Source: Mycolicibacterium rufum
Lineage (GTDB): Bacteria; Actinomycetota; Actinomycetes; Mycobacteriales; Mycobacteriaceae
Length of the DNA stretch: 64,000 nucleotides
Assembly (NCBI RefSeq): GCF_022374875.2
Contig: NZ_CP092427.2
Coordinates: 2,852,001-2,916,000, forward strand
Direction: 5' to 3'
Shown here: positions 1 to 64,000 of the stretch, piece after piece
Layout: each line of letters opens with the position of its first letter
Numbering within the stretch: position 1 is the first letter of the stretch
Translations under genes and position numbers: made by a program
The notes under the pieces: generated by a model
The model's database searches: none
Told to the model about the DNA's origin: nothing
Seen by the model: only the letters and a program-made list of their open reading frames with translations

Positions 1-1938
1 GTTGCGCAATGTGATCAGGATCTGTACTTGGTCGCGGATCTGGGCGCATTGGGGTGTGGTGGCACACCACGGCGAGGTGTTCAGGGCGCCCACGAGCGGC
101 TCCAATGTGGTGATCGCGTGTTGTGCCTGGTCGGCCAGGGGGCGTAGTCCTGGGCCGGATTGGATGGCCTGATCGACCGCGGGGGCGGTCGCTGACAGTT
201 GTTGCAGCAGTGGTCGGAATTGGTTGACCTGAGTGCCGGCGGATTGGGCTTGAGTGAGGATTCCCGCCAGGGGGGCTAGGGCGGTGCGCATTGTGGTGTC
301 GAGTTGGGCCAGTCCGGCGGCGAGTTGATCGGCGCCATCGGTGAGTTTCGTGAGGTCGTCTCGGCGGGCGTTGCCGCCGGCGACTGCGCCGGCCATCTTG
401 TCTCCAATTCGACCGTTCTGCCAGGCGAGTTGCGCTTGATCGAGGCGTTCCCCGGTGGGGCGGGTGACACCGGAGACTTTGGTGACTCCGGGAACCTGGG
501 AGACGCGGGATGCCATTTCGTCGAGGTCGGCCAGTCCCTTGCCGGTGCGCATGTCGGTGGGGTTTTCCACGACCAGGAACTCGCTGATGACAACGTCTTT
601 GCGGAAGTGGCGGTCGAGTAGCTGGTAGCCCTGGTTGCTGGCGGTGGTGGCAGGTTGGCCTTTGCGGTCGTCGTAGCTGATTTTTATGGTCACGGCTACC
701 GCGGACAGTGCGAGCAGGATCACGAGGCTGGTAATCAGCAGCGGCACCGGGCGGCGCACCACCGCCACGGCGACACTGTTCCAATAGCGGCGGGTGCGAT
801 CGGATTTGGGTTCACCGATGCCGCGTTTCGCTGCCAGCGCCAGCACCGGCGGCAGCAGGGTGACTGTAGCCAGGAAACCGAAGAGAACGGCGATGGCGCA
901 CGCCGGGCCCAGGGCGGCGAACACACTCAAGCGGGCGAAGACCATCGCCAGGAAGGCCAGTGCGACAGTCGCTGCTGAGGCCAGGATCACACGGCCGATG
1001 CTGGCGGTAGCGTGGATGATGGCCTGATCCGCCCGCACCTGGGCACGGCGCTGCTCGTGGTAGCGGCTGATCAGGAACACGGTGTAATCGGTGCCGGCGC
1101 CGAGCAGGATCGCGGTCATGAACGCGACGGTGAACTGCGAGACTGGCATACCCATGTCGCCGAGCGCAGACAATACGCCGCGCCCGACGGCCAGGCTCAG
1201 TCCGATGACCAGCAGCGGCAACAGCGCGGTGAACACCGACCGGTAGACGATCAGCAGGATCAGGGCGATGATGCCGGCGGTGGCGATCGAGATCAACAGC
1301 AGGTCGTGCTCGGCAGAGGCGATCATGTCGCTGAACGTCGCCGGCGGTCCGGTCACCTGCACAGTCGTCGACGATCCGGCGAACACCTCGGCGGCAATGC
1401 TGCGAACAGTCTTGACCGACTCGGCGGCGGTGGGATCTCCCAGCGTGCCGGCCACCCCCACCGGCAAGTACCAGGCGTTTTCATCGGCGCTGAGGGCTTG
1501 GGCTTTGGTGACCGGATCTGCCAGCAGGTCTTGAACCTGCAGAACATGGTCCTTCTCGTCCTGCAACCGGGCCACGAGCTGGTCGTAGCGTTCCTGCGTC
1601 GCCGGGGTCAGACCGTTGGGGTCCTCCATCGCGACGAACAACAGGGTCTTCGAGCCTTGCTCGCCGAACGCGGCACTCATCCGCTCCACGGTTTGTAGCG
1701 ATGGAGCATCGCGCGGGATCAGGTCCACCGATTGCTGCCGCACCACGGTTTCCAACTGGGGAAACAGCAGCGCCAAGACGATTGCTGCGCCCAGCCAGGC
1801 CCCCATCACCAGGGCTTTGTGCCGCAGCGTGAACCGACCCAGCGCCGCCAGGCGTGCACTGTACTCGCGGTTGTGCTGAGGCTCGCAGGAGTCGTACGTG
1901 GTCTGGCGGGGGGAATCGGTGTCCCTGCCGTCGGTCAC
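1..1938 (-). CDS. MmpL/RND-family transporter, C-terminus beyond window
   Basis: The open frame reads off the left edge, so only the first 646 codons are present. The start is GTG at 1938-1936 with a GGAGG ribosome site at 1944-1948. The visible part has an N-terminal membrane helix (about residues 35-55), a periplasmic porter domain, a block of membrane helices (about 210-390) and the start of the second periplasmic loop. MmpL proteins are inner-membrane, proton-driven exporters of lipids and siderophores in mycobacteria. No mmpS partner is visible on this side. A perfect inverted repeat lies directly upstream (1952-1976). The family is clear, but the substrate cannot be told from sequence. 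Confidence 0.93.
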   Translation of the reverse strand, partial: MTDGRDTDSPRQTTYDSCEPQHNREYSARLAALGRFTLRHKALVMGAWLGAAIVLALLFPQLETVVRQQSVDLIPRDAPSLQTVERMSAAFGEQGSKTLLFVAMEDPNGLTPATQERYDQLVARLQDEKDHVLQVQDLLADPVTKAQALSADENAWYLPVGVAGTLGDPTAAESVKTVRSIAAEVFAGSSTTVQVTGPPATFSDMIASAEHDLLLISIATAGIIALILLIVYRSVFTALLPLLVIGLSLAVGRGVLSALGDMGMPVSQFTVAFMTAILLGAGTDYTVFLISRYHEQRRAQVRADQAIIHATASIGRVILASAATVALAFLAMVFARLSVFAALGPACAIAVLFGFLATVTLLPPVLALAAKRGIGEPKSDRTRRYWNSVAVAVVRRPVPLLITSLVILLALSAVAVTIKISYDDRKGQPATTASNQGYQLLDRHFRKDVVISEFLVVENPTDMRTGKGLADLDEMASRVSQVPGVTKVSGVTRPTGERLDQAQLAWQNGRIGDKMAGAVAGGNARRDDLTKLTDGADQLAAGLAQLDTTMRTALAPLAGILTQAQSAGTQVNQFRPLLQQLSATAPAVDQAIQSGPGLRPLADQAQHAITTLEPLVGALNTSPWCATTPQCAQIRDQVQILITLRN

Positions 1939-1951
1939 CAAACCTCCATAA

Positions 1952-1976
1952 GTAGCGATACTGCCGGTATCGCTAC
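1952..1976 (-). promoter_or_regulatory. Inverted-repeat operator candidate upstream of mmpL
   Basis: GTAGCGATAC at 1952-1961 and its exact complement GTATCGCTAC at 1967-1976 are separated by 5 bp. The repeat begins 13 bp upstream of the mmpL GTG, just ahead of the ribosome site. The 14-mer TAGCGTAGCGATAC read from the minus strand here recurs at 2531-2544 in another promoter region. The size and symmetry fit a TetR-type operator, which is an inference. Confidence 0.6.
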
Positions 1977-2041
1977 GCTACTACAGGTAGCGGACGTGCG
2001 GGCGGGGGTGGGTGGGTCGCCGCCAAATCACCGCCGGGCGC

Positions 2042-2482
2042 CTAACGGTGATGGGTGGCGCTGTTGACGATGTTGGCGTCGTCGTCTTCCGGCACATCGT
2101 GGCGGACTACTCGCACGCGGCCTCGGGGCAGGCATGCCATATAGCCGTGACGTTTGCCGTACAGCTCCCATGACGTCTCGCGCTCATCGGGATCGACGTC
2201 GATGCGGTGCCCGCGGGAGAAGCCCAGGTGCAGAGTGCCGTCGTCGTCGCACCACGCGCGGGTGCACACCGCCCCGGCCAGATCGAGTAGCGGCCGCTCC
2301 CGCGCCGTCACGTTGTCGGGGTCGATCAGCACCTGCTCCTCGGGGTACGGGCCGACGGGCGGCAGGGTGAGCCGCATCGGACGTGTGATGACGAGTTCGT
2401 TGTAGTCATCGAGGTCGAGCACCAGCCCCTCGCGCAGCGATACGCGTTGGACGGTGCAGTGTTCGATCCACTGGGTGTGCAT
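2042..2482 (-). CDS. DUF6188-like hypothetical protein
   Basis: A 146-residue soluble protein with no signal peptide or membrane helix. The ATG at 2482 is preceded by a strong GAAGGAGT ribosome site. The sequence is acidic and beta-rich, with the pattern (EGLVLDLDDYNELVITRP...) of small actinobacterial proteins grouped as DUF6188. The family assignment is from memory and its function is unknown. Its stop lies 65 bp upstream of the mmpL inverted repeat, so it may be co-transcribed with mmpL or separately controlled. It is divergent from the hotdog gene at 2612, and the shared gap holds a copy of the mmpL operator motif. Confidence 0.75.
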   Translation of the reverse strand: MHTQWIEHCTVQRVSLREGLVLDLDDYNELVITRPMRLTLPPVGPYPEEQVLIDPDNVTARERPLLDLAGAVCTRAWCDDDGTLHLGFSRGHRIDVDPDERETSWELYGKRHGYMACLPRGRVRVVRHDVPEDDDANIVNSATHHR

Positions 2483-2519
2483 GGGCGGACTCCTTCGGCA
2501 CGTCGATGTGCCAATTTAT

Positions 2520-2544
2520 GCTACAAAATGTAGCGTAGCGATAC
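2520..2544. promoter_or_regulatory. Second copy of the mmpL-type operator motif
   Basis: The gap between the divergent genes at 2482 and 2612 contains GCTACA-aaa-TGTAGC (2520-2534), immediately followed by an overlapping TAGCGTAGCGATAC (2531-2544). The second element is identical over 14 nt to the motif in front of mmpL. The position suits repression of one or both flanking genes. No regulator has been shown to bind it. The KstR-like gene at 4011 and the TetR gene at 6841 are the nearest candidates. Confidence 0.55.
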
Positions 2545-2611
2545 TACTAGTCTCACTAAGGGATCGACGGGCACGCGTCGCGGCGATCACCGGTGGTGAG
2601 GAGGCAATGAG

Positions 2612-3055
2612 ATGTCGGTCGACTTCGAGAGATTCAATCCACACCTGGCCGACCAACTGCTCGACGCCGCGGTGACGGCGGGCGGTCTGGCCGGTTATCT
2701 GGGATTCCGGCACACCGAATTCATTGCCGGCCGTCTGGTCGCGGAGATGGACGCGCGCGATGACCTGAAGACGCCGTTCGGGAATCTGCACGGAGGCTGC
2801 CTGTCCGCAATGGTCGACCACTGCCTCGGAGTGGTGTTCTACCCGGTCATACCCGAGGGATCATGGGTCGCGACAACGGAGTTCAAGCTGAACCTCCTGC
2901 GACCGGTGTCCACCGGTACGTGCGTAGCCGTCGCCGACATCGTCTCGCTCGGCAGCACCAGCGGGGTGGCCCGGATCGACGTCATCAACGACGGCCGCGC
3001 GGTGTGCGCCGCCCAAGGCACGGTGACCGTCGTGTCCGGCAGGGCAGCCTCGTGA
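2612..3055 (+). CDS. Hotdog-fold thioesterase, PaaI type
   Basis: A 147-residue protein with the PaaI/4HBT arrangement. The central motif NLHGGCLSAMVDHCLG corresponds to the conserved helix of acyl-CoA thioesterases (HGG followed by an acidic residue), and the beta strand ATTEFKLNLLRPV is typical of the fold. Such proteins usually hydrolyse aryl- or acyl-CoA thioesters in the cytosol. The ATG at 2612 has the ribosome site GAGGAGG. The hydrolase gene follows after 16 bp, so the two probably form an operon. The promoter gap carries the operator motif shared with mmpL. Confidence 0.85.
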   Translation: MSVDFERFNPHLADQLLDAAVTAGGLAGYLGFRHTEFIAGRLVAEMDARDDLKTPFGNLHGGCLSAMVDHCLGVVFYPVIPEGSWVATTEFKLNLLRPVSTGTCVAVADIVSLGSTSGVARIDVINDGRAVCAAQGTVTVVSGRAAS

Positions 3056-3071
3056 GCGGCGGCGGTCAGCG

Positions 3072-3956
3072 GTGACCGGCGTGCTGGAACGGGTGCCCAC
3101 CGCCGACGGGCTGACCCTGGCCGTGGACTGCCACCGCTGTGACGATCCGCGGGCGGTCGTGGTGCTGCTGCACGGCGGCGGCCAGAGCCGCCACGCATGG
3201 GATCGCACCGCGCGCCGGTTGCACGCTCGCGGGTTCACCGCCGTTGCCTATGACGCCCGCGGACACGGTGACAGCGACTGGGATCCGATCGGCCGCTACG
3301 ATCTGGATCGACTTGGTTCCGATCTGCTCGCAGTGCGCGCGCACGTCCGGTCTACACGGCCCGTGGTGGCCATCGGCGCATCGTTGGGCGGGCTGACCAT
3401 ACTGGGCACCCACCTGTTGGCTCCGCCGGATCTGTGGGATGCGGTGGTGCTCGTCGACGTTACCCCTCGCATGGAGATGCACGGTGCACGGCGGGTGGTC
3501 GCGTTCATGGCCGCACATCCCGACGGATTCGACGACCTGCAATCCGCCGCAGAGGTCATCGCCGCCTACAACCCGCACCGCCCACGGCCGAGCAGCCTCG
3601 AGGGCCTGAGCAAAGTGCTGCGCCGACGCGAGGACAGCCGATGGGTGTGGCGGTGGGACCCGGCATTCGTGTCCTCGAATTTCCAGTTTCTTCAGGGGGA
3701 TCCGCAGGACGGCGCGGCCGAGTTCGAGCAACTGAGCACCATGCTCGTCGACGGCGCACGGCGACTGTCGGCACCGACCCTCCTCGTGCGGGGACTGCTG
3801 TCGGATGTGGTGTCCGAACAGACGGTCAACGACTTCGTCGACCTCGTCCCCCACGCGCGCACGGTCGACGTCACCGGCGCGGGCCACATGATCGCCGGCG
3901 ATGACAACGACGCATTCACCCAGGCGGTGAGCGACTTCCTCGACGACGTCGTCTGA
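3072..3956 (+). CDS. Alpha/beta hydrolase
   Basis: A 294-residue alpha/beta-hydrolase-fold protein. The oxyanion motif HGGGQS lies near residue 34, the nucleophile elbow GASLGG places Ser104, and the C-terminal GAGHM gives the likely catalytic His272. An acidic residue after VRGLLSD fits the third triad member. There is no signal peptide, so it is probably cytosolic. It starts with GTG at 3072, 16 bp after the thioesterase gene, and is convergent with the TetR gene at 4011. The substrate is unknown. Pairing with a thioesterase suggests CoA-ester or lactone chemistry, but that is only context. Confidence 0.88.
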   Translation: MTGVLERVPTADGLTLAVDCHRCDDPRAVVVLLHGGGQSRHAWDRTARRLHARGFTAVAYDARGHGDSDWDPIGRYDLDRLGSDLLAVRAHVRSTRPVVAIGASLGGLTILGTHLLAPPDLWDAVVLVDVTPRMEMHGARRVVAFMAAHPDGFDDLQSAAEVIAAYNPHRPRPSSLEGLSKVLRRREDSRWVWRWDPAFVSSNFQFLQGDPQDGAAEFEQLSTMLVDGARRLSAPTLLVRGLLSDVVSEQTVNDFVDLVPHARTVDVTGAGHMIAGDDNDAFTQAVSDFLDDVV

Positions 3957-4010
3957 TCCCTTCGAGCACCGGCGACGTACCCTTACTCGTCTCGTTCGGT
4001 CGTGGTCGCG

Positions 4011-4646
4011 CTACCCGAGGGTGGTGGCCGCCCTGTCGGCTGGACCCGTCGAAACGAAGCGCCGCGTGGCACCGTCGATGCGCGCCCGTGCTTCGTTGCG
4101 ATTGATCCGCCCAATGATCACGGCGAGGAGGTTGGCCAACCAGACGTCGCCGATGGCCGCTGCAACGCTGCGATCGTGCTCGCTCGGTGTGGAGCCGCCG
4201 ATGGCCCGGGCGAGCATGTCGTCGATGACGTCGACAGCCTGCTGGACCGCCTCGACGGCCCCCTCGTCGGCTGTGACGAACGCACGCACCATCGCCTCGG
4301 TCAGCAGTGGCTTGTTCTGCCATTCGTCGTGCAGGTGATCCATCAGGCGTTCGAGTCGCAGCTGCGGAGCGTGTTCGGTTTCAGTCCAGTCGAACTCTGC
4401 ATCGAGGCGCCGGAACTCGCGAATCAGGACCGTGACCAGGAGGTGCGTCTTGGAGGTGAAGTGCCGGTAGAGCGAGCTGGTGGCCATACCGGCGTGTGCG
4501 GCGACGTCGCGAACGTGCATGCCGCTGAACCCTCGTTTTGAGGCGACGGTCAGCGCCGCGTCGAGAATAGTGTCGCGTCGGGCCGAACCCGGTGCGGCGG
4601 TGCAGTCACGACCTGGACGGGAAGCCTGAAGGACATCAGCCGTCAC
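4011..4646 (-). CDS. TetR-family regulator, KstR-like
   Basis: A 211-residue regulator with an N-terminal TetR helix-turn-helix (MHVRDVAAHAGMATSSLYRHF) and a C-terminal ligand domain that resembles KstR, the cholesterol-catabolism repressor. Matching stretches include SKTHLLVTVLIREF, PLLTEAMVRAFV and IGDVWLANLLA. It is probably a paralogue rather than KstR itself, since it lies outside the cholesterol gene cluster. The start overlaps the stop of the upstream hotdog gene by 4 nt (ATGA), so it is translated as part of the MFS-hotdog-TetR operon. Its ligand may be an acyl-CoA. Confidence 0.85.
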   Translation of the reverse strand: MTADVLQASRPGRDCTAAPGSARRDTILDAALTVASKRGFSGMHVRDVAAHAGMATSSLYRHFTSKTHLLVTVLIREFRRLDAEFDWTETEHAPQLRLERLMDHLHDEWQNKPLLTEAMVRAFVTADEGAVEAVQQAVDVIDDMLARAIGGSTPSEHDRSVAAAIGDVWLANLLAVIIGRINRNEARARIDGATRRFVSTGPADRAATTLG

Positions 4647-5164
4647 GGCGCTTTCCTAGGATCGGCACCACCGGCCTGCCTGGCGAGTTCGGCGAATAGT
4701 TCACCGAATCCGGTGATGTCACCATGTGCGGCGAAGTGGGCGGCGTCCACCGCGACGAACACCGCGATGGCGGTGAACCGCGTGACGCCGTCAGTACCGA
4801 CTCCGTCACCGGCGACGTGGATGGCGCGACCGGTGCGGTGGGCAATGCGCGCGGTGAGGCGGTGCGGGTGGTGCAACGGCACAGGTTGCAGGTACTCGAC
4901 GGTCAAACTGCGGGTGACCGCCGGTGTTCCGGCGATCCAGAGTGTGAAGCCGAGCAGGTCGTCGCAGGCGGCGGCGATCGCTCCGCCGTGCGCCAGACCG
5001 GGTGCGCCGATGTGCCGCTCGTCAAAGGCGATATCGGCGTACACATAGTCGCCGCTGCGGTAGACCTCCAGGTGCAGTCCGTGCGGGTTGTCGGGCCCGC
5101 AGCCCATGCAGGCCGGCGTGTGCGACGGCAACCGCTGCGCCTCTGGGGGGTTGACGATGCCCAC
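4643..5164 (-). CDS. Hotdog-fold (PaaI-like) thioesterase
   Basis: A 173-residue protein with an N-terminal CMGCGPDNPHGLHL segment, common in one branch of PaaI-like thioesterases, followed by the hotdog core (GLAHGGAIAAACDDLLGF, SLTVEYLQPVPLH). The two cysteines in CMGC could bind metal or be structural. It starts with GTG at 5164, only 3 bp after the stop of the MFS gene, and overlaps the TetR gene by 4 nt. It is not a close duplicate of the hotdog protein at 2612; only fold motifs are shared. Confidence 0.85.
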   Translation of the reverse strand: MGIVNPPEAQRLPSHTPACMGCGPDNPHGLHLEVYRSGDYVYADIAFDERHIGAPGLAHGGAIAAACDDLLGFTLWIAGTPAVTRSLTVEYLQPVPLHHPHRLTARIAHRTGRAIHVAGDGVGTDGVTRFTAIAVFVAVDAAHFAAHGDITGFGELFAELARQAGGADPRKAP

Positions 5165-5167
5165 GCC

Positions 5168-6738
5168 TTATCCCGTCTCGCTGCGGGCTGATGTCGTGAT
5201 CGTCGCCGGTGGCCCTGCCCGGCCCGGCTTCCGCGCGATCTGCGACCGTCCTGGTGCCCAGACCGCGACGACCACGGCGGAGACCGCGCTGATCACGGCA
5301 AGCGCGCTAGCGCCGGTGGCGCAGCCGTGCACGAACGCGGCCTTCGCGGCGTCCAGGGCGGGTGTGGCCATCGGGCCGGCGAAGGCTGCGGCCGGGCCGG
5401 CGGTGGCCAGAGAGTCTTCAAAGGCGGCGCGCAGCGGCGGTGGCAGTGCAGTGGTCGCCAAGTCGATCCGGGCGCTGTAGCCGGCGGCGAGAACACTTCC
5501 CGCGATCGCGATACCGATCGCGGCGCCCACTTCACGGGCGGCGTCGTTGACCGCCGCGGCAACACCGTGTTTCTCCACCGGGGTCGCGTCGACGACGGCC
5601 GCGGTCGACGGCGCGGTGCACAACCCCAGGCCACTGCCCAACGCCAGCAGCGACCACATGACCTCGACGTATCCCGAGCTCGCATCGAGTCGACTGGCCA
5701 GGAACAACCCCAGCGACAGCGCCGCAAGACCCGCGGCCAGCATCGTGCGCAGGCCCCAGCGGGCGGCACACTGCGGCGCGACCACAGAGAACGCCACGAT
5801 CGGCACGATCAACGGGGTCAGCGCCAGCGCCGAGGTCATCGGCTCGTACCCGCAGATGAGTTGCAGGTACTGCCCAGAAGGAAGAACACCCCGAAGATCA
5901 CCAGGAAGTGCAGGATTAGCGACACGGTCCCCGACGCGAACGCGCGGTCGGCGAACAACCGCACGTCCAGCAGGGGATGCGCGTGGCGTAGTTCGATCAC
6001 GACGAACCCCGCCGCTGCTATCGCGGCACCGGCAAACAACGCCAGGACAAGGGAGGTTGTCCAGCCGCGATGTGGTGCCTCCACCAGGGCGACGACGAGC
6101 ATGCCGATCGCCGCCGCCACCGTCGCCGACCCCAGCACGTCGACCCGCGGGTGCGCGTGCTCACGCGACTCGGGCACCCGCAGCGCCGCGAGGGCCAGAG
6201 CCGCCGCAGCGACGGTCAAGGCGACGAAAATCGAACGCCACGACCAGAACTGCAGCAGCGCACCGGACAGCAGCACACCGATCACCGCCCCGGATGCGGC
6301 GACGCCGGCCCAGATGCCGACCGCGCGAGCGCGCTGCTCGGCGGGGAACTCGCCGGTCAGAATCGACAACGTCGAAGGCATCACCAACGCCGCCCCGACA
6401 CCGGCGACGGCACGCGCGCCGATCAACCACCAGGGGTCGTCGACGAACAACGGGATCGCCGACGCGGCGGCGAACACCCCCAACCCGCCCAGGAGGACAC
6501 CGCGGCGACCGTACCGGTCCCCCACCGCACCGGCGGGCAACACCAGGCACGCGATCGCCAGCGTGTAACCGTCGACCACCCAGGTGAGCTGACTCTGCGT
6601 GGCCCCGGTCTCGACGGCGATGTCCGACAGCGCGGTGTAGAGCGCCGCCATCGACCCGATGACCAGCGCCACCGCCACGCACGACACCACGAGCGTCCAC
6701 CGTTGCCCGCCCGACAGCCGCGGCTCGGACCTCGCCAC
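5168..6738 (-). pseudogene. MFS multidrug transporter (DHA2 type), frameshifted
   Basis: Two frames together encode one MFS transporter of about 520 residues. The first (6738 to about 5873) covers the N-terminal helices and the signature DRYGRRGVLLGG. The second (about 5870 to 5168) carries the remaining helices. At 5871-5876 the frame changes: reading LLGQYLQLICGYEPMTSA requires one extra base in the run before CAGTAC, so a single-base deletion is the simplest explanation. The ATG at 5839 overlapping the first stop would otherwise make a 223-residue half-protein. It heads an operon with the hotdog and KstR-like genes and is divergent from the TetR gene at 6841. A sequencing error cannot be excluded. 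Confidence 0.85.
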
Positions 6739-6770
6739 CCATCACCCCTATACGGCCGGTTTCGCTGCGC

Positions 6771-6781
6771 TACTCTGAGTA
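6771..6781. promoter_or_regulatory. Palindrome in MFS/TetR divergent promoter
   Basis: TACTC-t-GAGTA is a perfect 5+1+5 palindrome in the 102-bp gap between the divergent MFS gene (start 6738) and TetR gene (start 6841). A TetR regulator next to a drug exporter commonly binds such a site to control both promoters. This is an inference from position and symmetry. Confidence 0.45.
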
Positions 6782-6840
6782 CCATAACCGAGGCGCACGT
6801 CGTCGACGGCGTCGGTGCGCACAGCAAAAAGAGGACCCGA

Positions 6841-7506
6841 GTGAGCACGTATCCCCCCGCGACCGACGCGGACGACGACGTCGACCCGCGCCGCACCCGG
6901 TCGCGCAACCGGCTGCTCGACGCCGCCGCCACACTGCTGCGGACCGGTGGCGTCGAGGCGGTCACCATCGAGGCGGTCACCAAGGCGTCCAAGGTCGCGC
7001 GCACCACCCTCTACCGGCATTTCAACAGCTCCTCGCAACTCCTGGCGGCGACCTTCGAACGTCTTCTGCCTCAAGTCATTCCACCGGCACCGACCAGCGG
7101 CACCCTGAAGGACCGCCTCGTCGAACTGCTCTCCCGTCAGGCCGACCTTTTCGCCGAAGCGCCCCTACAGGTGACCACCCTGGCCTGGGCGGCACTCGGC
7201 CCCACCGAAACTCACGCCGCCGGCGACGACCACGCCCACCACCCGCCACACAGCACCCTGCGCGCCCGCCTCGTCGAGCAGTACCGCCGCCCGTTCGACG
7301 AGATTCTGCAAAGCCCCGACGGACGCACCGAGCTCCGCGACCTCGACATCGAGCTGGCCCTCTGTCAACTCGTCGGTCCGCTGGCCTTCGCCCGGATGAC
7401 GGGCTTACGCGCCATCACCCACGCCGACTGCGCACGCATCGTCGACGACTTCATGGCCGCCCACCACAACGCGACCCGCAGCCAACGGACCGCCGGCACA
7501 CGATGA
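6841..7506 (+). CDS. TetR-family regulator
   Basis: A 221-residue regulator. The helix-turn-helix reads VTIEAVTKASKVARTTLYRHF near residues 40-60, followed by a helical domain of the type seen in regulators of efflux genes. GTG at 6841 is chosen because the TetR domain begins about 20 residues later. The open frame extends further upstream but would run through the divergent promoter and the MFS gene. The stop overlaps an ATG (ATGA, 7503-7506) that begins a decayed monooxygenase gene, so the two were once an operon. It probably represses the neighbouring MFS transporter. Confidence 0.85.
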   Translation: MSTYPPATDADDDVDPRRTRSRNRLLDAAATLLRTGGVEAVTIEAVTKASKVARTTLYRHFNSSSQLLAATFERLLPQVIPPAPTSGTLKDRLVELLSRQADLFAEAPLQVTTLAWAALGPTETHAAGDDHAHHPPHSTLRARLVEQYRRPFDEILQSPDGRTELRDLDIELALCQLVGPLAFARMTGLRAITHADCARIVDDFMAAHHNATRSQRTAGTR

Positions 7507-7986
7507 GCACCTAAGGGCTGTCGCTGGTAGCACCCACACTCCCTGCGACCGCATGGCTGGCCGCCCACGCCGAAAGCCGGAGTCGACGCAGTTTGGGCGA
7601 CGGAGTTCTACGGCGGCTCGGCCACGGTGTCCATTGCCGCGGTCGCCCACGCCACCCGCAACTGACGGATCGGGTCGTCGATCATGTCCGGCGTCGGACG
7701 CAGTCCCCTCGTGTTGGCCGAAACACGCGACTTCGACGAACTCCGACGGCCGCATGGTCCTCGGTATCGGCGACGGCACCAAGCGGATGATAAGCGACTG
7801 GCAGAGCGTCGCCGACACCGACGCACGCGCCCTGCGCATCGAGGAACTCGTCCCGCTCATCCGCCGAATCTGGAACCTGCACGACGGACCAGCGCGACAC
7901 CAAGGCCGCTTCTACACCGTGAACCTCATCCCCTCCGGACCCGTCGACCCCCCGACCCGAGCAATCCCGATCATCACCGCCGCAGC
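7503..7986 (+). pseudogene. Luciferase-like (F420-type) monooxygenase remnant
   Basis: Pieces of one luciferase-like oxidoreductase are readable across frames. The first is GLSLVAPTLPATAWLAAHAE, then AGVDAVWATEFYGGSATVS in the next frame, then SPLVLAETRDFDEL, then DGRMVLGIGDGTKRM through RFYTVNLIPSG. Lesions are a TAA at codon 4 after the ATG at 7503, a frameshift near 7573, a TGA at 7663-7665, another frameshift near 7740, and loss of the C-terminal part after about 7986. The original start overlapped the TetR stop by 4 nt. These enzymes often use F420H2 or FMN in mycobacteria. The gene is clearly non-functional. Confidence 0.85.
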
Positions 7987-7987
7987 C

Positions 7988-8215
7988 GACAGGGAATCAC
8001 AGCGTCGAGGAGATCGCGGATGTCCGCGTCCAGAAGCGCCGCGGCACGCTCGGTCTTCGGCGCGAGCCGGTGGGTCGCGTGGAACCCGCCCCCGGACACC
8101 TCCCGGCTGTCGCCCGGCGGCAGCGGCCGGCCGAGCGGGCCGAAGAATCCCTCCGGCGCCGCCCGACCCCGCGGCGGGGCGCCGAAGCCGTCTGCGCCCG
8201 CGGAGTGAGTAAGGG
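7988..8215 (-). other. Possible truncated coding remnant
   Basis: Read on the minus strand in one frame, this stretch gives protein-like text (EGFFGPLGRPLPPGDSREV, then LAPKTERAAALLDADIRDLL) without a recognisable start or family. It lies against the truncated end of the monooxygenase remnant, so it may be the other side of an old deletion or rearrangement. Between it and the gene at 8395 I see only a parS-like sequence. Confidence 0.3.
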
Positions 8216-8377
8216 CCGGCCGCGCGCCGGGTTGGCGCGGGGGTCGTCACCTGCTCCAGGGTCAGCGAATGCTGCTCCACCGCAACCATTTTCACGCACG
8301 GCACTGCCCCTTGAGTGAAAGCGAGCACAGCCCGGCGGCTTCGCATGCGAAGAAGCCGGCCGGCGCCCGCGGGTCGC

Positions 8378-8391
8378 GTTTCACGTGGAAC
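8378..8391. promoter_or_regulatory. parS-like site
   Basis: GTTTCACGTGGAAC differs at one position from the bacterial parS core GTTTCACGTGAAAC that ParB binds for chromosome segregation. It sits 3 bp outside the stop codon of the DUF1275 gene, in non-coding DNA. parS sites cluster near oriC, and the gene content of this window is origin-proximal in M. tuberculosis. Binding by ParB is not shown. Confidence 0.55.
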
Positions 8392-8394
8392 ACG

Positions 8395-9069
8395 TCAGGC
8401 CTGCTCACCGAACCAGAAGATCGCCGCACTGGCCGTCACGATCAGCGCCGCGAGCCCGATGATTGGCGCGACGGTGAACCGCGTCAGCGTCGCCCCGACC
8501 CCGGCGCCCACGCACATCGTGGCCACTACGCCGTAGCGCAGCTTCTCCCGCTCCCCGGTGCCGCCGGCCAGTCGGCTGTCGAAGCCGATCCCGACGATCG
8601 TCGACGTCAGCACCGTGGTGGACAACTCCTGGATGCCGAACTGGCGGGCGGTCGCGTTCTGCGCGCCGAACGCCACTGCCAGCCCCGCGATCAGGATGAG
8701 CTTGCGGTTGTCGTGGTAGTCCAGCAACCCGGCACCGGCGAGCACCGCGAGCACGGCCAACAGCAGCGCCTCGGCGCCCAGCGCGGTGACGAGCCAGCGC
8801 CGCACATGGCTGTCCAGGTGCCGTGACAGCCGGCCGCCCACGACGGTGCCCGCGACGAAGCCGACGAACGCGACGATCGCGGCGGTCAGGTCCACCCCGG
8901 AGTGCGGGACGAACCAGAACCCCAGGAAGATCACGTTGCCCGTCATGTTGGCGACGAACACGTGGCCGAGCACCAGCACGCTGACCGCGTCGATCAGACC
9001 TGTCGTGAAGGTGAGCAGCAGCAGCGCGGTCAGCGTCAGCCGGTGCGACACCGGCGAGGGGAACGGCAC
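8395..9069 (-). CDS. DUF1275 (YoaK-like) membrane protein
   Basis: A 224-residue integral membrane protein with about six hydrophobic helices. The sequence has the DUF1275 signature near the N-terminus (TTGLIDAVSVLVLGHVFVANMTGNVIFLG) and the middle motif GAQNATARQFGI. The family function is unknown. It begins 13 bp after the last mce1-associated gene on the same strand, so it may ride on the mce1 transcript. It is not part of the mce1 operon in M. tuberculosis as far as I recall. Confidence 0.88.
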   Translation of the reverse strand: MPFPSPVSHRLTLTALLLLTFTTGLIDAVSVLVLGHVFVANMTGNVIFLGFWFVPHSGVDLTAAIVAFVGFVAGTVVGGRLSRHLDSHVRRWLVTALGAEALLLAVLAVLAGAGLLDYHDNRKLILIAGLAVAFGAQNATARQFGIQELSTTVLTSTIVGIGFDSRLAGGTGEREKLRYGVVATMCVGAGVGATLTRFTVAPIIGLAALIVTASAAIFWFGEQA

Positions 9070-9081
9070 GGCCCCGCGGAT

Positions 9082-9939
9082 CTACAACTTGGGGGTGAGG
9101 TCGAACGAGGTGATGGTCGACATCCGGGTGATCAGCCACTGGCCGCCGTGCCGCGTCATCGTCAACCGGTAGGACAGGTACCGCAGCGACGGGATGTTCT
9201 TGGTGACCGGACTCGTGGCCACCGAGTTGGTGTAGACCAGCGCGGTCGCCTCGGTCGGCGTGCTCGCCGGCGACACGCTCTCCACCGCGGCGCCGACCAC
9301 CTCGGTGGTATTGGTGACCTGGGCCTGCTTGTTCGGTTCGACGATCGCGTCGATGTACTTGCGGTAGTCGTTGGCGAAGTCGCCGGAGAGGAACTTCGAC
9401 GCCCGGTCGGCCAGGGTCGGCATGTCGTCGGGGGTGTAGGTCCACAGCGCGGTGATCGCGGCCGTCGCCGTGCGCGCGATCTCGATCTTCGTGGTGTTCA
9501 GCGCCCGCTGCGCCAGGTACGGCTGCACCATCGCGCCGGCGAAGGCACTCCCGCCGACGAACAGCACCGACGCGGCCACCGCCACACCGATCGCCCGGGC
9601 GCCCGCGGGCCGGTGCGGAACGAGCACGACCTCGGCCGGAGCCTCGGCCTCGGTTTCGATGTCGGTCCCGGCCTCGGTTTCGATGTCGGTCTCGGCCCCG
9701 GTTTCGCCGTCGGCGGTCTTGGTCGGCTCGGCACTCCGTGCGGCGCGGGCCTTCTTCCCGACCGGCGTCTTCGGCTGGTCGTCGGCAGCCGGCGTCTCCT
9801 CGGCGGGCGCGGCCACCGTCCGGCGCCGGAAGAACCGGCGGCGGCGCTGCTGCGGGGCCTCCTCGAGGGTGTCGCCGGACGAGGCGACGGCCTCGTCGTC
9901 GGTGGTCAGATCACCTGAATCAGGTTGCTGATCTTCCAC
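9082..9939 (-). CDS. mam1D: Mce-associated membrane protein, Rv0178-like
   Basis: The last mce1 accessory gene. GTG at 9939 is preceded by AGGAAGGA and overlaps the upstream gene by 34 nt; the longer frame to 10065 lacks this support. The 285-residue product has a long charged N-terminus, an eight-residue acidic repeat (DIETEAGT, DIETEAEA) encoded by 24-nt tandem repeats, a membrane helix (about residues 115-140) and a C-terminal Mce-associated domain ending DLTPKL. Mam proteins are thought to stabilise or assist the Mce lipid importer at the membrane. The symbol rests on synteny with M. tuberculosis Rv0175-Rv0178. Confidence 0.85.
   Translation of the reverse strand: MEDQQPDSGDLTTDDEAVASSGDTLEEAPQQRRRRFFRRRTVAAPAEETPAADDQPKTPVGKKARAARSAEPTKTADGETGAETDIETEAGTDIETEAEAPAEVVLVPHRPAGARAIGVAVAASVLFVGGSAFAGAMVQPYLAQRALNTTKIEIARTATAAITALWTYTPDDMPTLADRASKFLSGDFANDYRKYIDAIVEPNKQAQVTNTTEVVGAAVESVSPASTPTEATALVYTNSVATSPVTKNIPSLRYLSYRLTMTRHGGQWLITRMSTITSFDLTPKL
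9646..9706 (-). repeat. 24-nt tandem repeat inside mam1D
   Basis: Two near-identical 24-nt units (9646-9669 and 9670-9693; one difference in the last three bases) are followed by a partial third (9694-9706). The unit is a multiple of three and encodes an acidic Glu/Thr/Asp octapeptide in the cytoplasmic N-terminal tail of Mam1D. Copy number could vary between strains. Confidence 0.8.
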
Positions 9940-10463
9940 TGCTGTCCTTCCTTGATCGTCGTGGCGATCCAGCGACTCCCGCTCTCGATCGTGGTCTTGC
10001 CATCGGGGGTCTTGGAGGTCACCGTCGTCGCGATCAGCACGTCGGCGCTGCCGTCGTCGTTCCACCGCTGCAGGCCCGCATCCAGCACCTCACCGGTAGT
10101 CGGCTCTGCGCGAGCTACCTGGATGAGTATGTCGTTCTCCTTCTGTTGGAAATTCTTTGCGAACTCACCGGTGGCCTGGGCAGCGATCCGGTCTGCATAG
10201 GCGTTGGCATTGAACGGGTCCAGCGTCATGTACATGGTCATGAACTCGCGGGCGTACCCTAAAGCCGCAGCTTCCTTCACCGCGTCCCGGCGATCAGACT
10301 CGTGTTCGACGAACATGAATACGCTGGCAGCGATCGCAGCTGCGGTCACCAGTGTCGCGGTAACCGTCACCAACGTCAGCCCCCAACGCCGCACTGGCAT
10401 CGGAGTCACCGTGAAGTAGTCGGTGGCGACGAAGTCGCCGTCGACCCTCCGCCTCGGACTCAC
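9906..10463 (-). CDS. mam1C: Mce-associated membrane protein, Rv0177-like
   Basis: A 185-residue protein with one N-terminal membrane helix (about residues 25-50) and an extracytoplasmic domain of the NTF2-like fold typical of Mce-associated proteins, ending QWKISNLIQVI. The chosen GTG at 10463 overlaps the TGA of the upstream gene (GTGA), the usual spacing in this operon; the frame could start earlier but would lie within that gene. By order it corresponds to Rv0177. Confidence 0.85.
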   Translation of the reverse strand: MSPRRRVDGDFVATDYFTVTPMPVRRWGLTLVTVTATLVTAAAIAASVFMFVEHESDRRDAVKEAAALGYAREFMTMYMTLDPFNANAYADRIAAQATGEFAKNFQQKENDILIQVARAEPTTGEVLDAGLQRWNDDGSADVLIATTVTSKTPDGKTTIESGSRWIATTIKEGQQWKISNLIQVI

Positions 10464-11443
10464 TGCCCCGCCGCCTGATTCATGTGTGGCTTCTTCAGTA
10501 CCGTGAGGTTGCCGACACGCCACTGACCGTCCGCCTTGCGGAAATCTACGCGTACCGTCGCCGTGATGAACTTGAGGTCCTTCGGATCGGTGCCACGCTG
10601 GCCTTGTAACGCCACTAACATCGTGGCCTCATCCGGCGTCACGGGTGGGACCGGAAGCACGGCGCTCGAGACAGCCCAGTATTCGTTGCTGGCTGCCCCA
10701 GCGTCCTGCGCCGCACGCTGCTGCGCGATCAGCTGCGGCCGGTACCCGTCGGTGGTGAGCGCCTGCGCGCGGGCAAAATCCTGCTGTATCGACTCTGCGC
10801 TGTAGCTCAACATCTGTTCCACGATCCGCGGGCCTTGTTCGGCGATTTGCGCTTTGGCTTGACTCACTGCACGTTCATGGGCGTACGTCGTGACGTATCC
10901 GAGGCTGGCCGTCCCTGCGCACAAGACGGTCGCCCCCATCAGGACACCGCCGACGAGGCGGTGGATATCGCGCGAGGGTCTCTCCACACGGCGCACCTCG
11001 GTGCGAACGAGAAGGTCGGCGAAGGTTCGTCGGCGCCGATCCCACAGCGGCCACAACCACCCGACGAAGAACGACAGCGTATCCAGCAAGTGCGCGAGCT
11101 CCCGCGCCGTCAGCCGCAGAATCCCGACCGGCTCTCCGGTGCGGCCCTGAACTGCCATCCCGATCAACGCGCGCCCCAGCGTCCAGCCGGTGAGGCTGGG
11201 CAGAACCAGTCGGTGGACCATCAGCACGCACAGTGTCAGGCCGAAGAGCGTCGTGAACAGCCAGCGCGTCCACCCGTCGGTGGGCGCGGTGAGGGCCAGG
11301 AACGCTGTCGTCGTGGCCACGCCGGCACCCGGCAAGATGTCAACGCCGAGCGACAACGCCCGCGCAGGCCAGGACGGATTCGGAGGCTGCTGCAGGATGG
11401 GCTCAGCCCTGTCGCTGACCTGAGTAAGCGGATCGGCCGTCAA
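10460..11443 (-). CDS. mam1B: RDD-domain Mce-associated membrane protein, Rv0176-like
   Basis: A 327-residue protein combining an RDD membrane domain (about residues 25-150; PARALSLGVDILPG, then WTLGRALIGMAV) with a further helix and a C-terminal Mce-associated domain (about 185-315). This fusion matches Rv0176. The start is an unusual TTG at 11443 that overlaps the preceding TGA (TTGA), suggesting translational coupling. Its likely role is as a membrane partner of the Mce1 fatty-acid/mycolic-acid importer. Confidence 0.87.
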   Translation of the reverse strand: MTADPLTQVSDRAEPILQQPPNPSWPARALSLGVDILPGAGVATTTAFLALTAPTDGWTRWLFTTLFGLTLCVLMVHRLVLPSLTGWTLGRALIGMAVQGRTGEPVGILRLTARELAHLLDTLSFFVGWLWPLWDRRRRTFADLLVRTEVRRVERPSRDIHRLVGGVLMGATVLCAGTASLGYVTTYAHERAVSQAKAQIAEQGPRIVEQMLSYSAESIQQDFARAQALTTDGYRPQLIAQQRAAQDAGAASNEYWAVSSAVLPVPPVTPDEATMLVALQGQRGTDPKDLKFITATVRVDFRKADGQWRVGNLTVLKKPHMNQAAGQ

Positions 11444-12054
11444 GATGTGACCTGATCCAATCGCGAGATCTTGTACTTCCCGTCATCTGGAGACATCCGC
11501 ACGCGAAGCCGGTAACCCTGCTCGCGGTCCTCTACCTCGGCATTCGCTACCTTGACCCGGACCGCTACGAGGAGGTCCATGGACCCGTCGCCGTTGTGAC
11601 GCTCGACCGCCGCGCGGATATCGGCCACCTGGACCGTCACGTTCGCCGCCTGGTATGCGTCCACGAGCACACTCGCGTAGAGCCCGGCTTGTACGCCGAA
11701 GTCGCCGGTTGAGCATTCGAGGATCTTCGACTGGCTAGCCGTCATGGCGGCCGTGTCCGGCGCCTGCGTGGCGGCCACGCAATCTTTCGCCGCTGCCAGC
11801 GCGGCTTCGTCGTTCGAGCTGAGAACGGCTGCGAAGTCGTTAGCGCGGTTCGCAAGGTAGCCGACCACGCCCAGTCCGGCGGTCACGGCCAGCAGCAGGC
11901 CGACAAGTGCCGCGGCGGTGCCGCGACCTAGCCTGGACGGTCTGCGTCCCGCATCCTGGGCGTCGGTCCCGGTGTCGCGATCGATCGATGCTGCCGCTGC
12001 ACGCGATTCGGCGTCTGAGGAGTTCAGCCGGCTGGTGCCAGCATCTCCTTCCAT
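11440..12054 (-). CDS. mam1A: Mce-associated protein, Rv0175-like
   Basis: A 204-residue protein starting at ATG 12054, inside the end of mceF (31-nt overlap). It has a Ser/Asp-rich N-terminus, one membrane helix (LVGLLLAVTAGLGVVGYLA) and a periplasmic Mce-associated domain. The order after mceF matches Rv0175. Translation is probably coupled to mceF and to the next gene through the overlaps at both ends. Confidence 0.83.
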   Translation of the reverse strand: MEGDAGTSRLNSSDAESRAAAASIDRDTGTDAQDAGRRPSRLGRGTAAALVGLLLAVTAGLGVVGYLANRANDFAAVLSSNDEAALAAAKDCVAATQAPDTAAMTASQSKILECSTGDFGVQAGLYASVLVDAYQAANVTVQVADIRAAVERHNGDGSMDLLVAVRVKVANAEVEDREQGYRLRVRMSPDDGKYKISRLDQVTS

Positions 12055-13595
12055 CCGTCGTCTCCTGGGTTGGTCGAGTTCGTGACGTTGTATTTGATGC
12101 CGTCGGGTCCGACGACCTCGCCTTGAGTTGGACTGTATACGGCTTGGGAGCCCGGCAGGCTCGGTGCTGGAGTGTAGACGCACGGGTTGGGTTGCTGTCC
12201 ACTGCACGACACCGAGCCCTGGCGGGGAGGCGTGATCGGGTCGCTCGTCACCATGTTGGAATTCTGTTCGGGAGGCGGCAGCTGGTCCGCCGGCAACGGG
12301 TTCATGCCGTTGTTGATCGTCGGCGCCGGCACGACCCGACCAGGATCAACGCCCTGATCGCACCGCGCTCCGGGCGCTGGGCACGACAAGATCTGATTGG
12401 GATCCCCGTACCACGGGTTGGTGCCCTGTGGGACGTAGGGTTCGTTGCTGCGGCATTCCTTGGGCGAGGCGGCCCGCTTCCCGGGAACGTCGACGCATGG
12501 GTAGTTGCGGGCGCCGCGCACGACGTTGCCCTGGTAGTCCTTGGGGATCTTGCAGTAGAGCCCCGAGGGCAGGGGGGCGGTCGATGTGTCAGCCGGGGAC
12601 CGCCATTCCGACGCGGGGAGAAATCCCGTCAGGCAGGGCGGGGGTTGGTTCAATGTCAGCGACAGGTCGAGACGTCCGCCGCTCGGATCGATACCGGAAG
12701 CCGTCTGCGCGGCCGCTGCAGCCTGAGGGAGGATGACCAAGGTCTGCTCGAGGCCCTTGTTGTAACGTTTGAGCATATCGGCGACGACTTCGACGTTGGC
12801 CAGAGTTTGCGGAAGTGTCTCGCGCACGTCGCCGAAGACCGCCGACACCTGGTCCAACGTGGGCGGCGCCTGCTGCAGACCGCTTCGAAGGGCGGCATCC
12901 TGCTGGGCGGACTGCGAGGCCAGCACATTCAAGTTGCGCGCCCACTGTTCGATGTTGTCGCCCGAGCGCACCTGGCTGTCCAGGATGGGAGCCGAATGGG
13001 CGATGATGTCGTTCACTTGAGGCAGGTTGTCCTTAAAGCCCTGTGCGATGTTGGTGGTCGAGTCGACCAGACGCTGCAGAGCGGGACCGAGACCTCCGAC
13101 CGCTTGCGACGTCTCGGTGAGCAGAGAATCGATTTTCTCCTTCGGTAGCACGGCCAGTCCCTGGTTCGCCGCGTCAAGAGCGGGTCCGACTTCGCTCGGC
13201 ACGGAGCTGACCGTGATGGTCTGGCCTGGGGAGAAGTACTGGCCCGTGTCCTCGGGAGAGACCAGGTCGAGATACTGTTCGCCGATCGCCGACACCGAAT
13301 GCACATCGGCGGAGGCATTGACCGGGATCTTGACCGAGCTGTCGATGCGCATCGTCGCCTCCGCGCCGGATTCGGTCGGTTCCACGCTCGTTACTTTGCC
13401 GATCTGCGTGCCGCGGTAGGTGACGTTCGCCGTCGGGTACAACCCGCCTGATCGCGGCAGCTGCGCTTTCAATTCGTACTGACCCACGCCCACCAGACTG
13501 GGAAGGCGAAGGTAGTAGAGGCCGAGAACGGCCAACGCGACCAGAGTCAGGACGGTGAAGATCACGAGCTGGATGCGGACGAAGCGCGTCAACAT
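12024..13595 (-). CDS. mce1F: Mce family protein MceF
   Basis: A 523-residue substrate-binding-type subunit of the Mce1 importer. An N-terminal membrane helix (about residues 8-28) precedes the MlaD/MCE domain (about 38-115; YELKAQLPRSGGLYPTANV), a long alpha-helical region and a cysteine-containing proline-rich C-terminus. The six Mce subunits form a periplasmic conduit that delivers lipids to the YrbE permease. The ATG at 13595 has an AAGGGGGGAG site just upstream. The symbol rests on operon position and order. Confidence 0.92.
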   Translation of the reverse strand: MLTRFVRIQLVIFTVLTLVALAVLGLYYLRLPSLVGVGQYELKAQLPRSGGLYPTANVTYRGTQIGKVTSVEPTESGAEATMRIDSSVKIPVNASADVHSVSAIGEQYLDLVSPEDTGQYFSPGQTITVSSVPSEVGPALDAANQGLAVLPKEKIDSLLTETSQAVGGLGPALQRLVDSTTNIAQGFKDNLPQVNDIIAHSAPILDSQVRSGDNIEQWARNLNVLASQSAQQDAALRSGLQQAPPTLDQVSAVFGDVRETLPQTLANVEVVADMLKRYNKGLEQTLVILPQAAAAAQTASGIDPSGGRLDLSLTLNQPPPCLTGFLPASEWRSPADTSTAPLPSGLYCKIPKDYQGNVVRGARNYPCVDVPGKRAASPKECRSNEPYVPQGTNPWYGDPNQILSCPAPGARCDQGVDPGRVVPAPTINNGMNPLPADQLPPPEQNSNMVTSDPITPPRQGSVSCSGQQPNPCVYTPAPSLPGSQAVYSPTQGEVVGPDGIKYNVTNSTNPGDDGWKEMLAPAG

Positions 13596-13598
13596 TCT

Positions 13599-14735
13599 TC
13601 ACTCCCCCCTTTCGACGAGTGGACCGCCCGGCACGTCATGCGGGTTGGGTGTGAACCGGACGTCGGGAATCGTCATCGTGTTCGGGTCGCGACCCCAGGC
13701 TTGTTCCAGTGCGCGCAGCGCGCCTGAGAATCCGGTTCCCGTCAACAACTCGTTGTCCAGCGTGCTGAGCGTCAGGTCGAAGGTCGCGGACAGGTTGATG
13801 TAGTCGCCCCGGATGACCTTCGGCACGTTGTCGATGTTGAACGGCGCGGTCAGCAACAGACTCAACGCACCGATGGCGTACGGCGAGGCTCTGCCGAGTT
13901 GCTTGAGCGGGCGTTGCAGATTCTTGAGGTTGGTGTTGAGATCCCCGCTCGCAGGAGCGAGCGCGTCGTCTGCGGCGCCGCTGATCCGTCCGAGTGCTTC
14001 GACAGCGTCGGCGAACAGGTCTCGGGTGTCGGCGAAATGTTTGATCAGCGGTGGGAATTCGGTCAGGACTCGGTCGAGAGTGTCGTTGCGTTGGGCGACG
14101 ATCGACAGCAGCCGGTCGGTGGCGTCGATCGCCCGCGTGATGTCGTCCCGCTGCTGGTTCAGTTCGTCGGTGAAAACGTCGAGCCGGTTCAAGAATTCGC
14201 GAATCTGGTCGGCTCGGCCGTTCAGGATGTTGTTCACCTCGGTCTGGATGGTCTCCAAATTCTGGACACCGCCGCCGGTCAAGATCGTGGCGATGCTTGC
14301 GAGCACACGCTCGGTCGTCGGGAAGGCCTCGGCGTTCGCCAACGGTATCGTGCTGCCATTTCGAAGAGGTTCCGAAGAGGGGTTGGCGGGCGGATCGAGT
14401 TGCACGTGCTGCGAGCCGAGCAAGCTGGTCTGGCCGATTCGCGCGATGGCGTTGGCAGGCAGCTTCACGCTGGAGTCGAGATCCAACGTCAAGGTGGGCA
14501 CCCAGTTCTTCAGTTCGATGGATCGCACCCGGCCGACGTAGACGTCGGCTACCCGGACCCTGCTGTTCACGTTGAGCGCGAGGGTGTCCGGCATTTGCAC
14601 GTAGACGGTCATCGCTTTCGAACCGGTGCCCGGCCCCCCTGGAAGGGGGACGTTTGCGATGCCCTTCCACGATCCGCACGCGGTCATCATCAAAGCAAGC
14701 ACAACGAGTGCGATCGCTCGACGGGCCACAGTCAT
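13599..14735 (-). CDS. mce1E: Mce family lipoprotein MceE (LprK-like)
   Basis: A 378-residue protein. The start at 14735 is preceded by GGAAGGAGG and gives a signal peptide ending in a lipobox (MMTAC, Cys20), as expected for the E subunit, the only lipoprotein of the Mce set. The MCE domain follows at about residues 45-125, and then a helical domain with repeated heptad-like segments (NGRADQIREFLNRLDVFTDE). The longer frame to 14783 would put 16 extra residues in front of the signal peptide and is unlikely. Confidence 0.92.
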   Translation of the reverse strand: MTVARRAIALVVLALMMTACGSWKGIANVPLPGGPGTGSKAMTVYVQMPDTLALNVNSRVRVADVYVGRVRSIELKNWVPTLTLDLDSSVKLPANAIARIGQTSLLGSQHVQLDPPANPSSEPLRNGSTIPLANAEAFPTTERVLASIATILTGGGVQNLETIQTEVNNILNGRADQIREFLNRLDVFTDELNQQRDDITRAIDATDRLLSIVAQRNDTLDRVLTEFPPLIKHFADTRDLFADAVEALGRISGAADDALAPASGDLNTNLKNLQRPLKQLGRASPYAIGALSLLLTAPFNIDNVPKVIRGDYINLSATFDLTLSTLDNELLTGTGFSGALRALEQAWGRDPNTMTIPDVRFTPNPHDVPGGPLVERGE

Positions 14736-14786
14736 AGCGCTGCGCCTCCTTCCGGCTCTTGATGCACGTCGTCCGCGGTCCACGAC

Positions 14787-16430
14787 TCACCCCCCCGCTT
14801 CGGCGGGAAGGAGCGGCCCTGCGGGCGCCGGTGCTGGGGGCGCACTAGCAGCCGGGCCCGTGAATGCCGTCAACGGAGACCCACCGGCGTCCCCCGGAAC
14901 GACTCCAGGAGCGGGTCCGGGTGGGGGTGCGGGCTGCGGGTACCACGGCGGCGGCAGAGGGTTGCGCTCGTCGTAGGCGTTCGGCGGGCCGGGGAGGTTT
15001 CCTCCCGGCGGTGCGCCGAAGGCCGGTGGCGCACCGGGAATCGGCGCGTCGGGTCCGCCCATGAGCTCCGCCAGCGACTCGGGGGTCAGCATGTTCGCGG
15101 TGAACGGCTGAACGTCGATGCCCTGCATGCCGGGTGCAGTCACCCATCCGGGCTCGTGATTACCGTGAGAAAACAGGGTGTCGCGCGCGAAGATGCCCGG
15201 AACGGTCGTGTCCTTGTATCCACCCGGCGGACGTAACCGGTCTTCGGAATACGCGATCTGCTTAGGCAGCGTCGCCGCCGTCGAGAACTGATTCAGCCCG
15301 AATGGCGGGAAGTTGAACTTGATCGCGTCGAGTATCGGCCCCAGGTACTGCGCGCACAGTTCGGCCGACTCCTGGTACCCAAGCCGGCTACCGGCCTGTA
15401 TGGCGCTGCACAGAAACTGCATGGGGTTGGCGAAGCTCGCGAAAGCTGCGACTTGATTGAGTGAGCCGTGCGCGGGTTGATAGATGTTCAGGAAGTTCGA
15501 TCCGAGGTTGGGAAACACATGCAACGCCGTTTCCAAACCGTCGCGCGGCTCCGGCTGCAAGATGGCGTTGGTGGCGTCAGCGAGGTTGTCGATATCCTTG
15601 ACCAGCACCGAGCCGTTTTTGTCGATGAACTGTCGCGTTGTGGCCAAGAGCGTATCGAGGTCTTTGACCGCCGTGGCCAGTTCTTGGTCGGTGTTGGTGA
15701 ACGCGTTGGTGAATTTCGCGAGATCCGTGTTCAATGCCACGAACTGTTGGTCGCTCTTGTAGAGCGCGTTGACGAACAACGCCAGGCTTTTGACCACGCT
15801 GAAGAGGTCGCCGCGTCCCTCGTTCAGCGCGAAGAGAGCCTCGGATAGTCCGGTGAGGGTGTCGTTGAGCTGCTTTCCCTTGCCCGCGAACCCATCCGCG
15901 GCCGATTCGATGATGTCACCGAAGGGCCCTTTCGGTTGCTCTGGAGTCGGACCGAGGTCGGTCAGAATGCGGTTGATGGAGTCACGCAGCTCGTCGTACT
16001 CGACGGGTACCTGTGTCCGATCTACCGGGATCACAGCGTCGTTGCCGAGTACCGGGCCGCCGGTGTACGGCGGCGAGAGCTGGATGGTGCGAGACGCCAC
16101 CAAGCTGGGGTTCAGGATCGATGCTGTCGCGTTGGCTGGCACGCTGTACTTGTTCTCGTAGTGGAAGGTCACCCTCATTTGGTTTCCGGCAGGTTCGATC
16201 TTGTCGATCGACCCCACCCGGACGCCCATGATCTGCACTTTGTCGCCTGGATACAAGGCCAGTGTCTGGGAGAAGTACGCCACGACGGTGTTCGTCGTGA
16301 GCCGCTTGTAGAGGTTCCATCCGAGGAATGCCCCGACGATCGCGATGACCAGTACAGCGATCCCAACGACGAGCGCCGTCCGCGAAACCCCGGGCACCCG
16401 GAGGTTTCGCACATTGAAAATGGTCGACAT
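14787..16430 (-). CDS. mce1D: Mce family protein MceD
   Basis: A 547-residue protein with an N-terminal membrane helix (about residues 20-42), an MCE domain (about 48-130; TLALYPGDKVQIMGVRVG), a helical needle domain and a C-terminal tail of about 90 residues rich in Pro, Gly and Ala. The tail is characteristic of the D subunit and probably reaches into the cell envelope. It lies 12 bp after mceC and 51 bp before mceE. Confidence 0.92.
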   Translation of the reverse strand: MSTIFNVRNLRVPGVSRTALVVGIAVLVIAIVGAFLGWNLYKRLTTNTVVAYFSQTLALYPGDKVQIMGVRVGSIDKIEPAGNQMRVTFHYENKYSVPANATASILNPSLVASRTIQLSPPYTGGPVLGNDAVIPVDRTQVPVEYDELRDSINRILTDLGPTPEQPKGPFGDIIESAADGFAGKGKQLNDTLTGLSEALFALNEGRGDLFSVVKSLALFVNALYKSDQQFVALNTDLAKFTNAFTNTDQELATAVKDLDTLLATTRQFIDKNGSVLVKDIDNLADATNAILQPEPRDGLETALHVFPNLGSNFLNIYQPAHGSLNQVAAFASFANPMQFLCSAIQAGSRLGYQESAELCAQYLGPILDAIKFNFPPFGLNQFSTAATLPKQIAYSEDRLRPPGGYKDTTVPGIFARDTLFSHGNHEPGWVTAPGMQGIDVQPFTANMLTPESLAELMGGPDAPIPGAPPAFGAPPGGNLPGPPNAYDERNPLPPPWYPQPAPPPGPAPGVVPGDAGGSPLTAFTGPAASAPPAPAPAGPLLPAEAGG

Positions 16431-16442
16431 AGCCTAGCCTCC

Positions 16443-18020
16443 TCAGCCTTGCGAACCCGGCGGAAGGAACGGCGGGTTGCCGGGTAGTACCGGTTGGCCC
16501 GCCGGCGCAGGTTGCGGTCCGGGCCCGGGAGGCGGCGGTGGCCCGTTCAGTGCGGGAGGCAGCGGAGCTATCCCCGGCGTGAAGTCCGGCGGCGACGGTT
16601 GCGGCGCCACCGGCACCGTCCGCGCGCCGGGCGGGCCGGGTGCCAGAGGTGCCGCGACACCCGGCACCGTGGGCGACAGTTGGCCAGGGATCGCCGCCGC
16701 GGGCACCCCGGGAGACAGTTGCGGGCCATGGGGGTTAGGCGCCGAGGTCGCAACATCGGGTGCGCCGTAGTTCGGACCGAACGGGTTGTCGCCGAACGGT
16801 CCGACAGTCAGATCCGCGCAGGGCAGCGGATTACCCGGACTGGGCAGGCCATCCGCCGGCGGAGTGTACGAGCATGGCGAACCCGGGGGCACCGCCGGGC
16901 CGGGATGTTCCGGTGTCCCCTCCAGCGGCGTGGGCGCCGGCGGCGGCGCACCATTCGGGAACCCGACGCCGTTGGGGTCCGGGAAGCGGAAGGCAGGCAG
17001 TCCCGCGTTGCGCCAGAATTCCTCAGAGTCGATGCCCCGCTTCTTGAACGCCGCATCAACGAACGGCTGCAGAATCTGGTAGGGGACCAGGTTGACGAGC
17101 AATACTTTGAAGTAGGGCCCTGACGCTACGGCTTCCCCCAGCGCTGCGGTGAACTTGCCCAACACGGACAGCGTATCGGCTAAGTCGAACTTACGTTCAA
17201 CAAGTGTGTCGCTGATCGTGCGGAGTTGTTCGAGCACGCGGTTCAAATTCGGGTTGTCGTCGATGAAGCCCTTCACTTGCTCGGAGAACGCCGAGACGCG
17301 CTCGAGCAGAGCGTTGACCGCAGCGCTCCTCTCGTTGATCGCTGCCAGCAGAGTTTGCGCGTTGACGAGGAGACGGTTGATCTGCTCGCTTCGATTGCCC
17401 AGAACGCCGGCGACCTTGTTGGCGTTCGCGAGGAGCTTCCTGACCTGGTCGTCGCGTTTGCCGATGGTGTCAGAGAATCGGGCGACGCCATCGAGGGCTG
17501 CGCTCAAGTGTGGAGATGTCTGGTCGATCGTCTCCGATAGGACATTCAGCGAGCGCTTCACCGTCTGGGTGTCCCATCCCGATGATGCTTTCGTGACGTC
17601 GAAGAACGCATCATAAATCTGGTAGGGCGTGGACGTCTGACCGAGAGGTAGCACGTCGTTGGCACGTAAAGGCGTGGTCCCGCGAGGCTCGATCTCCAGA
17701 TTACGGCGACCGAGGATGGTGTCGGTGCGAATCGCGGCACGGCTCTGGGCACCGATTTCGGTTCCGCCGAGCGAGTACCCGATGACCACCTTGTCGCCCT
17801 CGATCCGCGTCGACCTCACCTGCCCGACATCGACTCCGGCGATCCGCACCTTGTCACCGGGGTTCAGCCCTCCGGTATCCGAGAACTGCGCATAGTAGGT
17901 CGGCGTCGCGAACAACATCGGCACGCTGGCGAAGCTTTGTCCCACTCCGATGACGACGACCAGGAGGATGATGCCCATCAACCCGCTGCGGACTCGATTA
18001 GATCCTTCGAGGACTCTCAT
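16443..18020 (-). CDS. mce1C: Mce family protein MceC
   Basis: A 525-residue protein. ATG at 18020 overlaps the mceB stop (ATGA) and is preferred over the in-frame ATG four codons earlier. It has a membrane helix (about residues 12-35), an MCE domain (about 40-120; GGLNPGDKVRIAGVDVG) and helical repeats. A proline-rich C-terminal third includes a run of prolines near the end. Confidence 0.92.
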   Translation of the reverse strand: MRVLEGSNRVRSGLMGIILLVVVIGVGQSFASVPMLFATPTYYAQFSDTGGLNPGDKVRIAGVDVGQVRSTRIEGDKVVIGYSLGGTEIGAQSRAAIRTDTILGRRNLEIEPRGTTPLRANDVLPLGQTSTPYQIYDAFFDVTKASSGWDTQTVKRSLNVLSETIDQTSPHLSAALDGVARFSDTIGKRDDQVRKLLANANKVAGVLGNRSEQINRLLVNAQTLLAAINERSAAVNALLERVSAFSEQVKGFIDDNPNLNRVLEQLRTISDTLVERKFDLADTLSVLGKFTAALGEAVASGPYFKVLLVNLVPYQILQPFVDAAFKKRGIDSEEFWRNAGLPAFRFPDPNGVGFPNGAPPPAPTPLEGTPEHPGPAVPPGSPCSYTPPADGLPSPGNPLPCADLTVGPFGDNPFGPNYGAPDVATSAPNPHGPQLSPGVPAAAIPGQLSPTVPGVAAPLAPGPPGARTVPVAPQPSPPDFTPGIAPLPPALNGPPPPPGPGPQPAPAGQPVLPGNPPFLPPGSQG

Positions 18021-19048
18021 TTCGGCGTGCACCTACCCGACGGCTGCGACGTCACCTTGACGGTGCGCACCGGACCCCCCGGCTGAAGACCGTTGAGCCG
18101 CAGCGTGATGTCGCAGAGATAGAAGTTGAAGAAGTCGCCGTAGATGCCGCCCGTTCGCCCGATGATCTTCAGCGCGGAGGGCAGCTTGACGAGCAGGTCG
18201 TTCAACCGATCCCGCTGTTCCACCAACGGCTGTTGAATGGTCTCCAGATGCCCCACTGTGCTCTGCAGCAGGGGGCGATTGTCCGCCAGCAGCTCCGAAA
18301 TGGTCCCCGCGGCATCGCTGATGTCGGCCACCGACTTCGCAATCGGATCGGCGCGATTCTTCAACCCCGTGATCAGCGCCTCGAAGTTCTTCACCGTGTC
18401 GTCGAACTGCTGCTGATGCTTGACCGTCGTGGCCAATACGGTATTCAAATTGGTGATGACCTGCCCGATCGCCCGGTCGCGGTCAGCGAGAGCCGATGTC
18501 AGAGAAGCAGTTTGATCGAGGATGTCGTTGATGGTTCCGCCCTGCCCCTGAAACACCGTGATGATGGACTGCGCGATGTTGTTGACTTTCTGTGGATCCA
18601 GGGATTGAAACACCGGCCGGAATCCACCGATCAGCGCATCGAGGTCGAGCGCCGGTTCCGTCCGTTCGATCGGGATCGTCCCGCCGGCCCCCAGTCGCTT
18701 GTTGCTCTGCCCTCGTCTGAGTTCCATGTAACGATCGCCGATGAGGTTGAGGTACCGGATCGAGGCGCTTGTCTCGTCAAACAGTTCCAGCGATCGGTCG
18801 ACGTTGAAGTCAACGCGTACTTTCGAGCCGCCCTGTATCAATTCGACTTTCGAGACCTTGCCGACCTCGACACCCGAGGCACGGACGAACTGACCGGGTC
18901 GCAGACCGCTCGCATTGGAGAAGATCGCGCTGTAGCTGTTGGTGCGGTCGAAACGCACTTGCCCGAACACCACGATGATGACGGCAGTGAACAGAAGGAG
19001 CACCAGAGAGAAGGCGCCGAGTTTGATCGAAGTACCGAGAATCCTCAT
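18017..19048 (-). CDS. mce1B: Mce family protein MceB
   Basis: A 343-residue protein. ATG at 19048 overlaps the mceA stop (ATGA); the frame to 19084 would add 12 residues inside mceA. It has an N-terminal helix (about residues 10-32), an MCE domain (about 38-120; GLRPGQFVRASGVEVGKV), a helical domain and a short end without the proline-rich tail of MceC and MceD, as is usual for the B subunit. A lone C-terminal pair of cysteines may be disulfide-bonded outside the membrane. Confidence 0.92.
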   Translation of the reverse strand: MRILGTSIKLGAFSLVLLLFTAVIIVVFGQVRFDRTNSYSAIFSNASGLRPGQFVRASGVEVGKVSKVELIQGGSKVRVDFNVDRSLELFDETSASIRYLNLIGDRYMELRRGQSNKRLGAGGTIPIERTEPALDLDALIGGFRPVFQSLDPQKVNNIAQSIITVFQGQGGTINDILDQTASLTSALADRDRAIGQVITNLNTVLATTVKHQQQFDDTVKNFEALITGLKNRADPIAKSVADISDAAGTISELLADNRPLLQSTVGHLETIQQPLVEQRDRLNDLLVKLPSALKIIGRTGGIYGDFFNFYLCDITLRLNGLQPGGPVRTVKVTSQPSGRCTPK

Positions 19049-20256
19049 GGGTTGATCGTGTTCTCCCCTACCTGGCGTCCCCAAATGTATTCGATCGCAA
19101 GTGGTTGCCCCAGTTCAAAGTGGTTGTAGGGGGCTCCACTCGCGCCGGTGTCCATCACCAACATCGGAGCCGGCCACAGGTCCCGGGTGATCGACTGCCA
19201 GCAACCGGGACGGCCTTCCGGTCCGCCGCGGGCATTCACCCGCGGCAGGTTGTCGGGATACACGTACGGATTCTGGGCACCGGAGAGCGACGTACTCGAT
19301 TTCAGGGAATACCCGTTGCCTCCCAAGGAGGCCGCGACTTTGGGCGCGATGTCGTGGAAATTGCGAATTGTGCAGAAGAGTGCCGGGCTGTTCCGGTCCA
19401 GCACTTCGGTGGTCGGAACGAGATCCTGCGCGCCACGGACCAGATAAGGACCGCCCCTTTCGAAGATGTCACCACCGGTGTTGCCGAAACCCACCGCGGC
19501 CATCAGCGCCTGATCGACGTTCGCGCGCTGCTCGTTGAAGGTCCGCGCGGTGATCACGGCGTTGTTCAATCCGTCGAAGAGGTCCGGCGCCGCATCTGCG
19601 TACAGCTCGCCGAGGTCGGCGAGCAGGCGGTTGTCGCGGCGGATCTGCGGCATCTGCGGGTTGATCTCACCGAGTATCTGGTTTCCGTTGACGAGCGACT
19701 GACCGAAGCGATCGCCGAGGCCATCAAGGGCCTGTGCTGTGGCAGTGAGTGTCTGGTTCAGCTTGATGGGATCGACCTGCCGCGCCACGGACACAACAGT
19801 TTCGAACAACGTATTGAACTCTGTCGTCACCCCGGTGACGTCGATGACATCGGACGGGGAGATCCGCTGCGGCGCCGGCCTCTTCGGACTGCTGAAAGAC
19901 ACGTATTTGTTGCCGAACACCGTGGTGGCGCTAATCGACGCATCAACGTTCTTGGGGATGAGATCGATGTACTTCGGCTCCACTTCGAGGATGATCTTGG
20001 CGCGCGGTTCGTCACCGACGGTGACCTGCTCGACCTCGCCGACCCGGCCGATCTCCACGCCGTTGTAGGTGACCTTGGAGCCCGGGTCCATGGACAGACC
20101 GGAACGCGCCGCCATCATGGTCAGTTGGGTCCGCGGCAGGAAATCACCGCGGAACTGCAGGAACACCAGCACCAGCACGACGATCGTGATGAGCGCCAGG
20201 ACGAGGCCCGCCAGCTTGTAGGGCGGCGTGCGCGGGTTGTTCACGGGTGCGGTCAT
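19045..20256 (-). CDS. mce1A: Mce family protein MceA (Mce1A-like)
   Basis: A 403-residue protein with an N-terminal helix (about residues 15-35) and an MCE domain (about 42-125; MDPGSKVTYNGVEIGRV). The C-terminal section closely resembles M. tuberculosis Mce1A as I remember it, including PYVYPDNLPRVNARGG and WGRQVGENTINP at the end. Mce1A is the invasin-like A subunit of the mycolic/fatty-acid importer. Two bp separate it from yrbE1B. Confidence 0.93.
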   Translation of the reverse strand: MTAPVNNPRTPPYKLAGLVLALITIVVLVLVFLQFRGDFLPRTQLTMMAARSGLSMDPGSKVTYNGVEIGRVGEVEQVTVGDEPRAKIILEVEPKYIDLIPKNVDASISATTVFGNKYVSFSSPKRPAPQRISPSDVIDVTGVTTEFNTLFETVVSVARQVDPIKLNQTLTATAQALDGLGDRFGQSLVNGNQILGEINPQMPQIRRDNRLLADLGELYADAAPDLFDGLNNAVITARTFNEQRANVDQALMAAVGFGNTGGDIFERGGPYLVRGAQDLVPTTEVLDRNSPALFCTIRNFHDIAPKVAASLGGNGYSLKSSTSLSGAQNPYVYPDNLPRVNARGGPEGRPGCWQSITRDLWPAPMLVMDTGASGAPYNHFELGQPLAIEYIWGRQVGENTINP

Positions 20257-20258
20257 GG

Positions 20259-21128
20259 CTACACCGTCAAGTTGAAGTTCGGGTCGACGCCGTAGAGCGC
20301 CAACGAGGCGAACAGGACCACACAGACGATCGCGATCAGCGAGGCGCGCATCGAGCGGCCGACGGCCTCGCCGACGCCGACGGGGCCGCCGCTGGCGTAG
20401 AAGCCGTAGTAGCAGTGGTTGAGCATGACGATGACGGAAATGATCACGGCCTGCACGAATGACCAGAACACGTCATCGGGCCGCAGGAACGTGCGGAAGT
20501 AGTGCTCGTAGGTTCCGGTCGACTGCCCGTAGATCAGGGTCGTCGTGACCTGCGCCGAGAGGAAGCTCATGATGATCGCCATCGCGTACAGCGGGATGAT
20601 GACCACGAAGCCGGCCACGATGCGCGTGGACACCAGGTACGAGACGGACTTGATGCCCATGACCTCGAGGGCGTCGATCTCCTCGCTGATGCGCATGGCG
20701 CCCAGCTCGGCGGTGGCGCCGGCGCCGACGGTGGCCGCCAGCGCCTGGCCGGCGACGACCGGAGCGGCGATGCGCACGTTGATCAGCGCGGCGAAGAAGC
20801 CGGTGAACGCCTCGACGCCGATGTTGCCCAACGAGGCGAAGCCCTGGATGGCGACCAGCGAGGACCCCGACAGCGTGACGAACCCGACGATGGCCACGGT
20901 GCCGCCGATGACGGCCATGGCGCCGGTGCCCATGCCGATCTCGGCGACCAGGCGCAGCATCTCCTTGCGGTAGTAGCGCATGGCGTGCCCGATGGAACCG
21001 ACCGCGGTGACCACGAACCAGGCGATATGGCCCATCGAGTCCAGCCCGCGGGCGGGCGCGCCGGCCACCTTCTGGGCGGTAGCGACCCCGCGGGGGAACC
21101 GGGACCGCAGAACGGCAGCAGTCGACAT
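20259..21128 (-). CDS. yrbE1B: YrbE-type permease subunit B
   Basis: A 289-residue MlaE-family integral membrane protein with five to six helices and the permease signature GATAELGAMRISEEIDALEVMGI, which contacts the ATPase. It pairs with YrbE1A to form the ABC-type permease of the Mce1 importer; the ATPase (MceG) is encoded elsewhere and is not in this window. The end ALYGVDPNFNLTV agrees with YrbE1B of M. tuberculosis. Confidence 0.94.
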   Translation of the reverse strand: MSTAAVLRSRFPRGVATAQKVAGAPARGLDSMGHIAWFVVTAVGSIGHAMRYYRKEMLRLVAEIGMGTGAMAVIGGTVAIVGFVTLSGSSLVAIQGFASLGNIGVEAFTGFFAALINVRIAAPVVAGQALAATVGAGATAELGAMRISEEIDALEVMGIKSVSYLVSTRIVAGFVVIIPLYAMAIIMSFLSAQVTTTLIYGQSTGTYEHYFRTFLRPDDVFWSFVQAVIISVIVMLNHCYYGFYASGGPVGVGEAVGRSMRASLIAIVCVVLFASLALYGVDPNFNLTV

Positions 21129-21129
21129 G

Positions 21130-21927
21130 TCAGCTCCCCGTTCCGAATTTGACGCCGATGGTGGTCAGCACGACGTTGACCGCGAAGAGCGCGATCACGC
21201 ACAGCACCAGGGTCTCGTTCACCGCGGTGCCCACGCCCTTGGCGCCGCCGGCGCACGTCAGCCCGCGGTAGCAGCCGACCAGTCCGGCGATCAGGCCGAA
21301 CGTCAGGGCCTTGACCAGGGAGATGAGCACCTCCGGCAGCCCGGTGACCAGGGTCAGGGTGGAGACGTAGGCGCCCGCGGACACGTTCTGCAGGTACACC
21401 CCGAAGATGAAGCCGCCGACGAGGCCGATGGTGATGACAGCGCCGTTGAGCAGAATCGCGACAAAGGTCGAGGCGATGACGCGGGGCACCACCAGCCGGT
21501 GGATCGGGTCGATGCCGAGCACCTCGAGCGCGTCGATCTCCTCGCGGATGGTGCGGGCGCCGAGGTCGGCGCAGATGGCCGTGGAGCCGGCGCCGGCGAC
21601 GACGAGTACCGTCACCAGCGGGCCGAGCTGGGTGACCGCGCCCAGCGCCGCGCCGGCGCCGGAGATGTCGGCCGCACCGAACTCGGTCAGCAGGATGTTG
21701 AGGGTGAAGATCAGCAGCACGGTCAGCGGGATGGACACCGCGACCGTGGGCAGGAACGCGACCCGCAGCAGGAACCAGCTCTGCAGGATGAACTCGCGCC
21801 ACTGGAACGGAGGCCGGAAGGTGGCCTTGCCGACCAGCACACACATGCGCACGAAGCCGCCGACCGCCACCAGCGCGGGTGTGACCTGATCGCGCACGTA
21901 GCCCGTCAGGTTGGAATTGGTCGTCAC
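21130..21927 (-). CDS. yrbE1A: YrbE-type permease subunit A
   Basis: A 265-residue MlaE-family permease. The conserved loop reads GSTAICADLGARTIREEIDALEVLGIDP, with the usual EEIDAL core. It starts with GTG at 21927. A single base separates its stop from yrbE1B. It is preceded by a 212-bp non-coding gap after fadD5, which in M. tuberculosis was reported to contain a second mce1 promoter. Confidence 0.94.
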   Translation of the reverse strand: MTTNSNLTGYVRDQVTPALVAVGGFVRMCVLVGKATFRPPFQWREFILQSWFLLRVAFLPTVAVSIPLTVLLIFTLNILLTEFGAADISGAGAALGAVTQLGPLVTVLVVAGAGSTAICADLGARTIREEIDALEVLGIDPIHRLVVPRVIASTFVAILLNGAVITIGLVGGFIFGVYLQNVSAGAYVSTLTLVTGLPEVLISLVKALTFGLIAGLVGCYRGLTCAGGAKGVGTAVNETLVLCVIALFAVNVVLTTIGVKFGTGS

Positions 21928-22029
21928 CGCAGCCCTCTCGCGACGATCTCGTCACTGGTGTAGCGCACCGGCAGCACCTGTCGCACGCCCCTTTCCAACC
22001 CCAACCGCGATTGTGTGAGCCTCGCCTCC

Positions 22030-22043
22030 CTACCGGTTGGTAG
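22030..22043. promoter_or_regulatory. Inverted repeat in fadD5-yrbE1A gap
   Basis: The 212-bp gap at 21928-22139 contains CTACC-ggtt-GGTAG, a perfect 5-bp inverted repeat. It lies about 100 bp upstream of the yrbE1A start and could be a regulator site for an internal promoter of the mce1 operon. The rest of the gap shows no convincing gene; the weak 66-codon frame there lacks a ribosome site. Confidence 0.4.
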
Positions 22044-22139
22044 TAAGACGGACCACAGGACTGTACCTGACGCTGCGGATGCTCCGTACCGCATCCGCGT
22101 GATTACACCCTCAACCGTTAGCAAATGATTCCCTTCCGG

Positions 22140-23807
22140 CTAACCTGGCTGCGGCCCAGCCGAAACCGTTGTCCGCGTGGAACTTTCGCGAGCGTCAATC
22201 TCGTTGCCGGCGGCGAAGCGTGCGCGCAGTTCGGTCTTGAGCACCTTGCCGGCCGGATTCCTGGGCAGCGCCTCGACGATTTCGAGGGCCTTGGGGTGCT
22301 TGTACCGCGCCAGCCGCGCGGTCAGGAACTCGTCGAGGTCGGCCAGGCTCAACGCGGCCTCACCGGAACTTCTCAGCGAACTCCGAACCACCACGACAGC
22401 AACCGGGATCTCGCCCCACTTCTCGTGCCCGCGGCCGATCACGGCCACCTCGACGATGTCGGGATGGCCCGCGAGCACGTTCTCCACCTCCGCGCAGTAG
22501 ATGTTCTCGCCGCCCGAGATGATCATGTCCTTCTTACGGTCGACCACCCAGATGTAACCCTCCTCGTCCTGCCGGACGAGGTCGCCGGAGTGGAACCAGC
22601 CACCGGCGAAGGCCTCCGCCGTCGCTGCGGGATCGTTCCAGTACCCGGTCATCAGCGTCGGCGCGCGGTAGACGATCTCGCCGACCTGGCCCACCGGGAC
22701 GTCGTTCATCTCGTCGTCGACGATGCGGGCTGACACCGTGGGGATGACCTTGCCGACCGAGCCGAGTTTGCGCAGCGCGTCTTCGCCCAGCAGCATGCAG
22801 GTCACCGGCGACATCTCGGTCTGCCCGAACGCGGCCAGGATCTGGGCGCCGGGGAACGTGTCGGCCATCTCGCGCAGCAGCGTGTCCGACGCAGGCGCCG
22901 CACCCCAGGACAGCACCCGCAGCTTGAGGTCCCGGGGCGCGGCGCGCTGCGCCGCGCACACCGCCTGCCACTGCGCGGGCACCAGGAAGATTCCCGTCAC
23001 CTGCTCGGCCGCCAGCACGTCGAGCAGTTCGCCGGGATCGAAGGCGCCGAGCGGGTAGACGACGGTGGGCCGGCCGAGCAGCAGGCCGGGGATCATGTTG
23101 CCGATACCGGCGATGTGGAACAGCGGCACCCCGATGAACCCGATGTCGTGGTTGATGTCGGCGCCGCTGGTGAACAGGTGCGTCAGCGCCTGACCGGCCA
23201 GGTTGTTGTGGGTCAGCACCGCACCTTTCGGACGGCCGGTGGTGCCCGAGGTGTACATGATCAGCGCGGGCGAATCGTCGGGGATGTCCACCGCGGGGCA
23301 CGGCGCGTTCTCGGCCAGCAGGTCCTCGTATCCCAGCACCCTGTCTTCGGTGGCGCCGCCGGCGACGATCACCGTGTCGAGGGTGGCGTCGAGGTCGCGC
23401 ACCGCGGTGGCGACCCCGGCCAGCACGGGTTCGGTGACGACGACCGCGGCCTGGCAGTCCGACACCAGGAACGCGATCTCCGGGGGCGTCATCCGGAAGT
23501 TCACCGGCACGGCGATCGCGCCGAGCTTGCTGACCGCCACCGACGTCTCGATGAACTCGGGGCGGTTCAGCATCAGGATGAGCACGCGGTCGCCGAAGCC
23601 CACGCCCCGCCGGTGCAGCGCCCCGGCCAGGGCGGTGATCCGTCGGTCCAACTCCGCCCAGGTGGTGGTGGCGCCGCGGTGACGCAGCGCCGTCGCCGAC
23701 GGCTGCATCAGCGCGTGCCGGGCCACCTGATTGGCCCAGTTCTGCCTGCGCGCCAGATCGGGCTGCTCCACCGGGGTCGTCCCTGTCACCGTCATCCGCT
23801 CCGTCAC
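22140..23807 (-). CDS. fadD5: Fatty-acyl-CoA synthetase FadD5
   Basis: A 555-residue ANL-family adenylating enzyme that activates fatty acids to acyl-CoA. The AMP-binding P-loop MYTSGTTGRPKG, the A5-type GQTEMSP, GWFHSGDL and RKKDMIISGGENIY are all present, and the catalytic lysine lies in NPAGKVLKTEL. It resembles M. tuberculosis FadD5 along its length, with the same position at the head of the mce1 operon, where it probably handles lipids imported or recycled by Mce1. A second ATG four codons in (23795) is an alternative start. Confidence 0.95.
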   Translation of the reverse strand: MTERMTVTGTTPVEQPDLARRQNWANQVARHALMQPSATALRHRGATTTWAELDRRITALAGALHRRGVGFGDRVLILMLNRPEFIETSVAVSKLGAIAVPVNFRMTPPEIAFLVSDCQAAVVVTEPVLAGVATAVRDLDATLDTVIVAGGATEDRVLGYEDLLAENAPCPAVDIPDDSPALIMYTSGTTGRPKGAVLTHNNLAGQALTHLFTSGADINHDIGFIGVPLFHIAGIGNMIPGLLLGRPTVVYPLGAFDPGELLDVLAAEQVTGIFLVPAQWQAVCAAQRAAPRDLKLRVLSWGAAPASDTLLREMADTFPGAQILAAFGQTEMSPVTCMLLGEDALRKLGSVGKVIPTVSARIVDDEMNDVPVGQVGEIVYRAPTLMTGYWNDPAATAEAFAGGWFHSGDLVRQDEEGYIWVVDRKKDMIISGGENIYCAEVENVLAGHPDIVEVAVIGRGHEKWGEIPVAVVVVRSSLRSSGEAALSLADLDEFLTARLARYKHPKALEIVEALPRNPAGKVLKTELRARFAAGNEIDARESSTRTTVSAGPQPG

Positions 23808-23829
23808 TGTGAGTTGCGCGAGGATGATA

Positions 23830-23839
23830 TTTGATCAAA
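23830..23839. promoter_or_regulatory. Palindromic operator candidate for Mce1R
   Basis: TTTGATCAAA is a perfect 10-bp palindrome in the AT-rich part of the 111-bp gap between fadD5 (start 23807) and mce1R (start 23919). GntR/FadR regulators bind short palindromes of this kind. The position, 23 bp upstream of fadD5, fits repression of the mce1 operon. Confidence 0.55.
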
Positions 23840-23918
23840 CATGATGTTGCCTGGGTCACACTATGGGCCGGGCGGCGTCGGGACAACCCGCCGTCACAAA
23901 TGAAGGGCGGCACCGGAG

Positions 23919-24635
23919 ATGATCGCTCCCGCGGGGACCCGGCCCGCCGGTGCGGTGCGCCGGGAGCAGTTGTCCGACGAGGTCGCCGCGCGGCTGCGCA
24001 CCGAGATCATGACCGGGGCGCTGCGTCCGGACACCTTCATCCGCCTCGACGAGACCGCCGCCCGGCTGGGGGTGAGCATCACCCCGATCCGCGAGGCGCT
24101 GCGCACCCTGCGCGGGGAGGGCATGGTCGAGCTCGAGCCGCATCGTGGCCATCGCATTGTTCCGTTGTCCCGCAACGATATTCAGGACATCTTCTGGTTG
24201 CAGTCCACCATCGCCCAGGAGTTGGCCGCGACGACGACGCGCCGGATCACCGACGAGCAGATCGACGAACTCGAGGTGCTCAACGCGGCCATGGCGGCCG
24301 CCGTCGAGCGGGAGGACCCCGACGCCATCGCCGCGGCCGAGTTCGCCTTCCACCGCACCTTCAACCGCGCCTCGGGCCGGATCAAGCTGGCCTGGTTCCT
24401 GCTGCACGCGACCCGGTACCTGCCGCCGCAGCTGTTCGCGTCCGACCGGACCTGGGGCGCCGAGGCGGTCGAGAGCCACCGCCGGCTGATCGCGGCGCTG
24501 CGTCGCCGCGACACCGCGACCGTGGTCGACCTGACCGAGGGCCAGTTCGCCGACGGGCTGACGCGGCTGCTCGGGTACCTGGACCAGGTCGGGTTGTGGG
24601 CTAGCCGGCCGCGAGGTGTTCGGCGCGGCTCTTGA
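23919..24635 (+). CDS. mce1R: GntR-family (FadR-type) repressor Mce1R
   Basis: A 238-residue regulator. The winged helix at about residues 12-80 (DETAARLGVSITPIREALRTLRGEGMVEL) is followed by an all-helical FCD ligand domain whose metal-binding residues include the histidines in AFHRTFN and ESHRRL. In M. tuberculosis Mce1R represses the divergent mce1 operon and responds to fatty-acyl ligands, and the arrangement is the same here. The last 35 nt overlap the convergent START-domain gene. Confidence 0.92.
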   Translation: MIAPAGTRPAGAVRREQLSDEVAARLRTEIMTGALRPDTFIRLDETAARLGVSITPIREALRTLRGEGMVELEPHRGHRIVPLSRNDIQDIFWLQSTIAQELAATTTRRITDEQIDELEVLNAAMAAAVEREDPDAIAAAEFAFHRTFNRASGRIKLAWFLLHATRYLPPQLFASDRTWGAEAVESHRRLIAALRRRDTATVVDLTEGQFADGLTRLLGYLDQVGLWASRPRGVRRGS

Positions 24636-25041
24636 GGTTGTCGGCGAGGTAGTCGAGCGTGTCGCCGATGGCCTTCTTCACCATCGGTTTGGGCAGCGAC
24701 AGCTTGGTCTCGACGTCGAGGTCGACGGTCAGCAGCGAGGTTGCCCCGAGGCCGACCACCGAGAACTTCTGTTCCTGCTTGTCGAAATGGTCGCCCTGCT
24801 GCAGCACCGTGTAGATCTGGTTCTCCCCGGGGTAGTAGACCGCGGTGATGAACGTGCCGGCCTGCCCCTGCACCACGACGTCGAGCCGAAGCTGGCTGGG
24901 GCGCCCGTCGTCGTACCGGGCGAGGATCCAGCAGCCCTTGATCTCCTCGTTCCACAGCGGGTAGCTCTCGAAGTCGGCGACGATCGCCATGATCGACTCG
25001 GCGGGCGCGGCGACCTCGACTGTCTTGCTCACCAACGGCAT
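24601..25041 (-). CDS. SRPBCC/START-domain protein, Rv0164-like
   Basis: A 146-residue single-domain protein of the polyketide-cyclase/START-like superfamily with the N-terminal strand KTVEVAAPAESIMAIVADFESYPLWNEEI. It is close to M. tuberculosis Rv0164 (TB18.5), which also sits next to mce1R. Such proteins bind hydrophobic ligands in a deep cavity, and the exact role is unknown. It is convergent with mce1R and overlaps it by 35 nt. Confidence 0.9.
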   Translation of the reverse strand: MPLVSKTVEVAAPAESIMAIVADFESYPLWNEEIKGCWILARYDDGRPSQLRLDVVVQGQAGTFITAVYYPGENQIYTVLQQGDHFDKQEQKFSVVGLGATSLLTVDLDVETKLSLPKPMVKKAIGDTLDYLADNLKSRAEHLAAG

Positions 25042-25071
25042 CGGCTGAGCATAGCGACTCTCCCCAGGCCC

Positions 25072-25893
25072 TCACGCCGTCGTGGCGATGCCCTCCCGGC
25101 GCAGCGCGGGCACCACCAGCGCCCGCAGTTCGCGACCCACCTCGAACTGTTTGCCCGGCAGCGTCCTCGCCACCATTCGCACGTTGATGGTGTCGACCTG
25201 GATGCTCTCGACGCCCATCAGCTGCGGCTCGTCGAGCAGCAGCGCGGCCAGGGTGTCGCGCCGCATCGCCTGCGCCGACACCTCGCGCAGCACATCGTTG
25301 ACCGCGGCGATGTCCGCGGCCGCGGGCAGCGGGATGTCGACCACCGCGCGTGCCCAATCCTTGGACAGGTTCAGCGATTTGACGATCGTGCCGTTCGGGA
25401 TCGTGTACACCTCGCCTTCGGCCGTGCGCAGCGTGGTGACCCGCAGAGTGACGGATTCGACGGTGCCGGTGGCCGTTCCGCCCGCCGAGATGGTCAGCTC
25501 GACGAGGTCACCGAAGCCGTACTGCTTCTCGGTGATGACGAAGAACCCGCTGAGCAGGTCCGCCACGATGCGCTGCGCCCCGAACCCCAGTGCGCCGCCG
25601 ATCACCGCGGCGGGCGCGACCAGCGATCCCACCGGCAGCCCGAGCTGCGCGACGATGTCGAGGGCGGCCGCGACGGAGAGCACCGTGATCGCCACCGAGG
25701 AGATCACCGAGGCCAGGGCCTGGCGGTGCTTGACGTTCTCCGAACGCACCGCGGCGTCCTCGTGGGCGGTCAGCCGGCGGCTGATCCGGCGCGCGACGCT
25801 GCGGATCGCGCGGGTGGCGATGACGGCGAACAGCACCACCAGCGCGATGTGCACACCGGTGGTCAGCAGCCACCGGACGACGGTGTCGATCAT
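25072..25893 (-). CDS. MscS-family mechanosensitive channel
   Basis: A 273-residue inner-membrane protein with three predicted helices (about residues 8-30, 55-85 and 85-115). The pore-lining helix is Gly/Ala rich (APAAVIGGALGFGAQRIVADLLSGFF), followed by the beta domain (GDLVELTISAGGTATGTVESVTLRVTTLR) and an alpha/beta C-terminus. These features define MscS channels, which open under membrane tension to release solutes. A short DUF3349 remnant lies directly upstream on the same strand. Confidence 0.92.
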   Translation of the reverse strand: MIDTVVRWLLTTGVHIALVVLFAVIATRAIRSVARRISRRLTAHEDAAVRSENVKHRQALASVISSVAITVLSVAAALDIVAQLGLPVGSLVAPAAVIGGALGFGAQRIVADLLSGFFVITEKQYGFGDLVELTISAGGTATGTVESVTLRVTTLRTAEGEVYTIPNGTIVKSLNLSKDWARAVVDIPLPAAADIAAVNDVLREVSAQAMRRDTLAALLLDEPQLMGVESIQVDTINVRMVARTLPGKQFEVGRELRALVVPALRREGIATTA

Positions 25894-25912
25894 CGGCGCG
25901 GCGCCGACGACC

Positions 25913-26041
25913 TCAGCGCGCGGCGGTCGACGACGGAGGCAACAGGGCCAGCGCGGCGACGTACCCCTGGCGCGGCGCGGCTGCGGGGTAGCCCGCGCGC
26001 AGGAACGCGTGTACGGCGGAGACGATGCGTGGGGCCTTCAT
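25913..26041 (-). pseudogene. DUF3349 fragment
   Basis: The 42-codon frame from ATG 26041 reads VHAFLRAGYPAAAPRQGYVAALALL, the N-terminal pattern of mycobacterial DUF3349 proteins (normally about 95-110 residues). After LALL the proper continuation (LRRRPPRAEV) is in the next frame, so a frameshift breaks it. The second frame runs straight into the mscS start. The downstream two thirds of the domain are missing. Confidence 0.55.
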
Positions 26042-26079
26042 GGCGGCGTTACCTACCCGCGTCGCCGCGCCGCCAAACC

Positions 26080-26820
26080 TCAGCCGGTCAGCGCGGCGCG
26101 CAGGTCCCTGGCATTGCGCACCGCGTTGCCGCCGAGGTCGTTGTTGAAGTACACCACCACGTCCCGGCCCTGCCCCTCCCACTCCCGGATCCGGTCGGCC
26201 CACCAGCGCAGGTCGTCGGGGCTGTACGAACCGCCGTACAGCGCGCCGGGGTCGGGCCCGTGCAGCCGCACGTAGACGAAGCGCGCCGTCGCCCGCAGCA
26301 CGCAGGGCAACCCGGATCCGCTCATCACCACGTAGGCCGCGCCGTGCCGTTCGAGCACGTCGAACGCACCGGGCGCGTCGGTCCAGGAGGGGTGCCGGAA
26401 CTCGACGGCCACCGGGATCGCCGCGGGCATCACGGCCAGGAAACGGTCGAGCCGGGCCCGGGTGTCGTCGTCGCACTCCATCGTCGGCGGCAGCTGCACC
26501 AGCAGCGGCCCGGCCCGGTCGCCGAGTTCGCCCCAGCCGCGGTGCAGGCGTTCGGTCCACACCTCCGGATCGCGCAGCCGGCGGGCATGGGTCAGCCCGC
26601 GCGCCGCCTTCACCGTCATCAGGAACCCGGGCGGCACCTGGTCGCGCCAGCGGGCGAACCACGCATCCGGCGGCCACCGGTAGAAACTGCCGTTGAGCTC
26701 GACGGTGTCGAACTCGGCGGCGTAGCGCTCCAGCCGTCGCGCCGCGGGGAGCCCCCGTTCGTAGAGCACGCCCACCCAGTGGTTGTAGGACCACCCGGAG
26801 GTGCCGATGCGGATCGTCAC
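26080..26820 (-). CDS. DUF72 family protein
   Basis: A TIM-barrel-like protein of the DUF72/YecE family. Hallmarks are the N-terminal RIGTSGWSYNHWVG, the strand VELNGSFYRWP, VAVEFRHPSW and the late YFNNDLGGNAVRNA. The biochemical function of the family is unresolved. GTG at 26820 places the first strand at the N-terminus; an ATG at 26853 would add 11 residues. It is divergent from the M42 peptidase gene. Confidence 0.88.
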   Translation of the reverse strand: MTIRIGTSGWSYNHWVGVLYERGLPAARRLERYAAEFDTVELNGSFYRWPPDAWFARWRDQVPPGFLMTVKAARGLTHARRLRDPEVWTERLHRGWGELGDRAGPLLVQLPPTMECDDDTRARLDRFLAVMPAAIPVAVEFRHPSWTDAPGAFDVLERHGAAYVVMSGSGLPCVLRATARFVYVRLHGPDPGALYGGSYSPDDLRWWADRIREWEGQGRDVVVYFNNDLGGNAVRNARDLRAALTG

Positions 26821-26891
26821 GCCCGGTCGGGTACCCCGCCGCTGGACGATCACCGGAGTTTGACGATCACCGCAGTGGCAATCGCTAGGAC

Positions 26892-27968
26892 GTGACCGCC
26901 TACCGACCGCTGCTGCAGGAACTGCTGTTCGCCTACGGCCCGTGCGGTCAGGAGGACGCGGTCCGCGACATCTGCCTACGCGAGCTCGAGCCCGTGGTCG
27001 ACGAGGCGTGGACCGACCCGGCGGGCAACGTGATCGGCGTGCTGCGCGGCGGCGCCGAAGGAAGCGGGGCGCCCGCCGTGCGGGTGATGGCGCACATGGA
27101 CGAGCTGTCGATGCTCGTCAAGCGCATCGACGACGACGGCACCCTGCACCTGACGCCGCTGGGCACGATGTACCCGGGCAACTTCGGGCTCGGGCCGGTG
27201 GCCGTGCTTGGGCAGCACAGCACGGTGTGTGGCGTGCTGGCGCTGGGCTCCGAGCACACCACCCAGGAGAGCCCCCGCATCTGGCAGACCAAGCCCGATC
27301 AGGGCGGCAAGGCGCTGGACTGGCCGGACGTCTATGTCTTCACCGGGCTGTCCACCACCGAACTCGGCCACGCCGGCGTCGCGCCGGGCACCCGGGTCTG
27401 CGTCGACCGCAGCAGGCGCACGCTCGTCGACGTCGGCAACGACTACCTCGGCTGCTACTTTCTCGACGACCGGGCCGCGCTCACCGCGTTGCTGTGCTGC
27501 GCCCGCGACCTGCGCGCCGGCGCGGCGCCGTCGGGGGACGTGTACTTCGTCTGCACCACCAACGAAGAGATCGGCGGGATCGGCGGCGGATATGCCAGCC
27601 GCACGCTGCCCGGCGATCTCACGCTCGCGCTCGAGGTCGGGCCCACCGAACCCGAGTACGGCACGCAGGTCGGGGGCGGCCCGATCGTCGCCTACAGCGA
27701 CGCGCTGTGCGTCTACGACAAGTCGGTGGCCGACCGGCTGATGGACATGGCCGACGAACTGGGCCTCGCCCCGCAGCCCGCGGTGCTCGGCGCCTTCGAG
27801 TCCGATGCCTCGCACGCCAAGGCCAGCGCGCTGGCGCCGCAGGCGGCGCTGCTGTGCCTGCCGACGCTGAGCACCCACGGTTACGAGGTGATCGCCGACG
27901 GCGCCATCCCGGCGATGGCCGATGTGCTGACCGGGTTCCTGCGCGACCCGTGGCGCCGGACGGACTAG
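26892..27968 (+). CDS. M42-family metallopeptidase
   Basis: A 358-residue dinuclear zinc aminopeptidase of the M42 (glutamyl aminopeptidase/endoglucanase-like) family. Metal and catalytic residues are visible in HMDELSM, the bridging aspartate of DDRAAL, the glutamate pair NEEIGG, EVGPTEPE and the late THGYE histidine. It trims N-terminal residues from peptides in the cytosol. It starts with GTG at 26892 and its stop overlaps the convergent TetR gene by 4 nt. Confidence 0.9.
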   Translation: MTAYRPLLQELLFAYGPCGQEDAVRDICLRELEPVVDEAWTDPAGNVIGVLRGGAEGSGAPAVRVMAHMDELSMLVKRIDDDGTLHLTPLGTMYPGNFGLGPVAVLGQHSTVCGVLALGSEHTTQESPRIWQTKPDQGGKALDWPDVYVFTGLSTTELGHAGVAPGTRVCVDRSRRTLVDVGNDYLGCYFLDDRAALTALLCCARDLRAGAAPSGDVYFVCTTNEEIGGIGGGYASRTLPGDLTLALEVGPTEPEYGTQVGGGPIVAYSDALCVYDKSVADRLMDMADELGLAPQPAVLGAFESDASHAKASALAPQAALLCLPTLSTHGYEVIADGAIPAMADVLTGFLRDPWRRTD

Positions 27969-28630
27969 CCGCGGGCGTCGGCCGGATTCGCGCCCAGCGG
28001 GGAGTCGTGCCGCACCGTCTCGTCGCGGATTAGGCCACGCAGCAGCGCGGTGCTGAACTCGACCGCGATCTCGCCGGCCGTGCGCCGGCCGTGCGGCCGC
28101 AACCAGCGGTAGGAGCCCAGCGTCATCCCGATGTAGCCGAGCGCCAGCACATGGGAGTCGCACTCGTAGAACTCGCCGCTGGCGATGCCGCGGTCGATCA
28201 CGTCGCGGACGTGCTCGTAGACCTGGGTCTCCTTCTCCCGGATGTAGGCCACCTGCTCCTCGGTGAACCACTCGGTGATGTAGGGCCCCTCCTGGAAGTA
28301 GACCGCCGCGCGTTCGATGTCGCTGGCGATGCCGACCAGCAGACGGCGGGTGAAGTGGTAGATCGTCTCGCGGGCCGACGCCGACGGGTCGTCGTGCAGC
28401 GCGTCGACGGTGAAATCGGCGGCGCCCTTGTAGATGTCGTAGAGGATCAGCGACTTGCTCGCGTAGTAGTGGTAGACCGTCGCCTTGTTGAGACCGACCG
28501 CGTCGGCGACGTCGTCCATCCGGGTGCCGTGGTAGCCGCGCGCGGCGAAGAGCTTGGTGGCGACGGCCAGCAGCTCCTCGCGGCGCGACATCCCGTTGCT
28601 CGGCCCGGTCGGCACAGCGGTCTCAGACAT
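27965..28630 (-). CDS. TetR-family regulator, Rv0158-like
   Basis: A 221-residue TetR regulator with helix-turn-helix RMDDVADAVGLNKATVYHYYASK at about residues 38-60 and a C-terminal domain containing YFQEGPYITEWFTEEQ. Position relative to pntAB and mce1 matches M. tuberculosis Rv0158. The promoter region contains ACTAAC-tggttg-GTTcAGT (28669-28687), an imperfect inverted repeat that may be its own operator. Its targets are not evident from this window. Confidence 0.87.
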   Translation of the reverse strand: MSETAVPTGPSNGMSRREELLAVATKLFAARGYHGTRMDDVADAVGLNKATVYHYYASKSLILYDIYKGAADFTVDALHDDPSASARETIYHFTRRLLVGIASDIERAAVYFQEGPYITEWFTEEQVAYIREKETQVYEHVRDVIDRGIASGEFYECDSHVLALGYIGMTLGSYRWLRPHGRRTAGEIAVEFSTALLRGLIRDETVRHDSPLGANPADARG

Positions 28631-28774
28631 GGTGACTCACTCTAGAACGGACCTGCGGGTGCGCGATCCACTAACTGGTTGGTTCAGTCTAGGTCGTTGC
28701 CCTGTGACCGCAGCGCGAGCCGGTCTAGACTTCCCTGCAGAGCCAGCGTGCACGGCCGACGGAGAGGTATCGCG

Positions 28775-28885
28775 GTGGACCCCAATCCCGATTACGACGC
28801 AAGCGACGAAGTCGAGTACGGCATCAACTGGTTCGCGTGGATCCTGCGCGGGGTGTACCCGCCACCCTCCTACCCGCCGGTCTGA
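28775..28885 (+). CDS. Small 36-residue protein
   Basis: GTG at 28775 is preceded by GGAGAGG at a good distance and opens a 36-codon frame. The product starts acidic (DPNPDYDASDEVEYG) and ends in an aromatic and proline-rich tail (NWFAWILRGVYPPPSYPPV). No family is recognised. The hydrophobic core WFAWILRGV is too short to span a membrane but could associate with one. It overlaps the convergent zinc-ribbon gene by 16 nt. The ribosome site and the non-random composition support it as real. Confidence 0.55.
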   Translation: MDPNPDYDASDEVEYGINWFAWILRGVYPPPSYPPV

Positions 28886-29286
28886 TCGGCCGTCACCCCA
28901 CGCCCGAACCACCGTTTGGGCGCAGCAGTGCGCGCGCGTCGCACCATGTCGTCGAGTTCGACGCGGCCCCGCCGCACCACCACTGAGCTTCGCTGCACCG
29001 CCACCGAGCCGCGCTGCGCCACCACGGACACATGGCCGCGGATCTCCGCACGCCAATCGCGGGGCGGCACCGGCTCGTGGTCGGGCGGCCACAGGATCGG
29101 CGGCTCGACGAGCGCGACCGCGGTGCCCGGCTCCACCGGCCGCAGGTCCTCCTCGTAGCGTTCCCCGCACTTGCGGCAGCGGACCTCGTAGCGCATCCCG
29201 TCGGGTTCGCCCTCGATGAAGACGTAGTCCGCCATCGACACGCACCGCGGGCACCGGGCCAGTCCGCGCTCCACCACCATGCTCAC
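28870..29286 (-). CDS. Zinc-ribbon-like hypothetical protein
   Basis: A 138-residue protein with two Cys-x2-Cys pairs (CPRC near residue 12 and CRKC near residue 37) that can form a zinc ribbon in the N-terminal third. The rest is charged and probably partly disordered, with a run of valine/arginine-rich segments. The function is unknown. The neighbouring genes do not point to a pathway. Confidence 0.7.
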   Translation of the reverse strand: MSMVVERGLARCPRCVSMADYVFIEGEPDGMRYEVRCRKCGERYEEDLRPVEPGTAVALVEPPILWPPDHEPVPPRDWRAEIRGHVSVVAQRGSVAVQRSSVVVRRGRVELDDMVRRARTAAPKRWFGRGVTADQTGG

Positions 29287-29378
29287 GTCGCTATGGTGCG
29301 GCGCGCAGCCCCGTCAACGCACCGGCCCGGTCGATGTCGATGCGGGATCGGTGCCGTTTCGAGATATGAACGCCGGCG

Positions 29379-30158
29379 TCAAGCGGCGGCGGCCTTCACC
29401 GCCCGGCCGACCTCGGCCCGCAACTGTCCGTACTCGGGTGAGCGGCGCAGTTCGTCGGGGTCGACGCCGGTGCGCGGCAGATCCACCGAGATGTCGAGCG
29501 CGACCTGCCCGGGGCGGCGGGTCAGCACGACGATGCGCGAGCCGAGGAACGCGGCCTCGTCGGCACTGTGCGTGACGAACACCGTGGTGCGCCCCGATTC
29601 CGCGCTGACCTGGCGGACGTCCTCCTGCAGACGCTCCCGGGTCAGCGCGTCGAGCGCGGCGAACGGCTCGTCGAGCAGGAACAGCGGGGTCTCGGCGGCC
29701 AGCGCCCGCGCGATCGCGACGCGCTGCTGCTGGCCACCGCTGATCTCCCAGATGCGCCGGTGCGCCGTGCCCGTCAACCCGACCCGGTCCAGCAGCTCGT
29801 CGCGGCGTTGGGCCCGTCGCTCCCGCGGCACCTTCGCGTACTTCAGCGCCAGCTCGACGTTCCCGCCGACGGTCCGCCACGGGAACAGCCGCGGCTGCTG
29901 GAACACCACCCCCGCCGTCACGCCGGGAGTCGGTGCGGCGCCGGCGATTTCCACCGATCCCTGACTGGGGGCCTCGAAGCCGGCGAGCAGCCGCAGCAGC
30001 GTGCTCTTGCCGCACCCCGACGCGCCGACGAGCACCAGGAAGGATCCCGGCTCGACGGTCAGGTCGACGGGCCCCAGCGCGGTGACCTCGTCGCGCCCGG
30101 TGCCGTAGCGGTGCGAGACCGAGGCGATCCGGATGGCGGCGTCACTGCGCGAGGACAC
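29379..30158 (-). CDS. ABC transporter ATPase, sulfonate/taurine/nitrate type
   Basis: A 259-residue ATPase of the SsuB/TauB/NrtD branch. Walker A GASGCGKST, Q-loop FQQPRLFPW, signature ISGGQQQRVAIARAL, Walker B LFLLDEP and the H-loop THSADEA are intact. GTG at 30158 overlaps the end of the binding-protein gene by 17 nt and removes an arginine-rich extension present in the longer frame. Together with the next two genes it forms a complete importer. Confidence 0.92.
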   Translation of the reverse strand: MSSRSDAAIRIASVSHRYGTGRDEVTALGPVDLTVEPGSFLVLVGASGCGKSTLLRLLAGFEAPSQGSVEIAGAAPTPGVTAGVVFQQPRLFPWRTVGGNVELALKYAKVPRERRAQRRDELLDRVGLTGTAHRRIWEISGGQQQRVAIARALAAETPLFLLDEPFAALDALTRERLQEDVRQVSAESGRTTVFVTHSADEAAFLGSRIVVLTRRPGQVALDISVDLPRTGVDPDELRRSPEYGQLRAEVGRAVKAAAA

Positions 30159-31170
30159 CCGGCAGGCCCTTGGTGTAGATCGCGTCCTGGAACGTCTGCA
30201 GCGGCGCCGCGGCCGGAATCTGCTTCTGCTCGGCGAGGAACTGCGACGCGCTCTGCAGGTTGACCGCGATGTTGCCCGGTTTGCCCTCGGAGCCAAGCCA
30301 TTCCGGCGACGCCACCTGCTCGGGGGTCAGGTAGACGCCCTGCCTGAGCTGGCCGGCCACCTCGTCGGGGGTCAGCCCGATCTCGGCGGCGATCGCGGTG
30401 GCGGCGGCCTTCGGATCGCTCTGGATGAGCTGCAGCGCGCGGGCCTCCTGCTGGCGCCAGATGTCGACCACGTCGGGGTGCTGGGCGGCGAAGTCGTCGG
30501 CGACCGCACCGAGGTCGAGCGTGGGCTTGCCGTCCTTGGCCAGCTGCCGGCTGGTGATCAGGTCCTTGCCGCCGGTGCGCAGCTGGTCCAGCGTCGGCAG
30601 CCACGTGTAGGCGGCATCGATGTCACCGCGCTCCCACGCCGCGAGGATCGCCTGCGGCTGCAGGTCGACCAATTGAACATCGTTGGGCGACAACCCGTTC
30701 TGGTTCAGCGCGGCGAGCAGGCTGTAGTGCGCGGTCGACGCGAACGGGGTGCCGATGCGCTTGCCCCGCAGCTGCGCGATGGTGTCGATGCCGCTGCCGT
30801 TGCGCGCCACCAGTGCCTCGTTGTCGCCCGCGACGTCGAGCACGAAGGCCACCTTGTAGGGGATGTTCAACGGCGCCGACAGTCCCCGCGCCACCGGGCT
30901 GGACCCGAGCGCGCCGAAGTCGAGTTCCTTGGCGATGAACGCGGTGTTGACGTCGGCGCCGGAGTCGAACTTCGTCCACTTGATGTTCCAGTCCGGCAGC
31001 GCCTCTTCGAGCCACTTGTTGTTCTTGACGATCAGGTCCCCGCTGGGGAAGCTCTGGTACCCGATGCGGATCGTCGGCTTGTCGGGCTGCTGACCACTGT
31101 TGTCGACCGAGCACCCGGCCAGCGCCAGCACGGCCGCCAGCAGCGCGACGATGAGGTTCTTGCGCTTCAT
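30142..31170 (-). CDS. ABC transporter substrate-binding lipoprotein, TauA/SsuA type
   Basis: A 342-residue lipoprotein. The signal peptide ends in the lipobox LAGC (Cys20), followed by the periplasmic-binding fold of aliphatic sulfonate/taurine/nitrate binding proteins (IRIGYQSFPSGDLIVKNNKWLEEAL, DFGALGSSPVARG). ATG at 31170 overlaps the permease stop and has AGAGGAAAG upstream. The substrate is probably a sulfonate or taurine, by family resemblance only. Confidence 0.92.
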   Translation of the reverse strand: MKRKNLIVALLAAVLALAGCSVDNSGQQPDKPTIRIGYQSFPSGDLIVKNNKWLEEALPDWNIKWTKFDSGADVNTAFIAKELDFGALGSSPVARGLSAPLNIPYKVAFVLDVAGDNEALVARNGSGIDTIAQLRGKRIGTPFASTAHYSLLAALNQNGLSPNDVQLVDLQPQAILAAWERGDIDAAYTWLPTLDQLRTGGKDLITSRQLAKDGKPTLDLGAVADDFAAQHPDVVDIWRQQEARALQLIQSDPKAAATAIAAEIGLTPDEVAGQLRQGVYLTPEQVASPEWLGSEGKPGNIAVNLQSASQFLAEQKQIPAAAPLQTFQDAIYTKGLPGVLAQ

Positions 31171-32036
31171 ATCTTTCCTCTCCAGGGGACGGCCCGGCGT
31201 TCGACCGACCGCAACAGGCCGTCGATCACCAGACCCGAGACGCCGATGGCGAAGATGCCGACCAGCACGACGGGGGTGTTGTTGTAGTTGCTCGCGTCCT
31301 TGACCAGACCGCCGATGCCGGGGATGCCGTTGAACAGTTCGGCGGCCACCACCGACGAATAGGCCATGCCGACGGCCAGCCGGATCCCGGTGAACGTCTC
31401 CGGCAGCGCCGACGGCACGACGACATCGCGGATGACCTGACGCCGCGTCGCCCCGAGGGCGCGCGCCGCCTCCTGCAGGCCGACGGGCGCGGCGACCACC
31501 GCGGCGGTGGTCGCGACCGCGGCGGGCGGCAGCGCGGCCAGCGCCAGCAGTGTGACCTTGGGGGCCTCGTCGATACCCAGCCAGATCACCAGCAGGAAGA
31601 AGTAGGCCAGCGGCGGCAGCGCCCGCAGGAACGTCAGCCACGGCTCCAGCACGCTGCGCAGCCAGCCGACCGAACCCATCAGCAGCCCGAGTGTCACCCC
31701 GACGGCCACGCCGATCACGACCCCGGCCAGCACCCGGCGCAGCGTCATGTACAGGTGCTCCCACAGCAGGTAGCCGGCGTAGCCGCGGACCCCGTCATGG
31801 GTGGTGGAGACGTCGAGGAAGGCCCGCCACACCGTGGCCGGGTACGGGACGAACGTCTGATTCCAGATCCCGCTGGCCGCGGCCGCCTGCCACACGGCGC
31901 CGAACACGAGGACCGACAGCAGCGGCAGGGCGGCGCCGGTCAGCCGGCGCCGCCACCGCCCGCCGGCCGAGCGTGCATCAGGGCCGGGCGCCGCGGTGGC
32001 GGCGTCCTCGGGCGCGATGTCGACGAAAACGGACAC
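31167..32036 (-). CDS. ABC transporter permease, TauC/SsuC type
   Basis: A 289-residue permease with about six helices and the coupling loop EAARALGATRRQVIRDVVVPSALPETFTGIRLA, which docks on the ATPase. It is the first gene of the operon permease-binding protein-ATPase. A perfect 14-bp palindrome lies 10 bp upstream of its ATG. Confidence 0.93.
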   Translation of the reverse strand: MSVFVDIAPEDAATAAPGPDARSAGGRWRRRLTGAALPLLSVLVFGAVWQAAAASGIWNQTFVPYPATVWRAFLDVSTTHDGVRGYAGYLLWEHLYMTLRRVLAGVVIGVAVGVTLGLLMGSVGWLRSVLEPWLTFLRALPPLAYFFLLVIWLGIDEAPKVTLLALAALPPAAVATTAAVVAAPVGLQEAARALGATRRQVIRDVVVPSALPETFTGIRLAVGMAYSSVVAAELFNGIPGIGGLVKDASNYNNTPVVLVGIFAIGVSGLVIDGLLRSVERRAVPWRGKI

Positions 32037-32046
32037 CGGCGAACAT

Positions 32047-32060
32047 TGACGGATCCGTCA
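32047..32060. promoter_or_regulatory. 14-bp palindrome upstream of ABC operon
   Basis: TGACGGATCCGTCA is a perfect palindrome located 10 bp before the permease start codon. This position would block transcription or translation initiation if bound by a repressor, and the length fits a dimeric regulator. The 236-bp gap to pntA also holds CTCCCCC-atcc-GGGGGAG (32110-32127), a second strong hairpin of unknown role, and otherwise nothing recognisable. Confidence 0.5.
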
Positions 32061-32272
32061 TGTCTGGAGAAGTACTGCGCTCACCCTGAGTTGAACTGCG
32101 TCGGGCGGCCTCCCCCATCCGGGGGAGATCGCAGATCGGATTGTGAGTCGCACGCGTGGCGTCTCTACACTGCTTCCTCAAACGTCCAACGACGAGCAGC
32201 GTCGAAGTGCCCGGCACGCCGCCGGGGCCCTTCCGCGGATTCGTGCGCGAAGCCTAGATCGGATCGACATCG

Positions 32273-33799
32273 ATGATCATCGGGATACCGAGTGAGTCCC
32301 TGCCCGGAGAGACCCGCGTCGCGGCGACGCCGCAGACGGTCACCCAGCTGATCAAGCTGGGCTACCAGGTCGTCGTCGAGTCCGGGGCGGGCGCGGCGGC
32401 CAGCTTCGCCGACCCCGCGTACACCGAGGCCGGCGCGGAGATCGGGGACCCCTGGACCGGCGACGTGGTGCTCAAGGTCAACGCGCCGAACGACTATGAG
32501 ATCGCCCTGCTGCGCGACGGCGCAACCCTGATCAGCCTGATCTCCCCGGCGCTCAAGCCCGAACTGCTCGAGAAGCTGTCCGGCCGGAAGGTCTCCGTGC
32601 TCGCGATGGACGCGGTACCCCGGATCTCGCGGGCGCAGTCGCTCGACGTGCTGTCGTCGATGGCCAACATCGCGGGATACCGCGCCGTGGTCGAGGCCGC
32701 GCACTCCTTCGGCCGGTTCTTCACCGGCCAGGTGACCGCCGCGGGCAAGGTGCCACCGGCCAAGGTGCTGGTCGTCGGCGCCGGCGTGGCCGGTCTGGCC
32801 GCGATCGGCGCGGCGGGCAGCCTGGGCGCCATCGTGCGGGCCACCGATCCCCGCCCCGAGGTGGCCGACCAGGTGAAGTCCCTCGGCGGTGAGTACCTGG
32901 CGGTCGACCCGGCCGCCGCCGAGGTGTCGGCCACGGGCTACGCCCAGGAGATGGGCGAGGACTACAAGGCCCGCGAGGCCCAGCTCTACGCCGAGCAGGC
33001 CAAGGACGTCGACATCATCATCACCACCGCGCTGATCCCCGGGAAGCCGGCGCCGCGCATCATCACCGCCGACATGGTGGCCTCGATGAAGCCGGGCAGC
33101 GTCATCGTCGACATGGCCGCCGCCAACGGCGGCAACGTGGAGGGCACCGTCAAGGACCGGGCCGTCGTCACCGACAACGGCGTCACGATCATCGGCTACA
33201 CCGACCTGGCCGGCCGGCTCCCGTCGACCGCCTCGCAGCTCTACGGCACCAACCTGGTGAACCTGCTCAAGCTGGTGACCCCGGAGAAGGACGGTCAGCT
33301 CACCCTGGACTGGGACGACGTCGTCCAGCGGTCGGTGACCGTGGTCCGCGACGGCGAGATCACCTGGCCGCCACCGCCCGTGCAGGTCTCCGCCGCACCC
33401 GCGGCGGCGGCCGCCGCGGCACCGGTCGCGCAGAAGCCCGTCAAGCAACCGATGTCGACGGGGCGACGGCTCGGCACGGCGTTCGCCGCCGCCGCCGTGC
33501 TGTTCGCGCTCATCGCGCTGTCCCCCGCCGCGCTGCAGGTGCACCTGACGGTGTTCGCGCTGGCGATCGTGATCGGCTACTACGTGATCGGCAACGTGCA
33601 CCACGCGCTGCACACCCCGCTGATGTCGGTGACGAACGCGATCTCGGGGATCATCGTCGTCGGCGCCCTGCTGCAGATCGGGCACGGCAATCCTGTCATC
33701 ACCGCGGTGGCCGGCCTGGCGATCCTGCTGGCCAGCATCAACGTCTTCGGCGGCTTCGCGGTGACCCGCCGCATGCTGGCCATGTTCTCGAGGAGCTAG
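32273..33799 (+). CDS. pntA: NAD(P) transhydrogenase alpha subunit
   Basis: A 508-residue subunit of the proton-translocating transhydrogenase that couples hydride transfer between NADH and NADP+ to proton movement. The NAD(H)-binding domain I fills about residues 1-370 ([22 protein letters not shown], then DPRPE). An Ala/Pro-rich linker at about 370-400 is followed by four membrane helices. M. tuberculosis splits this gene into pntAa and pntAb; here it is a single chain as in E. coli. pntB follows after 4 bp. Confidence 0.96.
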
Positions 33800-33803
33800 A
33801 AGC

Positions 33804-35243
33804 ATGTTCACGCTGGAGACCGCCGCCACCGCGGCCTACGTCGTCGCCGCCCTGCTGTTCATCCTGGCGCTGGCCGGGCTGTCGAAACACGAGACGTCGC
33901 GCGCCGGCAATTCGTTCGGCATCGCCGGCATGGCCGTCGCCCTGGTCGCGACGATCGCGCTCGCGCTGGCCCGTCACATCGAGCCGCTGGGCCTGGTGCT
34001 GCTCGTCGTCGCGATGGCGATCGGCGCCGCGATCGGACTGTGGCGCGCCAAGGTCGTCGAGATGACGGGCATGCCGGAGCTCATCGCCCTGCTGCACAGC
34101 TTCGTCGGCCTGGCCGCGGTGCTCGTCGGCTGGAACGGCTACCTGCACGTCGAGCGCGACGCCGGTGGCGCGGAGGCGCTGCAGCTGGGCCGCGAGGGCA
34201 TGCTCGGCATCCACTCCGCCGAGGTCGTCATCGGCGTGTTCATCGGCGCGGTGACGTTCACCGGCTCGATCGTCGCGAACCTGAAGCTCTCGGCGCGCAT
34301 CAAGTCCGCGCCGATGATGCTGCCCGGCAAGAACGTCTTGAACGTCGGCGCGCTGGTGGTGTTCTTCGCCCTGACCGTGTGGTTCGTCATCGACCCGCAG
34401 CTGTGGCTGCTCATCGTCGTCACGGTCCTCGCGCTGCTGCTGGGCTGGCACCTGGTGGCTTCGATCGGCGGCGGCGACATGCCCGTCGTGGTGTCGATGC
34501 TCAACAGCTACTCCGGCTGGGCCGCGGCCGCGTCGGGCTTCCTGCTGGGCAACGACCTGCTGATCATCACCGGCGCGCTGGTGGGCTCCTCGGGTGCGTA
34601 CCTGTCCTACATCATGTGCAAGGCGATGAACCGCTCGTTCATCTCGGTCATAGCGGGCGGGTTCGGGATCGAGGCCGGCCCGGCCGACGACAAGGACTAC
34701 GGCGAGCACCGGGAGATCACTGCCGACGGCGCCGCGGAACTGCTGGCAGGCGCCACATCGGTGATCATCACGCCGGGCTACGGCATGGCGGTGGCGCAGG
34801 CGCAGTACGGCGTGGCCGAATTGACCCGCAAGCTGCGCGACCGCGGCGTCGAGGTCCGCTTCGGCATCCATCCGGTCGCCGGCCGGCTGCCCGGGCACAT
34901 GAACGTGCTGCTGGCCGAGGCCAAGGTGCCCTACGACATCGTGCTGGAGATGGACGAGATCAACGACGACTTCGACGGCACATCGGTGGTCCTGGTGATC
35001 GGCGCCAACGACACCGTCAACCCGGCCGCGTCGGAGGATCCGTCCAGCCCGATCGCCGGCATGCCGGTGCTGACGGTGTGGAACGCCGACAACGTCATCG
35101 TGTTCAAGCGGTCGATGGCCTCGGGCTACGCCGGGGTGCAGAACCCGCTGTTCTTCCGCGAGAACACGCAGATGCTGTTCGGCGACGCCAAGGACCGGGT
35201 GGACGCGATCAACGCGGCGCTGTCGGAGACCGCGCGCGTCTGA
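33804..35243 (+). CDS. pntB: NAD(P) transhydrogenase beta subunit
   Basis: A 479-residue subunit with eight to nine membrane helices (about residues 5-265) and a C-terminal NADP(H)-binding domain III. Domain III shows [37 protein letters not shown] and [10 protein letters not shown]. With PntA it makes the membrane transhydrogenase that supplies NADPH. Length and motifs are complete. The gene is followed by a hairpin that probably ends the transcript. Confidence 0.96.
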
Positions 35244-35282
35244 CGACGGGCAGCGTCGGACAACGATCAGACGAGATCCACG

Positions 35283-35317
35283 TTCTGCAGCGCCTCACTC
35301 GCACGTTGTCTGCAGAA
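35283..35317. terminator. Inverted repeat between convergent pntB and sensor kinase genes
   Basis: TTCTGCAG (35283-35290) and CTGCAGAA (35310-35317) form an 8-bp perfect stem with a 19-nt loop in the 103-bp gap between two convergent stops. There is no clear T-run, so if it is a terminator it works without one, as is common in mycobacteria, and may serve both strands. Confidence 0.5.
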
Positions 35318-35346
35318 AGCGGATTTCGTCGCCGGACCCGGCACCC

Positions 35347-36528
35347 TCACCGCTCCCGCGGTGACGTCGCGACGACGCGGGTGCCGCGGTCCGTCTGCGC
35401 GTCGATGCGCATGGATCCGCCCATCGCGTCGAACCGGGCCAGCAGTGACCCCAGCCCGATGTGGCCCGCGGCCAGCGAGGTCCCGACGATGTCCGGATCG
35501 AAACCGCGACCGTCGTCGGCGACGGCGAGGATCACCCGGTCGCCACGGCGCACCAGGTCCACGCACACCGTCGTGGCGCCGGCGTGCTTGCCGACGTTGG
35601 TGAGCAGTTCGCGGGCCGCCCGGTACAGCAGCGACTGCGACGCCGGCTTGTCCACCTCCTCCAGCTCGGCGATCACCTCGACGTCGTAGCGAGTCTGGAA
35701 CTGGCGCAACAACTCTCGGATGCCGGCGGTCAGGCCGAGCTGCGCCAGCACCTGCGGGTGCAATTCGGTGACGGTGGACCGCAGCCCGCTCGCCGTCTCC
35801 TGCAGCGCCGTGTAGACGAGGTCGAGCGCCGGGTCGGGGTGCCGCTCGCGGGCCTCCTCGAGCTCCATCCGCGCCGCCAGCAGCGTCTGCAGCGGACCGT
35901 CGTGCAGATGCTCGGCGACCTCCCGGTTGTGCCGCTCGTCGGACTGCATCGCCTCCGAGACCAGCTGGCGACGCACCTCCTGCAGGGCCCGCAGCCGAGC
36001 GGCGCGGCGCGCGAGCACGAAGCTCAGCGCGGTCGTCGCGACCGCCATCCACACCATGAAGCCGAAGTGGGTGTACACCATGTTCGGCAGCCCGACCTTG
36101 TCGTCGCGCTTGGAGTAGAAGATCCACACGGTGAGATAGCCGCCTGCGGTCACGGCGCCGATGATCGCTGTCAGCGCGGGCCGGTCCTGGAACGCGACCG
36201 AGATCGGCAGCAGGAAGAACACCGGCAGCAACGCCGCGGTCGCCCCGCCCGAGACCACGCACAGCGCGATGATCACGGCCAGGTCGACGATCGTCGACGC
36301 CCAGTCCGCCCACCGCGGCATCGGTCCGCGCAGCACCGCGAGCAGCCATACCACCGCGGCCACGGCATAGCACCCGAGGATGGCGGCGTACAGCTGGGGC
36401 AGCCAGTGATCGACCTCCCAGATCCAGACCAGCACCCCGATCAGCGCGATCAGGGGTAACCGCAGCACCGCCGAGACGCGCACGGGTTCGGCGGCCAGGA
36501 AGTCCCGCCAGGTTCGCAGCAGGTCCAT
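35347..36528 (-). CDS. Sensor histidine kinase, NarL-group
   Basis: A 393-residue membrane kinase with about five helices in residues 20-175, a short coiled linker and a HisKA_3-type dimerisation domain (HLHDGPLQTLLAARMELEEA, phospho-acceptor His209). The HATPase domain has the N-box LLTNVGKHA and the G-box ADDGRGF. It has no large extracytoplasmic sensor domain, so it probably senses within the membrane. The cognate regulator is encoded 11 bp upstream on the same strand. The signal is unknown. Confidence 0.92.
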   Translation of the reverse strand: MDLLRTWRDFLAAEPVRVSAVLRLPLIALIGVLVWIWEVDHWLPQLYAAILGCYAVAAVVWLLAVLRGPMPRWADWASTIVDLAVIIALCVVSGGATAALLPVFFLLPISVAFQDRPALTAIIGAVTAGGYLTVWIFYSKRDDKVGLPNMVYTHFGFMVWMAVATTALSFVLARRAARLRALQEVRRQLVSEAMQSDERHNREVAEHLHDGPLQTLLAARMELEEARERHPDPALDLVYTALQETASGLRSTVTELHPQVLAQLGLTAGIRELLRQFQTRYDVEVIAELEEVDKPASQSLLYRAARELLTNVGKHAGATTVCVDLVRRGDRVILAVADDGRGFDPDIVGTSLAAGHIGLGSLLARFDAMGGSMRIDAQTDRGTRVVATSPRER

Positions 36529-36539
36529 GTCGGTCCGGG

Positions 36540-37181
36540 TCAGTCCAGGAGTTTGCGGCGCATCGCCTCGGCGACCGCCGCTCCCCGGTCGCTCACCCCG
36601 AGCTTCTCGTAGAGCCGCTGCACATGGGTCTTGACCGTCGACGGGGCCAGGAACAGCTCCTTGGCCATCGCCGGGATGCTGGTGCCCTTCGCGATCAGCC
36701 CCAGCACCTCGCGCTCCCGCGGGCTGAGCACCGGACCGTCGGGCTCGGCGCGGCGGCGGATCTCCCCGGCCAGCCCGGCCGCCAGGCTCGGCGCCACCAC
36801 GTCGCGGCCCTTCGCGCAGTCGAGAACGGCATTGACCAGCTCGCCGCGCGTCGACTCCTTGGGCAGGAAGCCGGCCGCGCCGTCCTGCAGCGCGCGGTAC
36901 ACGATCGCGGATTCGTCGTGCGCGGAGATCAGCAGCACCCGCGTCGGCAGCTCGTCGCGGATCACCGCGGCGGCGACGGCGGCGCCGTCCATACCCGGCA
37001 TGCGGTAGTCCAGCAGCGCCACCTGGGGCCGGTGTTCGCGGATCGCCGCCAGTGCGGCCGGCCCGTCGTCGGCTTCGGCGACCACGTCGATGGTTCCGCT
37101 GGAGTGCAGGGCCCGCACCACCCCGTCGCGGAACATCGGATGGTCGTCGCCGACCACCACGCTGACCTTGCCCGTCGTCAC
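36540..37181 (-). CDS. LuxR/NarL-type response regulator
   Basis: A 213-residue regulator with an N-terminal receiver domain (acidic pair DD at 12-13, phospho-acceptor Asp58 in LLDYRMPG, Lys in LPKEST) and a C-terminal LuxR helix-turn-helix (LSPREREVLGLIAKGTSIPAMAKEL, then STVKTHVQRLYEKL). It is the first gene of the two-component operon and is divergent from the AraC gene, sharing a 146-bp promoter gap. Confidence 0.94.
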   Translation of the reverse strand: MTTGKVSVVVGDDHPMFRDGVVRALHSSGTIDVVAEADDGPAALAAIREHRPQVALLDYRMPGMDGAAVAAAVIRDELPTRVLLISAHDESAIVYRALQDGAAGFLPKESTRGELVNAVLDCAKGRDVVAPSLAAGLAGEIRRRAEPDGPVLSPREREVLGLIAKGTSIPAMAKELFLAPSTVKTHVQRLYEKLGVSDRGAAVAEAMRRKLLD

Positions 37182-37327
37182 CGCCCCACCATGGCGCTCA
37201 GCATTTCACAGCAAACCCACGGCGGACCGCGTTTGCACGCGGCAACCCGCCCGCCACTAGAATGGCTCCCCGTAGGGGGCGAAGCCATGGCCCCGCGGCA
37301 CCGCTGTGATTGAGCGGGAGGCTGTCC

Positions 37328-38293
37328 ATGACTACCAGCACTCCTCCTCACGAGGACCTGAATTTCGACAGTAGCGATCTCGAGGCGACGGAGGACTTCC
37401 TCGTCCGGGCGTACACCAAGATGTCGATCGGCGCCGACGACGGTGAGCAGGCCAAGGCACACATCGAGCGTCGCTGGCTCGGCTCGCTCAGCTTCGACGA
37501 ACTCGACCTGGACTTCACGATGTCCTACGACGCGGCGCCGCTGGGCCGGTTCTGTCTGTGCCGGGTGCACGAGGGACACATCGAGGAGAACTTCATCGGT
37601 GAGGGCGCCGACGTGTTCGCTCCCGGCGACGTCACGCTGCTCTCGCCCCCGGAACTGCCGTACTCGGGGCGCGTCTGCAAGGCCCGCTACGACCTGACGA
37701 TGTTCGACACCGCGTTGCTGGATCGCGTCGCGTCGACGGCGCGCGGCAGCGGAAAAGTCCGGCTGACGGGCCACCGGCCGGTGTCGGAGGAGGCGCGGCA
37801 ACGACTGGACCGCGCGATCGACTACGTCCGCACGGTGGTGACGGCCGACGACGTCCCGGCGACGCCGCTGGTCGCGTCGACGACGGCGTCGATGCTGGCC
37901 GCCGTGGTGCTGACGACGTTCCCCACCAACGCGGTCACCGAGCCGACGGCCACCGACCGGGCCGACGCCAAACCCGAACTGCTGCGCCGCGCGATCGCGT
38001 TCCTCGAGAGCAGTGCGCAGGACGACATCACGCTGGTCGACGTCGCCGACAGCGTGCACGTCACCCCGCGCGCCCTGCAGTACATGTTCCGCAAACACCT
38101 GGACATGACGCCGATGGAGTACCTGCGCCGGATCCGGATGGACCACGCGCACCGGGAGTTGCTGCGGTCGGATCCCGCGAGCACCTCGGTCGCGGTCGTC
38201 GCCGCCCGGTGGGGCTTCGCCCACACCGGCCGCTTCGCCGGGATGTACCGGCTGGCCTACGGGGTGAACCCGTCGGACAGCCTGCGCGGCTGA
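37328..38293 (+). CDS. AraC-family transcriptional regulator
   Basis: A 321-residue regulator. ATG at 37328 is preceded by GGGAGG; a TTG six codons earlier is unlikely. The N-terminal cupin-like sensing domain (about residues 35-190) is followed by the double helix-turn-helix (DITLVDVADSVHVTPRALQYMFRKHLDMTPMEYL is the first; VAARWGFAHTGRFAGMYRLAYG contains the second). The promoter gap carries ATGGCT-CCCC-gta-GGGG-cga-AGCCAT (37262-37288), an interrupted inverted repeat. Confidence 0.92.
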   Translation: MTTSTPPHEDLNFDSSDLEATEDFLVRAYTKMSIGADDGEQAKAHIERRWLGSLSFDELDLDFTMSYDAAPLGRFCLCRVHEGHIEENFIGEGADVFAPGDVTLLSPPELPYSGRVCKARYDLTMFDTALLDRVASTARGSGKVRLTGHRPVSEEARQRLDRAIDYVRTVVTADDVPATPLVASTTASMLAAVVLTTFPTNAVTEPTATDRADAKPELLRRAIAFLESSAQDDITLVDVADSVHVTPRALQYMFRKHLDMTPMEYLRRIRMDHAHRELLRSDPASTSVAVVAARWGFAHTGRFAGMYRLAYGVNPSDSLRG

Positions 38294-38294
38294 G

Positions 38295-39809
38295 CTACCG
38301 GGACGGGGTCAGCCCGCGGGTGGCCGGGCCCTCGATCAGCGCGCCGTCCGGCGCGAAGCGGGAACCGTGCAGCGGGCACTCCCACGCCTGGTCGGAGTCG
38401 TTCCAGGAGACGACGCCGCCCAGGTGCGGGCACACCGGGGACACGGTGCGGGTCACCCCGTCGACGACGCTGGTGGCCGTCATCTTCCACGGGGCGCCGC
38501 GGACGACGCCCTGGCCCTCCTCGGGTTCGTCCGACGCGGTGAGCGGGGCCACCCAGCCCTTGGCCAGGTGCAGGCCCACCTCCATGTTGAGCTGCAGCGC
38601 GGTGGGGATGCCGCTGAGTTCGTGCGGGCTCCAGCTCGCGAACGCCGCGGCCCAGTCCATCCGGCCGCCGAGGATCCGCGACGACAGCGCGAGCGCCGCG
38701 GCCACCCCGTTGGTCATCCCCCACTTGTCGAATCCCGTTGCCACGAGCAGGTTCTCGAGCTTCGGCAGCAGAGGGCCGACGTAGGGCAGTTCGTCGACGG
38801 GATGGTAGTCCTGCGCCGACCAGTAGTGGGTCTGCACGGCGCCGGGGTAGTGCAGCGCCGCCCAGTTCGCCAATTCGGTGACGGCGCCGCGCGGATGGTC
38901 CGCGCGGCCGACGGTGTGGCCGGCGCCGCCGACGATGAGCTTGTCGCCCGTCGGGCTCGGCGCGTAGCGCACCGAGCGGGTCGGCGAGTCCACGGAGAGG
39001 TACATCGACCGGGTGATGTCGCCGGGCACGTCGAAGGCCAGGCAGTACGAGCGTTTGGGTTCCAGCCGCGCGAAGAAGAAGCCGCGGTCGAGCACCGGCA
39101 TCCCGGTGGCCAGGACGACCTTCTGCGCGGTGACGGTGTGCTGGGCGTCGCGGGTGTCCTGGGCCTCGGCGGTCCGGCGCAGCGCGACCCGCAGCGGGCC
39201 GGTGCCCGACACCGTGGTGGCCCGTACGCCCTGCAATAGTGTGCCGCCGTGCTTCTCGAGTTCGGCGACCAGGCTGGACAGGTAGGGCAGGGGGTCGATC
39301 TGGGCCTGGTCGCGCAGCCGCACGCCGCCGGCGAACGGAAACGGCACGTCGGCCTCGTCGACCCATTGCGCGTCGAGGCCGGCCTCTTTGCACGCCGAGA
39401 ACACGCTGCGCACCGTGCTCAGCCCCTTCTCGTTCTGGGCGTAGGCGTGGTCGTCCTCGCGCTGGTAGCTCAGGCCGTGCTCGTCGCCGTGCCGCAGCAG
39501 CCACTCCCGGCCCTCGGTGTTGCCGGTGACGTAGGCGCGCAGCAGGTCTGAGCCGTGCTTGCGGGCGATGTTGGCCAGCTTGCTCCCCTGCAGCGCGCTG
39601 ACCTTGCCGGTGGTGTTGCCCGTGGTCGCCGCCCCGACGTGGCGGGCCTCCACCACGACGACTTTCTTGCCGGCGCGGGAGAGCAACACCGCGGTGGTGA
39701 GCCCGGTGATGCCGGCCCCGACAACCACCACGTCGGCGCTGGTGACGGTACCGATCTCGGTTGCGGTGCTGGGGGTCTCCTGGCGGCCGTCGGTCCACAG
39801 TGAAGGCAT
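38295..39809 (-). CDS. FAD-dependent oxidoreductase with C-terminal Rieske domain
   Basis: A 504-residue two-domain protein. The N-terminal DadA-like FAD domain starts with VVVVGAGITGLTTAVLL and ends near residue 395 (LVATGFDKWGMTNG). The C-terminal Rieske domain has the 2Fe-2S ligands CPHLGG and CPLHGSRF. This architecture occurs in many mycobacteria; the substrate is unknown. ATG at 39809 is used rather than upstream starts that would add about 48 residues. Its stop almost touches the AraC stop (convergent). Confidence 0.9.
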   Translation of the reverse strand: MPSLWTDGRQETPSTATEIGTVTSADVVVVGAGITGLTTAVLLSRAGKKVVVVEARHVGAATTGNTTGKVSALQGSKLANIARKHGSDLLRAYVTGNTEGREWLLRHGDEHGLSYQREDDHAYAQNEKGLSTVRSVFSACKEAGLDAQWVDEADVPFPFAGGVRLRDQAQIDPLPYLSSLVAELEKHGGTLLQGVRATTVSGTGPLRVALRRTAEAQDTRDAQHTVTAQKVVLATGMPVLDRGFFFARLEPKRSYCLAFDVPGDITRSMYLSVDSPTRSVRYAPSPTGDKLIVGGAGHTVGRADHPRGAVTELANWAALHYPGAVQTHYWSAQDYHPVDELPYVGPLLPKLENLLVATGFDKWGMTNGVAAALALSSRILGGRMDWAAAFASWSPHELSGIPTALQLNMEVGLHLAKGWVAPLTASDEPEEGQGVVRGAPWKMTATSVVDGVTRTVSPVCPHLGGVVSWNDSDQAWECPLHGSRFAPDGALIEGPATRGLTPSR

Positions 39810-39881
39810 GGCGCGCGGTGTACCCCTGGCGTCTGCGGTCAAACGGTTTGAGCGAGGCGCCAGTGGGCAGACCTGAACACT

Positions 39882-40550
39882 GTGAGCCTCTCCGACCTGA
39901 CCACTCTGCCGCTCAAGGCCGGCGCCGCGCTGCGTGACCGTCGGGTGTTCCACCCGAGCGGTGTCCTGTGCGCCGGCACCATCACCCGCGTCGCGCCGGA
40001 CGGTCAGGGATTACCGGTGGTGTCGGGTGACGTGGTCGGGCGCATCTCGAAGGGGGCGGGGACGCCCGGTTCGCTGCCGGACTTCGCCGGCCTGGCGTGG
40101 CGGATGCAGCGCGACGCCGACGCGCAGGTGCCGTGGGACGTGCTGATGGTGTCGTCCACCGCGCGGGTGGTGCTGCGCCCCACCCGTTCCTGGCCGGCCG
40201 CCCAGTATTCGACGCTGATGCCGCTGGGGTACCGCGGCGGCGTGTTCTGGCTGAGGGCCCGGATGGTGACGCCGCTGTCGGCTGACGGGCTGTCGGTCGA
40301 CGCGGTGCGCGACGGTCTGGCCGCGGGCACCGTCGACTTCGCCGTCGAGCAGGCCCGCGGCAGCGGCCCGTTCACCGCGCTGGCCACGCTGAGTTTCGAG
40401 CGCGCGCTATGCGGCGACGAGCCCGAGTGCGATCAGCCCTTCGACCCGACGGTGCGCAGCGGCGCCGAGGTGACGCTGCTGCCGGACTGGCTGACCTCGC
40501 TGCGCCGCGCGGCCTACCGCAACAGCCGCGAGGGCCGCGGCGCCGAGTGA
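39882..40550 (+). CDS. Conserved hypothetical protein
   Basis: A 222-residue soluble protein starting with GTG at 39882. The text (FHPSGVLCAGTITRVAPDGQGLPV, then DVLMVSSTARVVLRPTRSWPAAQYSTLMPLGYR) resembles a group of actinobacterial proteins sometimes annotated as phosphodiesterases or catalase-fold proteins. I see no catalytic motif to support either label. It is divergent from the Rieske oxidoreductase and precedes fadE2 by 48 bp. Confidence 0.72.
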   Translation: MSLSDLTTLPLKAGAALRDRRVFHPSGVLCAGTITRVAPDGQGLPVVSGDVVGRISKGAGTPGSLPDFAGLAWRMQRDADAQVPWDVLMVSSTARVVLRPTRSWPAAQYSTLMPLGYRGGVFWLRARMVTPLSADGLSVDAVRDGLAAGTVDFAVEQARGSGPFTALATLSFERALCGDEPECDQPFDPTVRSGAEVTLLPDWLTSLRRAAYRNSREGRGAE

Positions 40551-40598
40551 ACCGGTCCTGACCGCCTCCACGCCGCAGTCGTTCACAGGTGTCATATC

Positions 40599-41840
40599 GT
40601 GGCGGGCATGGACTTCGCGATGTCTGCCAAGGCGGCCGACTACCACCAGCGGCTCACCGATTTCATGGTCGAGCACGTCATTCCGGCCGAAGAGTCGTAC
40701 GACCGCTACCGGCTGCAGGCGGGGCACGACGACCACACGGTGCCGCCGGTCATCGAGGAGCTCAAGAAGCTGGCCAAGGAACGCGGGTTGTGGAACCTGT
40801 TCCTGCCCGCGGAGTCCGGGCTGACGAACCTGGAGTACGCGCCGCTGGCCGAGCTGACCGGCTGGAGCATGGAGATCGGGCCCGAGGTCACCAACTGCGC
40901 GGCGCCCGACACCGGCAACATGGAGACCCTGCACCTGTTCGCCACCCCGGAGCAGCGTGAGCAGTGGCTCGAGCCGCTGCTGGCCGGTGAGATCCGCAGC
41001 GCGTTCGCGATGACCGAGCCCGCGGTGGCCTCCAGCGATGCCCGCAACATCGAGACGACGATGCTGCGCGACGGGGACGACTACGTCATCAACGGCCGTA
41101 AGTGGTGGATCTCGGGCGCGGCCGATCCACGCTGCGCGATCCTCATCGTGATGGGCCGGACCAATCCCGATGCGGCCAGTCATCAGCAGCAGTCGATGAT
41201 CCTGGTGCCCACCGACACCCCCGGAGTGTCGATCGAGCGGTCACTGCCGGTGTTCGGCTGGCAGGACCAGCACGGCCACTGCGAGGTCACCTTCGACAAC
41301 GTGCGGGTGCCGGCGTCGAATCTGCTGGACCAGGAGGGCAGCGGTTTCGCGATCGCGCAGGCGCGGCTGGGACCGGGCCGGATCCATCACTGCATGCGGG
41401 CGATCGGCGTGGCCGAGCGGGCGCTGGCGTTGATGATCGACCGCGTGCAGAAGCGGGTCGCGTTCGGCAAGCCGTTGGCCGAGCAGGGCGTGGTGCGCGA
41501 GTCGATTGCGTTGTCCCGCAATCAGATCGATCAGACACGGCTGCTGTGCCACAAGGCGGCGTGGACCATCGACGAGCACGGCAACAAGAGCAAGGACGCC
41601 CAGGTGCTGGTCGCGCAGATCAAGGCGGTGGCCCCGAAGATGGCGTGCGACGTGCTCGACCGGGCGATCCAGGTGCACGGCGGCGCCGGGGTGTCCGACG
41701 ATTTCCCGCTGGCTCGCATGTACGGCTGGCACCGCGCGATGCGGCTGTTCGACGGCCCGGACGAGGTGCACATGCGCACCATCGCGCGGGCCGAACTGGG
41801 CCGCGAGAAGTCGGCGCTCGCAGCAGCGGTGACGCGCTAG
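40599..41840 (+). CDS. fadE2: Acyl-CoA dehydrogenase FadE2
   Basis: A 413-residue flavoprotein (GTG 40599; ATG 40608 is an equally plausible start). Acyl-CoA dehydrogenase signatures include [39 protein letters not shown] near the end and QVHGGAGVS. It is larger than short-chain enzymes and belongs to the ACAD10/11-like branch. It matches M. tuberculosis FadE2 (Rv0154c) in length and in its coupling to ptpB. It oxidises an acyl-CoA to the trans-2-enoyl form, but the chain preference is unknown. Confidence 0.92.
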
Positions 41841-42640
41841 TGGCGTCGGTCGGCGACGAACTCTCCGGCGCGTGGAACTTCCGTGACGTCTCCGAGCAGA
41901 CCGGCATCGTGCCGGGCCGGTTCTTCCGCGCCAGCGAGCTCTCCAAGCTGGACGACGCGGGCCGCAGCGCGCTGAGTGGGTACGGCGTCACCGACATCGC
42001 GGATCTGCGGACGCTGCGCGAGCTCGAGCGGCATGGGCCGGGACTCGTGCCCGCAGGCGTCGACATCCACCACCTGCCGTTCGTGGAGACAGCGGCCTCC
42101 GACGACGAGGCGCCGCACGAGCACGCGTTCCAGCGGATGATGACCGACAAGCCCGACGGGATGTCGGTCGCCGACGCCGCGGCGCGCTACATGACCGAGG
42201 AGTACGGGCGCATCGCGGCGGCCCCGCTGGCGCAGCGCGCGGTGCACCGGGTGGTGACGCTGCTGGGGTCCGGCCGGCGGGTGCTGGCGCACTGTTTCGC
42301 CGGCAAGGACCGCACGGGCTTCGCGATCGCGATGGTGCTCGAGGCGGCCGGGGTCGACCGGGACGCCATCATGGCGGACTACCTGCGCAGCAACGCCGCG
42401 GTGCCACGGCTGCGCGAGAGCATCCTGGAGACGGTGCGCCAGCGCGCCGCCGAGTCGCCGGAGGTGCTCGAGCTCGCCGAGGCGCGGCTCACCGATTCGG
42501 TGCTGGGCGTACGGGAGAGCTACCTGGAGACGGCCCGCCGTACCGTCGACGACGAATTCGGCTCGCTGCGTGGCTATCTCGAGGCGACCGGGTTGACCGA
42601 CGCCGACATCGACCGGCTGCGCACCGCGCTGCACGGCTGA
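41840..42640 (+). CDS. ptpB: Protein tyrosine/lipid phosphatase PtpB
   Basis: A 266-residue phosphatase of the MptpB family. The P-loop HCFAGKDRTG gives catalytic Cys152 and the DRT signature characteristic of the family's dual protein and phosphoinositide activity. The N-terminal GAWNFRDVSEQT and the lid-like segment rich in acidic residues are conserved. The GTG start at 41840 shares one base with the fadE2 stop (TAGTG), so translation is coupled. In pathogens PtpB is secreted; there is no signal peptide here either. A long inverted repeat follows the gene. Confidence 0.93.
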   Translation: MASVGDELSGAWNFRDVSEQTGIVPGRFFRASELSKLDDAGRSALSGYGVTDIADLRTLRELERHGPGLVPAGVDIHHLPFVETAASDDEAPHEHAFQRMMTDKPDGMSVADAAARYMTEEYGRIAAAPLAQRAVHRVVTLLGSGRRVLAHCFAGKDRTGFAIAMVLEAAGVDRDAIMADYLRSNAAVPRLRESILETVRQRAAESPEVLELAEARLTDSVLGVRESYLETARRTVDDEFGSLRGYLEATGLTDADIDRLRTALHG

Positions 42641-42667
42641 GGTGCCGACCGGGCGGAGCCGGGGCGC

Positions 42668-42723
42668 CGAGTGGACGCTTTGTGACGGATTTCCGCCGTT
42701 TTCTGTCAGAAAGCGTGCACTCG
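42668..42723. terminator. Long inverted repeat after ptpB
   Basis: CGAGTGGACGCTTT (42668-42681) pairs with AAAGCGTGCACTCG (42710-42723) with one mismatch across a 28-nt loop that can fold again (TGACGG.../...CTGTCA). It fills the gap between the convergent ptpB and DUF456 genes and probably terminates both transcripts. Its extent is larger than a usual terminator, so it may also be a repetitive intergenic element. Confidence 0.6.
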
Positions 42724-42742
42724 AAGCCGTCGGCGACGGCTC

Positions 42743-43228
42743 TCACGCGGTCAGGTACACCCCGACGGCCCACGTGACGGTCGCCAGCAGCGCCCCGGTC
42801 AGTTCCACCCCCACCGACAGGGCGACGCCCTTGATCGCGTGCATCGTCGACGCCCAGGCCCGGGCGAGGTTGCGGCGGGTCGCCATCTCGGCGGCGAAAA
42901 CCCCGCCGACGAAGCCGATCAGCAGACCGACGACCGGGATCACGAAGAACCCGACGACGCCGACGACCGCCCCGGCCACCAGCACCGACGTGCGCACCTG
43001 CGCGTCCCGCATGCGCCGGGCCGGCCAGGTGTACTTGATCACCGCGGCCGCCGCGAAGAACGCCGCCGCGATCCCGAACACCCCCCACGCCGCTGCGCCG
43101 CCTTCGACCCACGCCCACACCCCGATGGCGGCGATGACGAGGATGCCGCCCGGCAGGATCGGCACGATGATCCCCACCAGGCCCACGGCGATCACGAGCG
43201 CGACGAGGACGATCCCGCCGGCGCTCAC
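42743..43228 (-). CDS. DUF456 membrane protein
   Basis: A 161-residue protein with about four helices and the DUF456 pattern of glycine-rich helices (VGLVGIIVPILPGGILVIAAIGVWAW). GTG at 43228 lies 2 bp after the stop of the upstream gene. The function is unknown. It is the last gene of a tight minus-strand run starting at the SDR gene near 46181. Confidence 0.85.
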   Translation of the reverse strand: MSAGGIVLVALVIAVGLVGIIVPILPGGILVIAAIGVWAWVEGGAAAWGVFGIAAAFFAAAAVIKYTWPARRMRDAQVRTSVLVAGAVVGVVGFFVIPVVGLLIGFVGGVFAAEMATRRNLARAWASTMHAIKGVALSVGVELTGALLATVTWAVGVYLTA

Positions 43229-43230
43229 GC

Positions 43231-43638
43231 TCAGCCCCGCATCGGCGTGTTGACCTTGTCGGCCTCGATCGTCACGATCAGCCGCGTCTCGTCGGGGTTC
43301 CCGCTGAAGTACGGGTACGGGATCCCGAGGTACTTCTGCGAGAGCTCGTCGATGTGCTCCTTGCCGCCCTCGCTGGTCATCGACACCACCCGGCCGCGCA
43401 CCTCGAAGAAGCGGGCCACCTGGTCGGGATCGGCGACGTTGACCGCGATCCGCGGGTCTCGCCGCAGATTGCGTTCCTTCTGCATCCCGCCGACGATGTT
43501 GAGCACGACGTGCTCGCCGTCGGTGGTCACCCACGTCTCGGTGAGCTGGGGCGATCCGTCGGCCATCAGCGTCGCGACGAAGCACGGGCTGGGCTTGCGC
43601 AGCAGCTCGAGCAGGTCGTCAGGCAGGGCAACGGTCAC
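43231..43638 (-). CDS. PPOX-class (F420/FMN split-barrel) protein
   Basis: A 135-residue split beta-barrel protein of the pyridoxamine-5'-phosphate-oxidase-like group, many of whose mycobacterial members bind F420. Typical strands are PCFVATLMADGSPQLTETWVTTDGEHVVLNI and the loop KERNLRRDPRIAVNV. GTG at 43638 overlaps the upstream stop (GTGA). The reaction is unknown; F420-linked reduction is a family-based guess. Confidence 0.88.
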   Translation of the reverse strand: MTVALPDDLLELLRKPSPCFVATLMADGSPQLTETWVTTDGEHVVLNIVGGMQKERNLRRDPRIAVNVADPDQVARFFEVRGRVVSMTSEGGKEHIDELSQKYLGIPYPYFSGNPDETRLIVTIEADKVNTPMRG

Positions 43639-44354
43639 GGCGCGAAGTCCTCTCGAGCAGCCAGTCGGTCGGCCAGGTCGCTGAAATCCTCGGCCAGCAC
43701 GTCGAATTCGTCGGCGGCAGGCCGGCGCAGCGTGCGGTCGGGGCCGTGCTCGGCGGGGCGGAACACGAAACCGGTCCGCAGCCCCGCGTCCCGCGCGGCA
43801 CGCAGGTCGGACGGATGCGCGGCGACCATCATCAGTTCCGAGGGTGCCACGTCGAGGATCTCCGCGCATCCGAGGTAGGTCTCGGGGTCGGGCTTGTAGT
43901 GCCGGAAGATCTCCGCCGACAGCACGCAATCCCACGGCAGGCCGGCCCGCTTGGCCATGTTGGTCAGCAGCGAGACGTTGCCGTTGGACAGCGTGGTGAT
44001 GACGAACCGCTCCTTGAGCCGGGTCAGTCCGGCCACCGCGTCCGGCCACGGGTCGAGCCGGTGCCACGCGCGGTTGAGGTCGTCGATCTCCGCGTCGTCG
44101 ACGGTGATCCCGGCGTCGGCGAGCAACTCGACCAGCCGCCCGCGATGCAGATCGTCGATGCGGGTCCACGGCAATTCGCCGCGGCGCACCCGGTCCATCG
44201 CCGGCGAGTACCCGGCGCGCCACGCGTCGGCGAACGCCGGCCAGTCCCGCTCGACGCCGTGCCGGGCGCCGAACCGCTTGAGTTCGGCGGTGACGCTCGA
44301 GCGCCAGTCCACCACCGTGCCGAACACGTCGAAGGCGAGGGCGCGGATGCTCAC
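43635..44354 (-). CDS. HAD-superfamily hydrolase, haloacid dehalogenase type II
   Basis: A 239-residue HAD enzyme. The nucleophile motif is LAFDVFGTVVDWRSS, motif II is TTLSNGN, the lysine motif is FRHYKPDPETYL and motif IV is AAHPSDLRAARDAG. The pattern SNG plus KPDP is typical of L-2-haloacid dehalogenases, which hydrolyse small 2-haloacids, although many relatives act on other substrates. Start and stop both overlap their neighbours by 4 nt. Confidence 0.9.
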   Translation of the reverse strand: MSIRALAFDVFGTVVDWRSSVTAELKRFGARHGVERDWPAFADAWRAGYSPAMDRVRRGELPWTRIDDLHRGRLVELLADAGITVDDAEIDDLNRAWHRLDPWPDAVAGLTRLKERFVITTLSNGNVSLLTNMAKRAGLPWDCVLSAEIFRHYKPDPETYLGCAEILDVAPSELMMVAAHPSDLRAARDAGLRTGFVFRPAEHGPDRTLRRPAADEFDVLAEDFSDLADRLAAREDFAP

Positions 44355-45313
44355 GGCTCGAGGACCAGTTTCCCCGCGATGCCGCCGTCCGCCAGACTCT
44401 GCAGCGCCTCGGCCCCGGCCGACAGCGGAAACCGCACCGGCGCAGGGGGTCTCAGCCCTTCGGCGACGAGCGCGGCCAGTCCGGCGCCCACCTCGGCCTG
44501 CGCCCCGGGGGTGCGGTTGACGAACTCGCCCCACCCCACGCCGACGACGCTGACGTTGCGCAGCAGCAGCCGGTTCACCTTCACCGTCGGGATGCCGCCG
44601 GCCGCGAAGCCGATCACCAGCAGCCGTCCCTCGGTGGCCATCGCGCGGACGGCGTCGTCGAACGCCGATCCGCCGATCGGGTCCACCACCACGTCCACGC
44701 CGCGGCCCACGGTGTGTTCTCTGACCGCGTCCAGCCATCCGTCGCCGAGTGGCAGCACCGCGTCAGCGCCCAGCGATGTCACGAAGTCGATAGCGGACGG
44801 CCGGTGCACCATCGCGATCACCGTGGCGCCCATCGCCTTGGCGATCTGCACCGCGGCGGTACCGACGCCGCCGCCCGACCCGAGCACCAGCACGGTCTCG
44901 CCGGCGCGCAGCGCGGCCCGCCGCTGCAGGGCGAAGTACATCGTGTAGTAGTTGCCCAGCAGTGCCGCGGCCGACGCGTCGTCGACGTCGTCGGGTGTGG
45001 CCACCACGCTCGCGGGCGCAACGGCCACCTGCTCGGCATACCCGCCGAGCATCGTGAACGCCGAAACCCGCTGTCCGACCGTGAATTCAGAGCCTTCAGG
45101 CGCGGAACGCACCACCCCGGCGACCTCCATCCCGGGGGTGAACGGCGGATCGAGCCGCAGCTGGTACTCACCGCGCAGGAGCAGCAGGTCGGGGAAGCAC
45201 ACGCCGGCGGCGCGCACGTCGATCACGACGTGGCCGTCACCCGCGGGGTCGGGCACGTCGGTGTAGACCAACCCCGCAGGGCCTGACAGCTCCTGCGCGA
45301 CAAGCGCTTTCAT
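44351..45313 (-). CDS. NADPH:quinone oxidoreductase-like (Rv0149-like)
   Basis: A 320-residue zinc-independent medium-chain dehydrogenase of the QOR group. The nucleotide-binding motif is VLGSGGGVGTAAVQIAKAMGA and the N-terminal GroES-like fold contains PDLLLLRGEYQLRLDPPFTPGMEVAGVV. Position beside the SDR gene corresponds to Rv0149-Rv0148 in M. tuberculosis. It probably reduces quinones or enones with NADPH. Four bp separate it from the SDR gene. Confidence 0.92.
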   Translation of the reverse strand: MKALVAQELSGPAGLVYTDVPDPAGDGHVVIDVRAAGVCFPDLLLLRGEYQLRLDPPFTPGMEVAGVVRSAPEGSEFTVGQRVSAFTMLGGYAEQVAVAPASVVATPDDVDDASAAALLGNYYTMYFALQRRAALRAGETVLVLGSGGGVGTAAVQIAKAMGATVIAMVHRPSAIDFVTSLGADAVLPLGDGWLDAVREHTVGRGVDVVVDPIGGSAFDDAVRAMATEGRLLVIGFAAGGIPTVKVNRLLLRNVSVVGVGWGEFVNRTPGAQAEVGAGLAALVAEGLRPPAPVRFPLSAGAEALQSLADGGIAGKLVLEP

Positions 45314-45317
45314 CGCG

Positions 45318-46181
45318 TCAGCCGAGGCTGAACGTGGCGCGCTCGGCTGCCGACAGGTCGGTGATCTCGCCCCACTTGCCGGCGACGTCGTCGACCGAAG
45401 GCACCTCGGTGAACGTCACGCCGCTGTTCTGGAACAGTGCCACCCGCTGCACCTTGCCGCCGCCGACGATGAACACCGACGCGGTCTCGGGCACCTCTTC
45501 GGTGCACAGGTACGCCACCACGGGTGCCACGTACTCCGGGGTCAGCTTCTCGAACACCTCGGGCGGCAGGATGTCCTGCGTCATCCGGGTGGCCGCGATC
45601 GGGGCGATCGCGTTGGCCTTGATGTTGTACTTCGCGCCCTCCTGGGCCAGCGTGTTGATCAGGCCGACCAGGCCGAGCTTGGCGGCGCCGTAGTTGGCCT
45701 GACCGAAGTTGCCGAACAGTCCGCTGGTGGAGGTGGCGACGACGACGCGGCCGAAACCGTTCTCCCGGAAGTGCGGCCACGCCGCGCGGATCACGTTGTA
45801 CCCGCCGTAGAGGTGCACCTTGAGCACGGCGTCCCAGTTGCCGAACTCCATCTTGTGGAACGTGCCGTCGCGCAGGATGCCCGCGTTGCTCACCACACCG
45901 TCGACCTTGCCGAACTCGTCGACGGCGGTCTTGGTGATGTTCGCGGCGCCCTCGGGCTCGGCGACGGAGTCGTAGTTCGCGACGGCGCGACCGCCGGCGT
46001 CCTTGATCTCCTTGACCACCTCGTCGGCCATGTTGTGGCCGGCGCCGGTGCCGTCGCGTGCCCCGCCGAGGTCGTTGACGACCACGCTGGCGCCTTCGCG
46101 GGCGAGCGTCATCGCGTATTCGCGTCCGAGGCCGCCTCCGGCGCCGGTGACGACGATGACCCGATCCTGCACTCCTGGCAT
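45318..46181 (-). CDS. Short-chain dehydrogenase, Rv0148-like
   Basis: A 287-residue SDR of the type found in peroxisomal multifunctional enzymes (3-hydroxyacyl-CoA dehydrogenase-like). The cofactor motif is TGAGGGLG, then NDLGGARDG; catalytic Ser, Tyr and Lys lie in STSGLFGNFGQANYGAAK. It matches Rv0148. It may act in beta-oxidation of branched or steroid-like acyl-CoA substrates, a role inferred from the family. AAGGGAA precedes the ATG. Confidence 0.92.
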   Translation of the reverse strand: MPGVQDRVIVVTGAGGGLGREYAMTLAREGASVVVNDLGGARDGTGAGHNMADEVVKEIKDAGGRAVANYDSVAEPEGAANITKTAVDEFGKVDGVVSNAGILRDGTFHKMEFGNWDAVLKVHLYGGYNVIRAAWPHFRENGFGRVVVATSTSGLFGNFGQANYGAAKLGLVGLINTLAQEGAKYNIKANAIAPIAATRMTQDILPPEVFEKLTPEYVAPVVAYLCTEEVPETASVFIVGGGKVQRVALFQNSGVTFTEVPSVDDVAGKWGEITDLSAAERATFSLG

Positions 46182-46229
46182 GAGGTTCCCTTTCAGCTGT
46201 GTCTTCCCTCGGGCGCTTCGCGCTGCTCC

Positions 46230-47639
46230 CTAGAAAAGCCGTCTGGCGAGCTTCCAAGCCTTCTCTGTATACGGGGGATAGATGAAGGCGCCGACGTCGG
46301 GTCGGGTTGGCTTGGTCATCACGGTCTTGCGGTGGCTGAACTCCTCGAAGCCGTACTTGCCGTGATAGGCGCCCATGCCCGAGGGGCCGACGCCACCGAA
46401 GGGCAGCTTGTGGGTGGCGAAGTGGAACAGCAGATGGTTGATCACCATGCCGCCGGCGGCGACCTCCTTGATCACCCGCTCCCGCACCGCCTTGGTCTTG
46501 GTGAACAGGTAGGCCGCCAGCGGTTTGGGCCGCGAGTTCACGAAAGTGATTGCCTCGTCCAGGGATCCGACGGTGACGACGGGCAGGATCGGTCCGAAGA
46601 TCTCGTCGGTCATCAACGGCTCGGCCGGGTCCGGGTCGACGACGACGGTCGGCTGGATCCTGATGTCGCCGGCGTCCGAACCGCCGCCGACCGCGACGGT
46701 GCCCTTGGTGGCGGCCAGCGCGTTGGACAGCCGGTTGAAGTGCCGCTCGTTGACGATGCGCTTGCCGCCGGGGTTACCCGCCTCGAACTCGGCGACCGCC
46801 TCGCGCAGCTTGTCCACCAGCTGGTCGCGGATCGGGGCTTCGGCGAGCACGTAGTCGGGCGCGATGCAGATCTGCCCGGAGTTGATCAGCTTGGTCCACG
46901 CGATGCGCTTGGCGGCGACCTCGATGTCGGCGTCGGCCGCGACGATCACCGGGCTCTTGCCGCCCAGTTCGAGTGTCACCGGCGTCAGGTGGGCGGCGGC
47001 GCTCTCGTACACCTTGCGGCCGATCTCGGTGCCGCCGGTGAACAGCAGATAGTCGAAGCCCTGCTCGATGAGCTCCTGGCTGACCGCTCCGTCGCCCTCG
47101 ACGACAACGATCGCGTCGTTGTCGAGGTAGCGCGGAACCAGTTCGGCCATCAGCGCCGAGGAGGCCGGCGCGATCTCCGAGGGCTTGAGCACCATCGTGT
47201 TGCCCGCCGCGATCGCGCCGACGGCTGGGCCGAGCGTCAGCGCGAACGGGAAGTTCCACGCACCGATGATCAGCACGGTGCCGTACGGCTCGTACTCCAC
47301 CCAGCCGCGACCGGGCAGCTGGGAGAACTCCAGCATGCGGTGGCGGCGCTTCATCCACTTGCCGACGCTCTTGGCCGCCGTCGCGGCCTCGCCCGCGGTG
47401 CTGGCGATGTCGGCCAGCCACGCTTCGAACGGTTTGCGGTCGAGGTCTTTGGCCAGCGCGTCGGCGATCGCGCCTTCGTTCTCGGTCATCAGCCGCTCGA
47501 GGGCCTGCAGCTGCTGCTTGCGCCACTCGACGCTGCGGGTACGGCCCGAGGCGAACGTCTCACGAAGACGACGGACGGTCGCGGCGATGTCGGGGGTGGC
47601 GGCACCCACGTCGACGGGCACGGCGGAATCGGTGGTCAT
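46230..47639 (-). CDS. Aldehyde dehydrogenase, class 3-like (Rv0147-like)
   Basis: A 469-residue NAD(P)-dependent aldehyde dehydrogenase without signal peptide. The catalytic glutamate is in TLELGGKSP and the nucleophilic cysteine in NSGQICIAPDYV; the cofactor loop is FTGGTEIGRKV. The short length and ALDH3-type C-terminus suggest oxidation of medium- or long-chain or aromatic aldehydes. AAGGAGA precedes the ATG. It corresponds to Rv0147. A CCAACC/GGTTGG inverted repeat lies in its promoter. Confidence 0.93.
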   Translation of the reverse strand: MTTDSAVPVDVGAATPDIAATVRRLRETFASGRTRSVEWRKQQLQALERLMTENEGAIADALAKDLDRKPFEAWLADIASTAGEAATAAKSVGKWMKRRHRMLEFSQLPGRGWVEYEPYGTVLIIGAWNFPFALTLGPAVGAIAAGNTMVLKPSEIAPASSALMAELVPRYLDNDAIVVVEGDGAVSQELIEQGFDYLLFTGGTEIGRKVYESAAAHLTPVTLELGGKSPVIVAADADIEVAAKRIAWTKLINSGQICIAPDYVLAEAPIRDQLVDKLREAVAEFEAGNPGGKRIVNERHFNRLSNALAATKGTVAVGGGSDAGDIRIQPTVVVDPDPAEPLMTDEIFGPILPVVTVGSLDEAITFVNSRPKPLAAYLFTKTKAVRERVIKEVAAGGMVINHLLFHFATHKLPFGGVGPSGMGAYHGKYGFEEFSHRKTVMTKPTRPDVGAFIYPPYTEKAWKLARRLF

Positions 47640-47682
47640 GACGGGTCTCCTTCATCTGACCTGCGGAGTACCCGAATCGTAG

Positions 47683-47698
47683 CCAACCATCCGGTTGG
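47683..47698. promoter_or_regulatory. Inverted repeat upstream of aldehyde dehydrogenase gene
   Basis: CCAACC-atcc-GGTTGG is a perfect 6+4+6 inverted repeat 44 bp upstream of the ALDH start codon, a normal place for a repressor site. Related GGTTGG half-sites are present near 22033-22040 and 28677-28684. A TetR regulator encoded at 48726 is the closest candidate. Confidence 0.5.
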
Positions 47699-47728
47699 TG
47701 AACAGGCGGCTGGACCAGCCGCGCAGGC

Positions 47729-48673
<945 letters not shown>

Positions 48674-48725
48674 CTATCAACCTGCCCGCGTCTGCCCAGG
48701 TGTGGGCCACGCCACAGCGCGCTGA

Positions 48726-49358
48726 CTAGCCCAGATGCCAGAGCTTGTTGGCCAGCAGCAGTTCGAGTTTGTGCACCACCGCGCCCAGCGCCGCCCCGTC
48801 GCCGACGAAACCGGCGTAGAAGCCCATCCCCCACAGCACGGCCACCAGCATCTCCACCAGGTGGCTGACGTCGGTGTCGGAGCTCAGCTCGCCGCGTTCG
48901 ATCGCGTCGTTGACGGCCCAGGTGACGAAGGCCCGCGAGTTCTTCAACGGGTCGTGCTCATCGCTGACCAGTTCGGGGTGGCGCTGCGTCTCCAGCACCG
49001 AGGTGACGAGAAACGCCGCCGCGGAGCGGTCCTCGGTGTCGGCCTGCGTGGTGGCCGACAGGAAAGCCGCCAGCCGGTCGACCAGTCCGGTGCGCTCGTG
49101 CGCCCGGGCCACACCCGCGCTAACAATGGACGTGTTGGTCTGCTCGACCACCTCGGCCCACAGCACGCGTTTGCTGGCGAAGTAATGGTTGATCGCCGGA
49201 CGGGTCAGATCGGCGCGGATCGCGATGGCCTGGAACGTCGCGGCGTCGTAGCCCAGTTCGCTGAACACCTCGCGAGCAGCACCCAGAATGCGCTCCCGCG
49301 TCTCGGCGGCCTTGGCTGCGGGGGGACGACCCGGTCCTCTACTCGCCGTATACGGCAT
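48726..49358 (-). CDS. TetR-family regulator, Rv0144-like
   Basis: A 210-residue regulator with a disordered basic N-terminus (RGPGRPPAAKAAETRERIL) and the helix-turn-helix TFQAIAIRADLTRPAINHYFASK. ATG at 49358 is preferred to the TTG-type start six codons upstream. It is placed as Rv0144 in M. tuberculosis and is divergent from the TetR gene at 49512; the gap of 153 bp has no obvious gene. It may control the methyltransferase-ALDH genes next to it. Confidence 0.87.
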   Translation of the reverse strand: MPYTASRGPGRPPAAKAAETRERILGAAREVFSELGYDAATFQAIAIRADLTRPAINHYFASKRVLWAEVVEQTNTSIVSAGVARAHERTGLVDRLAAFLSATTQADTEDRSAAAFLVTSVLETQRHPELVSDEHDPLKNSRAFVTWAVNDAIERGELSSDTDVSHLVEMLVAVLWGMGFYAGFVGDGAALGAVVHKLELLLANKLWHLG

Positions 49359-49511
49359 TGTGAAATTGTGCCACACGTCACCAGCCCCGACGGCACGCGG
49401 TCGACTGCACGCACCGCACCCGCCGACTCAGCAACGTCAGCGCGCCCTGTACGAACCTTTGTCGCGGCCACATACCGCCGGTTCCGGGCCGCGTCGAACT
49501 AAGGTTTGGCC

Positions 49512-50078
49512 ATGGGGGCGGTCGGGTCGCGGGAATCGTTTTTCAACGCTGGTTTCGACGTGCTCGCCGAGCTCGGCTACGGCGGGCTGAAGCTGGCCGA
49601 GGTGTGCCAGCGCCTGGGGGTCACCAGCGGGTCGTTCTATCACTACTTCTCCAGCTGGTCGGACTACACGCGTCAGCTCGTCGCGCACTGGCACGAGGGC
49701 ATGACGGTGCGCGTCGTCGAGGCGGTCCGCGACGAACCCGACCCCCGGCGACGCGTCGACAAGCTGATCAAGGGTGCGCTGGAACTGCCGCACGGCGCCG
49801 AGGCCGCGATCCGGGTGTGGGGTTCCATCGACCCGCACGTGCGGGCGGTGCAGGCCGCGGTGGACCATCAGCGTTTCGACGCCGTCGTCGAGTCGGCGTT
49901 GCAGGTGCTGGGCAGCAGGCGGCAGGCTGAGATGTTCGCGTCGTGGTCGGTCTACCTGCTCGTGGGATACGAGCAGGCACTGCTGCCCCGCAACCCGGAC
50001 GGATTGGAGTGGCTCGTGACGCAGTTGCTCGACAGCCTCGACGCCGGTCGGTTCCGGTCGGTGCCCGACGGTGACTGA
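49512..50078 (+). CDS. TetR-family regulator
   Basis: A 188-residue regulator with an atypical helix-turn-helix (LKLAEVCQRLGVTSGSFYHYFSSWSDYTRQL). The helical C-terminal domain follows. ATG at 49512 is chosen; the frame opens two codons earlier at a TTG. The next gene starts inside its last codons (8-nt overlap), so it heads a three-gene operon with the membrane protein and the FUSC protein and probably controls that operon. Confidence 0.85.
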   Translation: MGAVGSRESFFNAGFDVLAELGYGGLKLAEVCQRLGVTSGSFYHYFSSWSDYTRQLVAHWHEGMTVRVVEAVRDEPDPRRRVDKLIKGALELPHGAEAAIRVWGSIDPHVRAVQAAVDHQRFDAVVESALQVLGSRRQAEMFASWSVYLLVGYEQALLPRNPDGLEWLVTQLLDSLDAGRFRSVPDGD

Positions 50079-50589
50079 GACCGCAGGCGGCGACGTCGAG
50101 GCGCCCGTCGGGCACGTCGTGACGATGCTGCGGGAGCGGCTCTACGGCGCGATCTCGTGCCTGGCGACGCTGGTGGTGCTCACCCGCTACACCGAGGACG
50201 ACACCAGCGGCTGGGCCCGCGTGCTCGACGTGGCGGTCACGATGGGCGGCCTGTGGGCGGCCAGTCTGCTGGCCGACTGGGTCGCACACCTCGCCGTGCA
50301 CGAGGAGGCGCCGCACGGGGCCGAGCGCTGGCGGATGCTGCAGGCCTCGGGCCAGATCCTGCAGGCCAGTGTGCTGCCGCTGGTGGCGCTGGCGACCGCG
50401 GGCCTCGGGCTGCTGGACACCGACACCGCGATGTGGGTGGCCAAGTGGATCCTCGTCGGCGAGTTGGGGCTGATCGCGCTGCTGGCGGTCCGGCGGACCC
50501 GGCTGCCCTGGTGGCAGCAAATTCTCACCGTGGCGATCTTGGTCGGCGTGGGACTGCTCGTCATCGGCATCAAGGTGCTCGCGCATTGA
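50071..50589 (+). CDS. Integral membrane protein, unknown function
   Basis: A 172-residue protein with four predicted helices (about residues 25-45, 50-72, 95-118 and 125-170). It starts with GTG at 50071, overlapping the TetR gene, and its stop overlaps the TTG start of the FUSC gene. The close coupling suggests it works with the FUSC transporter-like protein, for example as a membrane partner, but the family is not recognised. Confidence 0.75.
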   Translation: MTETAGGDVEAPVGHVVTMLRERLYGAISCLATLVVLTRYTEDDTSGWARVLDVAVTMGGLWAASLLADWVAHLAVHEEAPHGAERWRMLQASGQILQASVLPLVALATAGLGLLDTDTAMWVAKWILVGELGLIALLAVRRTRLPWWQQILTVAILVGVGLLVIGIKVLAH

Positions 50590-52742
50590 CGACGGCGCCC
50601 ACGCTGACCGTCCGCGGACGCATCGTGCGGCGGATGCACCAGCGCGACCCCGACAACGACGCGCTGCGCCGCGCGGTCCGCGCCGCCGCGACGGTCCCGG
50701 TCGCCGCGGCGGTCAGTTTCGCGATCGCCGGCGGTAACTCCCAGACCCCGTTGTTCACCCTGTTCGGGTCGGTGGCGTTGCTGGTGTTCTCCGACTTCCC
50801 CGGTAACAGGCAGAACCGGGCTGTCGCGTACGCGGGGCTCGGCCTGAACGGCATGGTGAACATCGCGCTCGGCACGCTCATCGCGCCGTATCCGTGGCCG
50901 GCGGTGACGCTGATGTTCGTCCTCGGGGTCGCGGTGACGTTCTCGGGTGTGTTGAGCGAGACCGTCGCCGCGGGGCAGCGGGCGACCCTGCTGACGTTCG
51001 TGCTGCCCGCCTGCACGCCGCCGGGCCCGATCGGGGAACGGCTGCTGGGCTGGACGATCGCGCTCGCCGTGTGCGTGCCTGCCGCGCTGTTCGTGCTGCC
51101 GCCGCGCCATCACGGTGAACTGCGTCGCCGGGCGGCGCGCGCCTGCCGCATCCTGGCCGACCGGATCGACGGGACGGCGACGGCCGACGACGTGCGGCGT
51201 GCGATGGATGCGCTGCGAGAGACGTTCCTGGGTGCGGACTTTCGGCCGGTCGGGCTGACCGCGGGCAGCAGGGCGCTGGTGCGTGTGGTCGACGACCTGG
51301 AGTGGGTGTCCGAGCGGGTCGGGCAGGACACCGGTGTCACGCTGCGCGACCGCAATGCGGTGGTGCATGTGCTGCGCTGCGCGGCTGCGGTGCTGCGCAT
51401 CTCGCGGCGGACCGACCGGCAGGTGGCCCGCATGGATCTGGATGCAGCGCTCGAGGCATTGCGCACCACCGCGCGGGGCCGATGGCGGGAGGATCTCGAC
51501 GAGATCCTGAGCGCGCCCGACGACGAGCGTGCCGTCGCGTTGGGTCGCGAGCTGCTGCGGCGCCGGACCATCGCCGCGATGATCGGCGCGACTGGCCGCA
51601 TCATCGCCGCCGCGGCGGCCGCGGATGCCCGGCCGGTGTGGGCCCGCGCCCTGGGCAGGCGGCTGCCGCCGACCGGCGCGTCGGACCGCCTGCTCCCGGA
51701 AACCGTTGCCGCAGCGCAGATCACGTCGGGCTTCGTGGCGAATCGCTCGGTCGCGGTGCGCAACAGTCTGCGCACCGGGCTGGGGCTCGCCATCGCGGTG
51801 GCGATCACCCACCTCTTCCCCGTCGAACACGGGTTCTGGGTGGTGCTGGGCGCGCTGTCGGTGTTGCGCAGCAGCGCGCTGAGCACCGGCACCCGGGTGT
51901 GGCGCGCGGTGATCGGGACCGGCATCGGCTTCCTGCTGGGCGCGCTGCTCATCGGTCTGGTCGGGGTAGATCCGGCGGTGCTGTGGGTGCTGATGCCGTT
52001 CGCCGTCTTCGGCTCGGCGTACGTCCCGGAGATCGCGTCGTTCACCGCCGCCCAGGCGGCGTTCACGATGATGGTGCTGATCTTCTTCAACCTGATCGTG
52101 CCCACCGGGTGGCAGGTCGGGTTGATCCGGGTGGAGGACGTCGTGGTCGGCGCGCTGGTCGGTGTGGTGGTGTCGGTACTGCTGTGGCCGCGGGGGGCGA
52201 CGGCGTCGGTCACCCGCGCGATCCACTCGGCGCGGGCGATCTTCGCCCGGTACCTGTGGGCCGCGGTGCTGCGCATCACGCGCGGCGCCTACGAGGAACG
52301 CACCGACGAGGTGGCGACGCTGAGCCACAACGCGCTCGCCGCGTCTCGCGTCATCGATGATGCTGTGCGGCAATATCTCTCGGAGAGCGGGGCCGAGACG
52401 GACTTCCGCGCGCCGGTGGTCCGGTCGTTCAACCGGGCGCTCCGGTTACGGGCGGCCGCCGACCTGATCGCCGACATCCCGACCCCGCCGCCGCTGGCCG
52501 CCTACCCCACTGTCCGGAAGGTGGTCGAGTCCCACGCGGAGGCGATCTGCGAGCGGGTCGCGGGCCGCCCCGACCCCGAGCGCCCGCGGGCACCGATCAG
52601 CGACGACTTCGTGCGCGCGTTGCGCGCGGAGATGCGCGCCAGCACGCCCCGAGACGACCTCGGTGTGTCAGCGGCACTGCCGCTGCTCACGGTCGCGGCG
52701 CTGCTGGGCGAACTGGAGTTGATCTACCCGCTCTCAACGTGA
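50586..52742 (+). CDS. FUSC-family membrane protein (fusaric-acid-resistance-like)
   Basis: A 718-residue protein with two membrane blocks of about six helices each (about residues 25-175 and 395-540), cytoplasmic helical linkers and a helical C-terminus. The repeat architecture, with FWVVLGALSVLRSSALSTGTRVWRAVIGTGIG in the second block, is typical of FUSC/aromatic-acid exporters. The start is a TTG at 50586 overlapping the previous stop (TTGA). It ends 9 nt inside the convergent pirin gene. Export of toxic aromatic acids is plausible. Confidence 0.85.
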   Translation: MTTAPTLTVRGRIVRRMHQRDPDNDALRRAVRAAATVPVAAAVSFAIAGGNSQTPLFTLFGSVALLVFSDFPGNRQNRAVAYAGLGLNGMVNIALGTLIAPYPWPAVTLMFVLGVAVTFSGVLSETVAAGQRATLLTFVLPACTPPGPIGERLLGWTIALAVCVPAALFVLPPRHHGELRRRAARACRILADRIDGTATADDVRRAMDALRETFLGADFRPVGLTAGSRALVRVVDDLEWVSERVGQDTGVTLRDRNAVVHVLRCAAAVLRISRRTDRQVARMDLDAALEALRTTARGRWREDLDEILSAPDDERAVALGRELLRRRTIAAMIGATGRIIAAAAAADARPVWARALGRRLPPTGASDRLLPETVAAAQITSGFVANRSVAVRNSLRTGLGLAIAVAITHLFPVEHGFWVVLGALSVLRSSALSTGTRVWRAVIGTGIGFLLGALLIGLVGVDPAVLWVLMPFAVFGSAYVPEIASFTAAQAAFTMMVLIFFNLIVPTGWQVGLIRVEDVVVGALVGVVVSVLLWPRGATASVTRAIHSARAIFARYLWAAVLRITRGAYEERTDEVATLSHNALAASRVIDDAVRQYLSESGAETDFRAPVVRSFNRALRLRAAADLIADIPTPPPLAAYPTVRKVVESHAEAICERVAGRPDPERPRAPISDDFVRALRAEMRASTPRDDLGVSAALPLLTVAALLGELELIYPLST

Positions 52743-53708
52743 CGGGCGGTGCGGCATCAGCGCATTCGGCGGGATCGACCCGAACCGTCCGGCGTTGAAG
52801 TCCTCGACGGCGGCGATGAGCTCAGATTTGGAGTTCATCACGAACGGGCCGTACTGGAACACGGGCTCACGGATCGGCTTGCCGCCGAGCAGCAGGACCT
52901 CGAGGGCGGGCCGGTGTGACTCCTGGGTGGGCGCGGCAGCGACCGTGATGCGGTCGCCGGGGCCGAGCACGGCGAGCTGGCCCTGCTCGATCGGATGGTC
53001 GACGGGACCGACCGAGCCGCGTCCGGAGAGCACGTAGACGAGCGCGTTGAAGTCGCGGTTCCACGGCAGGTCGAGCCGGGCGCCGGGCTGGACGGTGGCG
53101 TGTGCCAGCGTGATCGGCGTGTACGTCATGCCGGGTCCGGACGCGCCGTCGATGTCGCCGGCGATCACGCGCACCAGCGCTCCGCCGTCGGCGGAGGACC
53201 GCAGACCGACCTGCGGGCCCTCGATCGACTGGTAGCGGGGCGCGGCGAACTTATCGGTGCGCGGCAGGTTCACCCACAGCTGGATGCCGTGGAACACCCC
53301 ACCGCTCTCGACCAGTTCCGCCGGCGGCGTCTCGATGTGCAGGATTCCGGAGCCTGCGGTCATCCACTGGGTGGCGCCGTCGGTGATGAGCCCGCCGCCG
53401 CCGTGCGAATCCTGGTGGGCGAAGCGGCCGTCGATCATGTAGGTGACGGTCTCGAAGCCGCGGTGCGGGTGCCAGTCGGTGCCGCGCGGTTCGCCGGGCT
53501 GGTACTCCACCTCGCCCATCTGGTCCATGTGGACGAACGGATCGAGGTCGCGGGCGCTGACCCCGGCGAAGGCGCGCACCACGGGGAAGCCCTCGCCTTC
53601 GTAGCCACGGGGTCCGGTCGTCACCGAGCGCACGGGGCGCTGGGTGTCGTCGGGGGCGGGCGCGGCGATGCGGGGCAGGGTCAGGGTGTCGGCGGTGATC
53701 GCGGGCAT
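52734..53708 (-). CDS. Pirin-family protein
   Basis: A 324-residue bicupin. The N-terminal pirin domain retains the metal ligands in DWHPHRGFETVTYM, AHQDSHGG and GSGILHIETP. The C-terminal pirin_C domain contains ALEVLLLGGKPIREPVFQYGPFVMNS. Bacterial pirins can act as quercetin dioxygenases or redox sensors; the role here is unknown. It is convergent with the FUSC gene. Confidence 0.92.
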   Translation of the reverse strand: MPAITADTLTLPRIAAPAPDDTQRPVRSVTTGPRGYEGEGFPVVRAFAGVSARDLDPFVHMDQMGEVEYQPGEPRGTDWHPHRGFETVTYMIDGRFAHQDSHGGGGLITDGATQWMTAGSGILHIETPPAELVESGGVFHGIQLWVNLPRTDKFAAPRYQSIEGPQVGLRSSADGGALVRVIAGDIDGASGPGMTYTPITLAHATVQPGARLDLPWNRDFNALVYVLSGRGSVGPVDHPIEQGQLAVLGPGDRITVAAAPTQESHRPALEVLLLGGKPIREPVFQYGPFVMNSKSELIAAVEDFNAGRFGSIPPNALMPHRPSR

Positions 53709-53770
53709 GCCTCATCTAACCGGACCGCGGTCCGATTCATTCCCTGCTGCCGGGTGGGTACCCCGCCGGA

Positions 53771-53998
53771 ATGGCCAACAACTGGGACGTCATCGCCGCC
53801 ACCCTCTACGACCGCGGTAACCCCGACGGCGGCGCGGAGGAGTCGTCGCTCGTTGAGGGCACCGAGGAGGAGGAGGCCCGGCGGGTCTATGCGGACACCG
53901 TCGCCGTCGCGGCGGACCGAGGGTACGCCTCGGTCAGACTGCGGCGCGACGGCGTGGACGTCGAGTCCTGGCCGCAGGCCACGGGCTGGACCAGTTAG
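53771..53998 (+). CDS. Hypothetical 75-residue acidic protein
   Basis: A short, soluble, acidic frame (MANNWDVIAATLYDRGN, then EGTEEEEARRVYADTVAVAADRGYASVRLRRDGVDVE). No family is recognised. A stretch of glutamates is followed by a helix and a short beta hairpin. It is convergent with ptsI, the two stops overlapping by 2 nt. The biased codon third positions and coherent composition favour a real gene. Confidence 0.6.
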   Translation: MANNWDVIAATLYDRGNPDGGAEESSLVEGTEEEEARRVYADTVAVAADRGYASVRLRRDGVDVESWPQATGWTS

Positions 53999-55704
53999 CC
54001 GAGCACGGCCAGCGCGGCGGCCCGGGCGTCGGCGGCGCTCGCCGTGCCGAGCACGGCCTCGGCGGCCTCGCGGCACTGCTGCAGCGTCACCTGCGCCAGC
54101 TTCGCCCCGACGCCCTGCACGGCGGCGGCCGCGGCGGACAGCGACGTGACCCCCAGGCCGGTGAGCACGCACGCCAGCAGCGGATCGGCCGCGGCCTCGC
54201 CGCAGACGCCGACGGGCTTGCCGACGGCGGCGCCGGCGCGCACGGTCATCGCGACGAGCGCGACCACCGCGGGCTGCCACGGATCGGTGAGGGTGGCCAG
54301 GTCGGCCGACATCCGGTCGGCGGCCATCGTGTACTGCGCGAGGTCGTTGGTGCCGATCGACAGGAAGTCGACGTGCTCGAGGATCCGGTCGGCCAGCAGG
54401 GCGGCCGCGGGCACCTCGATCATCACGCCGGGTGTCAGGCCCCGCGAACGGGCCTGGGCGGCAAAGGACTCCGCTTCCGCAGCGGTGGCGATCATGGGCG
54501 CCATCACCCACGGCTGCTCCCCGGACTTCTCCGCCGCCGCCGCGATCGCGTCGAGTTGGTGGTGCAGCAGGCCGGGATTGTTCTCGGCGATCCGGATGCC
54601 GCGCACGCCGAGCGCCGGGTTGGCCTCGTCGGGGTGGCCGGCGAACTTCAACGGCTTGTCCGAGCCGGCGTCGAGCGTGCGGATCACGACCTTGCGGCCG
54701 GCGAACGCCTCGAGTACCTCGCCGTAGATCTGGGCCTGCTCGTCGACGGTCGGCTCGGTGTCGGTGTTCAGGAAGCACAGCTCGGTGCGGAAGAGGCCGA
54801 CCCCTTCGGCCGGCGTCTCTCGCGCGGCGCGGGCCGCGGCGCCGTCCTGCACGTTGGCCAGCACGGAGACCTGATGACCGTCGGCGGTCGCGCCGGGCCC
54901 GGACCAGCCGGCGGCCGCCGCGGCGACGCGTTCGGCCTCGGCGACGGCGTCCTTGGCCGCCGCTTCCTCGGGCGTCACGGTGACGGTGCCGAGGGTTCCG
55001 TCGACCAGCACCGTCGCGCCGGCGGGCACGTCGTCCAGTCCGTGCACGGCGACGACGCACGGGATGCCGAGTTGGCGGGCGATGATCGCGGTGTGGCTGG
55101 TGGGCCCGCCCAGCGTGGTGGCCAGCGCGACGATCAGCGTGGGGTCCAGGCCCGCGGTGTCGGCTGGCGCGAGATCCTCGGCGCACAGCACCGACGGCGC
55201 GTCGGGCAGCGGCACACCGGGCTCGGGCAGGCCGTTGAGTTCGGCGATCACGCGATCGCGGATGTCGCGCAGGTCGGTCACCCGCTCGGCCATCAGTCCG
55301 CCGAGCTTGGTGAACATCTCGACGAACTGGTCGATCGCGCCGTTGACCGCGCTGACCGCGGGCGCACCGTCTTTGATCCGCTTCTCCGCCGCGCCGAGCC
55401 AGCCGCGGTCCTGGGCGAGGGTGGCCGTCGCGGCCAGCACCTCGGACGCGGCCCCGGTGGCGTGGGCGGCACGGTCGCGCAGGCGTCCGGCCACGGTGGC
55501 CGCCGCGGCGGTGAAGCGTTCGCCCTCGGCCGGCCGGTCGGCCTCGGCGACGTCGGCGAGGCCGCTGACGTCGACCTCGGGGAGTCGGCCGGGACGGATC
55601 ACGGGTGCGTACGCCACTCCGGCGACGACGGGGACGCCGTGCAGAACGGTGCCGGGAGCAGGAGAAGTCGAGCTCTGTGAGCTGAGCGAAGACGTCGCGG
55701 TCAT
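53995..55704 (-). CDS. ptsI: Phosphoenolpyruvate-protein phosphotransferase (Enzyme I)
   Basis: A 569-residue Enzyme I that takes phosphate from PEP and passes it to HPr. The phospho-histidine is His204 in GGPTSHTAIIARQLGIPC, the PEP-binding barrel shows EGVGLFRTELCFLN and SIGTNDLAQYTMAADR, and the active-site cysteine is in VGVCGEAAADP. The ATG at 55704 is used; the same frame extends over the DeoR gene but that part is antisense. It is divergent from fruR and shares a 102-bp AT-rich promoter gap. Confidence 0.94.
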   Translation of the reverse strand: MTATSSLSSQSSTSPAPGTVLHGVPVVAGVAYAPVIRPGRLPEVDVSGLADVAEADRPAEGERFTAAAATVAGRLRDRAAHATGAASEVLAATATLAQDRGWLGAAEKRIKDGAPAVSAVNGAIDQFVEMFTKLGGLMAERVTDLRDIRDRVIAELNGLPEPGVPLPDAPSVLCAEDLAPADTAGLDPTLIVALATTLGGPTSHTAIIARQLGIPCVVAVHGLDDVPAGATVLVDGTLGTVTVTPEEAAAKDAVAEAERVAAAAAGWSGPGATADGHQVSVLANVQDGAAARAARETPAEGVGLFRTELCFLNTDTEPTVDEQAQIYGEVLEAFAGRKVVIRTLDAGSDKPLKFAGHPDEANPALGVRGIRIAENNPGLLHHQLDAIAAAAEKSGEQPWVMAPMIATAAEAESFAAQARSRGLTPGVMIEVPAAALLADRILEHVDFLSIGTNDLAQYTMAADRMSADLATLTDPWQPAVVALVAMTVRAGAAVGKPVGVCGEAAADPLLACVLTGLGVTSLSAAAAAVQGVGAKLAQVTLQQCREAAEAVLGTASAADARAAALAVLG

Positions 55705-55726
55705 GTGAACCAGGTTACAAGAAAAC

Positions 55727-55740
55727 GTTGACAAGTCAAC
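55727..55740. promoter_or_regulatory. Operator candidate between ptsI and fruR
   Basis: GTTGAC-aa-GTCAAC is a perfect inverted repeat in the AT-rich gap between the divergent ptsI and DeoR-type genes, 22 bp before the ptsI start. Flanking copies of AACG and CGTT extend the symmetry imperfectly. The adjacent DeoR repressor probably binds here and releases on fructose-1-phosphate, by analogy with FruR systems. Confidence 0.6.
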
Positions 55741-55806
55741 ACGTTCAGGAGTAAAACCAAACATATCAACAACAAACCGGACGTATCCCCACACAAACGG
55801 AGCTCC

Positions 55807-56586
55807 ATGTACCCCGAAGAGCGGCAGCAAGCCATCGCCTCCCTGGTGATGTCGAAGGGCCGCGCCTCGGTGACCGAGCTGGCGCAGGCCTACGACGTCA
55901 CCACCGAGACGGTGCGGCGCGACCTGGCAGTGCTGGACAAGGCCGGCATCGTGCGCCGGGTGCACGGCGGCGCGGTTCCGGTGCGCGCGCTGCACCTCGT
56001 CGAACCCGGAGTCGGCGAGCGCGACGTCACCCGCGCCGAGCACAAGGACGCCATCGCCGCCGCGGCGGCCGAGTTCTTCCCCCTCAGTGGCGCGAGCGTG
56101 CTGCTCGACGCCGGCACCACGACGATGCGGATCGCCGCGCACCTGCCGACCGACCGCGACCTGGTGGTCGTCACCAACTCGGTGCCGATCGCGGCGCGGC
56201 TGGCCACCATGCCGACCGTGTCGCTGCAGTTGCTCGGCGGACGGGTCCGCGGCGTCACCCAGGCGGCCGTCGGTGAACAGACGCTGCGGGTGCTGGACAC
56301 CCTGCGGGTCGACATCGCGTTCATCGGCACCAACGCGATCAGCATCCGGCACGGCCTGTCCACCCCCGACAGCGAGGAGGCGGCGGTCAAGCGGGCCATG
56401 GTGCGCGCGGCCAACTACGTCGTCGTCGCCGCCGACTCGTCGAAGGTCGGCCGCGAGGACTTCGTCAGCTTCGCGCCGATCACCAGTGTCGACACCCTCA
56501 TCACCGACCCCGAGATCAGCGCCACCGACCGCGCCGAACTGACCGACCAGGGACTCGAAATCATCTGCGCAGGAGATCACCAGTGA
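55807..56586 (+). CDS. fruR: DeoR-family transcriptional regulator of fructose PTS
   Basis: A 259-residue repressor with the DeoR helix-turn-helix at the N-terminus (MYPEERQQAIASLVMSKGRASVTELAQAYDVTTETVRRDL) and a sugar-phosphate isomerase-like C-terminal domain (LLDAGTTTMRIAAHL, FIGTNAISIRHGLSTPDSEEA). It is the first gene of fruR-fruK-fruA-ptsH. The symbol is given by context; the DeoR regulator of such clusters in actinobacteria responds to fructose-1-phosphate. Confidence 0.9.
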   Translation: MYPEERQQAIASLVMSKGRASVTELAQAYDVTTETVRRDLAVLDKAGIVRRVHGGAVPVRALHLVEPGVGERDVTRAEHKDAIAAAAAEFFPLSGASVLLDAGTTTMRIAAHLPTDRDLVVVTNSVPIAARLATMPTVSLQLLGGRVRGVTQAAVGEQTLRVLDTLRVDIAFIGTNAISIRHGLSTPDSEEAAVKRAMVRAANYVVVAADSSKVGREDFVSFAPITSVDTLITDPEISATDRAELTDQGLEIICAGDHQ

Positions 56587-57560
56587 TCGTCACCGTCACG
56601 CCCAACCCGAGCATCGACCGCACGGTCACGCTGCCGTCCACGCTGACGCGCGGCGCCGTGCACCGCGTCACCTCGGTCACCAGCCAGGCCGGCGGCAAGG
56701 GCGTCAATGTCGCCCGCGCGCTCACCCTCGCCGGCATCGAGGCGCTCGCCGTCCTGCCGGCGGCCGGGAACGACCCGCTGATCACCGCGCTCGAGACAGC
56801 GGCGGTGTCGTTCCAGGTGGTGCCCACCGCCGAACCCGCCCGCACCAACCTGACCATCACCGAGCCCGACGGCACCACCACCAAGATCAACGAGCCGGGC
56901 GCGACGCTCGACGAGGCGACCGTCGGAGCGCTGACCGACGCCGTCCTCGCCGCCGCCGACGGCGCCGACTGGGTGGTGATGTCGGGTTCGCTGCCGCCGG
57001 GGATGCCGGCCTCCTGGTACGGCCACGTGGTCGCGTTGCTGTCCTCGCGCCCCTGCCGCGTCGCCGTCGACACCTCCGACGCGCCGCTGGCCGCCCTGGT
57101 CGGCTCGCTGGAGCGCGGCGCCCCGGATCTGATCAAGCCGAACGCAGAGGAACTCGCCAGTGTGCTGGGGCTCTCCCCCGATTCACTGGAAAACGCTGTC
57201 GCGCAGGGTGATCCGGAGCCGGTGGTGCGCGCGGCCCGGCAGCTCATCGACCGCGGCATCGGCGCGGTGCTGGCCACTCTCGGTGCCGAGGGTGCGGTGC
57301 TGGTCGACGCCAACGGCGCCTGGATGGCCACCCCGCCGCCGATCGTTCCGCGCAGCACCGTCGGCGCGGGCGACTCGTCACTGGCCGGCTATGTCCGCGC
57401 CGAGGTGGGTGGCGCCGTGCCGCCGCAGCGGCTGCAGATGGCCGTCGCCTACGGCAGCGCCGCCGCGGCGCTTCCGGGCACCACGCTGCCCACCCCCGCC
57501 CAGATCGACCTCGCCGCCGTGCAGGTCTCGCCCATCTCACCGATTCCCGCCACCCAGTAA
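56583..57560 (+). CDS. fruK: 1-phosphofructokinase
   Basis: A 325-residue PfkB-family kinase that converts fructose-1-phosphate and ATP to fructose-1,6-bisphosphate. The first motif is SQAGGKGVNVARALTLAG, the second the catalytic GAGD in STVGAGDSSLAGYVRAE. GTG at 56583 overlaps the fruR stop (GTGA), so the two are translationally coupled. It is followed by fruA after 24 bp. Confidence 0.94.
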   Translation: MIVTVTPNPSIDRTVTLPSTLTRGAVHRVTSVTSQAGGKGVNVARALTLAGIEALAVLPAAGNDPLITALETAAVSFQVVPTAEPARTNLTITEPDGTTTKINEPGATLDEATVGALTDAVLAAADGADWVVMSGSLPPGMPASWYGHVVALLSSRPCRVAVDTSDAPLAALVGSLERGAPDLIKPNAEELASVLGLSPDSLENAVAQGDPEPVVRAARQLIDRGIGAVLATLGAEGAVLVDANGAWMATPPPIVPRSTVGAGDSSLAGYVRAEVGGAVPPQRLQMAVAYGSAAAALPGTTLPTPAQIDLAAVQVSPISPIPATQ

Positions 57561-57584
57561 CACGCCGACGACGAAAGTAGTGCC

Positions 57585-59624
57585 ATGACAAGCTCCACCA
57601 CCTCTCCACCGATCATCACCAGCGATCTGGTCCTGCTCGACACCGCCGTCGACGGTGACAAGCAAGCGGTCATCGCCCGCATGGTGGGCAGCCTCGCCGC
57701 GGCGGGACGCACCAACGACGCCGACGGACTCGTGGGCGCGGCGATGGCGCGCGAACAGCAGTCGGCCACCGGACTGCCCGGCGGCATCGCGATTCCGCAC
57801 TGCCGGTCGCCCTACGTCGACACCCCGACCATCGGCTTCGCCCGGCTGAGCCCCGCCGTCGACTTCGGCGCCCCGGACGGTCCCGCCGACCTCGCGTTCC
57901 TGATCGCCGCGCCCGACTCCGGCGGCCAGGAGCACATGAAGCTGCTGTCCAGCCTGGCACGGGCGTTGGTGCGCAAGGACTTCGTGGAGTCGCTGCGCAA
58001 CGCGTCGTCGGCCGACGAGGTCGTCAGCCTGGTCGACGGCGTGGTCAACCCCGCACCCGCCGCCGCAGCCCCGGCCACCCCCGCGCCCGCGGCGGCGCCC
58101 GCCGAGAAGCCGGCCGCCAAGACGCTGATCGCGATCACCGCCTGCCCCACCGGTATCGCCCACACCTACATGGCCGCCGACGCCCTGGCCGCCGCGGCCA
58201 AGGAAGCCGGAGTGACGATGGTCGTGGAGACGCAGGGCTCCTCGGGCAGCACCCCGGTGCCCGCCGAGACCATCGCCAAGGCCGACGCGGTCATCTTCGC
58301 CACGGACGTGGGCGTCAAGGACCGTGGCCGGTTCGCCGGCAAGCCCGTCATCGCCTCGGGCGTGAAGCGGGCGATCAACGAGCCGGCCAAGATGGTCGCC
58401 GAAGCCGTTGCCGCAGCCGATGATCCGAACGCGCCGCGGGTCGAGGGCTCGGCGGCCGGCGCTGCGGCCAGCTCCGCGCCGGCAGGCGGCGTCGGCTGGG
58501 GCACCCGCACCCGGCAGATCCTGCTGACCGGCGTCAGCTACATGATCCCGTTCGTCGCCGCGGGTGGTCTGCTGATCGCGCTGGGCTTCCTGTTCGCGGG
58601 CTACGAGATCGCGAACAAGCCCGACGGTGCGACGCAGTCACTGGGCAACATCATCGCGCTCAACAACTCGCTCACCAACCTGCCCAGCGGCGGGTTCACC
58701 CAGTACCTGGGTGCGATTCTGTTCAGTCTCGGCGGTCTGGCGTTCAGCTTCCTGGTGCCCGCACTGGCCGGCTACATCTCGTTCGCGATCGCCGACCGAC
58801 CCGGCATCGCGCCCGGGTTCACCGCGGGGGCGCTGGCCGTGTTCGTCGGCGGCGGCTTCATCGGCGGCATCGTCGGCGGCGTCATCGCCGGCTTCGCGGC
58901 GCTGTGGATCAGCGGTCTCAAAGTGCCGCAATGGTTCCGCGGGCTGATGCCGGTGGTCATCACACCGCTGGGCGCGTCCCTGGTCGTGGGTCTCATCATG
59001 TTCTTCCTGGTGGGTCGTCCGCTCGCACTGATCAACACCGGCCTCACCAACTGGCTCAGCGGACTGTCCGGGACCTCGGCGATCCTGCTCGGTGTCATCC
59101 TCGGCCTGATGATGTGCTTCGACCTCGGCGGCCCGGTGAACAAGGCGGCCTACGCCTTCGCCACCGCCGGCCTGGCCGCGTCGACCACCGCGTCGTTCCA
59201 GGTGATGGCCGCGGTGATGGCCGCGGGCATGGTGCCGCCGCTGGCGATGGCGCTGGCCACCACGGTGCGGCCCGGGCTGTTCAGTGAGCCCGAACGGGAG
59301 AACGGCCGTGCCGCATGGCTTCTCGGGGCGTCGTTCATCTCCGAGGGCGCCATCCCGTTCGCCGCGGCCGACCCGCTGCGCGTCATCCCGTCGATGATGT
59401 TCGGCGGCGCCGTCACCGGCGCGCTGTCCATGGCCTTCGGCGCGACGTCGCGGGCGCCGCACGGCGGCATCTTCGTGCTGTTCGCCATCGACAACAAGCT
59501 CGGCTTCGTCATCGCGCTGCTGGCCGGCACGGTGGCGGCCGCGGTGGCCGTCGTCGCGGCCAAGCAGTTCATCCAACCCGGCGCCAAGAAGGCCGAGCGC
59601 GAGCTCGCGGCCGCCGCGGCCTGA
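57585..59624 (+). CDS. fruA: Fructose-specific PTS EIIABC component
   Basis: A 679-residue three-domain transporter. EIIA occupies about residues 10-150 with phospho-acceptor His72 (GIAIPHCRSP). An Ala/Pro linker leads to EIIB with Cys187 (AITACPTGIAHTYMAADAL). EIIC from about 305 has eight to ten helices and the conserved FDLGGPVNKAAYAFA. It brings fructose in as fructose-1-phosphate, the substrate of FruK. A is N-terminal, so the order is A-B-C. Confidence 0.95.
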   Translation: MTSSTTSPPIITSDLVLLDTAVDGDKQAVIARMVGSLAAAGRTNDADGLVGAAMAREQQSATGLPGGIAIPHCRSPYVDTPTIGFARLSPAVDFGAPDGPADLAFLIAAPDSGGQEHMKLLSSLARALVRKDFVESLRNASSADEVVSLVDGVVNPAPAAAAPATPAPAAAPAEKPAAKTLIAITACPTGIAHTYMAADALAAAAKEAGVTMVVETQGSSGSTPVPAETIAKADAVIFATDVGVKDRGRFAGKPVIASGVKRAINEPAKMVAEAVAAADDPNAPRVEGSAAGAAASSAPAGGVGWGTRTRQILLTGVSYMIPFVAAGGLLIALGFLFAGYEIANKPDGATQSLGNIIALNNSLTNLPSGGFTQYLGAILFSLGGLAFSFLVPALAGYISFAIADRPGIAPGFTAGALAVFVGGGFIGGIVGGVIAGFAALWISGLKVPQWFRGLMPVVITPLGASLVVGLIMFFLVGRPLALINTGLTNWLSGLSGTSAILLGVILGLMMCFDLGGPVNKAAYAFATAGLAASTTASFQVMAAVMAAGMVPPLAMALATTVRPGLFSEPERENGRAAWLLGASFISEGAIPFAAADPLRVIPSMMFGGAVTGALSMAFGATSRAPHGGIFVLFAIDNKLGFVIALLAGTVAAAVAVVAAKQFIQPGAKKAERELAAAAA

Positions 59625-59659
59625 GACCATCGATTCCAGACAACCGAAAGAGGAGATTC

Positions 59660-59917
59660 ATGCCCACCAAGACCGTCATCGTCGGATCGTCGATCGGACT
59701 GCACGCCCGACCCGCGGCAATCATCGCCGAGGCCGCCGTCAACGCCGGTGTGCCCGTCACGCTCTCGGTCGACGGCGGTGAGCCGGTGGACGCCGGCTCG
59801 GCGCTGATGATCATGACCCTCGGCGCCGGCAACGGTGCCCAGGTCACCGTCGCCTCCGACGACGAGGCCGCGCTGAACACCATCGCCGAGCTGGTGCAGC
59901 AGGACCTCGACGCCTGA
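59660..59917 (+). CDS. ptsH: Phosphocarrier protein HPr
   Basis: An 85-residue HPr. AAAGAGGAG precedes the ATG at 59660 and fixes the start; the frame upstream of it is inside fruA. His15 lies in SSIGLHARPA and is phosphorylated by Enzyme I. The region around Ser47 (VDAGSALMIMTLG) resembles the regulatory serine site of Firmicutes HPr, but no HPr kinase gene is visible here. It is the last gene of the fructose operon. Confidence 0.95.
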   Translation: MPTKTVIVGSSIGLHARPAAIIAEAAVNAGVPVTLSVDGGEPVDAGSALMIMTLGAGNGAQVTVASDDEAALNTIAELVQQDLDA

Positions 59918-59934
59918 CCCACCCTTCCCCGACG

Positions 59935-59981
59935 CTGCGTCCCACGCGTGAATTCGCCCCTCGGGGCCGCGTGGGACGCAG
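59935..59981. terminator. Strong hairpin after ptsH
   Basis: CTGCGTCCCACGCG (59935-59948) and CGCGTGGGACGCAG (59968-59981) are perfectly complementary over 14 bp. The 19-nt loop has its own GCCCC/GGGGC stem. It begins 18 bp after the ptsH stop and most likely ends the fructose operon, without a U-run. A second hairpin GCGCCGCCC-gac-GGGCGGCGC follows at 60073-60093, before mycP1. Confidence 0.7.
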
Positions 59982-60157
59982 TGTCTGTGCGCAAGAAAGC
60001 GGAAAGACCCTCCTTCGGGGGCCCTTAGGCTGGCGCATGTGCCCGCACCGAGTACGTTCGACGTGACATTTTGCGCCGCCCGACGGGCGGCGCTATGTTT
60101 GCTGACGACGTTCCGGACCGCGGGGATCCGGGAGGCCTGGGCGGGGGGTGGACGGTA

Positions 60158-60778
60158 GTGCGGCGACTCGGTGCGTTGTTTGCCGCGTTGACGTTGGTCT
60201 TCTTGGTCGCGCCGCCGTCCGCGGGCGCCATCGACCCTCCGGTCATCGATCCCGCCGCTGTTCCCCCTGACGAGACGGGTCCGGACCAGCCGATGGAGCA
60301 GCGGCGGGTCTGCGCCGCCCCGACGGTGTTCCCGAACTCAAACTTCGCTGACCGGCCGTGGGCGAGCGACTACCTCCGGCTGGCCGACGCGCAGCGGTTC
60401 GCGACGGGAGCCGGCGTAACTGTGGCCGTCATCGACACCGGGGTGAACGGGTCGCCGCGGGTGCCTGCGGAACCGGGCGGCGACTTCGTCGACCAGGCCG
60501 GAAACGGGATGTCCGACTGCGACGCCCACGGCACCCTGACCGCCGCCGTCATCGCCGGCCGCCCGGCCCCGACCGACGCGTTCATCGGCGTCGCTCCCGA
60601 TGCGCGGATCCTCTCGCTGCGCCAGACCTCCGACAGCTTCCAGCCGGTCGGCACCCGCACCGATCCCAACGACCCGAACGCCACGCAGACCGCCGGGTCG
60701 CTGCGCAGCCTCGCCCGCGCGATCGTGCACGCCGCCAACATCGGGGCCCAGGTCATCAACATCAGCGAGGCGGCTTAC
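60158..60778 (+). pseudogene. mycP1: Truncated mycosin protease MycP1 (ESX-1)
   Basis: About 207 N-terminal residues of a type VII secretion subtilisin-like protease. GTG at 60158 starts a signal peptide (LGALFAALTLVFLVAPPSAGA). Catalytic Asp93 (VIDTGVNG) and His124 (DCDAHGT) are present, but the sequence stops resembling MycP after NISEAAY. The catalytic serine, the rest of the protease domain and the C-terminal membrane anchor are gone. The frame runs on to 61039 as antisense of espG1. In M. tuberculosis and, as I recall, M. smegmatis, mycP1 ends the ESX-1 locus; in M. smegmatis it adjoins ptsH as here. Confidence 0.88.
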
Positions 60779-61127
60779 GACACACCACGAAGCGCACCAT
60801 TTTGCCACCGACGTCGCGGCGCCACCACCGGCAGTCCAGCGTGCGGTCCGGCCTGCTCAGCGCGTCCACCATCGCGGCGACCTCGGGATGGGGATCGCCG
60901 AACGCGGTCAGGATGCCCTGGGCGGTCAGATCGCGGGTCACCTGCTCCCACACGATCCGGCGTTGATCCTCGTACGGGATGTTCGGGCGGATGCCCAGGG
61001 CCAGCGGGAAGTCGACGAGATGCAGCAGGTCCGCGATGACCAGCATGCCGTCGATGGTGACCTCGACGCCGACGACGTCGTCGTAGTGGGTGGGTTCAGC
61101 GTCCCCGAACAGCGGGCTGGCCATCAC
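60762..61127 (-). pseudogene. espG1: Truncated ESX-1 chaperone EspG1
   Basis: The 121-codon frame encodes only the N-terminal 40-45% of EspG1 (about 280 residues in M. tuberculosis). VGVEVTIDGMLVIADLLHLVDFP and the motif DCRWWRRDVGGKMVRFVVCRK agree closely with EspG1 from memory. The last four codons (RPPR or so) and the stop come from the antisense of mycP1. EspG1 is the cytosolic chaperone of ESX-1 PE/PPE substrates. The start (GTG 61127, ATG 61124) overlaps the espF stop. Confidence 0.87.
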
Positions 61128-61450
61128 CGCGCCAGCCGCTCGCCGGACGCCTCGTCGGTGGCGTCGTACCGGTGCGCCGCCGAGGTCAGGTTGTCCTCGA
61201 GCGCGCGGGATACGCCCGCGACGCAGGCCGCGGCCTCGGACCGGTGCTGCTGGATCGCCTCCACCGCGGCCGCCGTGGACCAGGCGATCACACCGTGCGA
61301 CGTCCGGATGCGGGTGTCCACCCCGGCGACGGCGCCGGCGGCGGTCGTCATCTCGGCGGCGGCCTGACCGTGTCGGGCCGCGAGTTCGCGCAGGTGTGCG
61401 GTGGTCACCTCGAGGGCGTCATACGACATGGCGGTGTCTTTCTCGGTCAC
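61124..61450 (-). CDS. espF: ESX-1 secretion-associated protein, EspF/EspC-like
   Basis: A small helical protein of the EspC/EspF (DUF2580, WXG100-like) family, about 101-108 residues depending on start (GTG 61450 overlaps the espE stop; ATG 61429). The two helices are split by a HGVIAW turn. The order espE-espF-espG1 matches the start of ESX-1 loci. In intact systems EspF is co-secreted with EspE. It looks undamaged even though the machinery is missing nearby. Confidence 0.82.
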   Translation of the reverse strand: MTEKDTAMSYDALEVTTAHLRELAARHGQAAAEMTTAAGAVAGVDTRIRTSHGVIAWSTAAAVEAIQQHRSEAAACVAGVSRALEDNLTSAAHRYDATDEASGERLAR

Positions 61451-62667
61451 TGCGGCGGGCGGGTGGCTGCGGGCGCGGGTGCGCGCGGCGGCGCGGCGGC
61501 CGGAGGCGCGGAGGCCGCGGCCGGCTCGCCGGGCGTCGCGACAGCCTCCGGAACAGTCGGCTCGGCGACATCGCCGTCGTCGCCGCCCGGCTCGGCCGTT
61601 TCGTCCTCGGGCTCGTCCCCGGTGCTGGACTCTCCCGCATTCGGTGTGCGGTCGGTCGGTTCGGTGGGCTGCGCCGATGTCGCCGTCGACAGCGCCTGTC
61701 CTGCCGCGGTGACCACTGCGGTCATCGCAGCGGCCAGCGGCGCCACCGCGGAGCCGATCGCACCGCCCACCGCGCCGAACACCGACGACATCGCGGCCAT
61801 CGGATCCGCGGACGCCGCAGCGGCCGGTGCTGTCTGTGCCGTGGGCGGCGCGTCCGCGGCGGGCGCACAGTGCATCGGCGCGGGCGCAGCATCCGGAACC
61901 GGCGCGGGCGGGCCGACGGCCGTGGGGTCTGCGATGCTCGGGACCGGCCTAGGCGCGCGGCCGGGCTCGTCGTCACGGTCCGTCTCGGCGCCGGGACGGC
62001 GCTCCTCGTCATCGGTGGTCGGCATCGGCTCCTCGTCGAGCGCCGGCGGCGCGGCCTTGCGGGTGAGCGCGGAGTAGCCGTCGGCGAGCCGGCGCAGCTC
62101 GGCGGCGTTCTCGCCGGTCTCGGATGCCAGGTTGGCGAGCTCGGTGCTGCACACCACCATCGCGGTGTTGACCGCCGTCATCTCCACCGCGGCCTTGAGC
62201 GCCTTGCCCACCCCGGGAATCAGCGCGAGCGACCAGGTGGCGTAGCCCAGCGTGGACAGGTGGTCGGACTGGTCGTCGAGCTTGCCGCGGTGATAGTCGA
62301 CCTGAAACGCCTCCCGGGCGACGACGGTCTGCACGTCGCGGTCCAGCACGGCCAGCGCCGCGGCCGACGCGGACTGCCGGCGGTTCGCCGACGCGTACGC
62401 CTGCGACCCGGTGCCCGCCCAGCCCTCGCGCGGAGAGGCGGAGTCGACGGTCTGACCGGCGCCGGTGAAGCCGGCCGCGCCCTGTCCGAACGCCTCGCCC
62501 GGATCGGGCCGGCCCCACCCGGTGGTCAGCCGCATCCCGGCGATCAGCAGCTGACCCGCGTCGAGGATCTCCGAGCCGGACGACGCCTTCGCGACACGCG
62601 CGCCGACGTTGCCCAATCCGCCGTCGATGACTTTGCCGAACCCGCCGGCAACATCGGACATCTCCAC
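61447..62667 (-). CDS. espE: ESX-1 secretion-associated protein, EspE-like
   Basis: A 406-residue protein with an N-terminal EspA/EspE-type helical domain (about residues 1-200; WAGTGSQAYASANRRQSA carries the turn-like WxG) and a hydrophobic helix (ALIPGVGKALKAAVEMTA). The C-terminal half is long, disordered and rich in Ala, Pro, Glu and Asp. EspE and EspF are ESX-1 substrates in M. smegmatis and M. marinum. GTG at 62667 or ATG at 62661 are possible starts. The frame is intact. Confidence 0.82.
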   Translation of the reverse strand: MEMSDVAGGFGKVIDGGLGNVGARVAKASSGSEILDAGQLLIAGMRLTTGWGRPDPGEAFGQGAAGFTGAGQTVDSASPREGWAGTGSQAYASANRRQSASAAALAVLDRDVQTVVAREAFQVDYHRGKLDDQSDHLSTLGYATWSLALIPGVGKALKAAVEMTAVNTAMVVCSTELANLASETGENAAELRRLADGYSALTRKAAPPALDEEPMPTTDDEERRPGAETDRDDEPGRAPRPVPSIADPTAVGPPAPVPDAAPAPMHCAPAADAPPTAQTAPAAAASADPMAAMSSVFGAVGGAIGSAVAPLAAAMTAVVTAAGQALSTATSAQPTEPTDRTPNAGESSTGDEPEDETAEPGGDDGDVAEPTVPEAVATPGEPAAASAPPAAAPPRAPAPAATRPPQ

Positions 62668-63001
62668 GCTGGCTCACCCCTTCCCGCTGGGAGCCTACCA
62701 GCGGGTCACCCCCCGCCATCTCACCAATTTTCCGTGCCGACTGCGTCACCGGACCCTGAAAACGTACCCCAGCAGCGATCGACCTCAGTTCGTAGAACAG
62801 TGCATAACTGTAGACAGCAAATGTCGACGGCCCGTCGGCTTCTCCGGCGGTCGTCTGCCCGCTTCGCGCGGCGCAGCGCCCTGACGGCTGCCGTCGGAGG
62901 CCGCCGCCCGGCCTCAGCCTCGGGTCGGCGATGTCTTTGCTCAGGACGTGGCCCCGTACGCTGAGACCCTGCTACGGATGGCATCGGCGAGGAGACGCGT
63001 T
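62668..63001. promoter_or_regulatory. Divergent promoter gap between espE and ATPase gene
   Basis: A 334-bp gap without a convincing gene. Next to espE it contains CCCGCTGG-gagccta-CCAGCGGG (62683-62705), a perfect 8-bp inverted repeat that could be an operator or leader hairpin. The middle is comparatively AT-rich (around 62760-62825) and likely holds the promoters. I see no other element. Confidence 0.4.
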
Positions 63002-64000
63002 GTGACGGACCGCGAGGAGACACAGCGGGGCGATTCGGGGTGGACCGACTCCGGAACACCCCCGACCGGGAAGTCCCCCATCGTCCCGTCCCGCCCGCCG
63101 ATCGACGCGGGTCCGACGCAGGTTCTGCGGCCGGGTCCGCCGACCCGCCCGCCCGCCTGGCCGCCCGCGGCGCATCCCGCACCTCCCCCCGGCCCGTGGC
63201 CGCCGCGACCCCACGAGCCCGACACTGCGGGCCTGCCCGCCCAGCCGGGGTCCTACGCCGAGCGCATCCGCCCGGCCGACCTGGTGCCGGTCCGCAAGCC
63301 CACCCCGGGGCGGGGCTGGCGACGCGTTCTGTACTCGGCCACCTTCGGGTTGATCAATCTCGGCCCCTCGCCGGCCGAACGCCGGATCGCCGGGCTCGAG
63401 GCGGCGATCCGCGCTCCGCTGCGCGGCCATTTCAAGATCGGCGTGATGGGCAAGGGCGGCGTCGGCAAGACCACCGTCTCGGCGTGCATCGGTTCGGTCT
63501 TCGCCGAACTCCGCCAGGACGACCGGGTGGTGGCCGTGGACGCCGACACCGCGTTCGGCAAGCTCGGCAGCCGGGTGGATCCCCGCGCCCAGGGGTCGTT
63601 CTGGGAGCTGGCCGGCGATCAGCATCTCGAGACGTTCGCCGACGTGCGCAACCGCGTCGGCAGCAACGCGGCGGGCCTGTTCGTGCTCGCCGGCGAGGCG
63701 ACACCCGCGCGGCGTCGGGTCCTCGACCCGGCGATCTACCGCGAGGCGACGGCCCGGCTCGACCGGCACTTCACCATCTCCGTCGTCGACTGCAGTTCGA
63801 CGATGGACTCCCCGGTCACCCAGGAAGCGCTGCGCGACCTCGACGCGCTGGTCGTGGTGTCCTCGCCGTGGGTGGACGGCGCGGCGGCCGCCGGACAGAC
63901 CTTGGACTGGCTCGCCGCGCGCGGCTTCAACGGCCTGCTGCACCGCACGCTGGTGGTACTCAACGATTCCGACGGCCACGCCGACAAGCGCACGAAATCG
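63002..64000 (+). CDS. ESX-associated MinD/ParA-like ATPase (EspI-like), partial
   Basis: The open frame continues past the right edge (333 codons seen). GTG at 63002 is preceded by GAGGAGA. A proline-rich N-terminus (about 90 residues) precedes a MinD/ParA-like ATPase domain with the deviant Walker A KGGVGKTT near residue 150 and the switch DADTAFG. EspI of ESX-1 and Rv3888c of ESX-2 share this layout. It is divergent from espE, an unusual place for espI, which normally follows esxA. Its exact orthology is uncertain. Confidence 0.85.
   Translation, partial: MTDREETQRGDSGWTDSGTPPTGKSPIVPSRPPIDAGPTQVLRPGPPTRPPAWPPAAHPAPPPGPWPPRPHEPDTAGLPAQPGSYAERIRPADLVPVRKPTPGRGWRRVLYSATFGLINLGPSPAERRIAGLEAAIRAPLRGHFKIGVMGKGGVGKTTVSACIGSVFAELRQDDRVVAVDADTAFGKLGSRVDPRAQGSFWELAGDQHLETFADVRNRVGSNAAGLFVLAGEATPARRRVLDPAIYREATARLDRHFTISVVDCSSTMDSPVTQEALRDLDALVVVSSPWVDGAAAAGQTLDWLAARGFNGLLHRTLVVLNDSDGHADKRTKS

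What the first reader, a model, noticed from the sequence alone, without database searches (positions are those of the whole stretch)
60158..61127. Natural RD1-like deletion scar: mycP1 and espG1 N-terminal halves joined head-on
The mycP1 frame (plus) loses homology after NISEAAY at about 60778, and the espG1 frame (minus) loses homology after its CRK at about 60774-60782. Both therefore break at the same point. In M. tuberculosis ESX-1, espG1 and mycP1 lie at opposite ends of the locus and face each other, so a single deletion of the interior predicts exactly this structure. The deletion would remove espH, eccA1, eccB1, eccC1, PE35/PPE68, esxB, esxA, espI, eccD1 and eccE1. It resembles the RD1 loss in BCG and M. 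microti but probably arose independently, because the breakpoints are inside espG1 and mycP1. Adjacent ptsH confirms the ancestral locus, as in M. smegmatis.
Basis: partly seen in the sequence, partly recalled or inferred. Interest (0 to 1): 0.9.

Follow-up and report, generated by a model that had tools for sequence, protein, structure and literature searches.

The report
Secretion locus repeatedly deleted, same cut
This mycobacterium has lost its whole ESX-1 protein secretion machine through one clean deletion that left two half genes facing each other, and several related species appear to have lost it independently at the same base pair, which points to a breakage hotspot of unknown cause.

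Summary
mycP1 codons 1-205 (plus, 60158-60774) meet espG1 codons 1-117 (minus, 61127-60775) at a bare junction. Both hold only the N-terminal part of their family. No ESX-1 EccB or EccD lies elsewhere in the genome: the two copies of each belong to ESX-4 and to an ESX-5-like system on a 264-kb contig. Intact M. chubuense has 22.3 kb of ESX-1 there.
The larger finding is recurrence. Seven species carry the head-on scar. In six, mycP1 ends at the same nucleotide; in the seventh, 114 bp later. espG1 ends at one of two nucleotides 27 bp apart. Four scarred species are sisters of species with intact mycP1; flank and remnant trees both need 6 changes, and one origin is rejected (p-AU 4e-6). In M. 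iranicum H39 the remnant matches its intact sister to within 7 nt of the junction. Homology between the break sites is unremarkable.
Best reading: 4 to 7 independent deletions at a shared hotspot, each abolishing ESX-1. The cause of the hotspot is open. ESX-3 is also missing here.

The parts
60158..60774 (+). mycP1 remnant: codons 1-205 plus two bases of codon 206; signal peptide region and the Asp and His parts of the subtilase domain, catalytic Ser half missing. Frame stays open as a fusion to 61039
   Evidence: TIGR03921 positions 1-126/353 and PF00082 1-119/288; break defined by alignment to intact relatives. That the catalytic Ser lies in the lost half is established knowledge of subtilases applied to the intact 449-aa M. 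kyogaense ORF
60774..60775 (.). deletion junction GAGGCGGC|TTACGACA (site M1 of mycP1 joined to site E1 of espG1); no inserted bases, 1-bp overlap at most
60775..61127 (-). espG1 remnant, codons 1-117 plus two bases of codon 118 (GTG start at 61127); the frame runs a few codons past the junction and stops at 60762
   Evidence: PF14011 positions 1-94/245; 97.4% aa identity over 116 residues to intact M. chubuense espG1
61124..61450 (-). espF-like gene, intact, outside the deletion
   Evidence: PF10824 T7SS_ESX_EspC, 76.6 bits; next to espG1 also in several intact relatives
61447..62667 (-). espE-like gene, intact, outside the deletion
   Evidence: PF18879 EspA_EspE, 76.8 bits
59660..59917 (+). 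ptsH (HPr), left flank of the ancestral locus
   Evidence: TIGR01003 83.7 bits; beside mycP1 in intact and scarred relatives
57585..59624 (+). fruA, fructose PTS transporter, left flank
   Evidence: used for the flank tree

Best explanation
The window carries the scar of a clean deletion of about 22 kb (size taken from M. chubuense) that removed the ESX-1 core and cut mycP1 and espG1 in half, so ESX-1 secretion is abolished (inferred from gene content). The same kind of deletion happened independently elsewhere in the group: 7 scarred species, 7 losses if the locus is never regained, 5 losses plus 1 regain or 4 losses plus 2 regains at equal parsimony. The breaks reuse the same nucleotides: M1 (mycP1 nt 617|618) in 6 of 7, M2 (114 bp on) in 1; espG1 site E1 in 4, E2 (27 bp nearer the start codon) in 3, in the combinations M1E1, M1E2 and M2E1. 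Shown: loss, recurrence on trees, shared breakpoints, no unusual homology at the joints. Inferred: a local hotspot, most likely sequence-directed strand breakage at both ends followed by near-blunt joining (mycobacterial Ku/LigD end joining would fit). Open: what makes the breaks. The scars look young, since the remnants still show low dN/dS.
For: Truncation of both families. No ESX-1 EccB/EccD in the genome; in the five other scarred genomes searched (G054, G182, G199, G237, G310) 11 of 11 EccBs were compared and none is ESX-1-like (at most 37% identity to M. chubuense EccB1). Scar aligned in 7 species; M1-type pattern in 5 of 396 genus genomes. Of 80 named loci with mycP1N (best 80 of 90), 75 have the C-half without stops, 4 are scarred, 1 ends at a contig edge. 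Flank tree of 52 rows: 6 changes, 6 forced by starred branches. mycP1N tree: 6 changes, one clade p-AU 3.9e-6. H39 shares variants with intact M. iranicum DSM 45541 at 7 and 10 nt from the junction that the other scarred species lack. In the mycP1 C-half tree M. chubuense and M. kyogaense stay together (100/97). Break-site similarity is unremarkable among all site pairs, while repeats of 8-12 bp go unused. Four or more of 5 independent events at one mycP1 site: about 5e-9 for 1000 candidate sites, 6e-4 for 20.
Against: Identical breakpoints are also what one old event would leave, and 27-bp slippage could turn M1E1 into M1E2. Regain is allowed by parsimony; with only 4 losses, 3 at M1, the chance estimate rises to about 4e-6 for 1000 sites and 1e-2 for 20 (own arithmetic). 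M. chubuense has ESX-3 while the window, G054 and PSTR-4-N lack it, so regain of loci there is conceivable. mycP1 nt 200-617 of H39 and its sister are less alike (86%) than nt 1-200 (95%), a sign of recombination. The last 57 nt of mycP1 do not tell scar from sister origin for H39 and G199. The motif YTRCNAC, which singles out E1 and E2 in M. chubuense espG1, is absent from both genes of M. iranicum DSM 45541 and from espG1 of M. kyogaense and AZCC_0083. Remnant dN/dS is low, which would also fit continued use. No reads were seen.
Confidence: 0.76

Rival explanations
1. One ancient deletion was inherited by the whole group, and the intact species regained ESX-1 later by recombination across the remnants; the 27-bp difference is secondary slippage.
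For: Identical breakpoints in 6 species; a mix of losses and one or two regains is as parsimonious as losses alone within the window's clade; ESX-3 present in M. chubuense but absent in the window, G054 and PSTR-4-N; uneven mycP1 similarity between H39 and its sister.
Against: One clade rejected for the remnants; explaining all seven by one event needs several regains; H39 and its intact sister agree to within 7 nt of the junction, which import by crossover in espG1 would be expected to erase; the mycP1 C-half tree does not place the intact sisters elsewhere (only 24 of 42 splits shared with the flank tree); M2E1 of OAS707 keeps 114 bp more of mycP1, so it cannot come from M1E1 by further loss.
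Confidence: 0.14
2. The scar allele arose once and spread between species by homologous recombination.
For: Same junction in separate lineages; mycobacteria exchange chromosomal DNA (established for M. smegmatis, recalled).
Against: Remnants group with their own sisters; on the espG1 side H39 and PSTR-4-N carry their sisters' variants close to the junction; on the mycP1 side scars are not systematically more alike than scar and sister, though the last 57 nt are uninformative for some.
Confidence: 0.04
3. The half genes are kept because short MycP1 and EspG1 proteins (or the overlapping frames) still work, so the endpoints reflect selection on protein rather than a breakage hotspot.
For: mycP1 frame open in 7 of 7; dN/dS 0.03-0.14 for mycP1N against intact sisters or nearest intact relatives.
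Against: Intact mycP1N pairs show 0.02-0.17, as expected for young scars; espG1N of scarred against intact species reaches 0.14 where intact pairs stay at 0.03-0.07, a hint of relaxation if anything (few changes); the catalytic Ser half and most of EspG are gone; protein selection does not fix a break to one nucleotide.
Confidence: 0.05
4. Ordinary microhomology deletions that coincide by chance.
For: A TGC or TAC word stands at both ends; DNA at M1 and E1 is locally GC-poor.
Against: Overlap at the joint is 0-1 bp in M. chubuense terms, and the base before TGC in the scars is most likely the espG1 base (T, while mycP1 of nearly all intact relatives has C or G; two, L034 and L035, have T), so annealing at TGC was probably not used; longer repeats unused; chance estimates.
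Confidence: 0.01

Closest known systems
RD1 deletions of BCG and M. microti (ESX-1 core loss)
   Same: Loss of ESX-1 genes by an interior deletion; loss of ESX-1 function expected
   Different: Here the breakpoints lie inside mycP1 and espG1, remove the whole core, and recur at the same base in several species. RD1 extents are recalled; PMC4791881 passages call RD1 a partial deletion
Repeated loss of ESX-1 in slow growers (Newton-Foot 2016, PMC4791881; passages seen)
   Same: ESX-1 deleted on numerous occasions
   Different: The passages state that ESX-1 is present in all the other fast growers studied and give no breakpoints; here Mycolicibacterium-type species lose it at a fixed site
Site-specific excision elements such as skin of B. 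subtilis or the nifD element (recalled)
   Same: A defined block is removed exactly, between fixed points inside genes
   Different: No recombinase among the 21 interior ORFs scanned and no repeated core at the ends

Membership tests
RD1-like ESX-1 deletion | ESX-1 core genes missing from the genome | tested here: met
   EccB and EccD only at the ESX-4 and C2 loci; esxA/esxB not searched directly
RD1-like ESX-1 deletion | ancestral flanks still in place on both sides | tested here: met
   ptsH on one side, espF on the other, as in intact M. chubuense
RD1 of BCG itself (same event) | same endpoints as BCG RD1 | not tested
   BCG sequence not compared; endpoints recalled to lie elsewhere
functional mycosin (TIGR03921) | full-length domain over the curated cut-off | tested here: not met
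   162 bits against 278.75; positions 1-126/353
functional EspG (PF14011) | full-length domain | tested here: not met
   over the cut-off but only positions 1-94/245
microhomology-mediated deletion | shared bases at the joint above random | tested here: not met
   0-1 bp; break-site pairs lie within the bulk of all site pairs in M. chubuense
site-specific recombination element | matching core sequence at both ends | tested here: inconclusive
   YTRCNAC at M1, E1, E2 in M. chubuense but absent in some sisters; derived after the fact
site-specific recombination element | recombinase coded in or near the element | tested here: inconclusive
   none among 21 interior ORFs scanned, some of them overlapping alternative frames and not all against both libraries; the rest of the genome was not scanned

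The most novel reading that the evidence does not exclude
ESX-1 is removed by a dedicated, sequence-guided excision: an enzyme (host, plasmid or phage) cuts at fixed points in mycP1 and espG1 and the ends are joined, so that ESX-1 behaves like a disposable island, perhaps with intact and excised forms coexisting in natural populations. This would account for the reused nucleotides without homology and for remnants that still look selected.
Probability: 0.2. Interest if true: 0.92.

Novelty: new variant of a known kind. Interest (0 to 1): 0.72.

Why it matters
Loss of ESX-1 is the classic attenuating change in the BCG vaccine, and such losses are usually taken to have arbitrary endpoints. A base-exact, repeated deletion in separate species would mean that the locus has a built-in weak point or an excision route, would make the rate of ESX-1 loss measurable in harmless laboratory mycobacteria, and would change how absence of ESX-1 in a genome is read (recent and recurrent rather than ancestral).

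Tried and rejected
Homology as the cause: ungapped similarity of M1/E1, M1/E2 and M2/E1 ranked against all site pairs of M. chubuense mycP1 x espG1; not unusual. Secondary structure: on the top strand M1 and E2 lie in the least, not the most, structured 60-nt windows. Duplex stability: in 40-60-nt windows M1 and E1 are GC-poor, M2 and E2 are not; weak. Topoisomerase I: a mycobacterial strong-site oligonucleotide contains CGCTTG (PMC6101483, passages), which resembles the scar, but the intact mycP1 site is CTGC or GTGC and a TT|G exchange would not give the observed bases; left as an idea. The motif YTRCNAC was derived after seeing the sites and fails in some sisters (the 'E1 expected' figure printed there was set wrongly, the true distance is 353, so ACS1612 espG1 has the motif at E1, E2 and one more place). 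Spread of the scar by gene transfer: disfavoured. ESX-3 absence was followed to closed-up flanks at stop codons of neighbouring genes, which needs no hotspot. Literature: no account of this scar in the listed part of searches; passages of PMC4791881 and PMC6101483 seen; a term search in PMC11206017 found nothing.

Rows dropped before counts: the flank tree kept loci with at least 1800 filled flank bases, tblastn hits under 60% identity were not used, and 13 duplicate loci were left out. Only the strongest matches of the 396 genomes were listed. One search covers M1-type joins with a CGCCACCA word 12 to 72 bases on and no mismatch; M2-type joins were not surveyed.

Full report
OBSERVATION. The plus-strand frame starting at 60158 is mycP1: mycosin model TIGR03921 matches at positions 1-126 of 353 only. 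The minus-strand frame starting at 61127 is espG1: PF14011 matches at 1-94 of 245. Alignment to intact and scarred relatives puts the join at 60774|60775. Past the join the mycP1 frame stays open to 61039 in espG1 antisense, and the espG1 frame stops at 60762. espF and espE follow on the minus strand; ptsH, fruA and fruK precede.

WHAT IS MISSING. The window's genome (6.1 Mb, 3 contigs, completeness 100) has two EccB and two EccD genes: one of each beside the full-length chromosomal mycosin near C1 1.80 Mb (called ESX-4 from its gene order, recalled) and one of each on C2. The C2 system's EccC is closest to EccC5 among solved structures, and the region resembles a M. crocinum plasmid (80.5%). 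So no ESX-1 EccB or EccD is left; esxA and esxB were not searched directly. In M. chubuense DSM 44219 the two break sites are 22.3 kb apart, with EccE, EspB, EccD, a CbiA-type ATPase at the espI position, two WXG100 genes, PPE, PE, EccCb, EccCa, EccB and EccA between them. espH was not recognised.

RECURRENCE. A search with the window's junction in 396 genomes of the genus gave matches running straight across it in G054, G237, G182 and G199 besides the window (listed rows only). An exact pattern search found the same five of 396. G310 has the two halves about 100 bp apart. A scan of named genomes kept the best 80 of 90 loci with mycP1N: 75 have the C-half with no stop, 4 are scarred (M. chlorophenolicum DSM 43826, Mycobacterium sp. 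PSTR-4-N, M. iranicum H39, Mycobacterium sp. OAS707), 1 ends at a contig edge. In all, 7 scarred species: the window's, M. chlorophenolicum, G054, PSTR-4-N, H39, G199, OAS707.

BREAKPOINTS. In 6 of 7 mycP1 ends after nt 617 (M1, GA(G/A)GC(C/G)GC|); in OAS707 it ends 114 nt later (M2). espG1 begins at E1 (|TTRCGACA, codon 118; window, M. chlorophenolicum, PSTR-4-N, OAS707) or at E2 (|TTGCC, codon 109; G054, H39, G199). The combinations M1E1, M1E2 and M2E1 show that each end is reused on its own. In intact relatives the mycP1 site mostly reads CTGC or GTGC (T instead of C or G before it in L034 and L035); the T in the scars is most likely the espG1 base. Overlap at the joint is 0-1 bp in M. chubuense terms.

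INDEPENDENCE. In a tree of fruK+fruA+ptsH (52 rows) the scar label needs 6 changes, 6 being forced by starred branches: M. chlorophenolicum is sister to M. chubuense, PSTR-4-N to M. kyogaense, H39 to M. iranicum DSM 45541, OAS707 to ACS1612, all four sisters having a complete mycP1. The remnant mycP1N itself also needs 6 changes, keeps these four pairs, and rejects one clade (p-AU 3.9e-6). All 45 unscarred rows have the C-half. M. chubuense and M. kyogaense have an ESX-1 EccB; in DSM 45541 espG1 lies about 25 kb from mycP1, on what the contig numbers indicate is the same contig; the cores of DSM 45541 and ACS1612 were not annotated. In espG1, H39 and DSM 45541 share variants 7 and 10 nt right of the junction that no other scarred species has (95-97% identity in the next 180 nt, against at most 85% to other scarred species). 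So the H39 scar was not imported. The C-half tree keeps M. chubuense with M. kyogaense (100/97) and shows no foreign placement of the sisters, though only 24 of 42 splits are shared with the flank tree. Irreversible loss means 7 events; 5 losses plus 1 regain, or 4 losses plus 2 regains, cost 6 changes.

AGE AND SELECTION. Nei-Gojobori dN/dS between remnant and intact sister (for G199 its nearest intact relatives) is 0.03-0.14 for mycP1N; intact pairs give 0.02-0.17. For espG1N scarred against intact species (close relatives for four, more distant ones for H39, G199 and OAS707) it is 0.03-0.14, intact pairs 0.03-0.07; the upper values rest on few changes. The simplest reading is that each deletion is recent. 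Continued use of the short proteins is not excluded.

MECHANISM. Homology does not explain the choice of sites: in M. chubuense M1E1 and M1E2 lie in the top 4-63% of all site pairs depending on the window compared, M2E1 in the top 72-98%, while exact direct repeats of 8-12 bp between the genes are unused. Hairpins do not. M1 and E1 sit in GC-poor stretches. YTRCNAC occurs in M. chubuense mycP1 only at nt 360 and at M1, and in espG1 only at E1 and E2; it was derived after the fact and is absent in some sisters. If 5 independent events drew from 1000 mycP1 positions, 4 or more at one site has probability about 5e-9; from 20 positions, 6e-4. With 4 events and 3 at one site the figures are about 4e-6 and 1e-2 (own arithmetic). 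I therefore favour sequence-directed breakage and near-blunt joining; the breaking agent is unknown.

LIMITS. ESX-1 loss without a mycP1 remnant seems common: of 59 same-genus genomes, 36 have a strong mycP1N match (34 of them in an open frame of at least 449 aa; the others are G054 and a contig-edge hit in G008), 20 have only matches at paralogue level, and 3 incomplete genomes have none. The scars are thus one class of loss. Reads and further strains of each species were not available. EccB content of M. chlorophenolicum was not searched.

KNOWN. Newton-Foot et al. 2016 (PMC4791881, passages) report ESX-1 losses in slow growers, ESX-1 in all other fast growers studied, and ESX-3 in all mycobacteria studied except M. 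chubuense. My searches (listed parts) show no paper describing this recurrent scar.

Noticed in passing
G000:C1:2640012 region (L208); also L209, L210, L211, L212: No ESX-3-type EccB was found in the window's genome, G054, M. kyogaense (G019), G237 or G199; the genes that flank ESX-3 in M. chubuense are closed up there to about 6-15 bp between stop codons, while M. chubuense DSM 44219 and M. iranicum H39 keep ESX-3 at that place. The window's chromosome is left with ESX-4 alone.
   Followed up: partly
G000:C2:170000-189990 (L008) and G237:C62 (L232): A plasmid-like contig carries an ESX-5-like system; 19.2 kb of it is 99.6% identical in PSTR-4-N, another scarred species, so the element moved recently.
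   Followed up: partly
L145, L146, L147: No espF or espE like the window's was found next to the espG1 remnant in H39, G199 and OAS707; relatives of the last two have them, the sister of H39 gave no hit either.
   Followed up: partly
G000:C1:1951003-1951722: A further weak mycosin-like match (93.5 bits, below the cut-off) away from the EccB loci.
   Followed up: no
L089 and L051, mycP1 nt 200-617: H39 and M. iranicum DSM 45541 are 95% alike in mycP1 nt 1-200 and beside the espG1 junction but 86% in nt 200-617, a likely recombinant tract in one of them.
   Followed up: no
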